From a candidate division WOR-3 bacterium (lineage in GTDB: Bacteria; Hydrothermota; Tepidihabitantia; Tepidihabitantales; CAIPLT01): 58,055 nt of DNA. Numbering within the stretch: the stretch's first letter is position 1; the number at the start of each line of letters is the position of its first letter. A program made the position numbers and the translations under genes. Of the stretch, positions 1 through 58,055 are shown piece by piece. Below the pieces are notes generated by a model, which was not told the origin of the DNA, searched no databases, and saw only the letters and a program-made list of their open reading frames with translations. Location: NCBI GenBank assembly GCA_026418155.1, contig JAOABV010000002.1, positions 11,493 to 69,547 of the forward strand, given 5' to 3'.

Positions 1-828
1 GGTTTAAAACAAAACATCCAATATCAATTAGCAAACAAGACGAATGGTTTTGTACCATGTGGAACAACTGGCGAATCACCAACTTTATCCTTTGAAGAAT
101 GGGAAGTAATTATCCGTACCACAGTTGAATCCGTCGCAGGCAAAAAGCCAGTGATACCAGGAACAGGAACTAATTCAACTGATAAAACTATTAAACTCTC
201 GCAACGAGCAAAAGAATTAGGTGCTAATGCTTGTCTTATTGTGACTCCATATTACAATAAACCAACTCAAAACGGACTCTATCAACATTACCGAGCTGTT
301 GCCTCGTCCGTAAAATTACCAATAATTATTTACAACATACCAGGTAGAACTGCAGTAAATATGCTTCCGGAAACAATGGAACGATTACATAAGGAATTTC
401 CTGATATAATTATTGGCGTTAAAGAAGCCTCTGGTAATTTAGACCAAATTACCGAAATAATTAATCGCTGTGGTAAAAATTTTACTGTGCTCTCGGGTGA
501 CGATACTTTAACCTTACCAATTTTATCAGTGGGCGGCAAAGGAGTCATTTCTGTAATTGCCAATATCGTACCGAAGACATTAGCAGAAATGATTGAGTAT
601 TTCTTCAAAGGTGAGATTAAAAGAGCATACGAATTAAATACGAAATTATTTACTTTAAGCAAAGTGATGTTTATTGAAACCAATCCTGGACCAATAAAAT
701 ATGCAATGTCGGTCTTAGGAATGCCTTCCGGACCATTACGATTACCCTTAACCTTACCTTCTAAAAAAAATCGGGCTGTTATCAAAAAAGTCTTGCTTAA
801 GTTTTACAAATCAGAAATCAAAATCTAA
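1..828 (+). CDS. dapA: 4-hydroxy-tetrahydrodipicolinate synthase, 5' end cut by window
   Basis: Condenses pyruvate with aspartate semialdehyde, the first committed step of the diaminopimelate/lysine pathway. The reading frame is open from base 1, so the gene begins outside the window; the internal GTG at 151 is not the start. Visible family signatures are GTTGESPTL near the beginning, YNIPGRT (catalytic Tyr region) and GVKEASG, which carries the Schiff-base lysine. The family is about 290-295 aa, so 20 or so N-terminal residues are missing from 275. dapB follows 28 bases downstream on the same strand, consistent with a dap operon. DapA homologues include other aldolases, but the dapB neighbour makes this assignment firm. 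Confidence 0.93.
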   Translation, partial: GLKQNIQYQLANKTNGFVPCGTTGESPTLSFEEWEVIIRTTVESVAGKKPVIPGTGTNSTDKTIKLSQRAKELGANACLIVTPYYNKPTQNGLYQHYRAVASSVKLPIIIYNIPGRTAVNMLPETMERLHKEFPDIIIGVKEASGNLDQITEIINRCGKNFTVLSGDDTLTLPILSVGGKGVISVIANIVPKTLAEMIEYFFKGEIKRAYELNTKLFTLSKVMFIETNPGPIKYAMSVLGMPSGPLRLPLTLPSKKNRAVIKKVLLKFYKSEIKI

Positions 829-856
829 GGCAATTGTAAAAAGCTTTTCTGAGATT

Positions 857-1588
857 ATGATTAAGGTCATTTTAGTTGGTGCTTGTGGAAAAATGTCGAG
901 TGCCTTAGTATCCGCAATTTCGCAGGAAAAAGATATTAAAATTGTGGCTGGAATTGAAGCATCGGGGCATCCTTTAATCGGAACACCAATTGGCATAGGA
1001 TTTATTCAAGATAATTTGTCGAAAGTAATCCATACTGCAGATATTGTGGTAGAATTTGCAATTCCTGAAATTACGCTGGATAATGTCAAAATTGCTGCCA
1101 ATGCCAGAAAACCTTATATTATTGGCACGACCGGATTAAAGGATATAGATGCCATTAAAAAATACTCAAAAAAGATACCAATTCTAATTTCAGCCAATTT
1201 TTCGTTAGGAATAAATTTACTTTATAAATTAACAGAGATTTCCGCAAATTTCTTAAGAGACTTTGATATTGTAATTGTCGAATCTCACCACAAAATGAAA
1301 CGCGATGCGCCCAGTGGCACGGCTAAAAATTTGGCTGAGATTATAAGAAAAACCGACAGTAAAAATCAAGAGGTCAAAATACATTCTATTCGAGCCGGTG
1401 ATATTGTGGGTGAACATACAGTTATGTTTACCGGCAAGGGGGAGCGATTAGAATTAGTGCATCGAGCCACTAATCGGAATGCTTTTGCTTCTGGTGTTCT
1501 CAAGGCAATTCGCTTTCTGGTAAGACAAAAACCAAGATTTTTTGGTATGGATGATATCTTTTTAACTAAACCGACATCTCAATCTTAA
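857..1588 (+). CDS. dapB: 4-hydroxy-tetrahydrodipicolinate reductase
   Basis: NAD(P)H-dependent reductase acting directly after DapA in the diaminopimelate pathway; cytoplasmic. The 243-aa product begins with a Rossmann nucleotide loop (GACGKMSSA, residues about 8-16). It also has the substrate-site block ESHHKMKRDAPSGTA, with the conserved His pair and Lys, and ends in the usual FFGMDDI-type C-terminus. Length is normal for the family (240-270). No clear Shine-Dalgarno sequence precedes the ATG, so translation is probably coupled to dapA. It is the last gene of the plus-strand group and converges on a minus-strand aminotransferase. Confidence 0.95.
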   Translation: MIKVILVGACGKMSSALVSAISQEKDIKIVAGIEASGHPLIGTPIGIGFIQDNLSKVIHTADIVVEFAIPEITLDNVKIAANARKPYIIGTTGLKDIDAIKKYSKKIPILISANFSLGINLLYKLTEISANFLRDFDIVIVESHHKMKRDAPSGTAKNLAEIIRKTDSKNQEVKIHSIRAGDIVGEHTVMFTGKGERLELVHRATNRNAFASGVLKAIRFLVRQKPRFFGMDDIFLTKPTSQS

Positions 1589-1778
1589 GTCTTTCTTTTG
1601 TTTCTCAATCCTCGTAACTTTTTCTACAGAAAATTTTACAACAAAATCCTTTGGGGGTAATAGACAATTTGATTTTCTCGGGTATATTATATATTATTAC
1701 CTAATCTCTCAAAATGTCGAATGGTAACAATCTACGTATCTACGGATTCTTTATTAAAAAACCGCTAATCCATAAAGA

Positions 1779-3002
1779 CTACTTCTCAATAAATTTTTTG
1801 ATGCGGGCAATTGCTTCCTGAATATTTTCGATAGAATTAGCATATGAAAAACGGATATATCCTTTGCCATATTCACCAAAACAGGTTCCGGCTAAGCAAG
1901 CGACTCCGGCTTCGGATAGTAGTCTATCAGCAAGTTCCCGGTGGTCATAACCAGTTTTCTGGACATTAGCAAAGACATAGAATGCGCCTTGGGGTTTCTT
2001 ACAAGAAATCCCCTTGATTGAATTTAAGCCTTCAACAATAACATCTCTACGTTTGTGAAATTGTTGTCGCATTTTTTCTGGTTCAATTTGTGAATCAGTT
2101 AATGCAGTGATACAGGCTCGCTGGATAAAGGTCGTTGTGCAAGAATTAATATTTGTTTCAATCCGAGCCAGTTCTTTGGCTAAATCTGGATGCATTATAC
2201 CATAACCAATACGCCAACCGGTCATTGCATAAGTTTTAGAAAAACCGTCAAGGATTATGGTTCGGTCCTTCATTCCCGGATATTTAGCAATCGTCTCGAA
2301 TTTTTCTTCGTAGATTATTCTTGAGTAGACTTCGTCAGATAGAATCCAAAGATTTTCGTACGGCTCAAGAATTTCAGCCATCTCTTTTAAATAATCCCCA
2401 TTCATCACACTACCACAAGGATTATGCGGTGAATTAAGTATTAGCAGTCGGGTCTTCTTATTTAGTATTTTTTTAAGATATCTCAGATCAGGTAAAAAGT
2501 CATTTTTTTCCAAAAGTGGTAGCGGGACTGCTTTACCACCCATAAACTTTATCATTGATTCATAGATCGGAAAGCCGGGATTAACATAAATAACTTCGTC
2601 ATTGTCTTCAACTAATGCCATTATGGCAAATGACATTATTGGTTTTGCTCCAGGAGTGACGACAACTTCATCAGGCGTAAATGTCATACCGCGTAATTCG
2701 CCCGCTTTTTCTGCAATGACGTTTCTTAACTCTGGTAAGCCTTGCGATGGTCCATAATGGGTGTAACCTTCGTCAATAGCTTTTTTGGCGGCTTCTTTAA
2801 TATTCTGCGGGGTATCAAAGTCCGGTTCACCGATTTCAAGATGAATAATGTTTTTCCCTTGGGCTTCAAGTTGGCGGGCACGAACTAACACATCAAATGC
2901 TGTCTCCGTTCCCATTTGTGTCATACGATATGATTCAGGAAGTCCACAGGCTAAAGTACAGGCTTTAATTTTTTTGACTCGTTTTGCTTTTTTTATCGGC
3001 AT
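1779..3002 (-). CDS. PLP-dependent class I/II aminotransferase (aspartate/LL-DAP aminotransferase-like)
   Basis: Fold-type I aminotransferase of 407 aa. The PLP lysine is K256 in DGFSKTYAMTGWRIGYG. Other anchors are HYGPSQGLPELR, the phosphate/PLP block NSPHNPCG (usual T replaced by C) and LSDEVYSRI with the PLP-ring Asp. The start at 3002 is supported by AAAGGAG seven bases upstream. It gives a basic N-terminal extension of about 28 residues ahead of the usual family start near MTQMGTETAFD. Lying tail-to-tail with dapA-dapB, it could be an aspartate aminotransferase or a DapL2-type LL-diaminopimelate aminotransferase; no dapD/dapE is visible in the window. The substrate cannot be fixed from sequence alone. 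Confidence 0.85.
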   Translation of the reverse strand: MPIKKAKRVKKIKACTLACGLPESYRMTQMGTETAFDVLVRARQLEAQGKNIIHLEIGEPDFDTPQNIKEAAKKAIDEGYTHYGPSQGLPELRNVIAEKAGELRGMTFTPDEVVVTPGAKPIMSFAIMALVEDNDEVIYVNPGFPIYESMIKFMGGKAVPLPLLEKNDFLPDLRYLKKILNKKTRLLILNSPHNPCGSVMNGDYLKEMAEILEPYENLWILSDEVYSRIIYEEKFETIAKYPGMKDRTIILDGFSKTYAMTGWRIGYGIMHPDLAKELARIETNINSCTTTFIQRACITALTDSQIEPEKMRQQFHKRRDVIVEGLNSIKGISCKKPQGAFYVFANVQKTGYDHRELADRLLSEAGVACLAGTCFGEYGKGYIRFSYANSIENIQEAIARIKKFIEK

Positions 3003-3136
3003 TTAATCTCCTTTTATGTTTTTATATTGGCATCTTCATCTTTATTTTTTTGCTTTTTCTTAGCATAAAACTGAGATAATACTACAAAATCAATCAGGTA
3101 AACTGTTTGTAGTTCTCTGCGGCTTGAAGGCTAAAA

Positions 3137-5170
3137 TTACCTCGGACATTTTCTATTCATCTTTACAAAATCATAAACTTCCTTGGCTTTTTGTGCGATA
3201 TGTTCACCTGAGACTTCAAATTCCCACATTAGTTCCCAAGGTTGACCAGATTCGCCAAATCGGTCTTTGACACCAATCATTCCTAATAAAATATTTCTTC
3301 CATAAAGTTCTTTTGCTTGGGTAATTACTGCGGAAACTCGATTTCCCAAACCACCAACTTGATGTTCTTCAGCAGTAATAATCACATCAGTATCTAAGGC
3401 ACATTTAATAATGGTTTGCTCATCTAATGGTTTTAAGGTATGCATATTAACTACTCGTGTTTCCAAACCGAAATCATTTTTCAAAATCCAAGCCGCACGC
3501 ATTGCTTCAGGAACCATTGGTCCACAGGCGATAATTGTTAGGTCTTCATTCTCTGATTTATACTCAGGTGCTAAATAGACATCAAAGGCATCCAGAAAAT
3601 TATCTTTTTCTTGTCGAAAACGGTAGATATTAGAAACACCCCAGACATAAGGAGTTTTTTCTGTAGTCACAATCGGTGTTGCTTCACGAGCAAATCGAAT
3701 ATATTTAGGTCCTTTAATATTAAAAAGCATATATTCAGTAGCCCGTTTGGTCTCCAAAGCATCACAAGGCACAGAAACGTGCATATTAGGTAGTCCGCAA
3801 ATCTGAAACAAATCTTCTAAGGTTTGATGGGTCGCACCATCAGGACCTACTGAAACACCGCCATGAGCACCGGCAATAAAGACATTGAAATTGCCATAAC
3901 AGACGGTTGTCCGCAACTGGTCTAAATTCCTACCGGAAGCAAATACCCCATAAGTTCCAAAAACCGGCAGTTTACCTTCTTTGGCTAGACCGGCAGCTAA
4001 AGCAGTTGCTGATTGTTCTGCAATACCTGCAGAAATCCAGCGGTTTTTTCGTTCAGGATGTTTTTCATAGAAATAACTGATAGTAATTGAACCGGAAATA
4101 TCAGCACCAATACAGACTACTCTTGGGTCATCTCCATGTTCTTCTAATGCTTTACCAAATCCGAAACGCGTTGGTTCCATTTTGACTTTCATATTAGGTT
4201 GCCGATTCCAGAAATAGTCTCGGCTGAATTTAGGGATTTTTTGCGATAACTTAGCATCAACTTCTTTTTGGTAATCTTCTGCTCGTTTGAGTAATGCCGG
4301 AATATTCAATTTTTCACTTAAGCCGAGTTCCGCAACTGCTTTTTTCATCTCTTCGACACTAGGTGCTTTGCCATGCCAACCCGCAACATTCTCCATAAAA
4401 CTGACGCCTTTGCCTTTTACCGTATGAGCAATAATTACAGTCGGTTTTCCTTTTATTGTTTTGGCTTCTTCAAATGCCGAAAGAATCTGTCCCATATCAT
4501 GACCATCGATTTCAATAACATGCCACTTGAATGCTTCATATTTTTCTCTTAATGGGTCAATATCTTGCACATCCTTAACCCAGCCATCAATTTGTAATCG
4601 ATTCTTATCAACGATTGAGCAGAGGTTATCCAGTTTCCAGTTACCGGCTTCCATTATTGCTTCCCAGATTTGACCTTCTTGCAATTCGCCGTCACCATTA
4701 AGCACATACACTCGGTAGTCCTTGTTGTCTAATTTCCCTGCCATAGCAATGCCCACACCGATTGAAAGCCCCTGTCCTAATGAACCAGTTGAGGCTTCAA
4801 CCCCAGGTAATTTTAGCCAATGGGGATGGCCTTGATAAGGCGAATAGAGTTTACGCAGTCGAACTACATCTTCAATATCATAATAGCCAGCAGCACCTAA
4901 GCCAAGATAAAGACTTGGTGCTTTATGGCCTGTTGACCAAATAATTCGGTCGCGGTCTTGCCAGAAAGGATTTTTCGGGTCATGACGGGCAACTTTTAGG
5001 TATAAAGCAGCGGTTATATCCATAATTGACATTGTGCCACCTGAATGGCCTGAACCTGCAGCAGCCAATGCTACCATATTATAACCGCGCATTAAATTTG
5101 CCATCTCTTTTAATTCTTCTATGGAATAATCTTTGATAATTTTACCTGATTTTGAATCGACTAATGGCAT
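3137..5170 (-). CDS. tkt: Transketolase
   Basis: TPP-dependent transfer of two-carbon ketol units in the non-oxidative pentose phosphate pathway. The 677-aa protein is the full single-chain form, not split into two genes as in many archaea and some bacteria. The N-terminal TPP domain shows GHSGGTMS (about 41-48), STGHKAPSLYLG and the GDG metal/TPP motif at 159-161 followed by DKNRLQIDG. The central pyrimidine-binding domain starts near IGADISGS and the C-terminal domain near LTIIACGPM. GGAGG five bases before the ATG fixes the start. Transaldolase lies directly upstream on the same strand, so the two probably form a pentose phosphate operon. Confidence 0.96.
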   Translation of the reverse strand: MPLVDSKSGKIIKDYSIEELKEMANLMRGYNMVALAAAGSGHSGGTMSIMDITAALYLKVARHDPKNPFWQDRDRIIWSTGHKAPSLYLGLGAAGYYDIEDVVRLRKLYSPYQGHPHWLKLPGVEASTGSLGQGLSIGVGIAMAGKLDNKDYRVYVLNGDGELQEGQIWEAIMEAGNWKLDNLCSIVDKNRLQIDGWVKDVQDIDPLREKYEAFKWHVIEIDGHDMGQILSAFEEAKTIKGKPTVIIAHTVKGKGVSFMENVAGWHGKAPSVEEMKKAVAELGLSEKLNIPALLKRAEDYQKEVDAKLSQKIPKFSRDYFWNRQPNMKVKMEPTRFGFGKALEEHGDDPRVVCIGADISGSITISYFYEKHPERKNRWISAGIAEQSATALAAGLAKEGKLPVFGTYGVFASGRNLDQLRTTVCYGNFNVFIAGAHGGVSVGPDGATHQTLEDLFQICGLPNMHVSVPCDALETKRATEYMLFNIKGPKYIRFAREATPIVTTEKTPYVWGVSNIYRFRQEKDNFLDAFDVYLAPEYKSENEDLTIIACGPMVPEAMRAAWILKNDFGLETRVVNMHTLKPLDEQTIIKCALDTDVIITAEEHQVGGLGNRVSAVITQAKELYGRNILLGMIGVKDRFGESGQPWELMWEFEVSGEHIAQKAKEVYDFVKMNRKCPR

Positions 5171-5287
5171 TTGTCCTCCGTAGATTTACACTTAAACTTC
5201 ATATTTGATTTTATCTCGTCATTTTATAAATTTCCCATTGAATTCAATTCTTCTATTTATCTCAACTTATACGCCTTAACCTAATTT

Positions 5288-5938
5288 TTACCTCTTAGGA
5301 ATTTTCTGATAATCTTCAAAAAACTTTTTAATTCCAATATCAGTAAGCGGATGTCCAACCATCTGTTTAAGCACTGCAAACGGAACAGTGGCGATGTGCG
5401 CACCCATTCTTGCCGCTTCAACCACATGTAATGGATTTCTCACACTGGCAACAATTATTTCCGTCTCAAATCCGTAATTATTGAAAATTTGCACAATATC
5501 GCCGACAATATCCATTCCGAAGTGGGAAATATCATCTAATCTACCGACAAAGGGACTAATAAAAGTTGCTCCGGCTTTTGCGGCTAAAATTGCTTGATTA
5601 GGACTAAAGACCAGTGTCACATTGGTTTTGATGTTTTTAGTTTTAAGGATTTTTACTGCTTTGAGACCTTCAGTGCCCATTGGGATTTTAATCGTAATGT
5701 TTTTCGGATTAATCCTTGCCCAGTCTTCGGCTTCTTTTACCATTCCTTCAACCTCAGTGCTAATAACTTCAACTGAAATCGGACCGTCAACAATTTGACA
5801 AATTTCTGTAACACATTCTTTAATTTCCCGGCCCGTTTTGGCAACTAAAGTCGGGTTAGTCGTAACACCATCAAGAATTCCCCAACTGGCAACTTCTCTT
5901 ATTTCTTTAACATCTGCCGAATCAATAAAAATTTTCAT
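5288..5938 (-). CDS. tal: Transaldolase / fructose-6-phosphate aldolase family
   Basis: Small class I aldolase of 216 aa, the typical length of the FSA/TalC subfamily. It begins [10 protein letters not shown] and carries VTTNPTLV (24-32). The Schiff-base lysine is K84 in ITIKIPM, aligning with K85 of E. coli FSA. It should move a dihydroxyacetone unit between sugar phosphates; whether it is a true transaldolase or a fructose-6-phosphate aldolase cannot be decided by eye. Pairing with transketolase favours transaldolase. GGAGG six bases before the ATG supports the start. A terminator-like hairpin sits about 65 bases upstream. Confidence 0.92.
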
Positions 5939-6004
5939 AGCGTGCCTCCAAGAAGATAAAATGTTAATTATTGATAGTAATTGGCAAACTAAACTTAATG
6001 CGAT

Positions 6005-6050
6005 TAAAAAAGAATAACCCTACCAAAGTTTCTCCGAGAGGGTTCTTCTT
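6005..6050 (-). terminator. Terminator-like hairpin upstream of tal
   Basis: On the minus strand a 12-bp stem (arms 6039-6050 and 6010-6021, 11 of 12 pairs, 17-base loop) is followed by a T-rich run, the form of an intrinsic terminator. It lies about 65 bases before tal and more than 500 bases past the DMT permease gene. It could therefore end upstream transcription or act as an attenuator in the tal-tkt leader. No known riboswitch aptamer was recognised. Confidence 0.55.
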
Positions 6051-6147
6051 CCTTACCATTCAGCATAATTTTACTAAAAAAAGTTACCTTGTCAATGATA
6101 ATCTAAACGGAATTCTGCAAAAGTCAATTTTGCCACTGGCAGTATAA

Positions 6148-6350
6148 GAGTGTTCTGAAAAAGGTGCCACTGAAATTACAGAAAAATAAGAAAATTATTC
6201 GGCGAGTCCAATATCTTCAATGGTAAGAATTGACTTTTTCAGTGTTCTCTATAGGAATTAATTATTGAATACTTCCTGTAATCTTTGCGTATCTTCTCAG
6301 ATACAGATGCGTGCTGCAAATGATTTCAGAGACTCTTTTTAGAGTTCTTT
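6148..6350. repeat. MITE-like element, copy A (short copy plus an inverted fragment)
   Basis: 6148-6250 starts with GAGTGTTCTGAAAAAG and ends with CTTTTTCAGTGTTCTC, with internal AATATCTTCAATGGTAAGAATTG shared with other copies. This copy is internally shortened to about 100 bp. 6262-6350 continues in the opposite orientation with TTGAATA and GATACAGATGCGTGC, matching the copies at 31466-31856. The 646-base gap 5939-6584 otherwise holds only the hairpin at 6005-6050. Confidence 0.6.
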
Positions 6351-6584
6351 CTTAAAAGAAGTGATGAACTTACAAAGATACAGAAAAAAAATGTTAGAAC
6401 CTTCTGTGACTTCGTCCAATAAGGAATTGGGTTATTATTACTTAATTCACCACACATAAGTTGGCAGAAATATTATGAAAAAAGGATGCGAAGGAATTTC
6501 TTATTAGAAGTACTACGGAACTAATTTTTCTCTATGGCATAATTAAAGATATTTAATACCCAGTTGGGGTGGATACATTGAGAG

Positions 6585-7463
6585 TTATCTTTCTTTTGTG
6601 TTCTTTCCTAATTCCGTGACAGCCAAGTAAATACTAATACCAATAATTACACCGCCAAAGATTTCTTTAATAGTTGGTAATTGTTTTAAGATTAACCAGG
6701 CTAATACTGTTGTGCCGAGAGGTTCGCCCAAAATTGTCATTGCCACTACCGGTGCAGTCAAATAACGCAAAGCCCAGTTAAAACTCGTATGACCAATCAA
6801 CTGAGGTCCAATTCCTAATAAAGCAATAAAAAGATATGATTGAAAGGTATAGCCGAAAAACTTATTTCCAGTTATTAATACTGCTAATACTAATATAATT
6901 GCTGAAGTTGTATACATAATATATATGTAAGCAAGTAGTGAGACTTGAGGACGGACTTTTCTACCGATTAAAAGATAACCACTAGCACATACAGCACCAC
7001 CTAATGCCAAAAAATTTCCTTTAGTGATTGTAAAGGATGTAATCCCTTGACTAGCAATAATCATTGTGCCGATAAATCCAAGGATTATTGCAATAATAAT
7101 TCTTAAAGAGACTCTTTCACGCAAAAGTAAAGGCGAAAAAATTGCAACAAAGATAGGGTCAGTTGCGACTAAAACAACTGAACTCGGAATTGAAGTGTGA
7201 TTCAATGATTCTATCCACATTATAAAGTGTGCAGATAAAAATATACCTGAAAGAATTATCAAATACCATTGGGAATGTTGAATTTCGCTGCGTAATCTAA
7301 AAAATTGCAACCAGAACAAAGGTTGCAAAACAATTGCCGCAATTGTCAATCTTCCTGCAGCAATAACAATACTTGGCGCATTAGTGAGTTTAATCAGAAT
7401 CGAAGCAAACGAAAGTGTAATTAATCCCAGACTAATGTACAGCGCTATTTTTAATCGAGACAT
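6585..7463 (-). CDS. EamA/DMT-superfamily permease
   Basis: Integral membrane protein of 292 aa with about ten hydrophobic segments arranged as two EamA repeats of roughly 140 residues each. The repeat sites are recognisable at SLGLITLSFASILIKL (first repeat) and LALGGAVCASGYLLIGRK (second repeat). Members export or import small metabolites such as amino acids and drugs; nothing here names the substrate. It stands alone between two repeat-bearing spacers. A good promoter abuts the ATG and no Shine-Dalgarno sequence is present, suggesting leaderless translation. Confidence 0.88.
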   Translation of the reverse strand: MSRLKIALYISLGLITLSFASILIKLTNAPSIVIAAGRLTIAAIVLQPLFWLQFFRLRSEIQHSQWYLIILSGIFLSAHFIMWIESLNHTSIPSSVVLVATDPIFVAIFSPLLLRERVSLRIIIAIILGFIGTMIIASQGITSFTITKGNFLALGGAVCASGYLLIGRKVRPQVSLLAYIYIMYTTSAIILVLAVLITGNKFFGYTFQSYLFIALLGIGPQLIGHTSFNWALRYLTAPVVAMTILGEPLGTTVLAWLILKQLPTIKEIFGGVIIGISIYLAVTELGKNTKER

Positions 7464-7471
7464 AGACTTTG

Positions 7472-7499
7472 ATTATATTTTAGAAACAATTAAAATCAA
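7472..7499 (-). promoter_or_regulatory. Putative promoter for the DMT permease, leaderless
   Basis: On the minus strand -35 TTGATT (7494-7499), a 16-base spacer and a perfect -10 TATAAT (7472-7477). The ATG at 7463 begins eight bases after the -10 box, so the transcript should start at or one or two bases before the start codon. Confidence 0.55.
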
Positions 7500-8450
7500 G
7501 ACAATTTCTGAAAAAGTATTGTTCAAGAACACTATCTGCTAACCACGAACTGCGAGAAACATAGCGCAAGCATAACTGTGCTTCTCCTATAATCAATCTT
7601 TGGTAGAAATTGACCTTTGCATAAGGCTCAATCAAGAGAACTGTCGAGTACACAAATATTATTAAACCCCGAAAGCGCAAAACCTAAAAATTAATTTCCA
7701 ACGAAAATACTCAAACAGCAATATCGATAGTTTGTGTACACTGAAAATTCTCTCTTTTGACCATTTTTTGAGCATATCCCCTAGCCCCGGGCTAGGGTAG
7801 GGTTGGGTCTATCCTAACAAAATCCTAACATAAAAGTATGGCGGGATTATCTTGTATGAAGTAGATAAGGTCGCCTAAGGGTTAGTGGTTTATCTCCTTT
7901 ATTAACTTCTATTTTTAACTTGTTAGTCTTTCTAAATGCAGTGTGAGCAAATTGTCTTATAGTAAGCCAGCAAATTCTTATCTCAAGATGAATAGTGAAG
8001 TCGCTGGTATAATGTAGACAACTAAATCAAATAAGAAGAAAGTCAATATACTTGTCTTAAATAAAACCAACCCCATTAAAATCAAAATAATAGATATAAG
8101 AATTTTATCGTGGTGTTATTTTTTGTAGATTCAGATAACTCGATTTTTATTTGGGATTAAGCACATTTCTTTATTTATTGAACTATTTTTAACTTTCTAA
8201 AAAACTAACCATGAAAACACAAAAACAAACTTTTAGAGATGACTTTTAATGTCTTAAAATTTTCCTGTCTTCACAAGTTTCTACATAAACACTTGTTTTT
8301 CTGAGTATCTTCAAGAAAAGATAACTTCTATTGTACTTTTGCGATGAAACTTTGAAAAGTGTCTCTGAATTTACAAAAGATAAAGAATATTAATGATTTC
8401 TATATATGCTGTGATAAAAATTGGTTTATCAGAATTTCAACATCCTTATC
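7500..8450. other. AT-rich intergenic stretch with one GC-rich hairpin
   Basis: No plausible gene in either strand; the ORFs here have no family features. At 7779-7797 lies a perfect inverted repeat CCCTAGCCC-C-GGGCTAGGG inside very AT-rich DNA, followed by G-rich sequence to about 7808. A related hairpin occurs at 38944-38964. The rest is low-complexity AT-rich sequence. Confidence 0.5.
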
Positions 8451-8451
8451 C

Positions 8452-8481
8452 TTGACATCATACTTATTGTCTGGTTAAACT
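8452..8481 (+). promoter_or_regulatory. Putative promoter for the DUF523-DUF1722/uvsE pair
   Basis: Perfect -35 TTGACA (8452-8457), 18-base spacer, -10 TAAACT (8476-8481, four of six consensus). The ATG at 8488 is six bases past the -10 box and has no Shine-Dalgarno sequence, so the transcript would start at the start codon. Confidence 0.5.
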
Positions 8482-8487
8482 ATTGTT

Positions 8488-9456
8488 ATGAATAAATTTC
8501 CGAAACCCAATGTAGTAGTCAGTAAATGTCTTGGTTTTGCTAAATGTCGTTATAATGGCGATATGATACTTGATTATGTCGTTGAAAAATTAAAACCTTA
8601 TGTTAATTATATACCAGTATGTCCAGAAGTTGAAATTGGTTTGGGTGTTCCTCGAGACCCAATTCGAGTTGTTATGTATAGGGGTAATTTACATCTCTAT
8701 CAACCAGCAACTAACCGCGATGTCACCAAAGAAATGGTATCATTTGTTGATAAATATCTCAGTTCTTTATCTGAGATTGATGGCTTTATCCTAAAATACC
8801 GTTCACCGTCATGTGGCATAAATAGTGTGAAAGTGTATCAGAGTTTTCATCCTGAGGCGCGTTCTTCTCCTGGCGCAGGCTTTTTTGGTAAAGAAGTTCT
8901 ACAACGATTTAAGGGTTTAGCAATTGAAGATGAAGGAAGGTTAAAAAATTTCACTATCAGAGAATATTTTTTTACCCAATTGTTTACACTGGCTCAATTT
9001 CGTCAAACGAAAAAGACAAAACAAATGAAAGAATTAGTGCGATTTCACACTATTAACAAATTATTATTTATGGCGCACAGTCAAGTAAAATTAAGAGAAT
9101 TGGGTAAGATTGTAGCAAACCAATCCCGAATAAAAATTAATGCAGTTTTAGATGCTTATGAGAAAACTTTATATGAATTATTTAAAAAACCGCCGACATT
9201 CTCATCTTGGATTAATGTTTTGATGCATGCTTTTGGTGGAGTAAGCGATGAGTTGAGTAAACCGGAACGGAAATTCTTTTTAGATTTAATTGAAGAATAT
9301 CGTGATGAACGAATTCCATTAAGTGTTTTGACCAAAATCATTCAAAGTTGGGCCATGCGATTTGATAATCAATATTTATTAGAACAGACCTTCTTAAATC
9401 CATTTCCTAAGCAGTTAGTCGAAATTACTGACTCCGGCAAAGGTAGAAACCGATGA
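8488..9456 (+). CDS. DUF523 (TudS-like)-DUF1722 (YbgA-like) fusion protein
   Basis: 322 aa in two domains. Residues about 8-150 are DUF523: SKCLGFAKCRYNG (C14, C20), VCPEVEIGLGVPR (C45) and SPSCGI (C109). Three of these cysteines should hold a [4Fe-4S] cluster, as in the TudS thiouracil desulfidases of this family. Residues about 180-310 are DUF1722, beginning near LVRFHTINKLLFMAHSQ. The two-domain form is common in bacteria. It overlaps the UV-damage endonuclease gene by four bases (ATGA), implying translational coupling. In E. coli the DUF1722 gene ybgA lies next to photolyase phr, so a UV link recurs. Desulfidase activity is inferred from the family; the role of DUF1722 is unknown. Confidence 0.85.
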   Translation: MNKFPKPNVVVSKCLGFAKCRYNGDMILDYVVEKLKPYVNYIPVCPEVEIGLGVPRDPIRVVMYRGNLHLYQPATNRDVTKEMVSFVDKYLSSLSEIDGFILKYRSPSCGINSVKVYQSFHPEARSSPGAGFFGKEVLQRFKGLAIEDEGRLKNFTIREYFFTQLFTLAQFRQTKKTKQMKELVRFHTINKLLFMAHSQVKLRELGKIVANQSRIKINAVLDAYEKTLYELFKKPPTFSSWINVLMHAFGGVSDELSKPERKFFLDLIEEYRDERIPLSVLTKIIQSWAMRFDNQYLLEQTFLNPFPKQLVEITDSGKGRNR

Positions 9457-10331
9457 GAATTGGTTACCCTTGTATTAATCGGTCAATTGGCTGCACTGCC
9501 AACACTACTTTTCGGCTGGCATCTTATTCGGAAAAAAATCTGAAAGAAAAAGTTGCAAATAATTTAAATTGTCTTGAGCAGATATTGAAATATAATGTCG
9601 CCCATAATCTATTATTTTTCCGCCTCAGTTCCGATATTGTGCCGTTTGCTTCTCATCCGATTTGCACTTTTAATTGGCAGAAATATTTCCAGAACCGATT
9701 TGCGGAAATTGGTAAATTTATTAAACGACACAGGATGCGTATCTCGATGCATCCAGACCAGTTCGTTTTGATTAATTCCCCAAACCAAGATGTTGTGCAA
9801 AGTAGTATCAGAGAATTAATCTATCATTGTGAAATATTAGACCTGTTAGAACTTAATTATACGGCAAAAGTTCAAATTCATATTGGCGGTGTATACAAAG
9901 ATAAGACCTCGGCAACAATACGATTTATTAATGAATATAAAAAATTACCTCAAATAATTAAGCATCGTCTGGTGATTGAAAATGACCATATCTCTTATAC
10001 TCTTAAAGATTGTCTTTTCGTCCATAATGAAATTGGCATTCCGGTTTTATTTGATTCCTTCCACCACGAATGCTTAAATAATCAAGAGACAATAAGGCAG
10101 GCGATGTTATTAGCAAATAAGACCTGGGCTAAAAAAGATGGAGTCTTAATGGTTGATTATAGCAGTCAAAAGCCCAAAGCAACTAAAGGCACGCATAGCG
10201 AACATATCAATTTGCGCCATTTTACTAAATTTATTCAGGAGACGAAAGATATCAAATATGACCTTATGCTGGAAATAAAAGATAAAGAAAAATCAGCAAT
10301 AAAGGCAATTAGATTAATCAAAAATTCATAG
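9453..10331 (+). CDS. uvsE: UV-damage endonuclease (UVDE)
   Basis: TIM-barrel, metal-dependent endonuclease that nicks DNA 5' of UV photoproducts, starting an alternative excision repair independent of UvrABC. The 292-aa protein begins RIGYPCINRSIGC. It carries the metal/active-site blocks SMHPDQFVLINSP (about 109-121), IHIGG, IENDH, LFDSFHHE and MLEIKDKE near the end. Length matches bacterial UvsE (about 290-320). The start overlaps the stop of the DUF523-DUF1722 gene, so both come from one mRNA. It is convergent with the solute-binding protein gene. Confidence 0.93.
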   Translation: MRIGYPCINRSIGCTANTTFRLASYSEKNLKEKVANNLNCLEQILKYNVAHNLLFFRLSSDIVPFASHPICTFNWQKYFQNRFAEIGKFIKRHRMRISMHPDQFVLINSPNQDVVQSSIRELIYHCEILDLLELNYTAKVQIHIGGVYKDKTSATIRFINEYKKLPQIIKHRLVIENDHISYTLKDCLFVHNEIGIPVLFDSFHHECLNNQETIRQAMLLANKTWAKKDGVLMVDYSSQKPKATKGTHSEHINLRHFTKFIQETKDIKYDLMLEIKDKEKSAIKAIRLIKNS

Positions 10332-10410
10332 GAATTTATCCATATCTTTTTGAATTAATTACCGATTCTTTACCTCAGACTAAATTCTAATAGTTTTCTT
10401 CTCCTTAAAT

Positions 10411-11661
10411 TTATTTTTTAGTTCGGGCTAATAACTTTTGACAAGCAAAGTCTAATGCCTGTTTAGGCGTCATCTTATTTAAGGTCGGTGGCTCTAATCC
10501 GTCACTAATAAGAATGTTTCTGCCTTCAAACCAAACTTCGCCTCTTGGTTCAAATACCGCATTTTCCATTTGTAAATAAGCATCTTTTAAGCCAGGCGTC
10601 TTTTGAAAATGCTCTTGCATCCGAGAATCATCAAGTGCACTTTTTTGAATTGGCACATAATAAGTGCCTAAAGACCAGCGAATTTGATTCTCTTTGCTGA
10701 TAAACCATTTGATAAACTGCCAGGCTGCATCTTTTTGAACTTGGTTTGCTGACTTAAACAGTCCAATATTTGTGCCATAAATAATTGCGGCTGGTTTATT
10801 CCAAATAGGTAAAGGCGCCATTCCAATGGGAAAACTCTCCACTCCTTGCATTACTGCTCGTCGAGCACAACTAAACGGAACCATTGCCAGCCGGCCGGCT
10901 AAAAAATCATCAATTAAGTCTGCACCGGTTTTAGGACTTTGGACACTATCTTTATATATCAAATCAACTTGAAATTGCAACCCGCGCACTGCTTCTGGAC
11001 CATTAAATAAAGGCTGGTTGTGCTCTTCATCATAAAGTCTGCCTTCTTGTTGGTGCAACATTGAAGCAAATATCCAAATATCAGTTCCATTTGCCGTTGG
11101 CGTGATTGAATTGCCCAATCTCTTTTTTAACTGAAAACAAACCTGCCTAAACTCTTCCCAGGTTTTAGGAAAACTTTTGATACCGGCTTTTTGAAAAAGG
11201 TCAATATTATAATAATAAACAGGCACGCTCTTATTAAAAGGTAAAGTAATAATTTTGCCATTCCAAGTATTATTTGCCAAAAGCACAGGCCAGATGTCAT
11301 TAATTTCGTTTGGAGTCAATCCGTTTTTACCTTTAACATAATTATCAAGCGGTTCTAAATAGTTATGGTTTAAAAGTTGTGTTGTCCAATTTTCATACAT
11401 TTGGGCAATAGTTGGCGGTTGATTAACTGCAGACGCGCTCATTAGTTTTTGTGCCAATGTATTATAATCCGCCATATTAACTAACTTAATATCAATGTGT
11501 TTATGGGTTGATTCGAAGTCAGCCACCATTGCCTGTAAGACTTTCTCAACATTCCCTCCCATCGCATGCCAAAAAGTTACCTCTATTTTTTTACTCGATT
11601 GCTTAGTGCAAGCAATCATAAAAAATATCAATCCCAAAATTAATAATATTTTTTGTCTCAT
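10411..11661 (-). CDS. Extracellular carbohydrate-binding lipoprotein (ABC-type, family 1)
   Basis: 416 aa. A short basic start and hydrophobic stretch end in the lipobox FMIAC (Cys 18), so the mature protein is a lipoprotein. VTFWHAMGG near residue 30 and QKDAAWQFIKWFISKENQ near the C-terminus are typical of UgpB/MalE-type sugar-binding proteins, which feed oligosaccharides or glycerophosphodiesters to an ABC importer. No permease or ATPase gene is adjacent, so it is an orphan here and must use a transporter encoded elsewhere. The ligand cannot be inferred. Confidence 0.87.
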   Translation of the reverse strand: MRQKILLILGLIFFMIACTKQSSKKIEVTFWHAMGGNVEKVLQAMVADFESTHKHIDIKLVNMADYNTLAQKLMSASAVNQPPTIAQMYENWTTQLLNHNYLEPLDNYVKGKNGLTPNEINDIWPVLLANNTWNGKIITLPFNKSVPVYYYNIDLFQKAGIKSFPKTWEEFRQVCFQLKKRLGNSITPTANGTDIWIFASMLHQQEGRLYDEEHNQPLFNGPEAVRGLQFQVDLIYKDSVQSPKTGADLIDDFLAGRLAMVPFSCARRAVMQGVESFPIGMAPLPIWNKPAAIIYGTNIGLFKSANQVQKDAAWQFIKWFISKENQIRWSLGTYYVPIQKSALDDSRMQEHFQKTPGLKDAYLQMENAVFEPRGEVWFEGRNILISDGLEPPTLNKMTPKQALDFACQKLLARTKK

Positions 11662-11945
11662 ATTAATATTTTAATATTTTATTAAATTTAGTCAAATATT
11701 TTTACAAGACCTGTCTAAAGGATATGCTCAACAAAGTAAGATTAAAAGGACTATTAGAATACCGCCGCCGAAATGCGTCTTTCCCAATTATTCATTATCT
11801 GATCAAAACTTAATAAAAGTATTTATGATAAATTTTAATTTTTTTATTATATTATTTACTGAAAGTTTGGCCAAAATGCATGGAAGACCAAGAGCAAATT
11901 CAAAAATTGCCGTGCCTTAAGTAGTATTTTTCAGAGGTGCTTTTA
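11662..11945. other. Intergenic, AT-rich, with a repeat-end fragment
   Basis: No gene seen. 11909-11935 (CGTGCCTTAAG then TTTTTCAGAG) resembles one end of the MITE-like family, so a truncated copy probably abuts the full copy that follows. Confidence 0.4.
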
Positions 11946-12074
11946 GAGAGCCCGGAAAAAGTCAAGTTTTGCCGATTAATGTCCTGAACTTACCGAAGAT
12001 TGCTTTTATTTTGTTGTGTTTCTTGGATAGAAATGCGTACCTCAAGAGAGTTCTGTGCCACTTTCAGAAATACT
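11946..12074 (-). repeat. MITE-like element, copy C
   Basis: About 129 bp, inverted relative to the copy at 16914-17043. Their reverse complements align over almost the whole length and share AAGTTTTGCCGATTAAT, TTATTTTGTTGTGTTTCTT and GAAATGCGT. It is bounded by TTTTA on the left (11941-11945) and on the right (12075-12079), a possible target duplication. The ORF running through it is an artefact. The rest of the gap up to 12387 is AT-rich with nothing recognised. Confidence 0.65.
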
Positions 12075-12387
12075 TTTTAATTACGCTTGACAAAATGATA
12101 ATTTTGGATAAAAATTATAAGTATAAGTTTTGCTATGATAAGTTTAATAACTTATTTTCATTATGATAAATTTTCCTATTTCTTAAATCATTATCTCTAT
12201 TTGACTGTACAACTTCGATCTCGTATTTTCTATCTCAAAGTTCAAAAACCTGAGTCAGTGAAAAAATTACTAAAATGATACTTCAGTTTTTCTATGCATT
12301 ATGCAAAACAGTATATCCGAAGAATTTTTTCAATTAATAAATTATCAACAAATCCAAACATAAACCTTAAATAGATTAGGAGTTGTT

Positions 12388-13938
12388 TTGAGTAAAATTG
12401 TTGAATGTGTTCCTAATTTTTCTGAAGGTCGTAGAACAGAAGTAATTGATAGTATTATTAAAGAAATTCTATCTGTAGAAGGCATTATTCTCCTTGATAA
12501 AGAAATGAATGCTGACCATAATCGGGCGGTCATCAGTTTTGTTGGCGAACCGACTCAAGTTGTCGAAGCAGCCTTTCGAGGCTGTAAAAAAGCCGCCGAA
12601 CTAATTGATTTGAACCACCATCAAGGCGAACATCCCAGAATTGGTGCGACCGACGTAATTCCCTTTATTCCCATTGCTAATATAACAATGGAGGAATGTG
12701 TTTGTTTAGCAAAAGAATTAGGTAAAAGAATTGCCGAGGAACTTAATATTCCAGTTTATCTATATGAATCTGCCGCAACCAGACCAGATCGAGTTGACCT
12801 GGCAAATATCCGTAAAGGCGAATTTGAAGGATTAAAAACTGCAATTAAAACCGACCCATCTCGGGCACCGGATTTTGGTAAGCCTGAATTACATCCCACG
12901 GCCGGGGCGGTTGTCGTAGGTGCCCGTTTCCCTTTAATTGCTTATAATATCAATCTCAATACAACTGATGTAAGCATTGCAAAAAAGATTGCTAAAGCGA
13001 TTCGATTCCGGGATGGCGGTTATCGCTATGTTAAAGCCCTGGGCTTTTCAATCACCGAAAAGAATTGTGTGCAAGTTTCCATAAATATGACCAATTATCT
13101 GGGAACACCGTTATATCGTGTTTTTGAGACTGTTAAAAGAGAAGCCGAACGCTATGGAGTGACAATTAGAGAGAGCGAAATTGTTGGTTTAGTACCTCAA
13201 AAAGCGTTGATTGATAGTGCAGTTTATTATTTGCAATTAAATGAATTTAATTCCGAGCAAATTTTAGAATCAAAACTGACCAGTGCCAAAGGTAAAACTA
13301 TTGAAGAATTTTTGTTTGAACTTAGTCAACCAACGCCGACTCCGGGTGGTGGCTCTTGTTCAGCCTTAGCCGGAGCCGTCGGTGCTTCGCTATTATTAAT
13401 GGTGATAAATTTAACCCTTGCTAAACCATCATCAGAAGAAATTGTAAAAGAACTAAATGAAATTAAAGATAAAATTCAGTTGGCGCAAAAACAGTTTTAT
13501 GAACTTATCCATCTTGATGCGGAAAGTTTTAATCAAGTTATTCAAGCCTACAAATTACCCAAAGCCACTGACGAAGAAAAAAAGGTTCGTAAAGAAAAAA
13601 TTCTTCAGGCATTGAAAGATGCTTGTCGGATTCCAGAACAAGTATTTGATTTAGCACTTTCCACAATTAACTTAGCAAAACCCATTGCCGAAAAAGGTAA
13701 CAAAAACGCCATTTCTGATGTGGGAGTTGCCATATCTTATCTCAAAACTGCTATGGAGGGTGCTCGACTTAATATTTTAATCAATCTTAAATCAATTAAA
13801 GACATTATCAGAGTTGAACCCGAATATAAAAACTATGAAGTATATATTAATGAAACAAAATTAAGAATTAATCCGTCAACGCTTGAAATTGAAAGTATAT
13901 TTAATAAAATTAACCAAACATTGTCTGAAAATCTTTAG
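12388..13938 (+). CDS. ftcD: Bifunctional glutamate formimidoyltransferase / formimidoyl-THF cyclodeaminase
   Basis: Transfers the formimino group from formiminoglutamate to THF, then cyclises it to 5,10-methenyl-THF with ammonia release, feeding one-carbon units into folate. The 516 aa contain FTCD N domain (1-180), FTCD C domain (181-300) and cyclodeaminase (about 305-505, starting EFLFELSQPTPTPGGGS). The catalytic His of the family is H82 in GEHPRIGATDV. The start is TTG at 12388, fixed by AGGAG six bases upstream. Bacteria often have the halves as separate genes, so the full fusion is worth noting. No other histidine-degradation gene is nearby; fhs and purH in this window belong to the same folate pool. 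Confidence 0.94.
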   Translation: MSKIVECVPNFSEGRRTEVIDSIIKEILSVEGIILLDKEMNADHNRAVISFVGEPTQVVEAAFRGCKKAAELIDLNHHQGEHPRIGATDVIPFIPIANITMEECVCLAKELGKRIAEELNIPVYLYESAATRPDRVDLANIRKGEFEGLKTAIKTDPSRAPDFGKPELHPTAGAVVVGARFPLIAYNINLNTTDVSIAKKIAKAIRFRDGGYRYVKALGFSITEKNCVQVSINMTNYLGTPLYRVFETVKREAERYGVTIRESEIVGLVPQKALIDSAVYYLQLNEFNSEQILESKLTSAKGKTIEEFLFELSQPTPTPGGGSCSALAGAVGASLLLMVINLTLAKPSSEEIVKELNEIKDKIQLAQKQFYELIHLDAESFNQVIQAYKLPKATDEEKKVRKEKILQALKDACRIPEQVFDLALSTINLAKPIAEKGNKNAISDVGVAISYLKTAMEGARLNILINLKSIKDIIRVEPEYKNYEVYINETKLRINPSTLEIESIFNKINQTLSENL

Positions 13939-13971
13939 ATAAAATAAAAAAGTGATATTTATAATTAAAAA

Positions 13972-14826
13972 ATGAACCTTTTTAGGTCGATTTTTAAGCC
14001 GGTCAAAACGGATATGCGTTTTTGTGATTTACATATCCATACGGTTTTCTCTGACGGACTGCTAACTCCAGAACAAGTGGTAATCAAAGCCAAAGAATGC
14101 GGTTTATCAGCAATTGGTATTGTCGACCATGATTCGATTGGAGGAGTTGAACCGGCAAAACGCCAAGGAAAAAAAGAAGGCTTAGAAGTAGTTCCCGCAG
14201 TAGAAATGAGTTGTGTTCTTGGCGAAAACGACATCCATATTATCGGCTATTATATTGATTATAAAAATAAAAAATTGAAAGAGTTCCTTGCTGATATTCA
14301 ACAAAAACGTGTTGCTCGTGCGAAATCAATGGTAGAAAGACTTGCCAAACAAGGCGCAAGAGTTGATTGGCACCGAGTATTAGAATTAGCCGGGGTAGGT
14401 TCGGTCGGTCGACCGCATATTGCCCAGGTATTAGTTGAAGAAGGATATGTTTCCTGTTATGATGAGGCATTCTGGAAATTTCTTGGTTATCATTGTCCGG
14501 CGTATGTACCGAAAGAAAAACTTTCACCCAAAGAAGCCATCAAACTTATTCGTCGATTTCACGGTATCCCGGTATTGGCTCACCCGATGAGTTATCAAAA
14601 CCGAGCAATGATTAGTTTTCTGATTGATGAAGGTATTGTCGGATTAGAAGTCTGGCGAGTGGAGCATACTGAAAACGAGATTAATTTTCTTTTAAATTTA
14701 GTGATGATTAGAAATTTAGTTGCGGTTGGCGGTTCTGATTGTCATGGCGGTCGCAAAGGAAAAATTCTAATTGGTGAATTAAAAATACCTTACCAATATC
14801 TCGAGAGATTAAAACATGCTCGATAG
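13972..14826 (+). CDS. PHP-domain phosphoesterase (RNase AM/YciV-like)
   Basis: 284-aa metal-dependent phosphoesterase. PHP motifs visible are DLHIHTVFSDG (about residues 17-27), GIVDHDSIGG, VEMSC, IHIIGYY, the HP of VLAHPMSY and the late GGSDCHGG. This order and the intervening helix match the TrpH/YciV group, which hydrolyses nucleoside 3',5'-bisphosphate and trims 5' ends of RNA. The ATG at 13972 gives a 13-residue leader; a second ATG at 14014 (MRFCDLHIHT) is the usual family start and equally possible. Its end overlaps the next gene by 11 bases, so the pair is co-transcribed. Confidence 0.85.
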   Translation: MNLFRSIFKPVKTDMRFCDLHIHTVFSDGLLTPEQVVIKAKECGLSAIGIVDHDSIGGVEPAKRQGKKEGLEVVPAVEMSCVLGENDIHIIGYYIDYKNKKLKEFLADIQQKRVARAKSMVERLAKQGARVDWHRVLELAGVGSVGRPHIAQVLVEEGYVSCYDEAFWKFLGYHCPAYVPKEKLSPKEAIKLIRRFHGIPVLAHPMSYQNRAMISFLIDEGIVGLEVWRVEHTENEINFLLNLVMIRNLVAVGGSDCHGGRKGKILIGELKIPYQYLERLKHAR

Positions 14827-15478
14827 AATGATTCTTAATAAAATATTTTTATTAGCGATGCTATTTAGTGGATACACTATAGTAGTTGGTCAAAATCTAA
14901 TCATTGCCCGCTTAAAGTATTCTGGTGGCGGTGATTGGTATAATGACCCTGATGCAATTCCTAATTTAGCAAAGGAAATGAATAAAAGAACTAATTTGAA
15001 AACAGAGGAATATGAAAAAGTTGTTAGTCTTAATGATGAAAAATTATTTAACTATCCGTTTTTATTTATGACAGGACACGGTAATGTTACTTTTTCGGAT
15101 GATGAAGTGAGACGATTAAGGACTTATCTTATTCTTGGCGGATTTTTATACGCTGACGATGATTACGGAATGGACGAATCTTTTCGACGCGAGATAAAAA
15201 AAGTTTTCCCGGAAAATGAATTAGTAGAACTTCCTTATGAACATCCAATTTACCATCTTATCTATAAATTTCCTTCAGGATTACCTAAAATCCATGAACA
15301 TTATGAAGGAGCCCCTAAAGGTTACGGTATCTTTTATCAAGGACGGTTAGTCGTTTTTTATACCTGGAACTCTAATATTAGCGATGGCTGGACCGAAGCC
15401 CATGATGACCCAATAGAAAAACGCGAAGAAGCTTTCAAAATGGGTATTAATATCATTGCTTACGCATTAACCCATTAA
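14816..15478 (+). CDS. DUF4159 secreted protein
   Basis: 220 aa with an N-terminal hydrophobic signal (about residues 6-24, KIFLLAMLFSGYTIVVG) and a DUF4159 body: ARLKYSGGGDWYNDPDA, FLFMTGHGNVTFSDDEV, LRTYLILGGFLYADDDYG and a C-terminal WTEAHDDP stretch. DUF4159 resembles a glutamine-amidotransferase-like fold and occurs in secreted or membrane-anchored proteins of FCB and PVC bacteria; its function is unknown. The start lies inside the PHP gene, and a second in-frame ATG four codons on is possible. A secreted lamin-tail protein follows 46 bases later. Confidence 0.82.
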   Translation: MLDRMILNKIFLLAMLFSGYTIVVGQNLIIARLKYSGGGDWYNDPDAIPNLAKEMNKRTNLKTEEYEKVVSLNDEKLFNYPFLFMTGHGNVTFSDDEVRRLRTYLILGGFLYADDDYGMDESFRREIKKVFPENELVELPYEHPIYHLIYKFPSGLPKIHEHYEGAPKGYGIFYQGRLVVFYTWNSNISDGWTEAHDDPIEKREEAFKMGINIIAYALTH

Positions 15479-15524
15479 TTCTTTGGCATCGGGCTTGTTC
15501 AAAGAATACACAATTAAGTAACAG

Positions 15525-16880
15525 ATGCAATTTTATCGAATTTTTTGTTGGTTTTGCGGTATATCATTTTGGGGTAATCTCTTAAATGCACAAAATATCC
15601 TATCAAACAAAAAATTCTCTTCTCGCGTAGTAATAAATGAAGTTATGGCAAATCCCAAAGGAACGAATACATCAGCACTTTCTGCCGAAGACCGTAATGA
15701 ATTCATTGAACTTTATAATATAACTGCTGATACAGTTGATTTATCTGGTTGGCGAATCTATGACTTTCAATCTTATGACAACATTATTCAATGGTCCGAT
15801 ACCACTCTGCTAATCCGTTATCCCAATGTAGTTATCAATTCTACTTTGCTTCCGCCTTACAGTTTTGCCATAATCTTAGACCCAGAATATACTGCGTCTA
15901 ATCCAGTAGGTGGTTACATTCAACCTTATCAATTACCTGACAGTCTTTTAGTGCTTACAATAGGTAACACTGCTTTCGGTGATAATGGTTTAGCCACAAC
16001 TGACCCAATTTTACTTTTTTCACCAACAGGCGATAGTTCCAGTTATGGCACACCATTTAACCCTAATGACTCTTTTCCTCGCCGGGATTATGGTTCTACT
16101 AACGACGGTTTGTCTTGGGAAAGAATCTCACCTTGGGCTGAAGATAGTATTATTAATTGGATTCGCTCCTTAGATACTACCGGCTCAACCCCAGGCAGAG
16201 ATAATAGTATATTTTCCTATTATGATTTAGCGGTCAGTGGTTTTGAACATAGCCCGGTTATTATTACTGAAAATCAAAATGTTACGATGTTTATAAAAGT
16301 TACCAATTATAGTTACCAATTTGTTGGACCATGCACTTTGAATGTGATTAACGACATCGACCGAGATGGTTTTGAAGATTCTGGAGAGAGATTGTATATC
16401 TGTTATGACTTATCAATCTTACCTCAATCGGAGACGACGCTCAGTTTTGTCTGGCAATTAGTGCCTAAAGGCGAACATCTACTTGAAGCAATTGTCGTTT
16501 TTGCTCGAGACCAAAAACCTAACAATAATCGAATATCAAGAATTATCCGGGTGACATCGCCTACTGGTAATTATTCGCTTACTAATAAAATCTTCAGTCC
16601 TGATGGCGACGGCGTTGATGACACTCTATTTGTCCAATACAATTTTCCTGAAACTAAAGGAACATTAAAAGTTTCTATTTATAATTTAAACGCCCATTTG
16701 ATTAAAACCTATGAATATAAGAAACTGACAACTCAAAACGGAGTAATAACCTGGGACGGCAAAACAGAAAATGGTAATCTCGCACCAATTGGCATTTATA
16801 TCGTGCTTTTAGAATATAAGTCTAAAAATTACTCAATTACGGAAAAACATTCTACAGTCTTAGCTAAAAAGATAAAATAA
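15525..16880 (+). CDS. Secreted lamin-tail-domain protein with FlgD-like C-terminal domain
   Basis: 451 aa. A signal-like hydrophobic start runs to about residue 22 (ending LLNAQ). A lamin-tail domain spans about 34-185 (VVINEVMANPKG, NEFIELYNITADTVDLSGW). A CARDB-like beta domain covers about 230-345, and a FlgD/CHU_C-like domain about 350-451 (NKIFSPDGDGVDDTLFVQY, TWDGKTENGNLAPIGIYIV). Such a C-terminal domain is used for sorting in type IX-secreting bacteria and is common in FCB candidate phyla. It probably acts at the cell surface; no enzyme motif is seen. The kinase-PorX pair begins 200 bases downstream after a repeat element. Confidence 0.83.
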   Translation: MQFYRIFCWFCGISFWGNLLNAQNILSNKKFSSRVVINEVMANPKGTNTSALSAEDRNEFIELYNITADTVDLSGWRIYDFQSYDNIIQWSDTTLLIRYPNVVINSTLLPPYSFAIILDPEYTASNPVGGYIQPYQLPDSLLVLTIGNTAFGDNGLATTDPILLFSPTGDSSSYGTPFNPNDSFPRRDYGSTNDGLSWERISPWAEDSIINWIRSLDTTGSTPGRDNSIFSYYDLAVSGFEHSPVIITENQNVTMFIKVTNYSYQFVGPCTLNVINDIDRDGFEDSGERLYICYDLSILPQSETTLSFVWQLVPKGEHLLEAIVVFARDQKPNNNRISRIIRVTSPTGNYSLTNKIFSPDGDGVDDTLFVQYNFPETKGTLKVSIYNLNAHLIKTYEYKKLTTQNGVITWDGKTENGNLAPIGIYIVLLEYKSKNYSITEKHSTVLAKKIK

Positions 16881-16913
16881 TTGACAAACTTATCTTATTT
16901 ATACTGATATTGA

Positions 16914-17043
16914 GAGTGTTCTGAAAAGTGGCACAAAACTCTCTTACAGCACGCATTCCTATTTAAGAAAACACAACAAAATAAGAGTAGTGTCCATTAG
17001 TTCAGTATATTAATCGGCAAAACTTGATTTTTTCTATGCGTTC
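16914..17043 (+). repeat. MITE-like element, copy B, with 6-bp flanking direct repeats
   Basis: 130 bp starting GAGTGTTCTGAAAAG and ending TTTTTTCTATGCGTTC, flanked by TATTGA at 16908-16913 and again at 17044-17049, the pattern of a target-site duplication. Its sequence matches copy C in inverse orientation and copy D in the same orientation. It sits in the promoter region of the histidine kinase, and the right-hand TATTGA forms part of the kinase -35 box. Confidence 0.68.
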
Positions 17044-17045
17044 TA

Positions 17046-17074
17046 TTGACTTATATTGACAATTATATTACTAT
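17046..17074 (+). promoter_or_regulatory. Putative promoter of the kinase-PorX operon
   Basis: -35 TTGACT (17046-17051), 17-base spacer, -10 TACTAT (17069-17074). The ATG at 17081 starts six bases after the -10 and lacks a Shine-Dalgarno sequence, again suggesting a leaderless mRNA. The -35 box overlaps the flank of the MITE-like element. Confidence 0.4.
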
Positions 17075-17080
17075 TAACAG

Positions 17081-18316
17081 ATGGCACCATTTAGAATTGG
17101 ATTTAGATTTCTCCAATATTACTTCATTAGTGGAATCGTTATTTTAGCCGGTTTTTGGTTTTTTTATACTCGTTATCTTGTTCAACAGTTGGAAAAAGAA
17201 ACTGCGGTTCGCTCGCGAATCTATGCTCAATATATGCAACGAGCCACTGAACCCAGTAGTGAAAGTTCGCCGGAATTAGATGTAATCTTTGAAGAAGTTA
17301 TTAAGAAAATTGACTTTCCGGTAATTATTACCGATGCTGAAGGTAATCCTATCTCTTATATAAATTTACCCGAAAGAAACCCCACGCCAGAGAGATTGAA
17401 AGTTTTAATGGCCCGTTTAGATAATGAGCATGCACCAATTCCGCTTACTATAACGCTTAATGATACAATTAAAAAACTCGGAGAGATTCACTACGGAATG
17501 CCGAATTCTGTAAAAGCGCTTAGATTATATCCTTTTTTACAACTCGGATTTCTTGTGCTTTTTATATTTATTGGTATTTGGGGAATTATTATCTATCACC
17601 GAAGAGAGCAAGAATTAATTTGGACGACTTTAGCCAAAGAGACGGCGCATCAATTGGCAACGCCCATTTCTTCTCTTTCAGGATGGATAGAAACACTCAA
17701 ATTATCGCAAAATCAATTCCCGGTTAGCCCTGATATGTCTTCAGCCAATCAAAAACCCCAGTTGTCCTTAGCGCTTAGTCAAATGGAAGAAGATATTATG
17801 CGAATGAGAGAAGTATTGGAACGATTTAGTCGTATTGGTCTACCGCCGGAATTAAAATTGCGTCAGCCTAAAGAGATAATTGAACCAGTAATTCTTTTTA
17901 TAAAACGCCGCACTCCTAAAAGTATTGAGTTCATTTCTAATATTGAGTTTAATCCCAATATTAAAGTAGACGAGGTGTTATTTTCTTGGACAATAGAAAA
18001 TTTATTGAAAAATAGTGTTCAAGCCATTGGCACAAATCCTGGTCAAATAGAAATCACAACAAAACCGTATCGAAATTATGAATTTTTAGAAATTGACATT
18101 ATTGATAGCGGCGAAGGAGTTAAATCTGCACTAATAAAAGATATCTTTAAGACCGGCGCCACGACAAAAAAATACGGCTGGGGTGTTGGCTTAACCTTAG
18201 CCAAACGAATCATTGAAGAATATCACAAAGGTAAACTTTTTCTCAAAGAATCAAAACCCGGTCGCACTGTTTTCACAATCCAATTACCAATTGCCGAGGT
18301 CGTAAACGAAAAATAA
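17081..18316 (+). CDS. Membrane sensor histidine kinase (PorY-like partner of PorX)
   Basis: 411-aa kinase with TM1 at about 13-30, an extracytoplasmic region to about 150, TM2 at about 153-172, a dimerisation/phosphoacceptor helix with H190 in ETAHQLATPISSLSG, and an ATPase domain (N box ENLLKNSVQAIG, G1 DSGEGV, G2 WGVGLTLAKRI). It should autophosphorylate and pass phosphate to the REC protein whose ATG is one base after its stop. In Bacteroidota, PorY-PorX control type IX secretion but are not usually adjacent; here they form one operon. The PorY label is inference from the PorX-like partner. Confidence 0.88.
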   Translation: MAPFRIGFRFLQYYFISGIVILAGFWFFYTRYLVQQLEKETAVRSRIYAQYMQRATEPSSESSPELDVIFEEVIKKIDFPVIITDAEGNPISYINLPERNPTPERLKVLMARLDNEHAPIPLTITLNDTIKKLGEIHYGMPNSVKALRLYPFLQLGFLVLFIFIGIWGIIIYHRREQELIWTTLAKETAHQLATPISSLSGWIETLKLSQNQFPVSPDMSSANQKPQLSLALSQMEEDIMRMREVLERFSRIGLPPELKLRQPKEIIEPVILFIKRRTPKSIEFISNIEFNPNIKVDEVLFSWTIENLLKNSVQAIGTNPGQIEITTKPYRNYEFLEIDIIDSGEGVKSALIKDIFKTGATTKKYGWGVGLTLAKRIIEEYHKGKLFLKESKPGRTVFTIQLPIAEVVNEK

Positions 18317-18317
18317 G

Positions 18318-19871
18318 ATGATAAATCGCAAAATGAAACTATTATGGATTGATGATGAGGTGGATTTTTTAAGACCTTATGTTTACTTCCTACAAGAAAA
18401 AGGCTATGAAGTTGAAACTGCCAGCAATGGTCCTGATGGTATCCAACTTGTAAAGCAACGGAATTTTGATTTGGTTCTATTAGATGAAATGATGGTCGGG
18501 ATGGATGGTTTGACAGTACTTCAAACTATTAAAGAAATCGACCCTAACATTTTAGTGGCAATGGTTACTAAATGTCAAGAAGAAGAGATTATGAATCAAG
18601 CATTTGCTCAACTAGTCGATGATTTTATTGTAAAACCATTTACGCCAGTTCAAATTTTAGCCGCGCTTAAAAGACTTGTAGAGAAAAAGACCATAATTGC
18701 CGACCATATTAAGCGCGATTTTACCAAAATTTTTCTTTCTCGTTCGCAAATCAACACTTTTGAAGATTGGGTTAACCATTATAAAAATATTATCCGCTGG
18801 CAGAATTTAATTAATCGATTCGGTGATGAAGTCCTTCAACAGAGTTTTCATGACGAAAAACGCGAGAGCAATCGACAATTTGTTGATTATATTGTGGAAA
18901 ACTATCGGTCTTGGCTAATTGAGCAAAATAAAGGACCGATATTATCGCATCAATTTTTAAGACATTTTGTCTTGCCGAAACTTCGAGAAAAAACTGTATT
19001 TCTTTTTATTTTTGACTCAATGCGGTTAGAACAATGGTTAGCCTGCGTTCCATTTATAAAAGAATTCTTTGATATTAAAGAAGAGTATTATTGTTCTTTA
19101 CTGCCGTCTGCTACCCCCTATGCTCGAAATGCAATATTTGCTGGAATGTTGCCCTTAGAGATTTATCGCCGATGTAAAAGTGATTGGGTATTTGATGACA
19201 CTGCGCAAAATCGTTTCGAACCAGTACTACTTCAAAAGTTTCTTCAATCTTATGCCTATAATAATAAAGTGTTATACTTAAAAACCAGCAGTAACGAAGA
19301 TATTGAAAACAGTCAAGAAAGTCTGCTTCAACTGCAACCAATAAAAGATAATAATGGGTATTATCCATTAGCAACTGTGATAATAAATTTTTTAGACCTT
19401 CTGATTCATTCCACAAAAAGTGCCCGACTGATTGAAGAACTAATAACAGATGACCAAAGTCTTCTGAATATTACTCGTGTCTGGTTTGCGAGTTCATCGA
19501 TACTATCATTACTCAAAAAGTTGAAGAGTCGTAATTGTCACATTATTATTACTTCGGACCATGGCTTTATTAAGGTTGAACGGCCAACAATCATTACCGG
19601 CGGAAGAGAAATTTCCGCTAACCTTCGATATAAATACGGTGGGGCGTTAAAAGTCGACCCCAAAACTGCTATCATTCTTAATCAACCGGAAGAATATATG
19701 TTACCAGCAGAACATTTGGGAATTAGATTTGTTATTGCCAAATCTGATTACTATTTTATCTACGGCACAAAGCCAAAAGAATATGAGAAAACCTACAAAC
19801 ATAGTTATCAACATGGTGGTGTATCAATGGAAGAGATGATTTTACCGGTTGCTTTTCTAAGTTCAAAATGA
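18318..19871 (+). CDS. porX: PorX-like response regulator: REC plus PglZ phosphodiesterase domain
   Basis: 517 aa, the length of Bacteroidota PorX. REC domain 6-118: acidic pair D12-D13, phospho-acceptor D56 in LVLLDEMM, K106 in FIVKPF. After a helical linker, a PglZ/alkaline-phosphatase-type domain (about 215-517) shows the expected metal and nucleophile positions: FIFDSMR (D232, S233), TSDHG (D413, H414) and the late HGGVSMEE (H498). Characterised PorX proteins hydrolyse cyclic or linear oligonucleotides and regulate type IX secretion genes. A second ATG at 18333 (MKLLWIDDE) could be the true start. Co-transcribed with the kinase; the FlgD-domain and PorV-like proteins of this window are plausible clients of its regulon. 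Confidence 0.88.
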   Translation: MINRKMKLLWIDDEVDFLRPYVYFLQEKGYEVETASNGPDGIQLVKQRNFDLVLLDEMMVGMDGLTVLQTIKEIDPNILVAMVTKCQEEEIMNQAFAQLVDDFIVKPFTPVQILAALKRLVEKKTIIADHIKRDFTKIFLSRSQINTFEDWVNHYKNIIRWQNLINRFGDEVLQQSFHDEKRESNRQFVDYIVENYRSWLIEQNKGPILSHQFLRHFVLPKLREKTVFLFIFDSMRLEQWLACVPFIKEFFDIKEEYYCSLLPSATPYARNAIFAGMLPLEIYRRCKSDWVFDDTAQNRFEPVLLQKFLQSYAYNNKVLYLKTSSNEDIENSQESLLQLQPIKDNNGYYPLATVIINFLDLLIHSTKSARLIEELITDDQSLLNITRVWFASSSILSLLKKLKSRNCHIIITSDHGFIKVERPTIITGGREISANLRYKYGGALKVDPKTAIILNQPEEYMLPAEHLGIRFVIAKSDYYFIYGTKPKEYEKTYKHSYQHGGVSMEEMILPVAFLSSK

Positions 19872-19953
19872 GAATTGTAAAAATGAGGTTTTGTCAGAAG
19901 TTGTTTATTATTAGAAAAAAGAATTAAGTCCAATAAAAAGGAGGTGATATAAA

Positions 19954-20385
19954 ATGTTTAAGGAATTCAAAGAATTTGCGATGCGAGGCAATGTTATTGA
20001 TATGGCAATTGGAATCATTATCGGCGTTGCTTTCGGCAAAATAGTCACATCTCTTGTCAATGATATTATTATGCCGCCGATTGGTTTACTGCTTGGTCGC
20101 ATTGACTTCTCTAATCTATTCATTAATATCTCAGGAAAACATTACGCAACACTTGCTGAAGCTAAGTCCGCTGGTGCCGCAACAATAAATTACGGAGTGT
20201 TCATTAACACAATTATCGATTTTTTAATTGTTGCATTTATCATATTTCTGATAATTCGTCAAATCAATCGCTTAAAACCTAAACCTATCCCAGCCGAACC
20301 GACAACAAAAGAATGTCCTTATTGTTGTTCTACAATACCGATTAAAGCCACTCGCTGTCCACACTGCACTTCAGAACTAAAATGA
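19954..20385 (+). CDS. mscL: Large-conductance mechanosensitive channel with C-terminal zinc ribbon
   Basis: 143 aa. The MscL core is clear: [30 protein letters not shown] (TM1/pore helix, residues 5-34), [11 protein letters not shown], and a second TM at about 82-102. It opens on membrane tension to release solutes during osmotic downshock. Residues 121-138 form a CPYC-x10-CPHC zinc ribbon that replaces the usual charged C-terminal bundle. GGAGGTGAT just before the ATG is a near-perfect ribosome-binding site. It ends the plus-strand group. Confidence 0.93.
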
Positions 20386-20750
20386 GTTAGTTATCGACTT
20401 CTGAAAATCATATTATACCCAAACTATTATAGATTTATAAACATCTATCCTAAGTTTTATTTTACAGCAGATAGTATTGTTTTGACCCTCAAACTTTCTT
20501 TTTAATTAATTATCTTAAAGCAAACTTGAAATTAATGTTAAATGCCAACAAAGAAAATAATAATTATTAACAACATCTAACTAAAAGTACTTTATACTTT
20601 TGGGTTCTCTATCTCAAATAAAAAGAGAAAGTTGGGGATGTTAATATTAAACCCAAAATGTTTGAACCCAATACACTTATACCTACAATAAAAGAAGAAA
20701 ATAAAAACGCAAAGATAACCATATATTAATTATTTTATGAGTTAGAATTA
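20386..20750. other. AT-rich intergenic stretch
   Basis: No gene recognised. 20583-20601 is a short hairpin (AAAAGTA/TACTTTT, 5-base loop) that might end mscL transcription weakly, although no U-tract follows the stem. Confidence 0.35.
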
Positions 20751-20756
20751 TAAATG

Positions 20757-20888
20757 AAGTGTTCGGAAAAAGCATCACGGAACTAACTTGCAAGACGCAT
20801 CCGTATCGGAGAAGACACAGCAATACAAGAACAATGTTCAGTAAGTTCAAGATATTAAGCGGCAAAACTGAACTTTCTCAGAACACTC
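20757..20888 (+). repeat. MITE-like element, copy D, with 6-bp flanking direct repeats
   Basis: 132 bp starting AAGTGTTCGGAAAAAG and ending CTTTCTCAGAACACTC; the ends are inverted repeats (13 of 15 positions). TAAATG lies immediately outside on both sides (20751-20756 and 20889-20894), as expected for a target duplication. The interior shares GCATCCGTATCGGA and TTCAGTAAGTTCAA with the copies at 31466-31856, and TTAAGCGGCAAAACT with copies B and C. Confidence 0.72.
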
Positions 20889-21156
20889 TAAATGTTGTTG
20901 CTTGGACAAGATTGTTTGGTTGTGATAAGATTTTATGGAAGAGAATTCAAGTTATATTTAATAAGTTTTTTATATTTAATAGGATTTTCGAAGATAAGAA
21001 GAAAAAGTTATCAAGAAATACTTTTTGCTTTTCGCTAATTCTTTTATTTAACCTTACAACTCTTTTTGCCTAACAGACGAATAATTTGCAGTGACTGGAT
21101 GAAATATCATAGCAATATGCAAAAAAGAGTTTACTCAAGTTATATACATTAAAATT

Positions 21157-22321
21157 ATGAAATATTTTCCAATTTTATTTCTATTTTTATTATCTCCTTC
21201 AGTTATATACCTGACTGTGCAAACGGACAATGGATGGACACAACAATTCCTGTAGGAACTAATCCTTTTTACCTTTGTTGGAATGCTACTAATAATAAGG
21301 TTTCCTGTGCTAATGCGGTGAGCAGTGATGTATCTGTGATAGATGGCACAACTAATCAAGTAGAAACTATAATTCCGGTTGGAGTCCAACCTCGTATTCT
21401 ATGTTGTAATTTAATTAACAATCGTATCCATTGTGCGAATTAGGTTAGTGATGACATTACGGTGATTAATGGAAGTACCAATCAAGTGATAACGACTATT
21501 CGGAATTTCTCCCGGCCTTTTTGGTATATGTTGGAATTTTATTAACAATCGGCTTTATTGTTTAAGACTCAGTCACAACATAATCGTAATTAATGGCGCA
21601 ATCAATCAAGTAATAACCACTAATAGTCCTTCAACTCTTTTGTGCCAATGCCATGAGCAATAATATCACTGTAATTAATTGGATTACAAATCAAGTAATA
21701 ACCACTAATAGTCCTTCAACTCTTTTGTGCCAATGCCGTGAGCAATAATATCACTGTAATTAATTGGATTACAAATTACGTAATAACCACAATTCCCGTA
21801 GCAAATAGTCCTTCAACTCTTTTGTGGCATTCTATTAACAACAAAGTCTATTGTGCTAATTATAATAGAACAATATGTCGATTATTGATGATACCACAGA
21901 CTCGATTGTGACTACAGTTGCAATTAAAAGTTGTCCTGTGGTTTTATGTTGGATACGATTCAAAATAGAACCTATGAGGCAAACCACAGGAGTAATACTA
22001 TTTCAGTAATTCGGGATGTGATGTCAGGAGTTGAACAAAACGCTCAGACAAATAAGAAAGACATATTAACAACCTATCCCAACACCACAAAATCACAGGT
22101 TGTGATTGATTATGAATTACTGCTGGTAGGGTAGTTAATTTCAATATCTATGATATTTTGAGAAGAAGAATTACCACTTTACCAGTTGACAACGAAAAGC
22201 AAAGAATAAAATTGGTCTGCAAAGATAGTCAAAGCAAAAAAGTTAGTCAGGCGCCTATTTGCTAATCCTTTATGTAGATTCAAGCCGAGAACTAACCGAG
22301 AGAATATTGGTAGTTAAATAA
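21157..22321 (+). pseudogene. Decayed secreted YVTN-type beta-propeller protein with FlgD-like C-terminus
   Basis: Starts ATG at 21157 with signal-like MKYFPILFLFLLSPSVI. Then, in shifting frames and with internal stops, come repeats such as TTIPVGTNPFYLCWNATNN, KVSCANAVSSDVSVIDGTTN and NQVETIIPVGVQPRILCC (YVTN/propeller style). They are followed by a C-terminal sorting-type domain: KSQVVIDYELL, FNIYDILRRRITTLPVDN and a final SSRELTERILVVK before the stop at 22319-22321. At least four frameshifts or stops are needed to join these pieces. A 400-aa secreted protein has therefore been lost. A frame-breaking 85-bp tandem duplication lies inside. Confidence 0.8.
21606..21775 (+). repeat. 85-bp direct tandem duplication inside the propeller pseudogene
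   Basis: Two adjacent 85-bp units (21606-21690 and 21691-21775) differ at about one base (CCATG versus CCGTG). 85 is not a multiple of three and is shorter than one protein repeat, so the duplication breaks the frame. Near-identity within a degraded gene suggests it arose after inactivation. Confidence 0.85.
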
Positions 22322-22500
22322 TCATTAAAATTTGATACAAACATAGATTGCTAAAGAATTTTGTCAGCCGGTCTGTTTGACATAGTCGGCAGAAGATTAG
22401 GCAACTTGTTCTGTTATCCCATTGATAATCCAGAGGTTAAATCAAAGGGCAAAACAAAGGGCTATCTGAAAATTTGCTGGTTGGGCAATCCGGTAGGTAT
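22322..22500. other. Intergenic stretch before the minisatellite
   Basis: A fragment around 22365-22400 reads GLFDIVGRRLGN, similar to the NIYDILGRR part of FlgD-like domains, so a second decayed C-terminal piece may be present. Nothing else was recognised. Confidence 0.35.
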
Positions 22501-22572
22501 GCCCCTCGGTTGCCCACCGGTATGCCCCTTGGCTTGCCCCCTGGCTTGCCGACCGGCTCACCTATTAGGCAA
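22501..22572. repeat. GC-rich 12-bp minisatellite
   Basis: Six consecutive units starting at 22501, 22512, 22524, 22536, 22548 and 22560. The model is GCCCCYTGGCTT, with units GCCCCTCGGTT, GCCCACCGGTAT, GCCCCTTGGCTT, GCCCCCTGGCTT, GCCGACCGGCTC and a degenerate last one. It is strongly GC-rich inside an AT-rich genome. Both strands are open across it and encode Gly/Pro- or Cys/Pro-rich low-complexity peptides, which are judged spurious. Confidence 0.8.
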
Positions 22573-22632
22573 CCGAGAATGTCCATTAGGCCACTCAAGA
22601 AAATAATTTTCAATATAATAATCCTTACCCGA

Positions 22633-22682
22633 TGACTAATAACAAGCAAAAACCACTTGACTAATAACAAGCAAAAACCACT
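22633..22682. repeat. Perfect 25-bp tandem duplication next to the fhs stop
   Basis: The 25-base unit beginning GACTAATAACAAGC occurs at 22633-22657 and again at 22658-22682, differing only in the last base. It ends three bases before the fhs stop codon, so it lies in the fhs 3' untranslated region. Confidence 0.85.
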
Positions 22683-22685
22683 CTT

Positions 22686-24356
22686 TTATGATAAGCCGAC
22701 TATTCTACCATTTTCGTCAATATCAATCTTCATTGCATTAGGAGTTTTGGCAAGACCTGGCATTAAGGTAATATCACCGGCTAAGGGCACAAGAAATCCT
22801 GCGCCAGCAGAAATATTAATATCTGTAATTGTAATCTTAAAGTTTTCTGGTCGGCCATAAAGAGTTGGGTCATCACTCAAGGAGCGGTTAGTTTTGGCAA
22901 TACAGATTGGCAATTTTTCATACCCTAATTTTATAATCCGAGCAATATCTTTTTCTGCTTTTGGTGTATAGACAACCCGATTAGCGCCATAAATCTCAGT
23001 CGCGACTTTTTCGATTTTAGTCTCAATTGAATCTTCTAATTCATATATTGGCTGGGGATTTGATGGATTTTGCTCAACGGTCTTGATTATCGTCTCGGCC
23101 AATTCGATTGCACCTTTACCACCTGTATGGAAACTATAAACTTCTACGCAAGGAACTTTATTTTGAGCACAAAATGCTTTTACATTTTCAATCTCATCTT
23201 TAGTATCACCAGAAAATATGTTTAAGGCAACTACGGAAGACATTCCCAATTTTCTTACATTCTCAATATGTTTTGCCAGATTGGAAAATCCTTTTTGGAG
23301 ATGTTCGATTGTGCCTGATTTTAAGTCTTTTTCATTTGCTCCACCGTGTAATTTCAATGCTCTGATTGTTGCCACAATTACTGCTACATCAACCTTAAAA
23401 CCGGCAACCCGTGACACAATATCAATAAATTTTTCTGCTCCTAAATCAGAACCAAACCCGGCTTCAATTACAACATACTCAGCAAGTTTTAACGCCATTT
23501 TAGTTGCAATCACACTACTTGTGCCATGAGCAATATTGGCAAATGGTCCGGTGTGAATAAATGCTGGCGTATGTTCAATGGTTTGGACTAAATTCGGCTT
23601 TAAGGCATCCTTAAGTAATACTGCCATCGAACCACAAACTCCTAAATTACCCGCAGTCACTGGATTATTATTTATATCAAAAGCCACTAAAATTCGACAC
23701 AGTCTCTGTTTTAATTCACTAAGAGAACTGGATAAACCCAAAATTGCCATTATTTCGCTTGCTGCGGTAATGATAAAACCGTCTTCTCTGGCTGGCCCGT
23801 TAGTCTTACCACCTAAACCGACGACAATATTTCTTAAACTCCGGTCATTCATATCCATTGTTCGCTTAAACACAATTTCTCTTTCATCAATCTGTAATTT
23901 ATTACCAAAATGGATGTGGTTATCTAATACTGCGCATAAAAGATTATGAGCCGAGCCAACTGCATGAATATCGCCGGTAAAATGTAAATTAATATCTTCC
24001 ATTGGAAGAACCTGGGCGTAGCCACCACCAGCCGCACCGCCTTTTATCCCGAATACTGGACCTAAAGAAGGTTCGCGTAGGGTAACAATTGATTTTTTGC
24101 CGAGTTGATTAAATGCCATACTTAAACCAATAGCGACTGTGGTCTTACCTTCACCAAAAGCAGTTGGTGTGATTGCTGTAACCAGAATCAATTTACCATC
24201 AGGATTGGATTTAATTTTTTCATAGAACTGAAGTGAGATTTTAGCTTTATATCTACCACAAGGAAGCACAAAACTTTCATTAATACCCATCTTGTCTGCA
24301 AGAACTTCAATGGGGATTAGTTTTGCACTCTGAGCAATCTCAATGTCAGTCTTCAT
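22686..24356 (-). CDS. fhs: Formate-tetrahydrofolate ligase
   Basis: ATP-dependent synthesis of 10-formyl-THF from formate and THF. The 556 aa match the family length. The P-loop TPTAFGEGKTT is at 63-73. Also present are REPSLGPVFGIKGGAAGGGYAQ-type sequence near 95-115, DIHAVGSAHNLL, and the C-terminal GAGFLVPLAGDITLMPGL. The product feeds purine synthesis (PurH in this window) and, in acetogens, the Wood-Ljungdahl methyl branch; no other gene of that branch is here. The gene is preceded by a degenerate copy of its own first 38 codons. Confidence 0.97.
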   Translation of the reverse strand: MKTDIEIAQSAKLIPIEVLADKMGINESFVLPCGRYKAKISLQFYEKIKSNPDGKLILVTAITPTAFGEGKTTVAIGLSMAFNQLGKKSIVTLREPSLGPVFGIKGGAAGGGYAQVLPMEDINLHFTGDIHAVGSAHNLLCAVLDNHIHFGNKLQIDEREIVFKRTMDMNDRSLRNIVVGLGGKTNGPAREDGFIITAASEIMAILGLSSSLSELKQRLCRILVAFDINNNPVTAGNLGVCGSMAVLLKDALKPNLVQTIEHTPAFIHTGPFANIAHGTSSVIATKMALKLAEYVVIEAGFGSDLGAEKFIDIVSRVAGFKVDVAVIVATIRALKLHGGANEKDLKSGTIEHLQKGFSNLAKHIENVRKLGMSSVVALNIFSGDTKDEIENVKAFCAQNKVPCVEVYSFHTGGKGAIELAETIIKTVEQNPSNPQPIYELEDSIETKIEKVATEIYGANRVVYTPKAEKDIARIIKLGYEKLPICIAKTNRSLSDDPTLYGRPENFKITITDINISAGAGFLVPLAGDITLMPGLAKTPNAMKIDIDENGRIVGLS

Positions 24357-24371
24357 ACAATCATTAATTTA

Positions 24372-24486
24372 GTTACTTTATATTGACTACAAGGAAGTAT
24401 AAATTTCTCGTCAATTCCCATAAGTTCAGCAAGAGATTCAATTGGATTAGTTTTGCAGTTCGAGCAATCTCAATATCAGTCTTCAT
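24372..24486 (-). pseudogene. Diverged fragment duplicating the start of fhs
   Basis: A second ATG at 24486, exactly 130 bases before the fhs ATG, opens MKTDIEIARTAKLI, matching fhs MKTDIEIAQSAKLI. After a one-base deletion the other frame reads PIESLAELMGIDEKFILPC, matching PIEVLADKMGINESFVLPC. Homology ends near 24372. The two copies differ at roughly one base in four or five, so this is not a recent duplication. It looks like the remnant of a tandem fhs paralogue, or of recombination between two fhs genes. Confidence 0.85.
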
Positions 24487-24575
24487 ACAATAAAAGTTCA
24501 ATTACTAAGACACAAAAATTTAAACATCTTTCTATCATTTCTTATCTTTCTTACTTATCCTTTTTCCTTTGTTCT

Positions 24576-26993
24576 TCATATCCTATGCTTTACTTCTCTT
24601 CTTAATCTTAATGAATTAGTCACTACATTTATTGAACTTAATGCCATGGCGGTTTCGGCAATAATCGGATGTAGTAATCCCAGAATTGCCAATGGAATCG
24701 CGATTGTATTATAAAAGAATGCCCAGAATAGATTCTGTTTAATTTTACGAAAAGTTGCTCGGGAAAGTTTAATTGCGGTCACAACACCATAAAGACTTCC
24801 CCTGACCAAGGTAACATCTGATGCCTCAATTGCAATATCTGTGCCGGTTCCGAGGGCAATACCAACATCGGCTTGAGTCAATGCTGGCGCATCATTTATA
24901 CCATCACCAACCATTGCAACAATTCCGTATTCTTTTTGAAGCTCGGCAACTGCTTTCTGTTTATCTTCAGGCAGAACATTGGCAACAATCCTTTCAATAC
25001 CGACTTTCTGACTAATTGCTTTTGCAGTTCGTTCATTATCACCGGTAAGCATAATAAGATTTAATCTCATTTTCTTTAATTCTTCTAATGCCGATTTCGA
25101 GTCATCTTTCAAAGTATCAGCAATTGCCATTAATCCGGCTAATCTTTGGTCAATTGCAATTAATATCACGGTCTTACCTTCATCTTCTAATTCAGTTATC
25201 TTATTATTTATTGGAGAATAATTGATATGCAACTCATCAAAAAATATCTTATTGCCAACGATAATTTTTCTATTATTGACCATACCGATAATGCCTTTTC
25301 CTGAAATGGCGTTAAATTTATTCGGCGTACTGATAGTTATACTTTTTGATTTTGCTTTCTCGATAACGGCTAAAGCCAGTGGATGTTCTGAACCTAATTC
25401 CAAACTTCCCGCATATGCTAACAATTCATTTTCATTCACAGCATCATCCGTAATAATATCAGTAACTTCTGGTTTGCCTTTAGTGATTGTGCCTGTCTTA
25501 TCGAACACTACTGCTTTTACTTGCTGAAGCATTTGAATCGCTTTGCCGGACCTAAACAAAATCCCTTTTTCTGCTCCAATACCTGAACCGACCATTAAAG
25601 CAGTCGGTGTTGCTAAACCCAAAGCACAAGGACAGGCAATAACTAAGACTGCAACGCCCGCAAATATTGCTAAGGAAATCGAAGATAAATATGGATTGAC
25701 CCAAGGTAAAATATCATTTGCCCAGAATAGAATATTTCTTAAATAAGGTGCCAAAAACAACCAGATGAAAAATGTTGTAATTGCAATTACTATAATTATT
25801 GGTACGAATCGTGCAGTGACTTTGTCTGCAAATTCTTGAATTGGCACTTTTGAATTTTGACATTCTTCCACTAACTTTATTATCTGGGCTAAAAAGGTAT
25901 CTTTACCCACTTTTGTTGCTCTGATATGGAGTAATCCGTTCTGATTAATTGTTGCACCAATAACTGAATCGCCGACTTTTTTCTTAACTGGTAAAGATTC
26001 ACCGGTTACCATTGATTCATCAACACTGGATGTACCCCAAATTACTTCACCATCAGTCGGAATTTTTTCTCCGGGACGCACCACCATTATATCATTTACT
26101 TTCAATTGTTCAATTGGGATTTCTTGTTCTTGATTATTTACTATAGTTCTAACGGTTTTTGCGCCGAGTTGTAGTAATCGTTTAATTGCCTGAGATGCTT
26201 TGCCCTTAGACCTGGCTTCGATATACCGACCGGTAAGATGGATTGCCATTATCATTCCAGCAATACCAGCATAATTTTCAATTTGAAGATTAAAGATTTT
26301 CAAAACACCGCTAACTAAAGCAGTGATTGTGCCGATTCCAATCAAAACATCCATTGATGCTGAACCGTGCCTAATAGAACTGATACCCGATTTTAATGTA
26401 TTAAATCCAGGAACAAAAACTGCTAAACCACCAAGAATTAGCATAATGTGTTCAATATAAAAAATATGAATATTAAATACCATATGCAACAGCATTAAAA
26501 CGACAAGTGGAATTGTAATTATCCAGACAATAATCAATCTAAATTTTGCTTTCTGCCACAGTTTTTGTGAATCACCTTCAATCTCTTTCTCTTCTATAAC
26601 ATCATAGCCAACTGTTCTGATTGTCTCTTTGATTTTATTAATACTTGTGCGGTTTTTATCAAACTCAATTGTGGCATTCTCTCCTGCTAAATTTACTGCA
26701 ACCTTATTAACTCCAGGTAGTTTCTTTAATGCATTTTCAATGGTTAAAACACAACCAGCGCAAGTCATACCTTTTATTGGAATCGTTATTGTTTCATTTT
26801 TGTCGCGCTTTTTCATTTCTTCAGGAACAGGGATAAAAAATTTCGGGAAAGCAAGATATTTTTCTGGCTCGGCTTTGAATTTTTCTAAACAGGATATACT
26901 GCAGAAATGATAGGTTATGCCTTGATAGTCAAATCTACCGGCTTCGTCTGATTCACTAACCTCCATCCCGCAGACCGGGTCTTTATATGTCAT
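24576..26993 (-). CDS. copA: Copper-translocating P1B-type ATPase with N-terminal YHS domain
   Basis: 805-aa heavy-metal exporter of the inner membrane. Order: YHS domain (about 1-46, [15 protein letters not shown]), HMA domain (68-133, GMTCAGC with C78/C81), transmembrane helices from about 153, TGES (330-333), CPC metal site (454-456), phosphorylated D498 in DKTGTIT, HP motif in [18 protein letters not shown], and last helices with YN and MALSS. CPC plus YN/MxxSS fits Cu(I) specificity. The added YHS domain probably binds metal or delivers it. It heads a block with superoxide reductase, peroxiredoxin and nitroreductase. No Shine-Dalgarno sequence is evident. Confidence 0.94.
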
Positions 26994-27202
26994 ATTAAAT
27001 ATTAAAACTCAAATATCAAAAACATGGAGAACTCATAAACATATGCTTTCAACCATACTAATAATAAATCCTTAAATAAACTTATGCCTCAACAAAACTA
27101 AGTTTAATGTTCACAACTAATATTTCTCTATGAAAAATTAAAAAATATATTATCTTTAATTTATTCCGACCTTTCTGTCTTCATGTCACTGTGGCGATTA
27201 TG

Positions 27203-27577
27203 TTATTTTTTCCAGAGTCCGTGAATATTACAGTATTCGCGTGCCGTGATGTTTTCTGCTTGGATATTAAACTCCGCTTCTGGTATATCACCTGGTTTTA
27301 AGAACTTTCGATAACTTTTTCCATCCGCAATGATTTGAATCCATTCAATATAGTGTTTCTCTTCCATGGGATGTGGTATGGAACCAATTTTGACTTTTAC
27401 ACCAGTTGCAGTCTTTTCAATTACTGGCACATGTTTTTCCATACCAACATCTGCGGTCTTTTCTTGCAGAAGTTCCATTGGCTCACCGCAACAGACCAAA
27501 GTGCCACCACCAGTATGTAGGACTTCGACAATATTACCACATATTTTACATTTATAAATTTGGTATAATGCTGTCAT
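27203..27577 (-). CDS. dfx: Desulfoferrodoxin (superoxide reductase, two-iron type)
   Basis: 124 aa. Desulforedoxin domain with C10, C13, C29 and C30 for the Fe(SCys)4 centre, then the superoxide-reductase domain with E47, H49, H69, H75, C116 and H119 for the catalytic Fe(His)4Cys site. It reduces superoxide to peroxide without making oxygen, the usual defence of anaerobes. AAAGGAT precedes the ATG. The peroxiredoxin encoded upstream on the same strand would remove the peroxide produced. Confidence 0.96.
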
Positions 27578-27666
27578 TTTTTATCCTTTCTCTATGATTT
27601 TGGTTATTATTCAATAAATTATTTTCTTTAGACCCGATGCGTTTTTCGGCACATATTAATCATTTA

Positions 27667-28338
27667 TTATTTGGGCAACTTCTTATGGCAGAGCCACCAG
27701 TCAATACATTCAAATTCACCGGCTTTGGCTTTAGCCAATCTTTCTTGAGCAGTCTTAACATCTCTTGCTGGCGGAATAATTACATGGTCATTCATAATCT
27801 CATTATTCGGCCAGTTTGCGGGCATTGCGACACCGTATTTATCCGAAATCTGCATTGCTTCTACAGCCCGTAAGATTTCGTCCATATTTCTACCCAGTTC
27901 TTGGGGATAATATAAGATAATTCGAATTTTACCTTTATCGTCAACAACAAATACAGCACGAACCGTATTGGTTCCTTTGCCGGGATGAATTAGACCAAGC
28001 GTTTCGGCAACTTTACCCGTATCCGCAATAATCGGAAATTCAATCTCTACGCCCAATTTCTCTTTAATCCATTCCTCCCATTTAATATGAGAAAAGACTT
28101 GGTCAACACTCAAACCTATGAGTTCGCAGTTCAACGCCTTAAATTTATTATATCTTTTCTGAAATGCGACAAACTCAGTAGTGCATACTGGAGTAAAATC
28201 TGCCGGATGACTAAATAAAACAAACCATTTCCCAGCAAACGCTTTGGGTAATTCCATCTCACCGTGAGTTGTCTGCACTTTCATTTCTGGAAAATTATCG
28301 CCTAAAAGCGGCATATTTCTCTTTTCAATATTATTCAT
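27667..28338 (-). CDS. Peroxiredoxin, Prx6/archaeal Tpx type
   Basis: 223-aa thiol peroxidase. The peroxidatic C52 is in [13 protein letters not shown]; two further cysteines, C211 and C217, near the C-terminus (FECIDWWLC) match the arrangement of archaeal-type Prx6 enzymes such as that of Aeropyrum. It reduces hydrogen peroxide and organic peroxides in the cytoplasm. AAAGGAG six bases before the ATG fixes the start. It lies 89 bases from desulfoferrodoxin and is probably co-expressed. Confidence 0.96.
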
Positions 28339-28497
28339 AATTTCTCCTTTCTTGGTACTTTATTATTTATCATTTAGTAATTAGACTCTTTAATTTACAA
28401 TTAGATTCGGATTTACTTAATTTTTTATCCAAGGAAACTGCCTTACTCTATTGTTAGGCATAGAATCACAAACTCGATTAACTAATTAGCAAAAAAT

Positions 28498-29061
28498 TTA
28501 TTTTGTTTCAGTATACTTATTGTGATAAACAAATTTTTCTAAGGCATATCTTGGCGGACGCTCTTTCTCATCTTTAACTTGTTTTTCTGATAACACTGGT
28601 TTTATTACTGCTGAATGTTTACCGACCATAATTAGCGTTATCACATTCATCTCTTCGGGAATTCCAAGCACTTCTTTAACTTTTTTCGGGCTATAACCGG
28701 CAATTGGGTGTGCAACCAATCCAAGTTCAGTTGCTCTTAACATTAAAAAACCTACTGCCATTCCGCAACCAAAAAGATAATATTCTCGGTCGTGAATTAT
28801 ACAGTCAAATTCTTTTTTACTGAAAACCGCAATCATCATTGAAGCATCATATGCCCATTCATTGCCTTTAGATAACGTTGTCTTCATCTTTTCCAACATA
28901 TCCTTATCATAAACAAAGACAAATCGCCAGGGTTGATTATTAAAACAGGATGGTGCCAATTGTGCTGACTTTGCTAAATCTTCAATCAGTTCTTGAGTAA
29001 TTTCTACTGGGTCTAAAGACCGATATGCTCGACGCTTATCAATAGCATCTTTTACATCCAT
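28498..29061 (-). CDS. Nitroreductase-family FMN oxidoreductase
   Basis: 187 aa. DAIDKRRAYRSLDP at the start and SAQLAPSCFNNQPWRFVFV (about 32-50) are the FMN-binding signatures of the NADH-dependent nitroreductase fold; LGLVAHPIAGYSPKKVKEVLGIP is the usual C-terminal block. Such enzymes reduce nitro compounds, quinones or flavins; the real substrate is unknown. AAGGAGG before the ATG confirms the start. First gene of the oxidative-stress block. Confidence 0.9.
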   Translation of the reverse strand: MDVKDAIDKRRAYRSLDPVEITQELIEDLAKSAQLAPSCFNNQPWRFVFVYDKDMLEKMKTTLSKGNEWAYDASMMIAVFSKKEFDCIIHDREYYLFGCGMAVGFLMLRATELGLVAHPIAGYSPKKVKEVLGIPEEMNVITLIMVGKHSAVIKPVLSEKQVKDEKERPPRYALEKFVYHNKYTETK

Positions 29062-29261
29062 TCTGCCTCCTTAAAATTATATATTTCAAACCTGCTTCTC
29101 AGTTTTATTATGAACATAATAAATTTGTATATTATTTAATCACTGTTCTTAAATAAGTCTTTTATTTGTCTTACCAAAAGGTATACTTAAAAGTTTCCCC
29201 AAAATCAATCATAATTTTTATCTAACCCGCTAACAATCAAAAATTAACCACAAAAAACCGA

Positions 29262-29519
29262 TTACAATAGGGTATAGTTCCCTGTGTGGTTTAAGAATTT
29301 TATAATTCTTTTGATTTTTATATCTATTAAAACTCCATCTTTCTCTTTTATTAGACTGCTTATTTTATCCTCATTTTTTATTCCTATGTCCCCGTCTGAA
29401 ACATTTGCGATGTCGAAGTCTTTTAACCAACTTATCATTCTACCTTTCCGGAAGAAATTATCTATGTAATTATTCATATTATATACGACACTATCTATGA
29501 AGTCGCTCTCTTTAGACAA
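29262..29519 (-). other. Uncertain 85-codon ORF in frame after the lipoprotein stop
   Basis: A TTG-started ORF, rich in Lys, Asp and Ile, with no recognised family. It is in the same frame as the lipoprotein gene, only five codons past that gene's TAA, so it could be a fossil or readthrough extension rather than a gene. No Shine-Dalgarno sequence. Confidence 0.25.
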
Positions 29520-29534
29520 AATCTTTGTTTTTGT

Positions 29535-31376
29535 TTAATCCTTTTTAAGACTCGGTTTTGTTTGTTTCAGGATATGCTGAGGAATAGAGAGTCTTTTTGA
29601 AGATGAAGATTGGGTTGGTTTTGTCAAAGCAGATGGCAAAACAAAATTACCGGCTCGGTCAGTTTTGATTAGCAAAACATCTAAATAACCTGCACCATAA
29701 GAATCAGTCGCTCCTGTTATAATATAGCCACCATCTGGACTCTGTCGAACTGAATAACCAAAATCATCATCAGTTCCACCAATAATTTTCTCCCATTGCA
29801 TTATGCCAGTTGAATTGGTCTTGATTAACCAGACATTCGCATCAGCAGAATTAGTGAAACCAGTAATAATATAGCCACCGTCACTGGTTTGCTGTACTGA
29901 ATAACCATAATCCTCATCGGTCTTATTAAATGTCTTATCCCATTGCCGACTGCCGGACGAAGTCGTTTTTATTAACCAAAAATCGATATTCTCTAAATCG
30001 TAAGAATATGTATAACCAGTTATGATGTAACCGCCATCAGTGGTCTGTTGCACCGAATAACCATAATCTTCGTCTGCTTTATCAAAAGTTTTATTCCATT
30101 GCATATTGCCACTGACATCGGTCTTAATTAACCAGACATCGATATTATCATTATCCACGAAATAAGTCCAACCAACGATGATATATCCATTGTCAGCCGT
30201 TCGCTTTACTTCCATACCATAATCTTCTTCATTTTTATGAAAATTTTTGTTCCATTGCATATTGCCGGTTGAATTAGTCTTAATTAGCAAAACATCAGTT
30301 CCATTTGCGCCACCTGTTGTGATACTTCCGGTCAAAATATATCCACCATCTGGTGTCTGCTGAACTGACGCACCATAATCATCACTAGTTCCGCCGAAAG
30401 TTTTTCGCCATTGTTCATTACCTAAAGAATCGGTCTTGATAAGCCAAATATCAGCACCGCCAGCACCAAAAGATTCAGTTGTGCCTGTTATGATATAGCC
30501 TCGGTCTGCAGTCTGTTGCACCGAATAACCGTAATCGTCGCTAGTCCCGCCGAATATTCTATTCCATTGTTCAATACCCATTGAATCGGTCTTAATCAAC
30601 CAAACATCAGAACTACCATATGTTGCAGTGGCACCAACAATAATATATCCACCATCAGATGTTGGTTGCACCGAAAATCCAATATCGTCATCATCCAACC
30701 CAAAAGTTCTGCTCCAAATTAGCACATTAGAAATATTAATTGTGTGAGGATTTGACCAATTTGTAATTGCACCTTTAATATCTTTGGCTCTGGCTCTAAC
30801 TGAATAATTTCCTTCAGACGACCACCTATAAGACATAGTACAGATTGTGCCACTGCTAATAAAATTAGACCAATTTGAATATGTGCCATCTCCCCAATCA
30901 AATTGATAAGCAACACTATCATTATCTGAATCAATAGTTGAAGTGCTAAAATTACAAATTGTGCCAATTCTAGCGGATAAAGGGCCACTTGGCACTGAAG
31001 GAATATTGGGCAATGCGTTTGGGCGAATTGTAATCTGATGCCCGTTTGACCAAGACGAAACTTTTTCTTTTGTATCCTTTGCCCGAACTTTTATGGTATA
31101 AGATTTTGCCGATGCCCAGGAATTTGTCATAATTATTGAATCACCACTTGGTATAAAATCACTCCAATTTGAACTATCACCGTCATCCCAATAAAATTGA
31201 TATGCAATATCATCACCATTGGGGTCAGTCGTTCTGGTAGAAAAACTATATTCTCCATACTGATACCCAATTGAAGGTCCAGAAGGTGTTGCGGGCGTAT
31301 TTGGTGCTTTATTTCGTTTGCAAGAAATGATTAGAATTAATATACCTAATAGAATATTTAACCAATATCGTCTCAT
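29535..31376 (-). CDS. Lipoprotein with two PKD-like domains and seven ~52-aa repeats
   Basis: 613 aa. The signal ends in a lipobox LIISC (Cys 19). Two Ig/PKD-like domains follow (about 28-115 and 120-215, each with a GD-SNWS motif). Seven repeats occupy about 219-590, each W-x-RTFGG-x-DDDYGYSVQQT-x-DGGYIITG and closing with DVWLIKTDS-x-G-x-Q. A short basic tail ends the protein. The repeats resemble propeller/delta-60-like modules found in secreted proteins of FCB candidate phyla. They are also repetitive at DNA level (about 156-bp period), so copy number may vary between strains. Function unknown, probably surface-exposed. Confidence 0.85.
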   Translation of the reverse strand: MRRYWLNILLGILILIISCKRNKAPNTPATPSGPSIGYQYGEYSFSTRTTDPNGDDIAYQFYWDDGDSSNWSDFIPSGDSIIMTNSWASAKSYTIKVRAKDTKEKVSSWSNGHQITIRPNALPNIPSVPSGPLSARIGTICNFSTSTIDSDNDSVAYQFDWGDGTYSNWSNFISSGTICTMSYRWSSEGNYSVRARAKDIKGAITNWSNPHTINISNVLIWSRTFGLDDDDIGFSVQPTSDGGYIIVGATATYGSSDVWLIKTDSMGIEQWNRIFGGTSDDYGYSVQQTADRGYIITGTTESFGAGGADIWLIKTDSLGNEQWRKTFGGTSDDYGASVQQTPDGGYILTGSITTGGANGTDVLLIKTNSTGNMQWNKNFHKNEEDYGMEVKRTADNGYIIVGWTYFVDNDNIDVWLIKTDVSGNMQWNKTFDKADEDYGYSVQQTTDGGYIITGYTYSYDLENIDFWLIKTTSSGSRQWDKTFNKTDEDYGYSVQQTSDGGYIITGFTNSADANVWLIKTNSTGIMQWEKIIGGTDDDFGYSVRQSPDGGYIITGATDSYGAGYLDVLLIKTDRAGNFVLPSALTKPTQSSSSKRLSIPQHILKQTKPSLKKD

Positions 31377-31465
31377 AGTTTTTCTCTTTACGCTTTATTT
31401 TTATATTAAATCAAGTTAAACCAAAAAATTCCTGCTGTCAAGTTCAAAAACATTGACGAGAACAA

Positions 31466-31856
31466 TAAAAAGTCAATTCTTACTATTGAATATATTGGAA
31501 TCACTGAATATTTTTCTTAATTTTCTCTATGGTTTTTTCCGATACAGATGCGTGCCTCAAGTGTTTGCTGGGGCATTTTTTCAGAGATTTCAAACATGAG
31601 TATATTGAAAAAATCAGTTCTTACTATCGAACATATTGAACTTGCTGAATATTTTTCTTGTTTTTTCTATGGTTTTTTCCGATACAGATGCATACCTCAA
31701 GTATTTTCTGGAACACTTTTCAGAGATCTCAAACATTAGTATACTGAAAGAAATCAATTCTTACTATTGAATATATTTCTTATTTTTCTACGATTTTTTC
31801 GGAACGAATGTGTGACGTAAGTTTTCCATAACACTTTTCCACAGCGCTCAAACCTT
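31466..31856 (-). repeat. Three tandem copies of the MITE-like element (E1-E3)
   Basis: Units at about 31466-31595, 31596-31735 and 31736-31856, all in the orientation opposite to copy D. Shared signatures are TCAATTCTTACTATTGAATA, TTTTTCCGATACAGATGC (E1, E2; E3 is degenerate), CTCAAGT and CACTTTTCAGAGAT. Reverse-complemented E2 aligns with copy D throughout. The rest of the gap 31377-31935 is featureless. Confidence 0.75.
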
Positions 31857-31935
31857 GGAGTCTCTAAAAATCCTGAATTTTATCTGTCATATTCAGTATC
31901 AGATACCTCTATTTTTTCGTATAAATACGGCCGGA

Positions 31936-32367
31936 TTAAGAAAGAAATGGCCAGCGTCGGGTAATTGTATAATGTTCATTAGTTTTTTGATACTCAAAGA
32001 GACCACTTACTTTAATATCTTTTATAAGTGCTTTCACCTTGTCATAAAGTCCTCGGGGGTAGAAAAGATAAAAGACCGGAACTAAAGTGGCGAACTTTGC
32101 CCATTGCTGCGCTTCTTCTTCATTAATACTACTGAATGTTTCCACTTCACCAATCATTACGATTTTATTGTTCAAGGTGTTGATAATAACAATATCCGGA
32201 TAATATTCATTACCTTCAGCATCAGTCACAACTTTATTGCGTAATGGATGATTGACAAATGTCATTAAATGTGGTTGGGCTGGATTAGGATAATTATATA
32301 AACTCCTTTTGATGAGATTGATTATTGTTTCGTGGACCACTTGTTCCGGTAATGGTCTATCTTCCAT
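31936..32367 (-). CDS. Conserved hypothetical protein with possible PD-(D/E)xK nuclease-like core
   Basis: 143 aa, not recognised as a named family. The middle, YPDIVIINTLNNKIVMIGEVET (about 57-78), has the spacing of an Asp followed by an E-x-E strand, as in the restriction-endonuclease-like fold, though the usual final Lys is not evident. It is followed by WAKFATLVPVFYLFYP. GGGAG before the ATG supports it as a real gene. It is the most downstream gene of the GT2-hisC-tldDE run; no toxin, methylase or other defence gene is adjacent. Confidence 0.6.
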   Translation of the reverse strand: MEDRPLPEQVVHETIINLIKRSLYNYPNPAQPHLMTFVNHPLRNKVVTDAEGNEYYPDIVIINTLNNKIVMIGEVETFSSINEEEAQQWAKFATLVPVFYLFYPRGLYDKVKALIKDIKVSGLFEYQKTNEHYTITRRWPFLS

Positions 32368-32495
32368 TTATACTCCCACAAAAAAATAATAATTATAATC
32401 AAGTTACTTAAATCAAATGAACCCGATTTCTACATAAATGTTATTTGCTTATCGCGGACCGTAAAATATCAAGTCACATTTAGTAAAAATGCATC

Positions 32496-33839
32496 TCAGT
32501 ATTGAGTTTTTCCCGTAAAATTAAAATCTTTAATTAAAAGGGCTGGAGCCACAACTGAAGCATTTTCGCCTGTGAGAAAATTTTCTTTAGAGATGGCGAT
32601 TACTTGTTTTAAGGTTTCATAGATATTTATCGTATAACGAAGATTTTTTATGCCATATTGGATTTTGCCATTTTCTACCCAGAATGTGCCGTCACGGGTT
32701 AAGCCGGTAATTAAAGTCTTATCTGGGTCTACTACTCTTGTATACCAGAATCTGGTAACTAAAATACCTTTATCCAACATCTTCAGCATATCACTCATTG
32801 ATTTTGTCCCTGGTTTCACTACCAAATTTGCTGGAAACGGACCATAAGGATTAGGTTGCGGTAATGCATGGCCGGTATTGGTTTTTTTGAGTTTGTTAGC
32901 ATAGAACGAATCAAAAACAACTCCTTTAGCAATACCTTTATCAATCAGTAACACTTTTTTTCGGTCAACCCCTTCAAAATCAAAAGGAAGCGCGAGTGAT
33001 AGAGGATGTGCGGAATCATCAACTATAGTAATATTTTCGCCGGTAATTTGTTTTCCTAAGTTTTTAGAGATTATCGAGCGTTTTTCAGCAAACGCTTTAG
33101 CGCCAAACTCAAGCCAACCAAGAAACATAATAATCTCAGCAACTGCAAATGGTTCTAATAATACCGTATAGGTACCAGGTGAAATTTCTTTGGGATTTTT
33201 ACTTAAGAGGGCTTTTTCCGATGCGATTTCGGCTAATTCTTTCCAATTAATATTATCAAATTTCTTATTTGCAGCAGCAGTAAATCCAGAACTATTTTCC
33301 GACATTGCGGTAACGGAAACATAAGTATCCATTCCTTGAGCATATTTATCAATTCCGAAATTATTTCTAATACCCAAACTATAAGTGCTAGTATGGATTA
33401 CCCCAGCAACATCTAAATTATATCTTTTGCAGATCTTAACAATTTCTCTCACTGCCGATGCTCTTTGCTCAGGAGTAACAACCTCGATTACTTCTGTCTT
33501 ATGCTCTTTAATTTTTGACTTTGTAGTCGGTTTAGGAAGACTAACAAAATCTTTATCTGGAGTTGAATGCATTGCTAATTCGGCTGCTTTGCAGATTGCC
33601 ATTTTTACTCCTGTCGGTGTCAAGTTACGGGTAGAAAGCCCACCAATCCGTTTGCCTTCGGAAGAATCGATTATCACTCTGGTCCATAGATAAGGATTTT
33701 CCACTGTTATATTCTGATGGATTGTAGAATTAGCAAAACGTGTTGTTCCCCGCTGAATAGAGAAAATACCCACTTCACTCATATCTAAAGGTGTTAATGC
33801 CGCAGAAAGTAATTCTTTAGTTTTATTCTTATCAATCAT
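32496..33839 (-). CDS. tldE: TldE/PmbA-family component of the TldD-TldE metalloprotease
   Basis: 447 aa. TldE is the non-catalytic partner of TldD; the heterodimer degrades unfolded peptides and, in enterobacteria, processes microcin B17 precursor and CcdA. Signatures seen are IIDSSEGKRIGGLSTRNLT, FDFEGVDRKKVLLIDKGIAKG and LITGLTRDGTFWVENGKI. The ATG at 33839 has GAGGTG six bases upstream and is preferred over the GTG four codons earlier. No peptide precursor was found nearby, so a general proteolytic or maturation role is most likely. Confidence 0.9.
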   Translation of the reverse strand: MIDKNKTKELLSAALTPLDMSEVGIFSIQRGTTRFANSTIHQNITVENPYLWTRVIIDSSEGKRIGGLSTRNLTPTGVKMAICKAAELAMHSTPDKDFVSLPKPTTKSKIKEHKTEVIEVVTPEQRASAVREIVKICKRYNLDVAGVIHTSTYSLGIRNNFGIDKYAQGMDTYVSVTAMSENSSGFTAAANKKFDNINWKELAEIASEKALLSKNPKEISPGTYTVLLEPFAVAEIIMFLGWLEFGAKAFAEKRSIISKNLGKQITGENITIVDDSAHPLSLALPFDFEGVDRKKVLLIDKGIAKGVVFDSFYANKLKKTNTGHALPQPNPYGPFPANLVVKPGTKSMSDMLKMLDKGILVTRFWYTRVVDPDKTLITGLTRDGTFWVENGKIQYGIKNLRYTINIYETLKQVIAISKENFLTGENASVVAPALLIKDFNFTGKTQY

Positions 33840-33937
33840 TCGACACCTCACTATTCTACTATTATCTTAACACTCATTACTATCTTCTTATTATCTTAAT
33901 ATTTTTTTGAATATGTCCGATTTCATTGACATATCGT

Positions 33938-35398
33938 TTATTTACCTATTCTAATATTGCGGAAGCGTGCGGGTGAAGCTCCATGGCCTACGGTCATTGT
34001 TTGCATTGGGTCACCTTTTCCACAATTGGGCACACCCCAAACTTCCCAATAGTTCTCATTACAAATTGCGTCACAATTACGCCAGATTTCATAAGAGATG
34101 CCGGAATAAGAAGGACGTCTAACCATCTCGGTCTTTTTACCATTTTTAATTAGCCATCCAATTTCTGAAGAGATATGATAATTTAGTCGCATATCGTCGA
34201 TACTGGGTGAACCGGCTGATTCAAGATAAATGCCATCTTCAGTATCTGCAATTAAATCTTCCAATGTCCAAGTTCCAGGTAGAAGATTGATATTAGTCAT
34301 TCGGATAAGTGGAATCGATGCCCAAGAATCTGCCCGCATTGCGCCGTTGGACGACTGATTAATAACTGGCGCGGTTTCTCGTGATGTTAGATAACCATTA
34401 AAAATGCCGTCCTTTATCAGATAGGTTTTTTGGGCCGGCACACCTTCATCATCAAAACCAAAAGAACCAAGACCACCTTCAATTGTTGCATCAGCCGTTA
34501 TATTTACAATTGGTGACCCCATCTGAAATTTATACAATTTATCAATAGTCAAATGGCTTTTACCGGCTAAACTTACTTCTGTGCCTAACACCCGGTCAAG
34601 TTCTGTAGGATGACCGATAGTTTCGTGTATTTGGATAGCAGTCATTGAACCGTCACAGATGACGGTTGTCGTTACATCTGGGCATTCTCGAGCAGTTGTT
34701 AAGGCAACAGATTCTTCTGCGACGCGTTGGGCATTTTCTAAAAACTTTTGTGATTCGATAAATTCGTAACCAGCAGTTTTATAATGGCCGTGCATTCCTG
34801 GATAAGAACGCTCACCGGTAATATTACCTTTAACAGCAGTTGCAGCAATAAAACCACCAGATTGATAAATCCACTGCTCAATATAAGAATCATCGCTTGC
34901 GGCAAAGATTTGAAATTTCTTGTTAAATGAGAGATAACTTTCAACTAAACTGACACCTTTGACTTTTCGCATTATTTCATCAACTTGTAAAAGTAACGAC
35001 ATTTTATCTTCTAATGAAACCGTAAATGGGTCTTTAATTATTGTAGTTTTATATTCTCCGATGATTTTTCCTTTCGAATCCAAAAACACATCTTTTGCCT
35101 TTAAGGTTGAAGATGCTTTAGCCACACGCACTGCTAAACTTGCAGTTTTAGCCACATCTTCTTTATTTAATTTAGCAGTTGCGGCAAATCCCCAGCATCC
35201 TTGAGCAATTACTCTAATACCAACACCAGCATCTTCATCTTTTTTTAATACTTCAACTCGTCCATTTTTTATCATCATTTCTTCTTCTTGTTTTCTAATC
35301 AAACGGACATCGACATAACTGGCACCTTTCATCTTAGCCGAATTGAGTGCTACCGCGACTAAATCCTTATCGATTCCAGTAACTTGTGCAGATTGCAT
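33938..35398 (-). CDS. tldD: TldD metalloprotease subunit
   Basis: 486 aa. The zinc motif HExxxH is present at 258-263 (HETIGH), and the third ligand is expected in the C-terminal GLGSFGFDDEG region. It acts with the TldE subunit encoded 98 bases downstream. AGGAGGTG four bases before the ATG is a strong ribosome-binding site. hisC lies 33 bases upstream on the same strand. Confidence 0.94.
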   Translation of the reverse strand: MQSAQVTGIDKDLVAVALNSAKMKGASYVDVRLIRKQEEEMMIKNGRVEVLKKDEDAGVGIRVIAQGCWGFAATAKLNKEDVAKTASLAVRVAKASSTLKAKDVFLDSKGKIIGEYKTTIIKDPFTVSLEDKMSLLLQVDEIMRKVKGVSLVESYLSFNKKFQIFAASDDSYIEQWIYQSGGFIAATAVKGNITGERSYPGMHGHYKTAGYEFIESQKFLENAQRVAEESVALTTARECPDVTTTVICDGSMTAIQIHETIGHPTELDRVLGTEVSLAGKSHLTIDKLYKFQMGSPIVNITADATIEGGLGSFGFDDEGVPAQKTYLIKDGIFNGYLTSRETAPVINQSSNGAMRADSWASIPLIRMTNINLLPGTWTLEDLIADTEDGIYLESAGSPSIDDMRLNYHISSEIGWLIKNGKKTEMVRRPSYSGISYEIWRNCDAICNENYWEVWGVPNCGKGDPMQTMTVGHGASPARFRNIRIGK

Positions 35399-35431
35399 AA
35401 CACCTCCTAAATTATTAACCGCTTGTACTCA

Positions 35432-36526
35432 TTATGATATAAGTACTTCGGTCAACTCTTTGATTAATTTTCTATTTTCCGCTGGTGTTCCGATACTGAT
35501 GCGCAAAGCATTAGGAAAACCATACTCTTTAATCGTGCGGGTAATAACTCGGCGTTGTTGTAAGGCTTCGAAAATGTCTTTCGAATCAGTCGCAAAATTG
35601 GTAAAGATAAAATTAGCATAAGTTGGTAAATAAAAAATCTTCAGTTTACTCAGTTCCCGATACAAGTATTTTTTGCCTTGCTCATTGATTCGGCGGCTGC
35701 GCTTAATATGACTCCAATCATCCAAAGCCGCAATTGCGGCTACCTGTGCTAACCGATTAACATTAAACGGCGTGCGCACTTTCATCATACTATTAATAAT
35801 TTCCGGTGACGCAATACCATATCCAATTCTTAATCCGGCTAAACCATAAATTTTAGAAAAAGTCCTTAAAATCAAAACATTTTTCCCTTCCTGAAGATAT
35901 TTCAAAGAATTCGGATACTCTTTCTCGGTGATATAATCATAATAGGCTTCGTCGATAACCACTAAGACAAAATTCGGCACTTTATCCATAAACTCATCCA
36001 GTTCATTAGCCCATATGCAAGTTCCAAGGGGATTAATCGGGTTATCAAGATAGATGATTTTAGTCTGAGCCGTAATTTCCGACAGCATCCGATGCAAATC
36101 GTGACGATATTCTTTGAGTGGTATATCTTGAGTCATACTACCAACCACTTCTGCACCAATTTTTGCCATTAAGAAAGAACCCGCACTGCGCATTAATCGT
36201 TCATAAGGGTTTAAGAAAGTAAGACAAGCAAAATAAATCAATTCCACCGAACCATTACCTAAAATGATATTATCGATACTGACATTATGTTTTTCGGCTA
36301 ACTTCTGTTTAAGATAATACCCATTATCATCCGGGTAGAGATATGTCTCGGAAAGATATTTTTTTATGGCATTAAGAGCTTTAGGCGATGTTCCCAAAGG
36401 ATTTTCATTGGATGCCAGTTTAATAATCTTGCCCACCAAATTCAGTTCTCGGGCAACCTCTTCAATCGGTTTTCCTGGTTTATAGGTCTTTATTGCTGAA
36501 ATATTAGGTCTTGGTAAAAAACTCAT
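35432..36526 (-). CDS. hisC: Histidinol-phosphate aminotransferase
   Basis: Converts imidazole acetol phosphate to histidinol phosphate, or acts as an aromatic aminotransferase; a PLP enzyme of 364 aa. PLP lysine K225 in RTFSKIYGLAGLRIGYG; LASNENPLGTSP at 38-49; VIDEAYYDY at 190-198. The common NPNNPTG block reads DNPINPLGT. AAGGAGG lies six bases before the ATG and touches the stop of the preceding flippase-like gene, so the two are coupled. No other his gene is present, so use in aromatic amino acid synthesis is also possible. Confidence 0.9.
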   Translation of the reverse strand: MSFLPRPNISAIKTYKPGKPIEEVARELNLVGKIIKLASNENPLGTSPKALNAIKKYLSETYLYPDDNGYYLKQKLAEKHNVSIDNIILGNGSVELIYFACLTFLNPYERLMRSAGSFLMAKIGAEVVGSMTQDIPLKEYRHDLHRMLSEITAQTKIIYLDNPINPLGTCIWANELDEFMDKVPNFVLVVIDEAYYDYITEKEYPNSLKYLQEGKNVLILRTFSKIYGLAGLRIGYGIASPEIINSMMKVRTPFNVNRLAQVAAIAALDDWSHIKRSRRINEQGKKYLYRELSKLKIFYLPTYANFIFTNFATDSKDIFEALQQRRVITRTIKEYGFPNALRISIGTPAENRKLIKELTEVLIS

Positions 36527-36537
36527 TCTTTTCCTCC

Positions 36538-37641
36538 TTAGGTCTTGTTTTCTTTAATTACTAAAATCTGTTTTTCGCTATCCGCAATCTGTTTTTTACT
36601 ATTTTGCGAAAAATGGTCAGGGGTTAGCGGATGGCGAATTGCATCGGATTGTGTTTGTTCTGTGGATGCAACCACATAATGGGCTTGTCGCTTGATAAAT
36701 AAAAACACAATACCGCCAATAAATGCAAAAATTAAATTAATTATCAAAAAGAGCGCACTTATTGCAGTGGCTTTTTCTTTGGCGATGCCCACAAAGGTAT
36801 TAAACATATAAACAAAACTATTTTCTCTTATACCCAGTCCGCCGACAGATACCGGAATCATGGTTATTACCCCAATTGCCGGAATATATAAGAAATAATA
36901 CAAGAGAGATTTATTGACTGAAATACCAAGCGCAATTAGCCACCACACCATAGCAATTGCAGATTGAACTAACAGTGAAAGCAGAAAACTCCATACAAGT
37001 TTATCTTTAATTTGGCGATAATCTTTTATTTCTTGATAAGCCCGTTCAAATCGTTCGCCTAATCGAAAAATTTTTAGGTGGAAAAATATTTGAGAAAAAA
37101 TTCGGTGCACCCGGTCAGAAAACATTGCCAACATTACGACCATTAAAAACACTAAGCCGGCTATTTCTAAAAGCAAGTAGCGATTGCTACCCATCTTCGC
37201 TAAAAAAAGCACACCTGAGGCTAAAGAGGCAAAAAAGAAAATACCAATAAAACCGATAAATCGGTCAACAAATGCTGCGGCTAATGCCGGCGAAGTCCGA
37301 TGTCGGCCGGTTTCTGAATCTCTTTGCGCAGTATAGGCAATTCGAATAACATCACCACCTATTGCCGTCGGTAAGATGTTATTAAAAAGCCAAGATGCCA
37401 AATAGACTTTTAAAAGATAACCAAAAGAGAATCTAATATTACGCGCATCCAATAGAATTTTCCATCGCCAATTACTGAGTAGTAAAAAGATAAAACAGAG
37501 AAAAATCGCCATCAGATAATAATAAATATTAACTTGTTTCATAATTGCATACGCATCTTTTAAATTGACTTTTTGAACCAGATAAAACATTAATGCAAGG
37601 GTAATGATTATTTGAAATATGGAAAATATACTTTTCTTCAT
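36538..37641 (-). CDS. Flippase-like membrane protein (LPG-synthase TM / UPF0104 family)
   Basis: About 367 aa with eight or so transmembrane segments and the family signatures YLASWLFNNILPTAIGGDVIRI (about 83-105) and VSVGGLGIRENSFV. Related proteins include the membrane half of MprF and AglD; they are thought to move lipid-linked substrates. The ATG at 37641 is preferred over the TTG two codons earlier; no ribosome-binding site is visible, consistent with coupling to the GT2 gene, whose stop is 14 bases upstream. With that glycosyltransferase it may build and move a lipid-linked sugar. Confidence 0.87.
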   Translation of the reverse strand: MKKSIFSIFQIIITLALMFYLVQKVNLKDAYAIMKQVNIYYYLMAIFLCFIFLLLSNWRWKILLDARNIRFSFGYLLKVYLASWLFNNILPTAIGGDVIRIAYTAQRDSETGRHRTSPALAAAFVDRFIGFIGIFFFASLASGVLFLAKMGSNRYLLLEIAGLVFLMVVMLAMFSDRVHRIFSQIFFHLKIFRLGERFERAYQEIKDYRQIKDKLVWSFLLSLLVQSAIAMVWWLIALGISVNKSLLYYFLYIPAIGVITMIPVSVGGLGIRENSFVYMFNTFVGIAKEKATAISALFLIINLIFAFIGGIVFLFIKRQAHYVVASTEQTQSDAIRHPLTPDHFSQNSKKQIADSEKQILVIKENKT

Positions 37642-37655
37642 TAGCAAAATTTGAT

Positions 37656-38594
37656 TTATATTTTTTCGGAGCGATTTTTTTCAGAAAATTTTGAATTCTG
37701 AATTTCTTTTTCAATGCGCTCCAGACGCTCAGAAATGTGGGCAACCGCTTCACCAATGAAGCCAAATCCGAAAACTAATAATCCTGCTAAGATTAGTAAA
37801 ATCACTAAATATAATAAAGGTCTAAAGCCATGCCCAAGAAATCTTAGAATTAATGCAATGACACCAACTAAGATTCCAAGCATCATTGTTACAAAACCAA
37901 TTATGCCGAGATAAAGCATCGGCTTACGCATTATACGGATTTGAAAACCAACTGCTAATAAATCAAACAAACCGATAAAAATCCGAAACAGACTTTGATA
38001 TTTAGGTTTACCGGCATATCGAGGATAGATTGGGACTTTTAGTTCTCGAATCTCATAACCCTTATCGTGGGCTAATGGCACAAGATAACGATGCCAATCT
38101 TTACGCAGAGAAACTACATCCCACAAAAGTTCCTTCCGAAACGCCTTCATTGCATTCAAATCATGGACTTTTAAGCCAAATATCTTTCGTGCCAGAAAAT
38201 TATAAATATTGGAAACGCCTCTTTTTTCATATTTACCTTGCTTCCAGCCCACACACATATCTGCGCCATTTTCTAATTCCGCAACAAACTTGGGAATATC
38301 AGATGGAGAATATTGAAGGTCAGCATCAAATATAATCAAATATTGCCCTTTAGAGGCGTAAGCACCTGTCAGTATTGCTTCTGTCTTACCCAAATTCCGC
38401 TTATGCTGCTTGACTCTTAAAAACTTATAAGTTGATGCCAGTTCTACCGCTTTCTTATATGTGCCATCCCTACTTCCGTCATCAACCAATATAACCTCAT
38501 AATCAGATGTCACAACTTGCGATAATCTCTCAATAAGCGGAACAATATTTTCCTCTTCATTGAAAGCAGGAACAATTATTGAATACTTGACCAC
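37656..38594 (-). CDS. Family 2 glycosyltransferase, polyprenyl-phosphate type
   Basis: 312 aa. The catalytic GT-A domain (1-215) opens with IIVPAFNEEENIVPLI and has LVDDGSRDGT, the acidic DAD motif in IIFDADLQY and a GWKQGKY segment. Two hydrophobic helices (about 228-250 and 258-282) anchor it, and a coiled tail follows. This is the layout of dolichol/undecaprenyl-phosphate sugar transferases. It probably loads a sugar onto a lipid carrier for the flippase-like protein encoded directly downstream. Confidence 0.9.
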   Translation of the reverse strand: MVKYSIIVPAFNEEENIVPLIERLSQVVTSDYEVILVDDGSRDGTYKKAVELASTYKFLRVKQHKRNLGKTEAILTGAYASKGQYLIIFDADLQYSPSDIPKFVAELENGADMCVGWKQGKYEKRGVSNIYNFLARKIFGLKVHDLNAMKAFRKELLWDVVSLRKDWHRYLVPLAHDKGYEIRELKVPIYPRYAGKPKYQSLFRIFIGLFDLLAVGFQIRIMRKPMLYLGIIGFVTMMLGILVGVIALILRFLGHGFRPLLYLVILLILAGLLVFGFGFIGEAVAHISERLERIEKEIQNSKFSEKNRSEKI

Positions 38595-39690
38595 GCTTAA
38601 TTATACAAAAATTGACGAAGATGTCAAGATAAATCATTGAATTTTTTACATTACATACTATATGTGGTGTTTTTAATATTATGATACTATATATAGAAGA
38701 TTAAATCTAATCAAAGTCGGTTTACTATATCAAGGTTTGATGATTTTTAGGGATAATAAGGTAAATCCTTTTAATTATTATATAGAACTTTATCCAAATA
38801 TTATTTAGTTATCCGAATATTATTTAGTTATAAAAGAATTATTAACACAGAATTCTACTAAAGCATCTTTCATTGCAAGACGCGATATTTCCGGATTTTC
38901 ATTAGACTCTATGTCGAGTTTCTGAATGTTCAGCAAAGTAGAAGGGCTAGGGTGGGGCTAGCCCAAGCCAGACTATTTCCCAGCTCATCGCATATAGTAT
39001 TTTACCCTATAAGCGGAATATGAGGTTGCCTACCAGTTAGCCTAAATCGTGTAGCAAAATCTCTTGAAGTTTGTATTTCAATCTGTAAAAAACAGATATT
39101 CTTTTAATACTTTCCCAAATGTTTGCTTACTTATTTATAAGACCGCCTTTGAAATAACTTAAAACGTAATCTGACAGAAAATCTAATATCAGTTCAGATA
39201 GCAATCTTATTAGAACACTTTGCTTTACAATGGATTATAAGTTAGATAAGGAACTTTTCAAGTAGAGACTTTGAACATTTAAGCAGGTCGGACCTGATAG
39301 GGTTGGAGTTAGACTTTAGTTAAACCATCTGGCTTGAGGAAAAAACCGTTATTATTACCAATTCCACTCCCTTGATAATAGAGGTTAGGTGAAAGTGATT
39401 ATGAACATTTACTACTGCTTTTGTTCACTTCTATCCAGAAAAGGAAATTATGTACTTAATCTTAACCTTTTGAACAATTTACCGTTTGTTTGCATTTGCG
39501 ATTCGTCACTGTTATTAAGCAAGTCTGGCATAGTATCAGCTTTTAACATTAAACTTTTGAACATTTAACATTAGGTGACATTGAAATCAAGTAGGTCCGG
39601 CTTAGTAATTACCACATTCTATTTTTGCTCCTTAATTTTTAGTTCTTAATTTATTTTATTACCACTAATCTTTCAATTATTCTTTTCTCT
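38595..39690. other. Gene-free AT-rich stretch with GC-rich palindromes
   Basis: No coding region recognised. 38944-38964 forms a GGGCTAG/CTAGCCC hairpin with a G-rich loop, similar to the hairpin at 7779-7797. The 80 bases following both sites also look alike (a GAGGTTGCCTA block against AAGGTCGCCTA). 39285-39297 is the short palindrome CAGGTCGGACCTG. TTTGAACATTTAA occurs near 39267 and 39552, so diverged repeats are present. Confidence 0.45.
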
Positions 39691-40510
39691 TCAGTTTGGA
39701 GCGTATAGAAAATATACGCCTGAAGATAGTTCTTTGGTATTCAAATTTAGATTGTGAGTGCCGGTTTTCTTTTCTTCTTTACATAAAACTTTGATTAACT
39801 TTCCTGCATTATCATAGAGTATCGAAATTATTTTTGGTCAGCTATTAATTCAATGAACAATGTGGTTTGTATCTTGCAAGGATTAGGGAAAATAAATAGT
39901 TCCAGTGCCGGCGAAACCGGTTTAGGCTTTTTGGGTTCTTTTATTTCTATGGCAGAAGCAATTGGTTGAAGTCACATATACATCACATCATAGACTTGTG
40001 GATTAAAACTCATTTCACGCGAGCAGACCAAATCAACACCATTTCGTGTTACAGGATGAGATAATTGGGGAATGCCTGACAAATTCGGGTCGTTAGTTAA
40101 ATTCATAACAGGAGACCACTATACGCTGTTGAATGTCCAATTGAAAATATCGTCCAATTTATCCAGTTAATCTTTCCTACTAAACAACATAAACATTGTC
40201 TGAAGAGTAACAAACCACATTGGGACGGATTGAAAGAGTGTTCGAGTTTCTGATGTATTAATGGGATAACTTCTCCCATTTGTGTCGGTATAACAAAGAT
40301 AATATATCTCACTGTGAGATATCTCCTGAGACCATTAGATAATACACAATGTATACGATTTTGGGTGTCAACAGTCAGAACGACATCACCTTCTTCTTCA
40401 ATTTGCCAACCTAAATGATATTGGAGTGAACATATAAGGTTATCGTACTCTTATGTTGTATAGGCGTAAATTCCGATTAAAATCGCCTCTCGGGAGTAAG
40501 TAATTAATGA
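39691..40510 (-). pseudogene. Decayed secreted protein gene with FlgD/sorting-type C-terminus
   Basis: Read on the minus strand in several frames: GDVVLTVDTQNRIHCVLSNG, then RPNVVCYSSDNVYVV, then NLTNDPNLSGIPQLSHPVTR, NGVDLVCSREMSFNPQVYDV with a TGA, then SPALELFIFPNPCKIQTTL. After a frameshift come ISILYDNAGKLIKVLCKEE and LSSGVYFLYAPN before TGA at 39691-39693. The end is a clear FlgD-like/type IX sorting-type domain. The middle resembles surface proteins with repeated PNVV-x-DNVYVV segments. At least three stops or shifts make it non-functional; the upstream limit is approximate. Confidence 0.8.
40304..40322. repeat. Perfect 19-bp palindrome inside the pseudogene
   Basis: ATATCTCAC-T-GTGAGATAT: nine-base arms around one central base, perfectly symmetric. 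It lies between two coding fragments of the decayed gene and could be an insertion scar or a protein-binding site. Confidence 0.5.
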
Positions 40511-40808
40511 AGAAGTTTTTAATATTAGACTAATAAGACAAACCGCTGCTAACCTCTTTATGAGTATATTAGTCATTTGAGTAGATTAACAATGAGCGCT
40601 AATATTTACAGAAATGATATTTGTTATGATAAGAATGAGATAAGAAAAGACTCTGACTCTACTGGAAACTTTCATATTTTAAGTTTAATAACCAATTATA
40701 TTTCTTATATTTCTATCTATAGTTAGGCTTAGGAGACCCCTATTGATATTGTCCACACTAAAAAAATCATAATGAATATTATTATCAAAGATTGCTGGGA
40801 TTTTTGAT

Positions 40809-42314
40809 TTAATGTCGGAAGTGCCTGGTGCCGGTAAAGAGCAAAGTAATATTATGCTCATTTGCGGCTTCAATTACCTCTTTATCGTTAATCGACCCGC
40901 CGGGTTCAATAATTGCTTTTATCTTATTATGTCCAGCAAGGTCAATTGAATCGCGGAAAGGAAAGAATCCGTCTGAAGCCATTACTGCGCCAGTTAATTT
41001 TCCTTGTGCTTTTTTAATCGCAATTTCTACGGCATCAATTCTTGAAGTTTGTCCTGCGCCGATACCAATTGTTGCTTTATCTTTTGCCAAAACAATTGCA
41101 TTGGATTTAACAAACTTAACCACCTTCCAGGCAAATTCTAAATCGGCAATTTCTTGTGGAGCCGGTTGCCGTTGCGAGACAACCTGCCAGTTCTTTACAT
41201 CTTCTTTTATTATATCCTTTTCTTGCAAAAGTATTCCACCAAGACAGTTGCGAATTAACATCGGAGACATTTCGCCCGAATATTCCACAACTCGTAAATT
41301 CTTTTTAGTTTTTAGCATTGTTAATGCTTGATTAGTAAATGACGGCGCAGTGATAACCTCTAAAAATATCTTTGTCATCTCTTTTGCCGTATCTCCATCA
41401 ACTTCACAATTAAAGCCGACAATGCCACCAAATGCTGATTTATTGTCTGACTCTAATGCCTTTAGATAGGCATCTTGAGGATTATCTCGGGTTGCAACAC
41501 CACAAGGACTATTATGTTTTACAATCGCACAGGTTATTTTAGGAAAATCTTGCACAATAGATATTACTGCATCTAAATCTAACAGATTATTATAGGAAAG
41601 TTCCTTACCTTGTATTTGCTTTATCTGAAAATTAGAAAATGGGTCTTGATAGTAAAATGCTTTTTGATGAGGATTTTCACCATAGCGTAATGGTAAAGAT
41701 TTAATATAAGTTTTAGTATAATACTCAGCAAAGTTTACTGATTGCAATTGATGGTAAAAATATTCTTGAATTAGACTATCATAATGGGCAACAATTTCAA
41801 ATGTTTTAAGCGCTAATAATTGTCTCGTTTCAAAGGAAATACAGTTTTTCTCTTTGAGTTCATTTATAATCATCGGATAAAATTTTTTATCAGGAATAAC
41901 TGTAACATATTCAAAATTTTTTGCTCCGGCTCGGAGTAAAGTCACCCCGCCAATGTCTATCATCTCAATCATCTGATTAAGCGCAAGATTTTTCTTGAGT
42001 GATTCTTCAAAGGGATAGAGATTACAGACCACAATATCTATTGGTTCAATCCCGGTCGTATCAACATCTTTATCTTTACGATAAGAAAGGATTCCACCGG
42101 CAATTTTCGGATGTAGTGTTTTTACCCGTCCTTCTAAAATTTCTGGTGAACCAGTGTAATCCGATACTTCTATTACTTTAATCTTTGCTTGCTTTAATAG
42201 TTCTGCAGTTTTGCCTGTTGCGAGTATCTCAATATTAAGTTCGAGCAAGACCTGTGCCAAATCAACAATACCTTCTTTATCCCAAACACTAATAATCGCT
42301 CTTTGTAATTTCAT
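40809..42314 (-). CDS. purH: Bifunctional AICAR formyltransferase / IMP cyclohydrolase
   Basis: Last two steps of IMP synthesis; uses 10-formyl-THF, the product of fhs in this window. The 501 aa comprise the MGS-like cyclohydrolase domain (1-190, GRVKTLHPKI at 62-71) and the AICAR transformylase domain, with RYGENPHQ at 210-217 and the catalytic Lys-His pair K266-H267 in KHNSPCG. It ends with FRHxxN-type sequence. Length is normal to slightly short (family about 505-530). apgM lies 130 bases upstream on the same strand. No Shine-Dalgarno sequence at the ATG. Confidence 0.96.
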   Translation of the reverse strand: MKLQRAIISVWDKEGIVDLAQVLLELNIEILATGKTAELLKQAKIKVIEVSDYTGSPEILEGRVKTLHPKIAGGILSYRKDKDVDTTGIEPIDIVVCNLYPFEESLKKNLALNQMIEMIDIGGVTLLRAGAKNFEYVTVIPDKKFYPMIINELKEKNCISFETRQLLALKTFEIVAHYDSLIQEYFYHQLQSVNFAEYYTKTYIKSLPLRYGENPHQKAFYYQDPFSNFQIKQIQGKELSYNNLLDLDAVISIVQDFPKITCAIVKHNSPCGVATRDNPQDAYLKALESDNKSAFGGIVGFNCEVDGDTAKEMTKIFLEVITAPSFTNQALTMLKTKKNLRVVEYSGEMSPMLIRNCLGGILLQEKDIIKEDVKNWQVVSQRQPAPQEIADLEFAWKVVKFVKSNAIVLAKDKATIGIGAGQTSRIDAVEIAIKKAQGKLTGAVMASDGFFPFRDSIDLAGHNKIKAIIEPGGSINDKEVIEAANEHNITLLFTGTRHFRH

Positions 42315-42444
42315 TTAGACAAAATTTACTACAAAACCATAGAGCACGCAGAGAAACAATTTGGAGAAATTTCTGCACCTCCGCTCTATGGATAGCAATC
42401 TTCCTTTTTTAATAGATAGCGGAAAGCGGTTAGTGAATAGTATA

Positions 42445-43638
42445 TTAGGCACCAAATTTTTTCAATTTGAGACTATGGGCTAATAATAATTGCATTACTT
42501 TAGTTTGAGGAAAGATACCAAGACTACCTTTAGCACAATTTTTTTCTGAAAACTTTTCCCAATTATCTTTTCGACAATATTCTGAGTAAAGTAAAAACGG
42601 ATTGGGATGCCAAGAATGACCTTTAAGCACGGCTGGTGTTGAATGGTCTGAGGTTATAGTGATGACATCAAAATTGAGTTTAAGAATTGCTGGCAGAAGT
42701 GTATCAAATTTTTCAATCAATTTAACCTTACCGTGAAAGTCGCCGTCTTCGCCTTTCATATCTACTTCCTTAAAATGGAGATAAAAGAAATCATATTCGT
42801 TAAAATTTTTCGTTAAAGTTTCAATCTCTGCTTCCCAAGTTTCACCTGCGTCTAATACTTTCATACCCACTAAACTGGCAATGCCTTTATACATTGGATA
42901 AGTTGCGATTGCTGCTGGTTTTATAGGATAGCGACTGCTCATTGGCTCAAGAGATGGATTTTGAGCAAACCCCCGCAATAAGATATAATTAGCTTTCGGT
43001 TCATCTTTTAACAAATTGGCTAATTGGTCGACAAAAAGATTCACAATTCTTTCACTTTTACTTGCTTGAGGAGATGTGGCAGAAATTTTTATTGGTGGTC
43101 TGCCTTCCTTCTGTGGGTCAGATTCAGTTAAATCAGAACTTAAATCTTTGCCACGAAATACTACGACTAAACGATGTTCTTTGCCGGGACGAATAATGAT
43201 TTCCACATCTTCAATCTTTTTAATCTTTTCTGACAGTTTATTGCAAATTCTTTGGTTTTCTTCAGTAGAAATTCTACCCGCACGCCGGTCAACAATAATT
43301 CCATTTTGGATTGTTGCAAAATTTGCTCGCACGCATACATCGTCAGGTCCAACTTCTAAACCCACGCCCAGTGCTTCTAAAATACCTCGGCCAATTTGAT
43401 GTTTAACCGGGTCGTAACCGAACAGAGCCAAATGAGCCGGCCCACTACCAGGAGTAATACCATCATCCACAGGAACTGTCAATCCCAAACTACTGTCTTT
43501 AGCCAAATTATCAAGATTTGGCGTCTTAGCCGTTTCCAGTTCAGTTTTATCTTGCAGGGGAAGACCACCCAATCCATCAATAACAATCAATAGAATTTTC
43601 TTTTGGTTTGGTGATAAAAGTGCCTTCAATAATTGCAT
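42445..43638 (-). CDS. apgM: 2,3-bisphosphoglycerate-independent phosphoglycerate mutase, archaeal type
   Basis: Interconverts 3- and 2-phosphoglycerate. The 397 aa belong to the short archaeal/ApgM branch of the alkaline-phosphatase superfamily. Metal ligand D21 is in IVIDGLGG, nucleophile S65 in PGSGPAHLALFGYDP, and TSDHSTP near residue 330 carries further ligands. It sits 40 bases from pheS and is probably part of the translation operon transcript. This archaeal-type enzyme is found in scattered bacterial lineages, suggesting old lateral transfer. Confidence 0.93.
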   Translation of the reverse strand: MQLLKALLSPNQKKILLIVIDGLGGLPLQDKTELETAKTPNLDNLAKDSSLGLTVPVDDGITPGSGPAHLALFGYDPVKHQIGRGILEALGVGLEVGPDDVCVRANFATIQNGIIVDRRAGRISTEENQRICNKLSEKIKKIEDVEIIIRPGKEHRLVVVFRGKDLSSDLTESDPQKEGRPPIKISATSPQASKSERIVNLFVDQLANLLKDEPKANYILLRGFAQNPSLEPMSSRYPIKPAAIATYPMYKGIASLVGMKVLDAGETWEAEIETLTKNFNEYDFFYLHFKEVDMKGEDGDFHGKVKLIEKFDTLLPAILKLNFDVITITSDHSTPAVLKGHSWHPNPFLLYSEYCRKDNWEKFSEKNCAKGSLGIFPQTKVMQLLLAHSLKLKKFGA

Positions 43639-43678
43639 ATTAGATTATCTTCTTATATTAAGTGAAATTAAGACCAAC

Positions 43679-44689
43679 TTAAAACTGCGTAATGAAACGA
43701 ATGTCATTTTCATAAAATAATCTCATATCGTCAATACGATACTTTATCATCGTGATTCTTTCCACCCCCATACCGAAAGCATAACCGGAATATTTCAATG
43801 AGTCGTAACCGACTGCGGAAAACACTTGCGGATGCACCATACCGGCACCGAGAATCTCTAGCCAACCGGTATTTTTACAGGTTTTACACCCTTGACCATC
43901 ACATATTACACAAGAGATAGCAACCTCAGCGCTCGGTTCAGTAAATGGGAAATACGAAGGAGTAAATCTGACTTTAACTCCTAAACCAAACATTTTTTGA
44001 CAGAATTTTTCTAAAGTTCCTTTTAATTCTGCCATACTAACATTTTCATCCACATACAGCCCTTCGACCTGATGAAAGACCGGAGAATGAGAAGCATCAA
44101 AATCATCTGGTCGAAAAACTCTACCGGGGGCAATAATTCTTATTGGTGGTTGACTTTTCTCCATAACTCGAATCTGAACCGGCGAAGTGTGACTTCTTAA
44201 AAGATAATTCTCAATCAAATAGAAACAGGCAATCTGGTCTCTTGCGGGATGTTCTTCCGGAAAATTTAAGGCAGTATAATTATACCATTCGGTTTCTATT
44301 TCTGGACCAAGTTTTTCTTCAAATCCCATTCCGATAAAAATCTGAACAATTTCTTCCATTACTTTGGTAATCGGATGTTTATAGCCTAAGAATGATTTTT
44401 TACCTGGTAAAGTTAAATCAATGCGTTTCTGAGATTTTTTGATTTCCTCTTGAATGTGCAGTTCTGTCTTTTTATTATCAATTAATTGGATTAATTCTTG
44501 TTTGATACGATTAGCCAATTCTCCTTGGATACGGCGTTCTTGAATCGGTAACTGACCAAGTTCTCGCAAGAATAGGGTAATTATGCCTTTGCGGCCTAAG
44601 TATTTTATGCGGAGTTGCTCTAACTCATCAAGTGTCTTGATGGTTTGGAGAATTTCTTCGGCTTCTTGTTTAACTTTTACTAAATCCAT
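43679..44689 (-). CDS. pheS: Phenylalanyl-tRNA synthetase alpha chain
   Basis: 336 aa. The N-terminal coiled coil (1-85) binds tRNA; the class II catalytic core holds HPARD, VFRPDDFDASHSPVFHQVEG-type motif 2 sequence and motif 3 GMGVERITMIKYRIDDMR. It forms a heterotetramer with PheT. The usual downstream pheT is not here: apgM follows instead, so the beta chain must be encoded elsewhere. It is preceded by rplT, rpmI and infC in the conserved order. Confidence 0.96.
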   Translation of the reverse strand: MDLVKVKQEAEEILQTIKTLDELEQLRIKYLGRKGIITLFLRELGQLPIQERRIQGELANRIKQELIQLIDNKKTELHIQEEIKKSQKRIDLTLPGKKSFLGYKHPITKVMEEIVQIFIGMGFEEKLGPEIETEWYNYTALNFPEEHPARDQIACFYLIENYLLRSHTSPVQIRVMEKSQPPIRIIAPGRVFRPDDFDASHSPVFHQVEGLYVDENVSMAELKGTLEKFCQKMFGLGVKVRFTPSYFPFTEPSAEVAISCVICDGQGCKTCKNTGWLEILGAGMVHPQVFSAVGYDSLKYSGYAFGMGVERITMIKYRIDDMRLFYENDIRFITQF

Positions 44690-44758
44690 ACAAAACTTTT
44701 GCGCTCTGAGTCACATTTATCTACTCAGCACTTTTGCCATAAAACCCGATTTCAAGTT

Positions 44759-45130
44759 TTAGGAAGACTTTTCGCTTTCCAAGCGTGATTTCACTAAAGT
44801 CACAATTTGGTCAAAATCTTTTGGGCTACGGACGGCTAACTCGGAGAGTGTTTTGCGATTCATTTCGATTCCGGCTAATTTTAAGCCGTTGATGAACTTA
44901 CTGTAACTCAGATTATGTGGTTTCAGTGCGGCATTAATGCGAACAATCCAAAGCGAACGGAAAGTTCTCTTTTTGCGTTTACGCTCCCGATAGGCTGATT
45001 GCAAGGCTTTCATTACTTGCAAACGTGCGGTTTTATAAAGTTTTGACTTTGCGCCCCAATAGCCCTTAGCCCGTTTGAGCCATTTTTTCCTGCGCTTGCG
45101 AGTTGCTGGACCAGTTGTTACTCTTGGCAT
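44759..45130 (-). CDS. rplT: 50S ribosomal protein L20
   Basis: 123 aa, highly basic: [23 protein letters not shown] at the start and the usual [27 protein letters not shown] later. Essential for 50S assembly. In several bacteria L20 represses the infC-rpmI-rplT mRNA by binding a leader structure. GGGAG precedes the ATG by eight bases. Position between rpmI and pheS is conserved. Confidence 0.97.
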
Positions 45131-45243
45131 AATTTTACTCCCTGGTCGTATTGACTTTGGTCGTTACGACCTTGTTAAAAATATTTATTAATTTTGAATT
45201 CTTGTTGAATTTCGTACTATTTCCACAGAAATCGAATTTAATT

Positions 45244-45438
45244 TTAGGCATAAGGAAGTAGTCGTTTCATTTTCTTTTCGTAGGATTTATCAACTATCGA
45301 TGCGTGGGAAAGCATTCGTTTTCTTTTTCTTGATTTTGAACTTAATAAATGGCTTTTGCCGGCTTTGCGTCGACTTATTTTGCCTTGAGCAGTAATTTTC
45401 ACTCTTTTTTTCAATGAACTTAAAGTTTTTAATTTCAT
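45244..45438 (-). CDS. rpmI: 50S ribosomal protein L35
   Basis: 64 aa, basic, with the family core KLKTLSSLKKRVKITAQGKI and RRKAGKSHLLSSKSRKRKR. AGGAG before the ATG. It lies in the standard infC-rpmI-rplT order, 58 bases after infC. Confidence 0.97.
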   Translation of the reverse strand: MKLKTLSSLKKRVKITAQGKISRRKAGKSHLLSSKSRKRKRMLSHASIVDKSYEKKMKRLLPYA

Positions 45439-45495
45439 TTTTTTCTCCTAATCAAGATTCTAAATTTATAAGATTTATAGAGTGTTCTCTTATTT

Positions 45496-46014
45496 TCATT
45501 TTGGTATCAGCATTACTTGAATAATTTGTCGTCCTTCACCTGATACTTTTGGCGCACCTTCAGTTGTAGCACAATCTTTCAAATCATCAATTAACCGTTG
45601 AATCACATTCATTGCTAAATTCTTGTGTAGCACTTCTCGACCGCGTAAAGGTAGTAAGACCCGTACTCGGTTTCGTTCGGCAAGAAATTCTTTGATTTTT
45701 TTCAATTTGACTTGATAATCATTTTCATTAATTTTCATTGAAAATCTCATTTCGCGGACAGTAGCCGTATGTTGTTTTTTCTTGACTGCTTTTGCTTTGG
45801 TTTTTAATTCATACAAGTATTTTCCCAAATCCATTATCCCACAAACTGGCGGTTCGGCATTAGGTGATAGTTCAACTAAATCTAATCCTTGGGCTCGAGC
45901 CAGGCGTAAAGCTTCCTGTAGGGGTAATATGCCTATCATCTTTTTGTCAGCCCCAATTACGCGAACAAAATGGGCGCGGATTTTTTCATTGGCTCTTGGT
46001 ATATTTTCTCTAAT
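45496..46014 (-). CDS. infC: Translation initiation factor IF-3, AUU start
   Basis: IF-3 prevents premature 50S joining and proofreads start codons. An ATG at 45939 would remove conserved N-terminal sequence. Reading on upstream gives IPRANEKIRAHFVRVIGADK, the standard IF-3 N-terminus, with no ATG, GTG or TTG before an in-frame TGA at 46018-46020. GAGG lies six bases before the ATT at 46012-46014, giving 172 aa, a normal length. AUU starts are known for infC in other bacteria, where IF-3 discriminates against its own start codon for autoregulation. N domain 1-75, linker and C domain (about 80-172, KKKQHTATVREMRFSMKIN). Confidence 0.93.
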   Translation of the reverse strand: MRENIPRANEKIRAHFVRVIGADKKMIGILPLQEALRLARAQGLDLVELSPNAEPPVCGIMDLGKYLYELKTKAKAVKKKQHTATVREMRFSMKINENDYQVKLKKIKEFLAERNRVRVLLPLRGREVLHKNLAMNVIQRLIDDLKDCATTEGAPKVSGEGRQIIQVMLIPK

Positions 46015-46159
46015 AATTCACCTCACTATGATAAATTGCAAATGGCTAATAGCGTATCGCTAATAGCTAATTTATCTGTATCAAACCTGCTTTTATCTGA
46101 TGGTAAACCTTTCTGGAGCAAATGATATAATGATAATAATAGATTGCTAATGGCTAATA

Positions 46160-48058
46160 TCATCTTTTCATTTGCACATCTTGTTTAATTTGTTGAATAA
46201 TATTCTCCAAATTACTGCTACCTAAATCGCCTTGATGTCTTTTTCTTAAGGAGACCGTATTATTTTCAACTTCCCGTTTACCGATAATTAGGATATACGG
46301 TATTTTTTCGCGTTCCGCTTCACCAATTTTATAACTTATTTTTTCATTTTGATAATTACTAATAACTCTAATATTATGTTCTTTCAGTTGCCGAACAACT
46401 TCTTGAGCATAATCAATCTCTTTTTCCGTAATGGTCAGAACAGAAACTTGGTAAGGACTAAGCCATACTGGTAATGCACCGGCATAATGTTCAATTAAAA
46501 TTCCTAAAAAGCGTTCTAATGCACCTAAAATTGCCCGATGAATCATAAAAGGTGTGTGATGACGACCATCTGCGCCCATAAAATATATATTAAATCTCGA
46601 TGGCAGATTAAAATCGAATTGGATGGTGGGACATTGCCATTCCCGACCCAAACTGTCCAGTAATTTTATATCAATTTTAGGTGCATAGAAAGTTGCTTCG
46701 CCTTCCTTTTTAGTGTAACCAAGACCAGATTTATTCAAGGCTTTTATCAAAGCCTGCTCTGCCATTCGCCATTGTTCATCAGTGCCAACATATTTTTCAA
46801 TATGCTTGGGGTCACGTAAAGATAAATCAATATGAAAATCCTTAAATCCAAAATCTCCCATAATTTTTAAGGCGAGTTGTAGAGTTGAATAAATCTCATC
46901 TTCAATCTGTTCTGGTGTGCAAAAAATATGGGCATCATCTTGCGTAAAACCTCTTACTCGTAAAGCACCATGCATTACACCCGAGCGTTCATTGCGATAA
47001 ACTGTCCCCAATTCAGCATAACGAATCGGTAAATCACGATAACTGCGAACCTGGGACTGATAAATCAAAATATGACCTGGGCAGTTCATTGGTTTTAAGG
47101 CGTATTCTTCTTTTTCCACCATAAGCGTAAACATATTTTCCTTGTAATAAGAAAAATGTCCTGATTTCTCCCAAAGATGTCCCCGAGCAATATGTGGCGT
47201 ATAGATTATTTGATAACCGGATTTCTGATGTAAGTCAATCCAATATTCTTCAATAATTCTGCGGAGCATACCGCCTTTGGGTTGCCATAACATCAAACCC
47301 GGACCGAGTTCCTCCGAAAATAAGAAATAACCCAATTGAGGACCTAATTTTCGATGGTCTCGTAGTTTTGCATCTTCCAATTTTTTCAAATAGACATCAA
47401 GTTCTTCTTGAGTAGGAAACGAAATGCCATAAATCCGTTGAAGCATTGGGTTATGTTCATCGCCTTTCCAATAAGCACCAGCAACTGATAACAACTTAAA
47501 TGCTTGAATAAATCTTGTATTCGGAAGATGAGGACCTAAGCATAAATCTCGAAAACCATTCTGGTCATAAACTGAAATCTGCTCATCGGTAATCTCACTG
47601 ATGATTTCAAGTTTATAAGGTTCCTTATGTTCTTGGAAATATTCTATCGCTTCTTGTCGCGAGAGAAAGTTGTGTTTTATAACAAGATGCTTCTCAACCA
47701 GTTCACGCATCTTATGTTCAATCTTTAATAAATCTTCATCCGTAAAAGTAAACTGGGCGTCAAAATCATAATAGAAACCCTGTTCAATTGCCGGACCTAT
47801 CGCTAATTTTACATCTGGATATAACAACTTAACTGCATGAGCCAGAAGATGCGCAGAAGAATGCCAGAAAATTTCTTTACCTTCGGGAGAATCAAAATAG
47901 ATTGGACTAACTTCGCAATCCGCTTCAAGTTTATAGGATAAATCAACAATTTTACCGTCAACTTTTGCGGCCAATGCTTTCGGATCCGCCAGTATGTCCG
48001 CAACCGTCTTTTCCGTATTTAAGGATAATATTTTATTGCCAATTTTCGCTTTAATCAT
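46160..48058 (-). CDS. thrS: Threonyl-tRNA synthetase
   Basis: 632 aa. TGS domain (1-60), editing domain with HxxxH zinc/active site (H66, H70, H74 in WHSSAHLLAHAVK), catalytic core with MNCPGH (zinc-ligand Cys), motif 2 around YRNERSGVMHGALRVRGFTQDD, motif 3 FMIHRAILGALERFLG, and an anticodon-binding domain from about 535 (LPVWLSPYQVSVLTITEKE). Heads the conserved infC-rpmI-rplT-pheS run. The 145-base gap to infC holds short direct repeats (GCTAATAGC) and may contain the infC leader. Confidence 0.97.
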   Translation of the reverse strand: MIKAKIGNKILSLNTEKTVADILADPKALAAKVDGKIVDLSYKLEADCEVSPIYFDSPEGKEIFWHSSAHLLAHAVKLLYPDVKLAIGPAIEQGFYYDFDAQFTFTDEDLLKIEHKMRELVEKHLVIKHNFLSRQEAIEYFQEHKEPYKLEIISEITDEQISVYDQNGFRDLCLGPHLPNTRFIQAFKLLSVAGAYWKGDEHNPMLQRIYGISFPTQEELDVYLKKLEDAKLRDHRKLGPQLGYFLFSEELGPGLMLWQPKGGMLRRIIEEYWIDLHQKSGYQIIYTPHIARGHLWEKSGHFSYYKENMFTLMVEKEEYALKPMNCPGHILIYQSQVRSYRDLPIRYAELGTVYRNERSGVMHGALRVRGFTQDDAHIFCTPEQIEDEIYSTLQLALKIMGDFGFKDFHIDLSLRDPKHIEKYVGTDEQWRMAEQALIKALNKSGLGYTKKEGEATFYAPKIDIKLLDSLGREWQCPTIQFDFNLPSRFNIYFMGADGRHHTPFMIHRAILGALERFLGILIEHYAGALPVWLSPYQVSVLTITEKEIDYAQEVVRQLKEHNIRVISNYQNEKISYKIGEAEREKIPYILIIGKREVENNTVSLRKRHQGDLGSSNLENIIQQIKQDVQMKR

Positions 48059-48153
48059 ATTTCATATCACGAATTAAGGCGCTTAAGTCTAAAAATAAAA
48101 GAAAATTTGCCACGATTTCTTGCTTTCTTAAAAACATTTATATAATGAACATC

Positions 48154-48182
48154 ATAATAATAATAATTTCTTAAAATGTCAA
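48154..48182 (-). promoter_or_regulatory. Putative promoter of the thrS-infC operon
   Basis: Minus strand: perfect -35 TTGACA (48177-48182), 17-base spacer, -10 TATTAT (48154-48159, five of six). It predicts a leader of roughly 90 bases before the thrS ATG, long enough for a regulatory structure; no T-box signature was recognised. Confidence 0.6.
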
Positions 48183-48340
48183 CAGCAAATTTTAGCAGTA
48201 ATATAAAACTTCCACAAACTCCATCTGTTTTGCTCTCGGTTGTTTTTAATAAAGAGATATCGAAAGATTCTCCGCATCTTTGTGTTTCACAAGCAAGTTT
48301 TCAACTGGAGCGTTTCTTTGGTCGGTTAACTAATTAATTG

Positions 48341-49795
48341 TTAACTAATTAATTTTTGATATAAATTTAAATACTCTTTAGCCGATTTTGTCCAGGAAAA
48401 ATCCTCTTGCATTCCTTGTCGAACTATCTTATACCATTTTCTTTTATTTCGAAACAAAGTCAGTGCCTGATTGATTTTATCTAAGAATGCTTTGATATTA
48501 TATTCACTGAACAAAAAACCGTTGCCATTTTCTGGATTTTCGCTAATATCTCTAATTGTATCTTTTAAGCCACCGGTTTTGAAAGCAATCGGAATTGCAC
48601 CATATCGTAGCGCAATCATTTGGGTTAATCCGCACGGCTCGTATTGAGACGGAATCAAGAAGAAATCAGACCCAGCATAAATTCTATGTGCCAACTGTTC
48701 ATCAAATGCTAAAATGACACTTAAATGGTCCGGAAACTTGGTTTTGAGTTCTAAAAGGTTTTTCTCGTATTGTTTATCACCTTTACCTAAGATTATAATA
48801 TTGACACCAAGATTAATCATTGGTTCAATTGTGGAAATAATTAAATCAATTCCTTTCTGTTGGGCCAAACGAGTAATGACTCCAGCTAACGGAGCAGAAG
48901 GATTTTTTAAGTTTAGTTCTGTATATAATTTTTGCTTTATTTCCGTCTTGCGCGTCAGATTGGTTATATCGAAATTAGGGTTAATCATCTTATCCGAACG
49001 CGGGTCCCAGACCTCGTAATCAATACCATTAAGAATACCAAGCAATTTATCGCGACGTTCTCGTAATACACCATCGAGACCGAATCCTTTTTCCGGTTTT
49101 TGAATTTCTTCTCCATATGTCGGACTAACCGTAGTGATGAAGTCAGAATATACAATACCTGCTTTGAGAAAATTAACTTTGCCATAATATTCGATACCTT
49201 GGGGTGAAAACACATCATCAGGAACATCCAACAATGTAAAAACCTCGGCAGAGAAAATCCCTTGATAACCAAGATTATGAATCGTAAAAACTGATTTTGT
49301 TGATGGAAACTGCTGAGCGTGAACTGTTCTTTTAAGCAATAAAGGAATTAAACTTGATTGCCAGTCATGACAGTGAACTATATCTGGTTTTATTTGTAAA
49401 CTATGAAGCGCAACTAATACCGATTTGGAAAAAAGAATAAAGCGCTGTGCATTATCTGGATAATCTCCTTTTTCATCGCCATAAAGGAATGGCCGGTCAA
49501 AAAAATCGTCACAGCCGATAAAAATAAATTTGAGTTGATTGTTTGCCTCTTTATCGGCATCAGATTTAGTATAAAGATGTATCTGTTTATTTTCATTACC
49601 AAGATTAACCGACAGAACCTGTCCAATTTTTTGCATCTCATAATTTCTAACCATCTGATAATATGGCGAAAAGACAATTATCTGAAGATTGTTTTGAATT
49701 TGACAAAGAACCTTAGGTAAAGCACCAATGACATCAGCCAAACCGCCGGTCTTAGAAAATGGCGCCACTTCTGAAGCAACAAAAGATATAATCAT
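48341..49795 (-). CDS. glgA: Glycogen (starch) synthase, ADP-glucose type
   Basis: GT5 enzyme that extends alpha-1,4-glucan from ADP-glucose. 484 aa with K15 in SKTGGLADVIGALPK, DIVHCHDWQSSL, TIHNLGYQG, and the C-terminal donor site YEPCGLTQMIALRYGAIP with EPCG. Length is normal. galT follows the same direction 358 bases upstream; no glgC or branching enzyme is in the window. Confidence 0.95.
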   Translation of the reverse strand: MIISFVASEVAPFSKTGGLADVIGALPKVLCQIQNNLQIIVFSPYYQMVRNYEMQKIGQVLSVNLGNENKQIHLYTKSDADKEANNQLKFIFIGCDDFFDRPFLYGDEKGDYPDNAQRFILFSKSVLVALHSLQIKPDIVHCHDWQSSLIPLLLKRTVHAQQFPSTKSVFTIHNLGYQGIFSAEVFTLLDVPDDVFSPQGIEYYGKVNFLKAGIVYSDFITTVSPTYGEEIQKPEKGFGLDGVLRERRDKLLGILNGIDYEVWDPRSDKMINPNFDITNLTRKTEIKQKLYTELNLKNPSAPLAGVITRLAQQKGIDLIISTIEPMINLGVNIIILGKGDKQYEKNLLELKTKFPDHLSVILAFDEQLAHRIYAGSDFFLIPSQYEPCGLTQMIALRYGAIPIAFKTGGLKDTIRDISENPENGNGFLFSEYNIKAFLDKINQALTLFRNKRKWYKIVRQGMQEDFSWTKSAKEYLNLYQKLIS

Positions 49796-49845
49796 CTTCT
49801 ATTTCCATAAATATCACTTAAACATAGTAATTATTTATACAGCCT

Positions 49846-50153
49846 CAAAAGATACCTCAACTTTTTCGGTATCAAAAGATAACTCATCTTTTAACTTTTT
49901 ATCTGTGTCAGATTATTGTTTAAACTTAACACCTTGATACAAATAAATTATATTATGTTGTCATATAAGATTTTCTCATCTTTTTCCGTATTAAGATATT
50001 GTCATATTTTAACTTTTTATTTGTTTTACAACACTGTTTAAATCTAACACTCTGATACAAATAAATTAGACATAGCGGTCCTTATAAGATATCTTAATGT
50101 ATCAAAAGACAATTTATATTTAACTTTTTATCCGTATCAGGCACTGCTTAAAC
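49846..50153. repeat. Tandem array of ~115-bp repeats between galT and glgA
   Basis: Three diverged copies. Equivalent blocks TAACTTTTTAT start near 49892, 50010 and 50121 (spacing 118 and 111). Other shared blocks are ACTGTTTAAA or ACTGCTTAAA, CTAACACTCTGATAC and ACAAATAAATTA. The last, partial copy runs up to the galT stop. Not obviously related to the MITE-like family; no spacers of the CRISPR type. Nothing else in this gap. Confidence 0.75.
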
Positions 50154-51167
50154 TTAACAATTAGTTTTAGATTCACATTCTTTTAAGTATCGCGCGGCAT
50201 CTTCGGGTGGTGTCGTATTAATGTAAAATCCACTGCCAACTTCAAACCCAGCAATTTTAGTAAGTTTGGGAATAAATTCAATGTGAAAATGATAATGTTC
50301 CAGGCAAGGCGAATCCAATGGTGCGGTATGGATAAAGAAATTATAGTCAGGTGAAGATAAAACTTTATTAATTCTCGTTACCAGGTCTTTGAGAACGATG
50401 CTCAAGTCATAGACTTCATTATCATTTAAATCAAAGAATGATGTAAAATGGCGTTTGGAAATAATCCAGGTTTCAAAGGGAAATCGCGCCGCAAAAGGTT
50501 CAAATGAGATAAAATCATTAGTTTCTCTCACAACCCGTTTGTCATCTTCTAATTCTTGTTTAATAATATCACAAAAAATACACCGTTCCTTAAAATCAAA
50601 ATATTGACGTGCACCATCGATTTCTTCTTTGACATGTTTCGGAATAATCGGCATCGCGATTAATTGAGAATGAGGATGGCTCAAAGAAGCCCCGGCTGAG
50701 GCACCGTGATTTTTGAAAATCATAATATAACGAAATCGTTTATCATTGGCTAAATCGATTACTCGGGCTTTATATGCAAAGATAAAATCAGCAATTGCCT
50801 TATCATCAAAATTATCCAAACTCAATGAATGTTCTGGAGTTTCAATGATTACTTCATGAGCACCAACTCCTGCCATTCGGTCATAGATTCCTTCGCCTTG
50901 TCGTTTTAACGGGTTCTGGATAATAAGTGCGGGAAATTTATTAGGAATCACTCTAACTCTCCAGCCAGGGGCATTGGCTGAGGTTCCACTTTCTCGTATG
51001 GCAAATATTTCTGGTGGCGTCTTATCTTCATTTCCCGGACAGAAAGGACATATGCTATTTTCTTTGATCGGCTCGCGATTAGGCTGATAATCCGAAGGCC
51101 GAGCAGCACGTTCTGAAGCAATTATAATCCATCGACCAACTACCGGGTCTTTTCTTAATTCGGGCAT
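50154..51167 (-). CDS. galT: Galactose-1-phosphate uridylyltransferase
   Basis: HIT-superfamily enzyme, 337 aa, exchanging UMP between UDP-glucose and galactose-1-phosphate. The nucleophile is H166 in HPHSQ (164-168). Zinc ligands include C40 and C43 in SICPFCPGNEDKTPPE and probably H113 and H164. A second HIT-like half with IISKRHFTSFFDLNDNE and LDSPCLEHYHFHIEF completes it. Relatives include ADP-glucose phosphorylases; beside glgA such a role is possible. Confidence 0.92.
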   Translation of the reverse strand: MPELRKDPVVGRWIIIASERAARPSDYQPNREPIKENSICPFCPGNEDKTPPEIFAIRESGTSANAPGWRVRVIPNKFPALIIQNPLKRQGEGIYDRMAGVGAHEVIIETPEHSLSLDNFDDKAIADFIFAYKARVIDLANDKRFRYIMIFKNHGASAGASLSHPHSQLIAMPIIPKHVKEEIDGARQYFDFKERCIFCDIIKQELEDDKRVVRETNDFISFEPFAARFPFETWIISKRHFTSFFDLNDNEVYDLSIVLKDLVTRINKVLSSPDYNFFIHTAPLDSPCLEHYHFHIEFIPKLTKIAGFEVGSGFYINTTPPEDAARYLKECESKTNC

Positions 51168-51320
51168 AAGATATTATGAAACCTCTGAATAAATCTTTTT
51201 AAGCATGAAAGCACAAACTCCTCTACTAATGGGTAATAAATTCCTAATAGTAAAATGTGCTTTCGCTTCTTTGTGATTTTTTAGTATTCTCTTAAATTTC
51301 ATCAAAAGAAAGATTTTATG

Positions 51321-53303
51321 CTATTTTTCTTCTTTTTCTATAGGTTCTTCAACTAAAAACCTTTCGATTGTATAATTTTTTCGCAATTCGGCGATAAAAT
51401 TTCTATATGTAAAGTCTTCTTTCTGTTGCCGAAGTTTTCGTTCGATTTTTTGTTTAACTTCCTCGAATGGTCGAGTGTAAGCCGACTTAACTTCTTCAAC
51501 CTTGATTATTGTATAAGTTGTGTCATTAATTTTTATTGGTTGACTGATGCGTCCTGGTGATAGTTTGAAGGCGACATTCTCAATTTCTTTCGGCTTGGTG
51601 CCTTGGGAGAAAAATCCCATATCGCCACCATTCCATTTTGTCGGTGCAATAGAGAAATTGCGGGCAATAGAATCAAAACTTGCTTTATTATCAATGATGA
51701 GTTTTCTCAGTCTGATTGCTGTAGTTTCATCTTTAACCGTTATCTCTCGGGCGCGAACTTGTTTGGGAACCTGATAATCTTTAATCGTCTTTTTGTAATC
51801 ATCTTTTAGTTCTTGGTCTGTGACGATAATTTTATCGGTAACTTCTTGTTTACGCACATCTCTTATCAGCATACTTCGCTTAGTCTCCTCCACTGGCGCA
51901 AAGACATTATTGCGCAACCAAAACTTCTGTTTTTCAAAATAGGTCAAAAGCGCTCTTTCTAATATTAATTGGTCTAACATTCGTCTTTTGCCTTCAGGAG
52001 TTTCAAAATCAGACCGATAAAACGGCGGAATTTTGGCAATCTGTTCATCGATATCCTGTTTTAAGATTGGTTTATCGTCAATTAAGGCAAAAGTATCGCG
52101 GTTGTCTTTAATTGCTTGTTCATCAATTATAATCTGATGGTTTTTTTTAAGATTTTCGGTAAAATTCCGATAGGTTTCATCAAGTTTTTGACTTCTTAAT
52201 CGTCCTTCAATCTCTGCGGACACTTCTTTATAAGTTCTAATTTTTTGCGGTTTTTTATCCTCAATCTTTAGTATTACATAGCCAGCTTTAGTTTCAGAAT
52301 AGATTGGTTGGCTTATCTCACCAATTTTTGCCTTAAAGGCAAAATCATCAATTTCTTTGGGATATGTGTTGCGCCGGAAATATCCCAAATCTCCACCATT
52401 ACTCTTGGTTGGCGATAATGAGATTTCTTGAGCCACAGAGTCAAAAGGCAATTTCTGTGTGGTAAGCATCATGTAAATAGAATCGGCTTGGCTTTTGGTC
52501 TGAACTAATATTTCCCGCGCTCGAACTTGTTCTGGAGTAATAAATTCAGACCGATGTTTTTTATAAAATGCTTTTTTGTCACTTTCTTTAATTACAATTT
52601 TATTAACAATCTCATTCTGATACCATAACTGAAAGATTGCTCCATTTCGAAAATCTGACATCCGTTTCACGAAATCTTGTGCCTGGTCTAATCCATTATT
52701 AAGCGCTTTAAGATACAACAGATGCTCATCAATCATCTCGTTAAGCAATTGTTCTTTATCTTCAAATTTTTCATAACGACCGGGATTTCGGCTAACCCGT
52801 TCATCAAATTCCACTCGAGTAATCGGATAGCCATCGATTTTGGCAACTATTTCTTGATAATTTTTCTTAAAACACCGCTCAATGGCATCTAAGGCGTCCT
52901 GGGCATAAGTTGATTTTCGGTATTTAATGGCAACTTGTTCATACATCTGCGCTGATTCTAAATAGCGATTTTGCTTTTCGTAAACCAAACCCAGCCGATA
53001 ATAAATATCACCCAACCCTTTGTGTTTTGGAAACTTCTCAATGATTGATAAGTAAATACTTTCGGCTTTGGTTAGTTGGTTAAGTTTATCAAAATAAAGG
53101 TCACCTAATTCTAAAGCATACTGATACTGAAGTTGCTGATTTGAAGTATTAGCGTAATAGGTTAATAGATTTCGTTCAGCAGTATAAAAGTCGCCTTTAC
53201 CGTATAAGATATAGATTTCGTCAAGTTTAGTTGTTTGTTTTGCGCTAAAACTATATGTAACAAAAGATAATATAAGCATAATTGCTATTAAGAGATGCTT
53301 CAT
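51321..53303 (-). CDS. Periplasmic peptidyl-prolyl isomerase with TPR region and two parvulin domains
   Basis: 660 aa. Signal peptide 1-20 (LILSFVTYSFSA). TPR-like helices about 24-145 (YRLGLVYEKQNRYLESAQMY). A SurA-like helical segment follows, then parvulin domains at about 258-350 (RAREILVQ, SPTKSNGGDLGYFRRNTYPKE) and about 520-610 (RAREITVK, PTKWNGGDMGFFSQGTKPKE). SurA/PpiC proteins escort outer-membrane proteins, so this may serve the PorV-like protein encoded nearby. AAAGGAG before the ATG. Fusion of TPR with two PPIase domains is larger than E. coli SurA (428 aa). Confidence 0.9.
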   Translation of the reverse strand: MKHLLIAIMLILSFVTYSFSAKQTTKLDEIYILYGKGDFYTAERNLLTYYANTSNQQLQYQYALELGDLYFDKLNQLTKAESIYLSIIEKFPKHKGLGDIYYRLGLVYEKQNRYLESAQMYEQVAIKYRKSTYAQDALDAIERCFKKNYQEIVAKIDGYPITRVEFDERVSRNPGRYEKFEDKEQLLNEMIDEHLLYLKALNNGLDQAQDFVKRMSDFRNGAIFQLWYQNEIVNKIVIKESDKKAFYKKHRSEFITPEQVRAREILVQTKSQADSIYMMLTTQKLPFDSVAQEISLSPTKSNGGDLGYFRRNTYPKEIDDFAFKAKIGEISQPIYSETKAGYVILKIEDKKPQKIRTYKEVSAEIEGRLRSQKLDETYRNFTENLKKNHQIIIDEQAIKDNRDTFALIDDKPILKQDIDEQIAKIPPFYRSDFETPEGKRRMLDQLILERALLTYFEKQKFWLRNNVFAPVEETKRSMLIRDVRKQEVTDKIIVTDQELKDDYKKTIKDYQVPKQVRAREITVKDETTAIRLRKLIIDNKASFDSIARNFSIAPTKWNGGDMGFFSQGTKPKEIENVAFKLSPGRISQPIKINDTTYTIIKVEEVKSAYTRPFEEVKQKIERKLRQQKEDFTYRNFIAELRKNYTIERFLVEEPIEKEEK

Positions 53304-53490
53304 ACTATGACTCCTTTCTAACTCATACTTAAGAGTCTTAATGAATTAGAATAATCATCTTTTAAAAAGTTGATACTTATGTTTAATATGCTTATCTTTA
53401 ATTTACCAGAATTCCTACAAAAATTGACAATATCTCTATTAATACTGCTTGTTAGTTCAGAGTGACTACAAAGTAGTATTATCAAGGTGT

Positions 53491-54084
53491 TCATCTTAAA
53501 AGTAATGCGCTTATTTGCATTACCGCACCGGATAAGATTGGTATAACAACATTATCATTGACTTCGACGGGCAATGCTTCGACTAAGGTTGCAGTAAAAG
53601 CACCGATAATTCCGACCGGTAGCGATAAATTCTTATAAGGTAATCGTGATAAGATATAAGCAATCAAAAGACAACTTACCAAACAAGCCAAAGTGCCGGC
53701 CACGGTCTTTCGAAATAATCGCGTTTTACCAAATCTAAGACCGAATAATGCTGCAACGGTATCACCGATAACTAAAAATGAGATTGCCGCCATATAGACA
53801 CCGGGATCAGGAAATATTAATATCGCAACCAAAGAGGCTAACAACAAATAACTACCACCGGTTAAAGAATGTAATTCGCTTCTCCGTAGCAGTTGGCCAA
53901 ACAAAAGGAGAAACATCTTTTTGATTGAGCCGATATGTAAACGGATATAATCAATCATAATAAAAATTAAGGTTACCAATGCTAATGTTATGATACTTAT
54001 TTTGCGGGGCAAGAAATAGTAGAGAATAGGTATTAAGAGGGCAATAAGATGAACCAGTTTTCGTGAAATCTCGCTCTTTAGAAT
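53491..54084 (-). CDS. CTP-dependent lipid kinase-like membrane protein (SEC59/DGK1/VTE5), probable AUU start
   Basis: About 197 aa, five or six TM helices. FLVIGDTVAALFGLRFGKTR with KTVAGTLAC (the GD...GK and KT-GT blocks) fits the dolichol/phytol/diacylglycerol kinase-like family. Starting at an internal TTG would lose the first helix and the family's RKLVH motif. Reading upstream restores ISRKLVHLIALLIPILYYF. The only frame-consistent start after TAG is ATT at 54082-54084, with GGAGG at 54091-54095, six bases away. It overlaps the stop of the PorV-like gene by seven bases. Kinase activity is inferred. Confidence 0.75.
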   Translation of the reverse strand: MLKSEISRKLVHLIALLIPILYYFLPRKISIITLALVTLIFIMIDYIRLHIGSIKKMFLLLFGQLLRRSELHSLTGGSYLLLASLVAILIFPDPGVYMAAISFLVIGDTVAALFGLRFGKTRLFRKTVAGTLACLVSCLLIAYILSRLPYKNLSLPVGIIGAFTATLVEALPVEVNDNVVIPILSGAVMQISALLLR

Positions 54085-55055
54085 CTAATACCTCCACTGA
54101 ATTTTTGACTTGCGCCCAAATCTTCTTGATAATATTCTTTAACATAAGCGTAATCAACAAAAATCTTCTTATAATTCAGGCCTAAACCGACTGTGAAGTT
54201 TTGGTGATAAAATCCCAGGCGAAATGCCAAAGTATTTTTATAGACATATTCCGCACCCAGATTAGTATTAAAATTGAGTTTATCCATATCGCCTTCTAAT
54301 TCCGAACTCAGTAATATGTTGGAATTATTTAAGTTAAAAGTCTTACTGAAACCAAATGCTAAATGAGGAACGATTATTTCGCGAGTCTTATTATTCCAGA
54401 ATATCAGTGAATGCGTTATATCTGTGATGCGTAATCCTAATTGCCATTCTTGCGGTAAAAGTCTCGTCGCCCCGAAGTCTAATCCAATTCCCCAACCTGT
54501 CCCAATTCCTAAGTTGCGATAAAAGAACTTAAAATTCGTTCCCAGATGAAAGTTATTAATTATCATCCGAGCATAATTAAGATAGAATGTCCAATCTGCA
54601 GCATTAATTGTCCGGTCAATCTCTGGTCGATTGTATTCACTGGGTGGTTGATTAGCATCTGGTAACTTCGTGATTTTAATGTCAGGGATTCGGTTAAACA
54701 AAACTGCTCCACCAAATGCTTGATTACGAGACTGAGAAGCAATAAATGAGAGAAAATTATGTTGGATAATTCCGCTGAAAATCTTTGAATGGAGAAAAAG
54801 AATTTGTCGCGAATCTAACAAAACGCCGCAGGATGGATTGTAATAAATTGCCGAAGCATCGTTAACACACGCCACATAAGCACCGCCTAACCCTAAAGCC
54901 CGGGCTGAAGCACCAAATGACTGAAAATCACCAGCATAATGAGTTGCCAAACTACAATTACCAAGTAGCACAAAAAGTACTAAACCAATCCATGACCAGT
55001 AAAAAGAGTTTTGTTTTAATTTTTGCACAGTATAATCAAAATATCTCAATGGCAT
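54078..55055 (-). CDS. PorV/PorQ-family outer-membrane beta-barrel protein
   Basis: 325 aa. A hydrophobic signal (about 18-37) is preceded by a 17-residue basic start. ASARALGLGGAYVACVNDASAIYYNPS at about 49-75 is the signature of PorV/PorQ/UPF0164 proteins. Alternating amphipathic strands follow, with a C-terminal strand KFSGGIRF ending in Phe as outer-membrane barrels do. In type IX-secreting bacteria PorV carries cargo to the surface anchor; here the role is inferred. Followed by the overlapping membrane kinase-like gene and preceded by a secreted NHL protein. Confidence 0.85.
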   Translation of the reverse strand: MPLRYFDYTVQKLKQNSFYWSWIGLVLFVLLGNCSLATHYAGDFQSFGASARALGLGGAYVACVNDASAIYYNPSCGVLLDSRQILFLHSKIFSGIIQHNFLSFIASQSRNQAFGGAVLFNRIPDIKITKLPDANQPPSEYNRPEIDRTINAADWTFYLNYARMIINNFHLGTNFKFFYRNLGIGTGWGIGLDFGATRLLPQEWQLGLRITDITHSLIFWNNKTREIIVPHLAFGFSKTFNLNNSNILLSSELEGDMDKLNFNTNLGAEYVYKNTLAFRLGFYHQNFTVGLGLNYKKIFVDYAYVKEYYQEDLGASQKFSGGIRF

Positions 55056-55086
55056 ATTCTATTTCAAAACTTATAAAGATAACACA

Positions 55087-56376
55087 TTAAGCACTCTTCT
55101 TAACTTTGGTTTTTAGTTGTTTCACAAAATTTCTTCTTGCCAAACCATAAGTTGGATAGATGTTTATCCTAATATCATATTCGCCCGGTCTTACTTCTTG
55201 ATTATTATTATTTCTACCATCCCAAACAATCAACACTTCACCAGGTTGGCTAAAATATTCTGGAATTAGAGTCCTCACTAAGTTATCTGCATTATCATAA
55301 ATATCGATTTTAAGTTGTGCTAATTCGGTCAAAAATAAAGCAATGGTCGTTCCTTTATGAAGTTCAGTCATAACTTGAGGATAACAACCAAGCACCGAGC
55401 CATCAACGCCAAGCCAGTAATAGTACCCACCATCCGCATCAGTAATAAAAACTTGGCCAAACCGTTTCCAAATAAAGATACCTCGGGGTGAAATAAATTT
55501 TAACGGTCCAGAACCAGTTTGTCCAATAGAAGTAATATAATTCAACGACCGGTCGAATTTGTGAATCTGATTGTTCAACATATCTGTAACATAAATATTA
55601 GCATTATAATCAAGCGCACAACTATTAAATTCCGCATTCGATAATCCTATCATATAAGCATTCGTACTGGCTATTAATTGTCCATTTCGGTTAAACTTCT
55701 GAATTCTTTTGTTTTCGTTATCAACAACAATTACAAAGTCCTCTTTATAATAATTGTAAATTTCGTTTTTGTCAATAATTGATATTGCGGTTGGATGGTT
55801 TAAGTTACTAATCCATCTGTTAATTACTTCGCCCTTTTTATTAAAGATAACGATTTGTGAGTTTTCTGTATCCGTAACATATAGATTACCGTCAACATCT
55901 AAAGCAACTCCTCTTGGTGCACTGATTGACTCCGCAAAGATACACTCAAAATGTAAAGCGCCTTTAACATATCTTAATTTCACAATCCGGTCGTTACCAG
56001 TATCCGCTATATAAACTTCACCTTGGGAATTACAAACAATACCGGTAGGTGAATTAAACTCACCTTTTCCCTTACCAAATCCACCATAAACTTTGATTTT
56101 GCTCAATTTTACATTATAGATAATTTGCGCAGTGCCAGAATTGACTGCGAAAAGGGTTAAGATTCGGTCATCACTGGATGTTTGCGGGTCATTCTCTTCA
56201 TCCATTTTGGCGCCTGTAATCCCTTGCGGGTCAGAAAGTTTAAATTCACCACCCAAATAGAATTCCATATGAAATTTTGTTATCCGATTAAAACCCATCG
56301 TGTGCTCAAAAGGCGGAACCAAAAATGTTGTGCCTTGACTCGTAGTAAGCAGAAGTATCAATACCATTAGTCGCAT
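55087..56376 (-). CDS. Secreted NHL-repeat protein with FlgD-like C-terminal domain
   Basis: 429 aa. Short signal (1-17). NHL propeller about 90-330: GGFGKGKGEFNSPTGI, GEVYIADTGNDRIVKL, NLYVTDTENSQIVIF, NIYVTDMLNNQIHKF, KFISPRGIF. FlgD Ig-like domain about 345-415 (QLKIDIYDNADNLVRTL, VWDGRNNNNQEVRPGEYDI). Such proteins are probably exported and attached at the surface. The two pseudogenes in this window were of the same general architecture. It overlaps nothing and is 31 bases from the PorV-like gene. Confidence 0.88.
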   Translation of the reverse strand: MRLMVLILLLTTSQGTTFLVPPFEHTMGFNRITKFHMEFYLGGEFKLSDPQGITGAKMDEENDPQTSSDDRILTLFAVNSGTAQIIYNVKLSKIKVYGGFGKGKGEFNSPTGIVCNSQGEVYIADTGNDRIVKLRYVKGALHFECIFAESISAPRGVALDVDGNLYVTDTENSQIVIFNKKGEVINRWISNLNHPTAISIIDKNEIYNYYKEDFVIVVDNENKRIQKFNRNGQLIASTNAYMIGLSNAEFNSCALDYNANIYVTDMLNNQIHKFDRSLNYITSIGQTGSGPLKFISPRGIFIWKRFGQVFITDADGGYYYWLGVDGSVLGCYPQVMTELHKGTTIALFLTELAQLKIDIYDNADNLVRTLIPEYFSQPGEVLIVWDGRNNNNQEVRPGEYDIRINIYPTYGLARRNFVKQLKTKVKKSA

Positions 56377-56525
56377 ATAATAAAATTAGTACTACTAAAT
56401 CGTCCTAAAAGAATAATTTCCAATAAAATAACTTCTGCCATCAGCGTGAATAAAATTCTTCCAATACTGTTCCCGCAAGCAAATTAAATAAAAGAAAATC
56501 TTTGTCATTGCGCTCTATTGCATAA

Positions 56526-57449
56526 TTAACTTTTTGCAATATTAAACGCCTTAATCGTAGCATCTTTAACCTTTTGCAAATCAATTTCCTTTAGTCCCCT
56601 TTTAACCCATCTCTTAATAATTTCATTCAACTCATTTTCTAAAAGTTCGTCATTTTTATTATATTTATTTAAGGCAAGACATATCTCTTGGGCAAAATCT
56701 TCATAGAGCATAATCCAGGTAATGTCAGGTGCAATTTCATTTAATTGTTTTCGCACATCATTTAAGATTGGTTCAATTGCAACCTGTGTTTCGGTAAATC
56801 CAATTGCCATCTGTTCTCGTTTTCCTTTGCTTAAAGGTTTTGTCATAATACGTTTGCGTTCGGCATTGAGAATTTTCTGGACAGTTCGTTTGATATTTAA
56901 TAGTATCGAAGGCTTTAACTCTGCCCTTAACAATTTTTCCTCTAAAGAAGAAAAGAACTCATCGGCAAATAGCATATAATAGGGAATCAATTCCTTTTCG
57001 ACTTTGCTTTTTTCCAATAGTTCTAAGATTTTATCATCAATCGTCTTTTTTAATCGAATTAAGTCGACATATTTGTATTTATGATAAGGAAAGTGCTTTA
57101 ATGCGGGAGTATATTTTGTAATATCATAGGATAATTTTAGTTTAAGTTCTGACCCGGATAAAGGCTTTTCCATTCTCATTCCAGAGTCGATTGCTGACAA
57201 ATCCGAAAAAAATTCTGACCAGGATACACCGCAAACTTTAAGATAACGGAGGACTGTGCCAATAGTGGGATTTCTAATTTCACCCCGTTCCAATGACGAT
57301 ATATATTTCTTTCCGGATTTTGGCGATAAACCTAAACGAACCGCTACTTGCTGTTGCGAGAGATGAGCCCGCAATCGCATCTTCTTTAAGAGTTCTGCCA
57401 TCTCTTTAGTAAAAATAAAAATCTCTTCGGGCATATTTTTATCTTCCAA
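56526..57449 (-). CDS. XRE-family helix-turn-helix regulator with long helical C-terminal region
   Basis: 307 aa. HTH at about 18-75: KMRLRAHLSQQQVAVRLGLS and KYISSLERGEIRNPTIGTVLRYLK. The remaining 230 residues are helix-rich (Lys/Leu/Glu) and match nothing recognised; a FTETQVAIEPILNDVRKQLN stretch is a likely coiled helix. The ATG at 57434 (MPEEIF) has GGAAG eight bases before it and may be the true start. A near-perfect palindrome lies 22 bases upstream, suggesting autorepression. It heads the NHL/PorV/kinase-like/PPIase group and might control it. Confidence 0.85.
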   Translation of the reverse strand: MEDKNMPEEIFIFTKEMAELLKKMRLRAHLSQQQVAVRLGLSPKSGKKYISSLERGEIRNPTIGTVLRYLKVCGVSWSEFFSDLSAIDSGMRMEKPLSGSELKLKLSYDITKYTPALKHFPYHKYKYVDLIRLKKTIDDKILELLEKSKVEKELIPYYMLFADEFFSSLEEKLLRAELKPSILLNIKRTVQKILNAERKRIMTKPLSKGKREQMAIGFTETQVAIEPILNDVRKQLNEIAPDITWIMLYEDFAQEICLALNKYNKNDELLENELNEIIKRWVKRGLKEIDLQKVKDATIKAFNIAKS

Positions 57450-57470
57450 TTTATTTGTAGAATAATAATG

Positions 57471-57494
57471 CTTGATTTTTATCTAAAAGTCAAG
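57471..57494 (-). promoter_or_regulatory. Putative operator for the XRE regulator
   Basis: CTTGATTTTT-ATCT-AAAAGTCAAG: 10-base arms with one mismatch, 22 bases upstream of the annotated ATG. Position and symmetry fit a dimer binding site for the regulator next to it; a terminator hairpin of an upstream gene is the alternative. Confidence 0.45.
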
Positions 57495-57865
57495 ATTGTC
57501 TATGGAAGAAAAAAGAATTTACCCAAAATTCTTGAGGCTACCTTTATTACAGACTGTTCTGCTAACTTGATTTCAATAGACAAATATTCGGCAGTCAAAA
57601 CTTTTCATTTTTCAAATGTCCATCCATTTTCAATCCTTGTAAGAATTTAAACTGTCTTCTCGAACAGAAGCACCAACACTCACCATCTTTCTTTTTAGTG
57701 CCTTTCGTCTCTCAAGACAAATTTCAAGGGGCACACTTGACCTAATCGATAATTTAATCGGTAGTCCAATTAACCATCCCCTCGGCAAGCCCGTCAACAT
57801 CTTATCGATAAATCCCTATCTTAATTCCTGTGCATCCCCTGGATAATCTAATTTATTGTCTTTTA

Positions 57866-57884
57866 GATAATTACCGTAATTATC
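57866..57884. repeat. 19-bp perfect palindrome
   Basis: GATAATTAC-C-GTAATTATC, nine-base arms around one base, in a gene-free AT-rich stretch (57495-58055). No gene is recognised in that stretch. Confidence 0.5.
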
Positions 57885-57919
57885 CGATAAATTGTCAACC
57901 CAACTGTCTATTAGATTCC

Positions 57920-58022
57920 GTAACAAACAACTTACCTCTCTCAGCCTCTCCAGTTGGATGATATAACTAATATAATAAACAACCTACCTTTCTCAACTTC
58001 TCCAGTTGGATGATATAACGAC
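57920..58022. repeat. Two tandem 52-bp repeats at the right edge
   Basis: Units at about 57920-57971 and 57972-58022; the shared block CCAGTTGGATGATATAAC starts at 57950 and 58002. They differ at about seven to ten positions. A further copy may lie beyond the window; without spacers it is not a CRISPR array. Confidence 0.75.
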
Positions 58023-58055
58023 TATAAAAATGGAGAAATAATCAAATTTTTTGTA

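Follow-up and report, generated by a model that had tools for sequence, protein, structure and literature searches.

The RudS-UvsE Gene Pair and Its Surroundings

Two genes on the forward strand of the 58,055-nucleotide stretch of WOR-3 DNA analyzed here (the window) are so closely spaced that the start codon of the second overlaps the stop codon of the first. The upstream gene encodes a TudS (DUF523) domain joined to DUF1722, a fusion that was named RudS in 2024 (Jamontas et al.; PMC11417400), and the downstream gene encodes a UV-damage endonuclease, UvsE. The features of the locus are as follows:

8452..8481, + strand: candidate sigma-70-type promoter for rudS and uvsE, TTGACA-18-TAAACT, a 10/12 match to consensus
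8488..9456, + strand: rudS, TudS(DUF523)-DUF1722 fusion of 322 aa (Pfam PF04463 and PF08349), predicted tRNA 4-thiouridine (s4U) desulfidase
8512..8934, + strand: TudS catalytic domain, aa 9-149 (PF04463, 2.5e-36)
9058..9408, + strand: DUF1722 domain, aa 191-307 (PF08349, 2.7e-40), predicted to bind the tRNA anticodon arm
9430..9453, + strand: C-terminal tail DSGKGRNR of RudS, conserved in this WOR-3 RudS group (alignment A1) and disordered in the model
9453..9456, + strand: ATGA stop-start overlap of rudS and uvsE, exactly four bases
9453..10331, + strand: uvsE, UV-damage endonuclease of 292 aa (PF03851, TIGR00629; aligned with 3tc3 and 2j6v)

The ATGA at 9453-9456 bears out the four-base overlap described in the first-pass annotation, and equivalent NTGA overlaps occur in the WOR-3 relatives G002, G005, G034, G009, and others. 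By our ORF call, one other pair of same-strand neighbors overlaps in the window, most being spaced apart. The suggestion that both genes share one promoter fared less well. The candidate site ends six bases 5' of the first ATG of rudS, and the sequence CCTTGACAT upstream of RudS is also found in the same-family relative G002 at nearly the same distance, but 17 promoter-type sites were found in this AT-rich window against 14.3 expected by chance, so that matches of this class are no commoner than chance. A single promoter for rudS and uvsE is for that reason only plausible, the recurrence in G002 notwithstanding. No LitR-type gene or light-responsive regulator lies beside the pair, and the window holds no Rfam element or tRNA. 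Two long stretches without a credible ORF, at 7464-8487 (1.0 kb, 31% GC) and 38595-40808 (2.2 kb), likewise gave no Rfam match.

Domain Structure and Active Site of RudS

The arrangement by which RudS proteins are recognized, a TudS domain fused N-terminal to DUF1722, is found in the window protein, which also keeps the cluster cysteines C14, C45, and C109 and the catalytic residues E47, R56, S106, and S108. These positions are invariant in alignment A1, in RudS of Thermus thermophilus (RudS_TT), and in RudS_vir, and they correspond to C17, C49, C114, E51, R60, S111, and S113 of RudS_KT; mutating each such cluster or catalytic residue abolished RudS activity (PMC11417400). The window protein is alike to RudS_TT, the nearest of the tested members, in domain order, Fe-S cysteines, and the catalytic Glu/Arg/Ser/Ser set, with 40% identity over the full length, but differs from the published RudS systems in its setting, since the partners in those are photolyase, LitR, and carotenoid genes in place of UvsE, and in belonging to a genome without ThiI and bearing the additional DSGKGR tail. 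An AlphaFold2 model of the window protein (pLDDT 92.4) retrieved TudS crystal structures in a Foldseek search (best 6z96, E = 1.7e-6, TM-score by target 0.73), whereas a phmmer search of PDB sequences gave no match, the likeness to TudS having come from the fold search. TudS 6z96 shares the fold of the N-terminal half, but lacks DUF1722 and acts on 4-thio-UMP.

A role for DUF1722 at the anticodon arm has been proposed from docking and mutants (PMC11417400). The anticodon-contact residues Ser243 and Arg244 of RudS_KT are replaced in the window group; because they are also missing from the active RudS_TT, they are no requirement for RudS membership, and this contact is best regarded as a feature of one member, RudS_KT, rather than one shown family-wide. 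The DSGKGR tail is strongly conserved in this WOR-3 group and absent from the other RudS proteins compared, and residues 315-322 of the window protein fall below a pLDDT of 50. It is not merely a by-product of the gene overlap, as it is kept where no UvsE overlaps it.

The biochemistry of the fusion has been described in some detail. All six RudS proteins tested, including the Thermus orthologue, were active, lowering tRNA s4U by 4.7- to 26-fold in Escherichia coli and leaving 2-thiocytidine unaffected, and with the Pseudomonas putida protein the UVA growth delay went from about 105 to about 60 min; YbgA did not lower tRNA s4U (PMC11417400). In tRNA, s4U is the classical chromophore for near-UV light, which crosslinks s4U8 to C13, so that uncharged tRNA builds up and growth stalls (PMC11417400). 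Thiouracil-type substrates had been put forward for the DUF523 domain in the first-pass annotation; this holds for stand-alone TudS, which prefers 4-thio-UMP and showed no activity on a synthetic mini-tRNA, but the demonstrated substrate of RudS is s4U in tRNA (PMC11417400). With its catalytic residues intact, the window protein is predicted from its sequence to be a tRNA s4U desulfidase.

Source of 4-Thiouridine

An eraser of this kind would need a supply of s4U. A search of 66 genomes, 65 from the window's class plus one other, found no THUMP domain, and just three of the 100 WOR-3 genomes, none of them in that class, have a full ThiI. Matches to PF02568 within the class could not be accepted as ThiI, as MnmA, ORFs of GMP-synthetase size, and PP-loop-NFACT-R proteins are among them. 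The window's genome does encode a full MnmA and, separately, a 357-aa PP-loop protein with NFACT-R_2 at its C-terminus:

G000:C6:19306-20379 (locus L142:507-1580), - strand: PP-loop ATPase-NFACT-R_2 fusion, candidate alternative s4U synthase

This protein is not a member of ThiI, having NFACT-R_2 instead of THUMP and scoring 22 bits to PF02568, nor is it a missing MnmA, since full MnmA is encoded in its own and in most ThiI-less bacterial genomes. The family carries an invariant CxxC...C triad, its third Cys far from the other two, as in Fe-S-dependent tRNA thiolases, and Burroughs and Aravind reportedly predicted in 2014 that NFACT-R/ThiI-like fusions take part in RNA thiolation.

The distribution of the fusion was followed in 50 RudS-bearing genomes from a wide range of phyla, chosen by RudS similarity, for which the statistics ignore kinship. 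ThiI is present in 29 of these (truncated at a contig end in one) and missing in 21. Of the 21 ThiI-less genomes, 16 have an unequivocal PP-loop-NFACT-R_2 protein and one more (G116) an ambiguous one, compared with 1 of the 29 that have ThiI (Fisher p = 3e-7 with 15/21 and 1e-8 with 17/21); all four ThiI-less genomes in which it was not found are MAGs. Cultured RudS species without ThiI include Desulfoluna butyratoxydans and Thermodesulfobacterium hveragerdense. Most of the bacterial genomes, whether with ThiI or without, encode a full MnmA. Within WOR-3 the fusion is not specific to RudS genomes, as one would predict for a writer enzyme when its eraser is patchily distributed. This replacement pattern marks PP-loop-NFACT-R_2 as a candidate functional replacement for ThiI, and it seems reasonably likely that RudS-bearing bacteria and archaea without ThiI make s4U with it, WOR-3 combining this putative writer with an eraser/repair operon of RudS and UvsE.

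Were RudS in the ThiI-less WOR-3 bacteria to act instead on some other thiolated molecule, be it a product of another tRNA thiolation or part of thio-UMP salvage, and UvsE to be its neighbor in general nucleotide damage metabolism, the missing THUMP domain, the lack of full ThiI in the class, the 4-thio-UMP preference of stand-alone TudS, and the replaced anticodon-contact residues would all be accounted for. We consider this unlikely, however, as tRNA s4U fell with six of six RudS proteins, among them the Thermus one that is without those residues, while 2-thiocytidine did not, and as the candidate s4U synthase takes the place of ThiI in RudS genomes with MnmA alongside. Removal of s4U from tRNA is the function preferred here for RudS.

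UvsE

The uvsE product matches UvdE (PF03851) at 3.7e-66 and 223.6 bits, exceeds the curated cut-off of TIGR00629 (205 against 124), and matches the solved UvsE structures 3tc3 and 2j6v. Invariant columns of its alignment (A2) are H68, H100, H143, E176, D201, H204, D235, H248, and E274, the individual His, Asp, and Glu residues of which, aligned to 3tc3, we take to form the metal site. Belonging to the same family as these structures and sharing their putative metal-site residues, the window protein is unremarkable, only its operon partner being unusual. It is predicted by this homology to incise beside UV photoproducts; enzymes of this kind also cut at abasic and other lesions. Elsewhere in WOR-3, UvsE of G034 (L230:5209-6375) bears some 85 extra C-terminal residues that are absent from the other aligned UvsE proteins, and G053 encodes, besides a shortened UvsE adjoining RudS, a second one far from RudS (G053:C1:415707 and G053:C1:2248868), the two being near-identical where aligned.

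Linkage of RudS With UvsE in WOR-3

Among 100 WOR-3 genomes related to that of the window, DUF1722 was found above the cut-off in 42, UvdE in 27, and both in 25 (Fisher p = 2e-10), DUF1722 thus being present in 25 of the 27 UvsE genomes compared with 42 of 100 overall. RudS and UvsE are adjacent in 20 of the 25 co-carrying genomes, which is far beyond chance, some of the 5 non-adjacent cases possibly being contig breaks. RudS comes first in 19 of the adjacent pairs, and the gaps are mostly -4 to +9 nt; in G075 an interrupted UvsE lies upstream of RudS. The adjacent pairs come from 12 genera in six families, their RudS proteins being as little as 36% identical, and a test at genus level of DUF1722 with either repair gene, UvsE or photolyase, gave p = 2e-8. 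Across the pairs, RudS distances are correlated with those of UvsE (Mantel rho 0.61, 0 of 2000 permutations), close relatives contributing to this figure. On well-supported branches of the RudS tree the "UvsE partner" label changes at least eight times, which is likely too high a figure because contig cuts account for some of the "no partner" rows, and 12 of the 42 DUF1722-bearing genomes have neither UvsE nor a PF00875 photolyase, a number that contig ends perhaps explain in part. Fusion of the two genes into a single ORF was considered and rejected, as long frames (e.g., 446 aa in G021) result from read-through upstream and no fused protein was found.

Photolyase Partners and Loci Outside WOR-3

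Photolyase (PF00875) was found at a strong score in 11 of the 100 WOR-3 genomes, the window's genome being without it. Ten of these 11 carry DUF1722, eight have both genes within about 8 kb, and in G007, G010, G012, and G079 the ORF of RudS overlaps that of photolyase. Both partners can occur together: at locus L148 of G005 a class II photolyase converges on the RudS-UvsE pair, and in G047 (L218) the genes for TspO, RudS, UvsE, RibD_C, a zinc dehydrogenase (ADH), PTPS, a glycosyltransferase (GT), and photolyase follow one another on one strand, a cluster repeated in G045 (L217) minus UvsE. The RibD_C and PTPS genes of these clusters suggest synthesis of a flavin or pterin chromophore. In ten WOR-3 genomes and one Gemmatimonadota the gene immediately upstream of RudS is that for TspO, and the phr-tspO locus of Mycobacterium kansasii is light-induced about 30-fold (PMC9861118).

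The position of DUF1722 (YbgA) beside photolyase in E. coli, mentioned in the first-pass annotation, is confirmed, ybgA and phr adjoining with an overlap of four bases. As in the window, a DUF1722 gene there overlaps a UV-repair gene by four bases; YbgA, however, is without a TudS domain, and the repair is by a light-driven photolyase. RudS genes beside photolyase and in light-responsive operons have already been reported (PMC11417400). Photolyase is the commonest neighbor family among 80 RudS loci of many phyla, and in 15 of 76 non-WOR-3 loci it is no more than about 5 kb from RudS, for which we estimate a chance expectation well below 1% in a 3.5 Mb genome. UvsE is present in 13 of the 50 sampled RudS genomes and near RudS in three of these 13: in Methanosaeta with an NTGA-type overlap, in a Lokiarchaeon at 1 kb on the opposite strand, and in a Bathyarchaeon beside a degenerate RudS. 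Pairing with UvsE is no general trait of the Methanosarcinia (0 of 30 loci). As UvsE linkage is rare elsewhere, while that of RudS with photolyase is general and published, the RudS-UvsE operon is for the most part peculiar to WOR-3. In the bathyarchaeotal genome (G117) the RudS-like gene (L173:346-1329, - strand) is divergent from UvsE, and two of its three cluster cysteines are replaced by Tyr and Ser; it is possibly a non-catalytic tRNA-binding paralogue, and the same genome has another RudS near photolyase.

A response of the pair to oxidative or general DNA-damage stress, and not to light, would sit well with the many RudS-UvsE genomes, the window's included, that are without a PF00875 photolyase, with the breadth of lesions cut by UvsE, and with the largely subsurface habitats of WOR-3, many of them dark sediments. 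The presence of photolyase, which functions only with light, in the same clusters or overlapping RudS in related families, and the long-established standing of s4U as a near-UV chromophore, make this improbable, a little more so than action on another thiolated substrate. Mere history, with the genes inherited or transferred together and sharing no function, is very unlikely: pairing is concentrated in one phylum and the Methanosaeta pair is isolated within its class, but linkage persists across six families at RudS identities down to 36%, the presence of the two gene families is strongly correlated, and the tree shows repeated changes of partner label, even if contig ends produce some of the "no partner" labels.

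A Probable Light and UV-Damage Module

It is probable, and somewhat more so than the origin proposed above for s4U across ThiI-less lineages, that RudS and UvsE form a light/UV-damage module in which s4U probably comes from PP-loop-NFACT-R_2 in place of ThiI. RudS, by way of a three-cysteine [4Fe-4S] cluster, would desulfurize s4U at position 8 of tRNA, preventing the near-UV s4U8-C13 crosslink and the resulting stall of tRNA charging and translation, while UvsE would nick DNA beside UV photoproducts and thereby start light-independent excision repair. Translational coupling would yield both proteins from one message and in step, perhaps upon induction by light, and so make translation possible during genome repair. 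The repair partner appears to be exchangeable in WOR-3, being UvsE in most families, photolyase in others, and both in some.

The first-pass annotation inferred a genuine role of DUF1722 in the UV response. This is supported: the counts beside both uvsE and phr, which at background level would have refuted it, lie far above background, and the published effects of RudS agree (PMC11417400), although the core of the idea had largely been published in 2024. New are UvsE as a conserved, exchangeable operon partner of RudS in WOR-3 and the candidate for ThiI replacement; a literature search of incomplete coverage found no joint mention of RudS with UvsE or of NFACT with ThiI. If the proposed writer is real, it would account for groups A and B of the 2024 paper, in which RudS occurs without ThiI, and a loose end of that work, the maker of s4U in RudS organisms without ThiI, becomes testable. 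The WOR-3 operons provide a phylum-scale case of a tRNA-modification eraser coupled to the repair of DNA photodamage, with its partner swapped between UvsE and photolyase, and so lend weight to the view that photoprotection of tRNA and repair of DNA belong to a single response.
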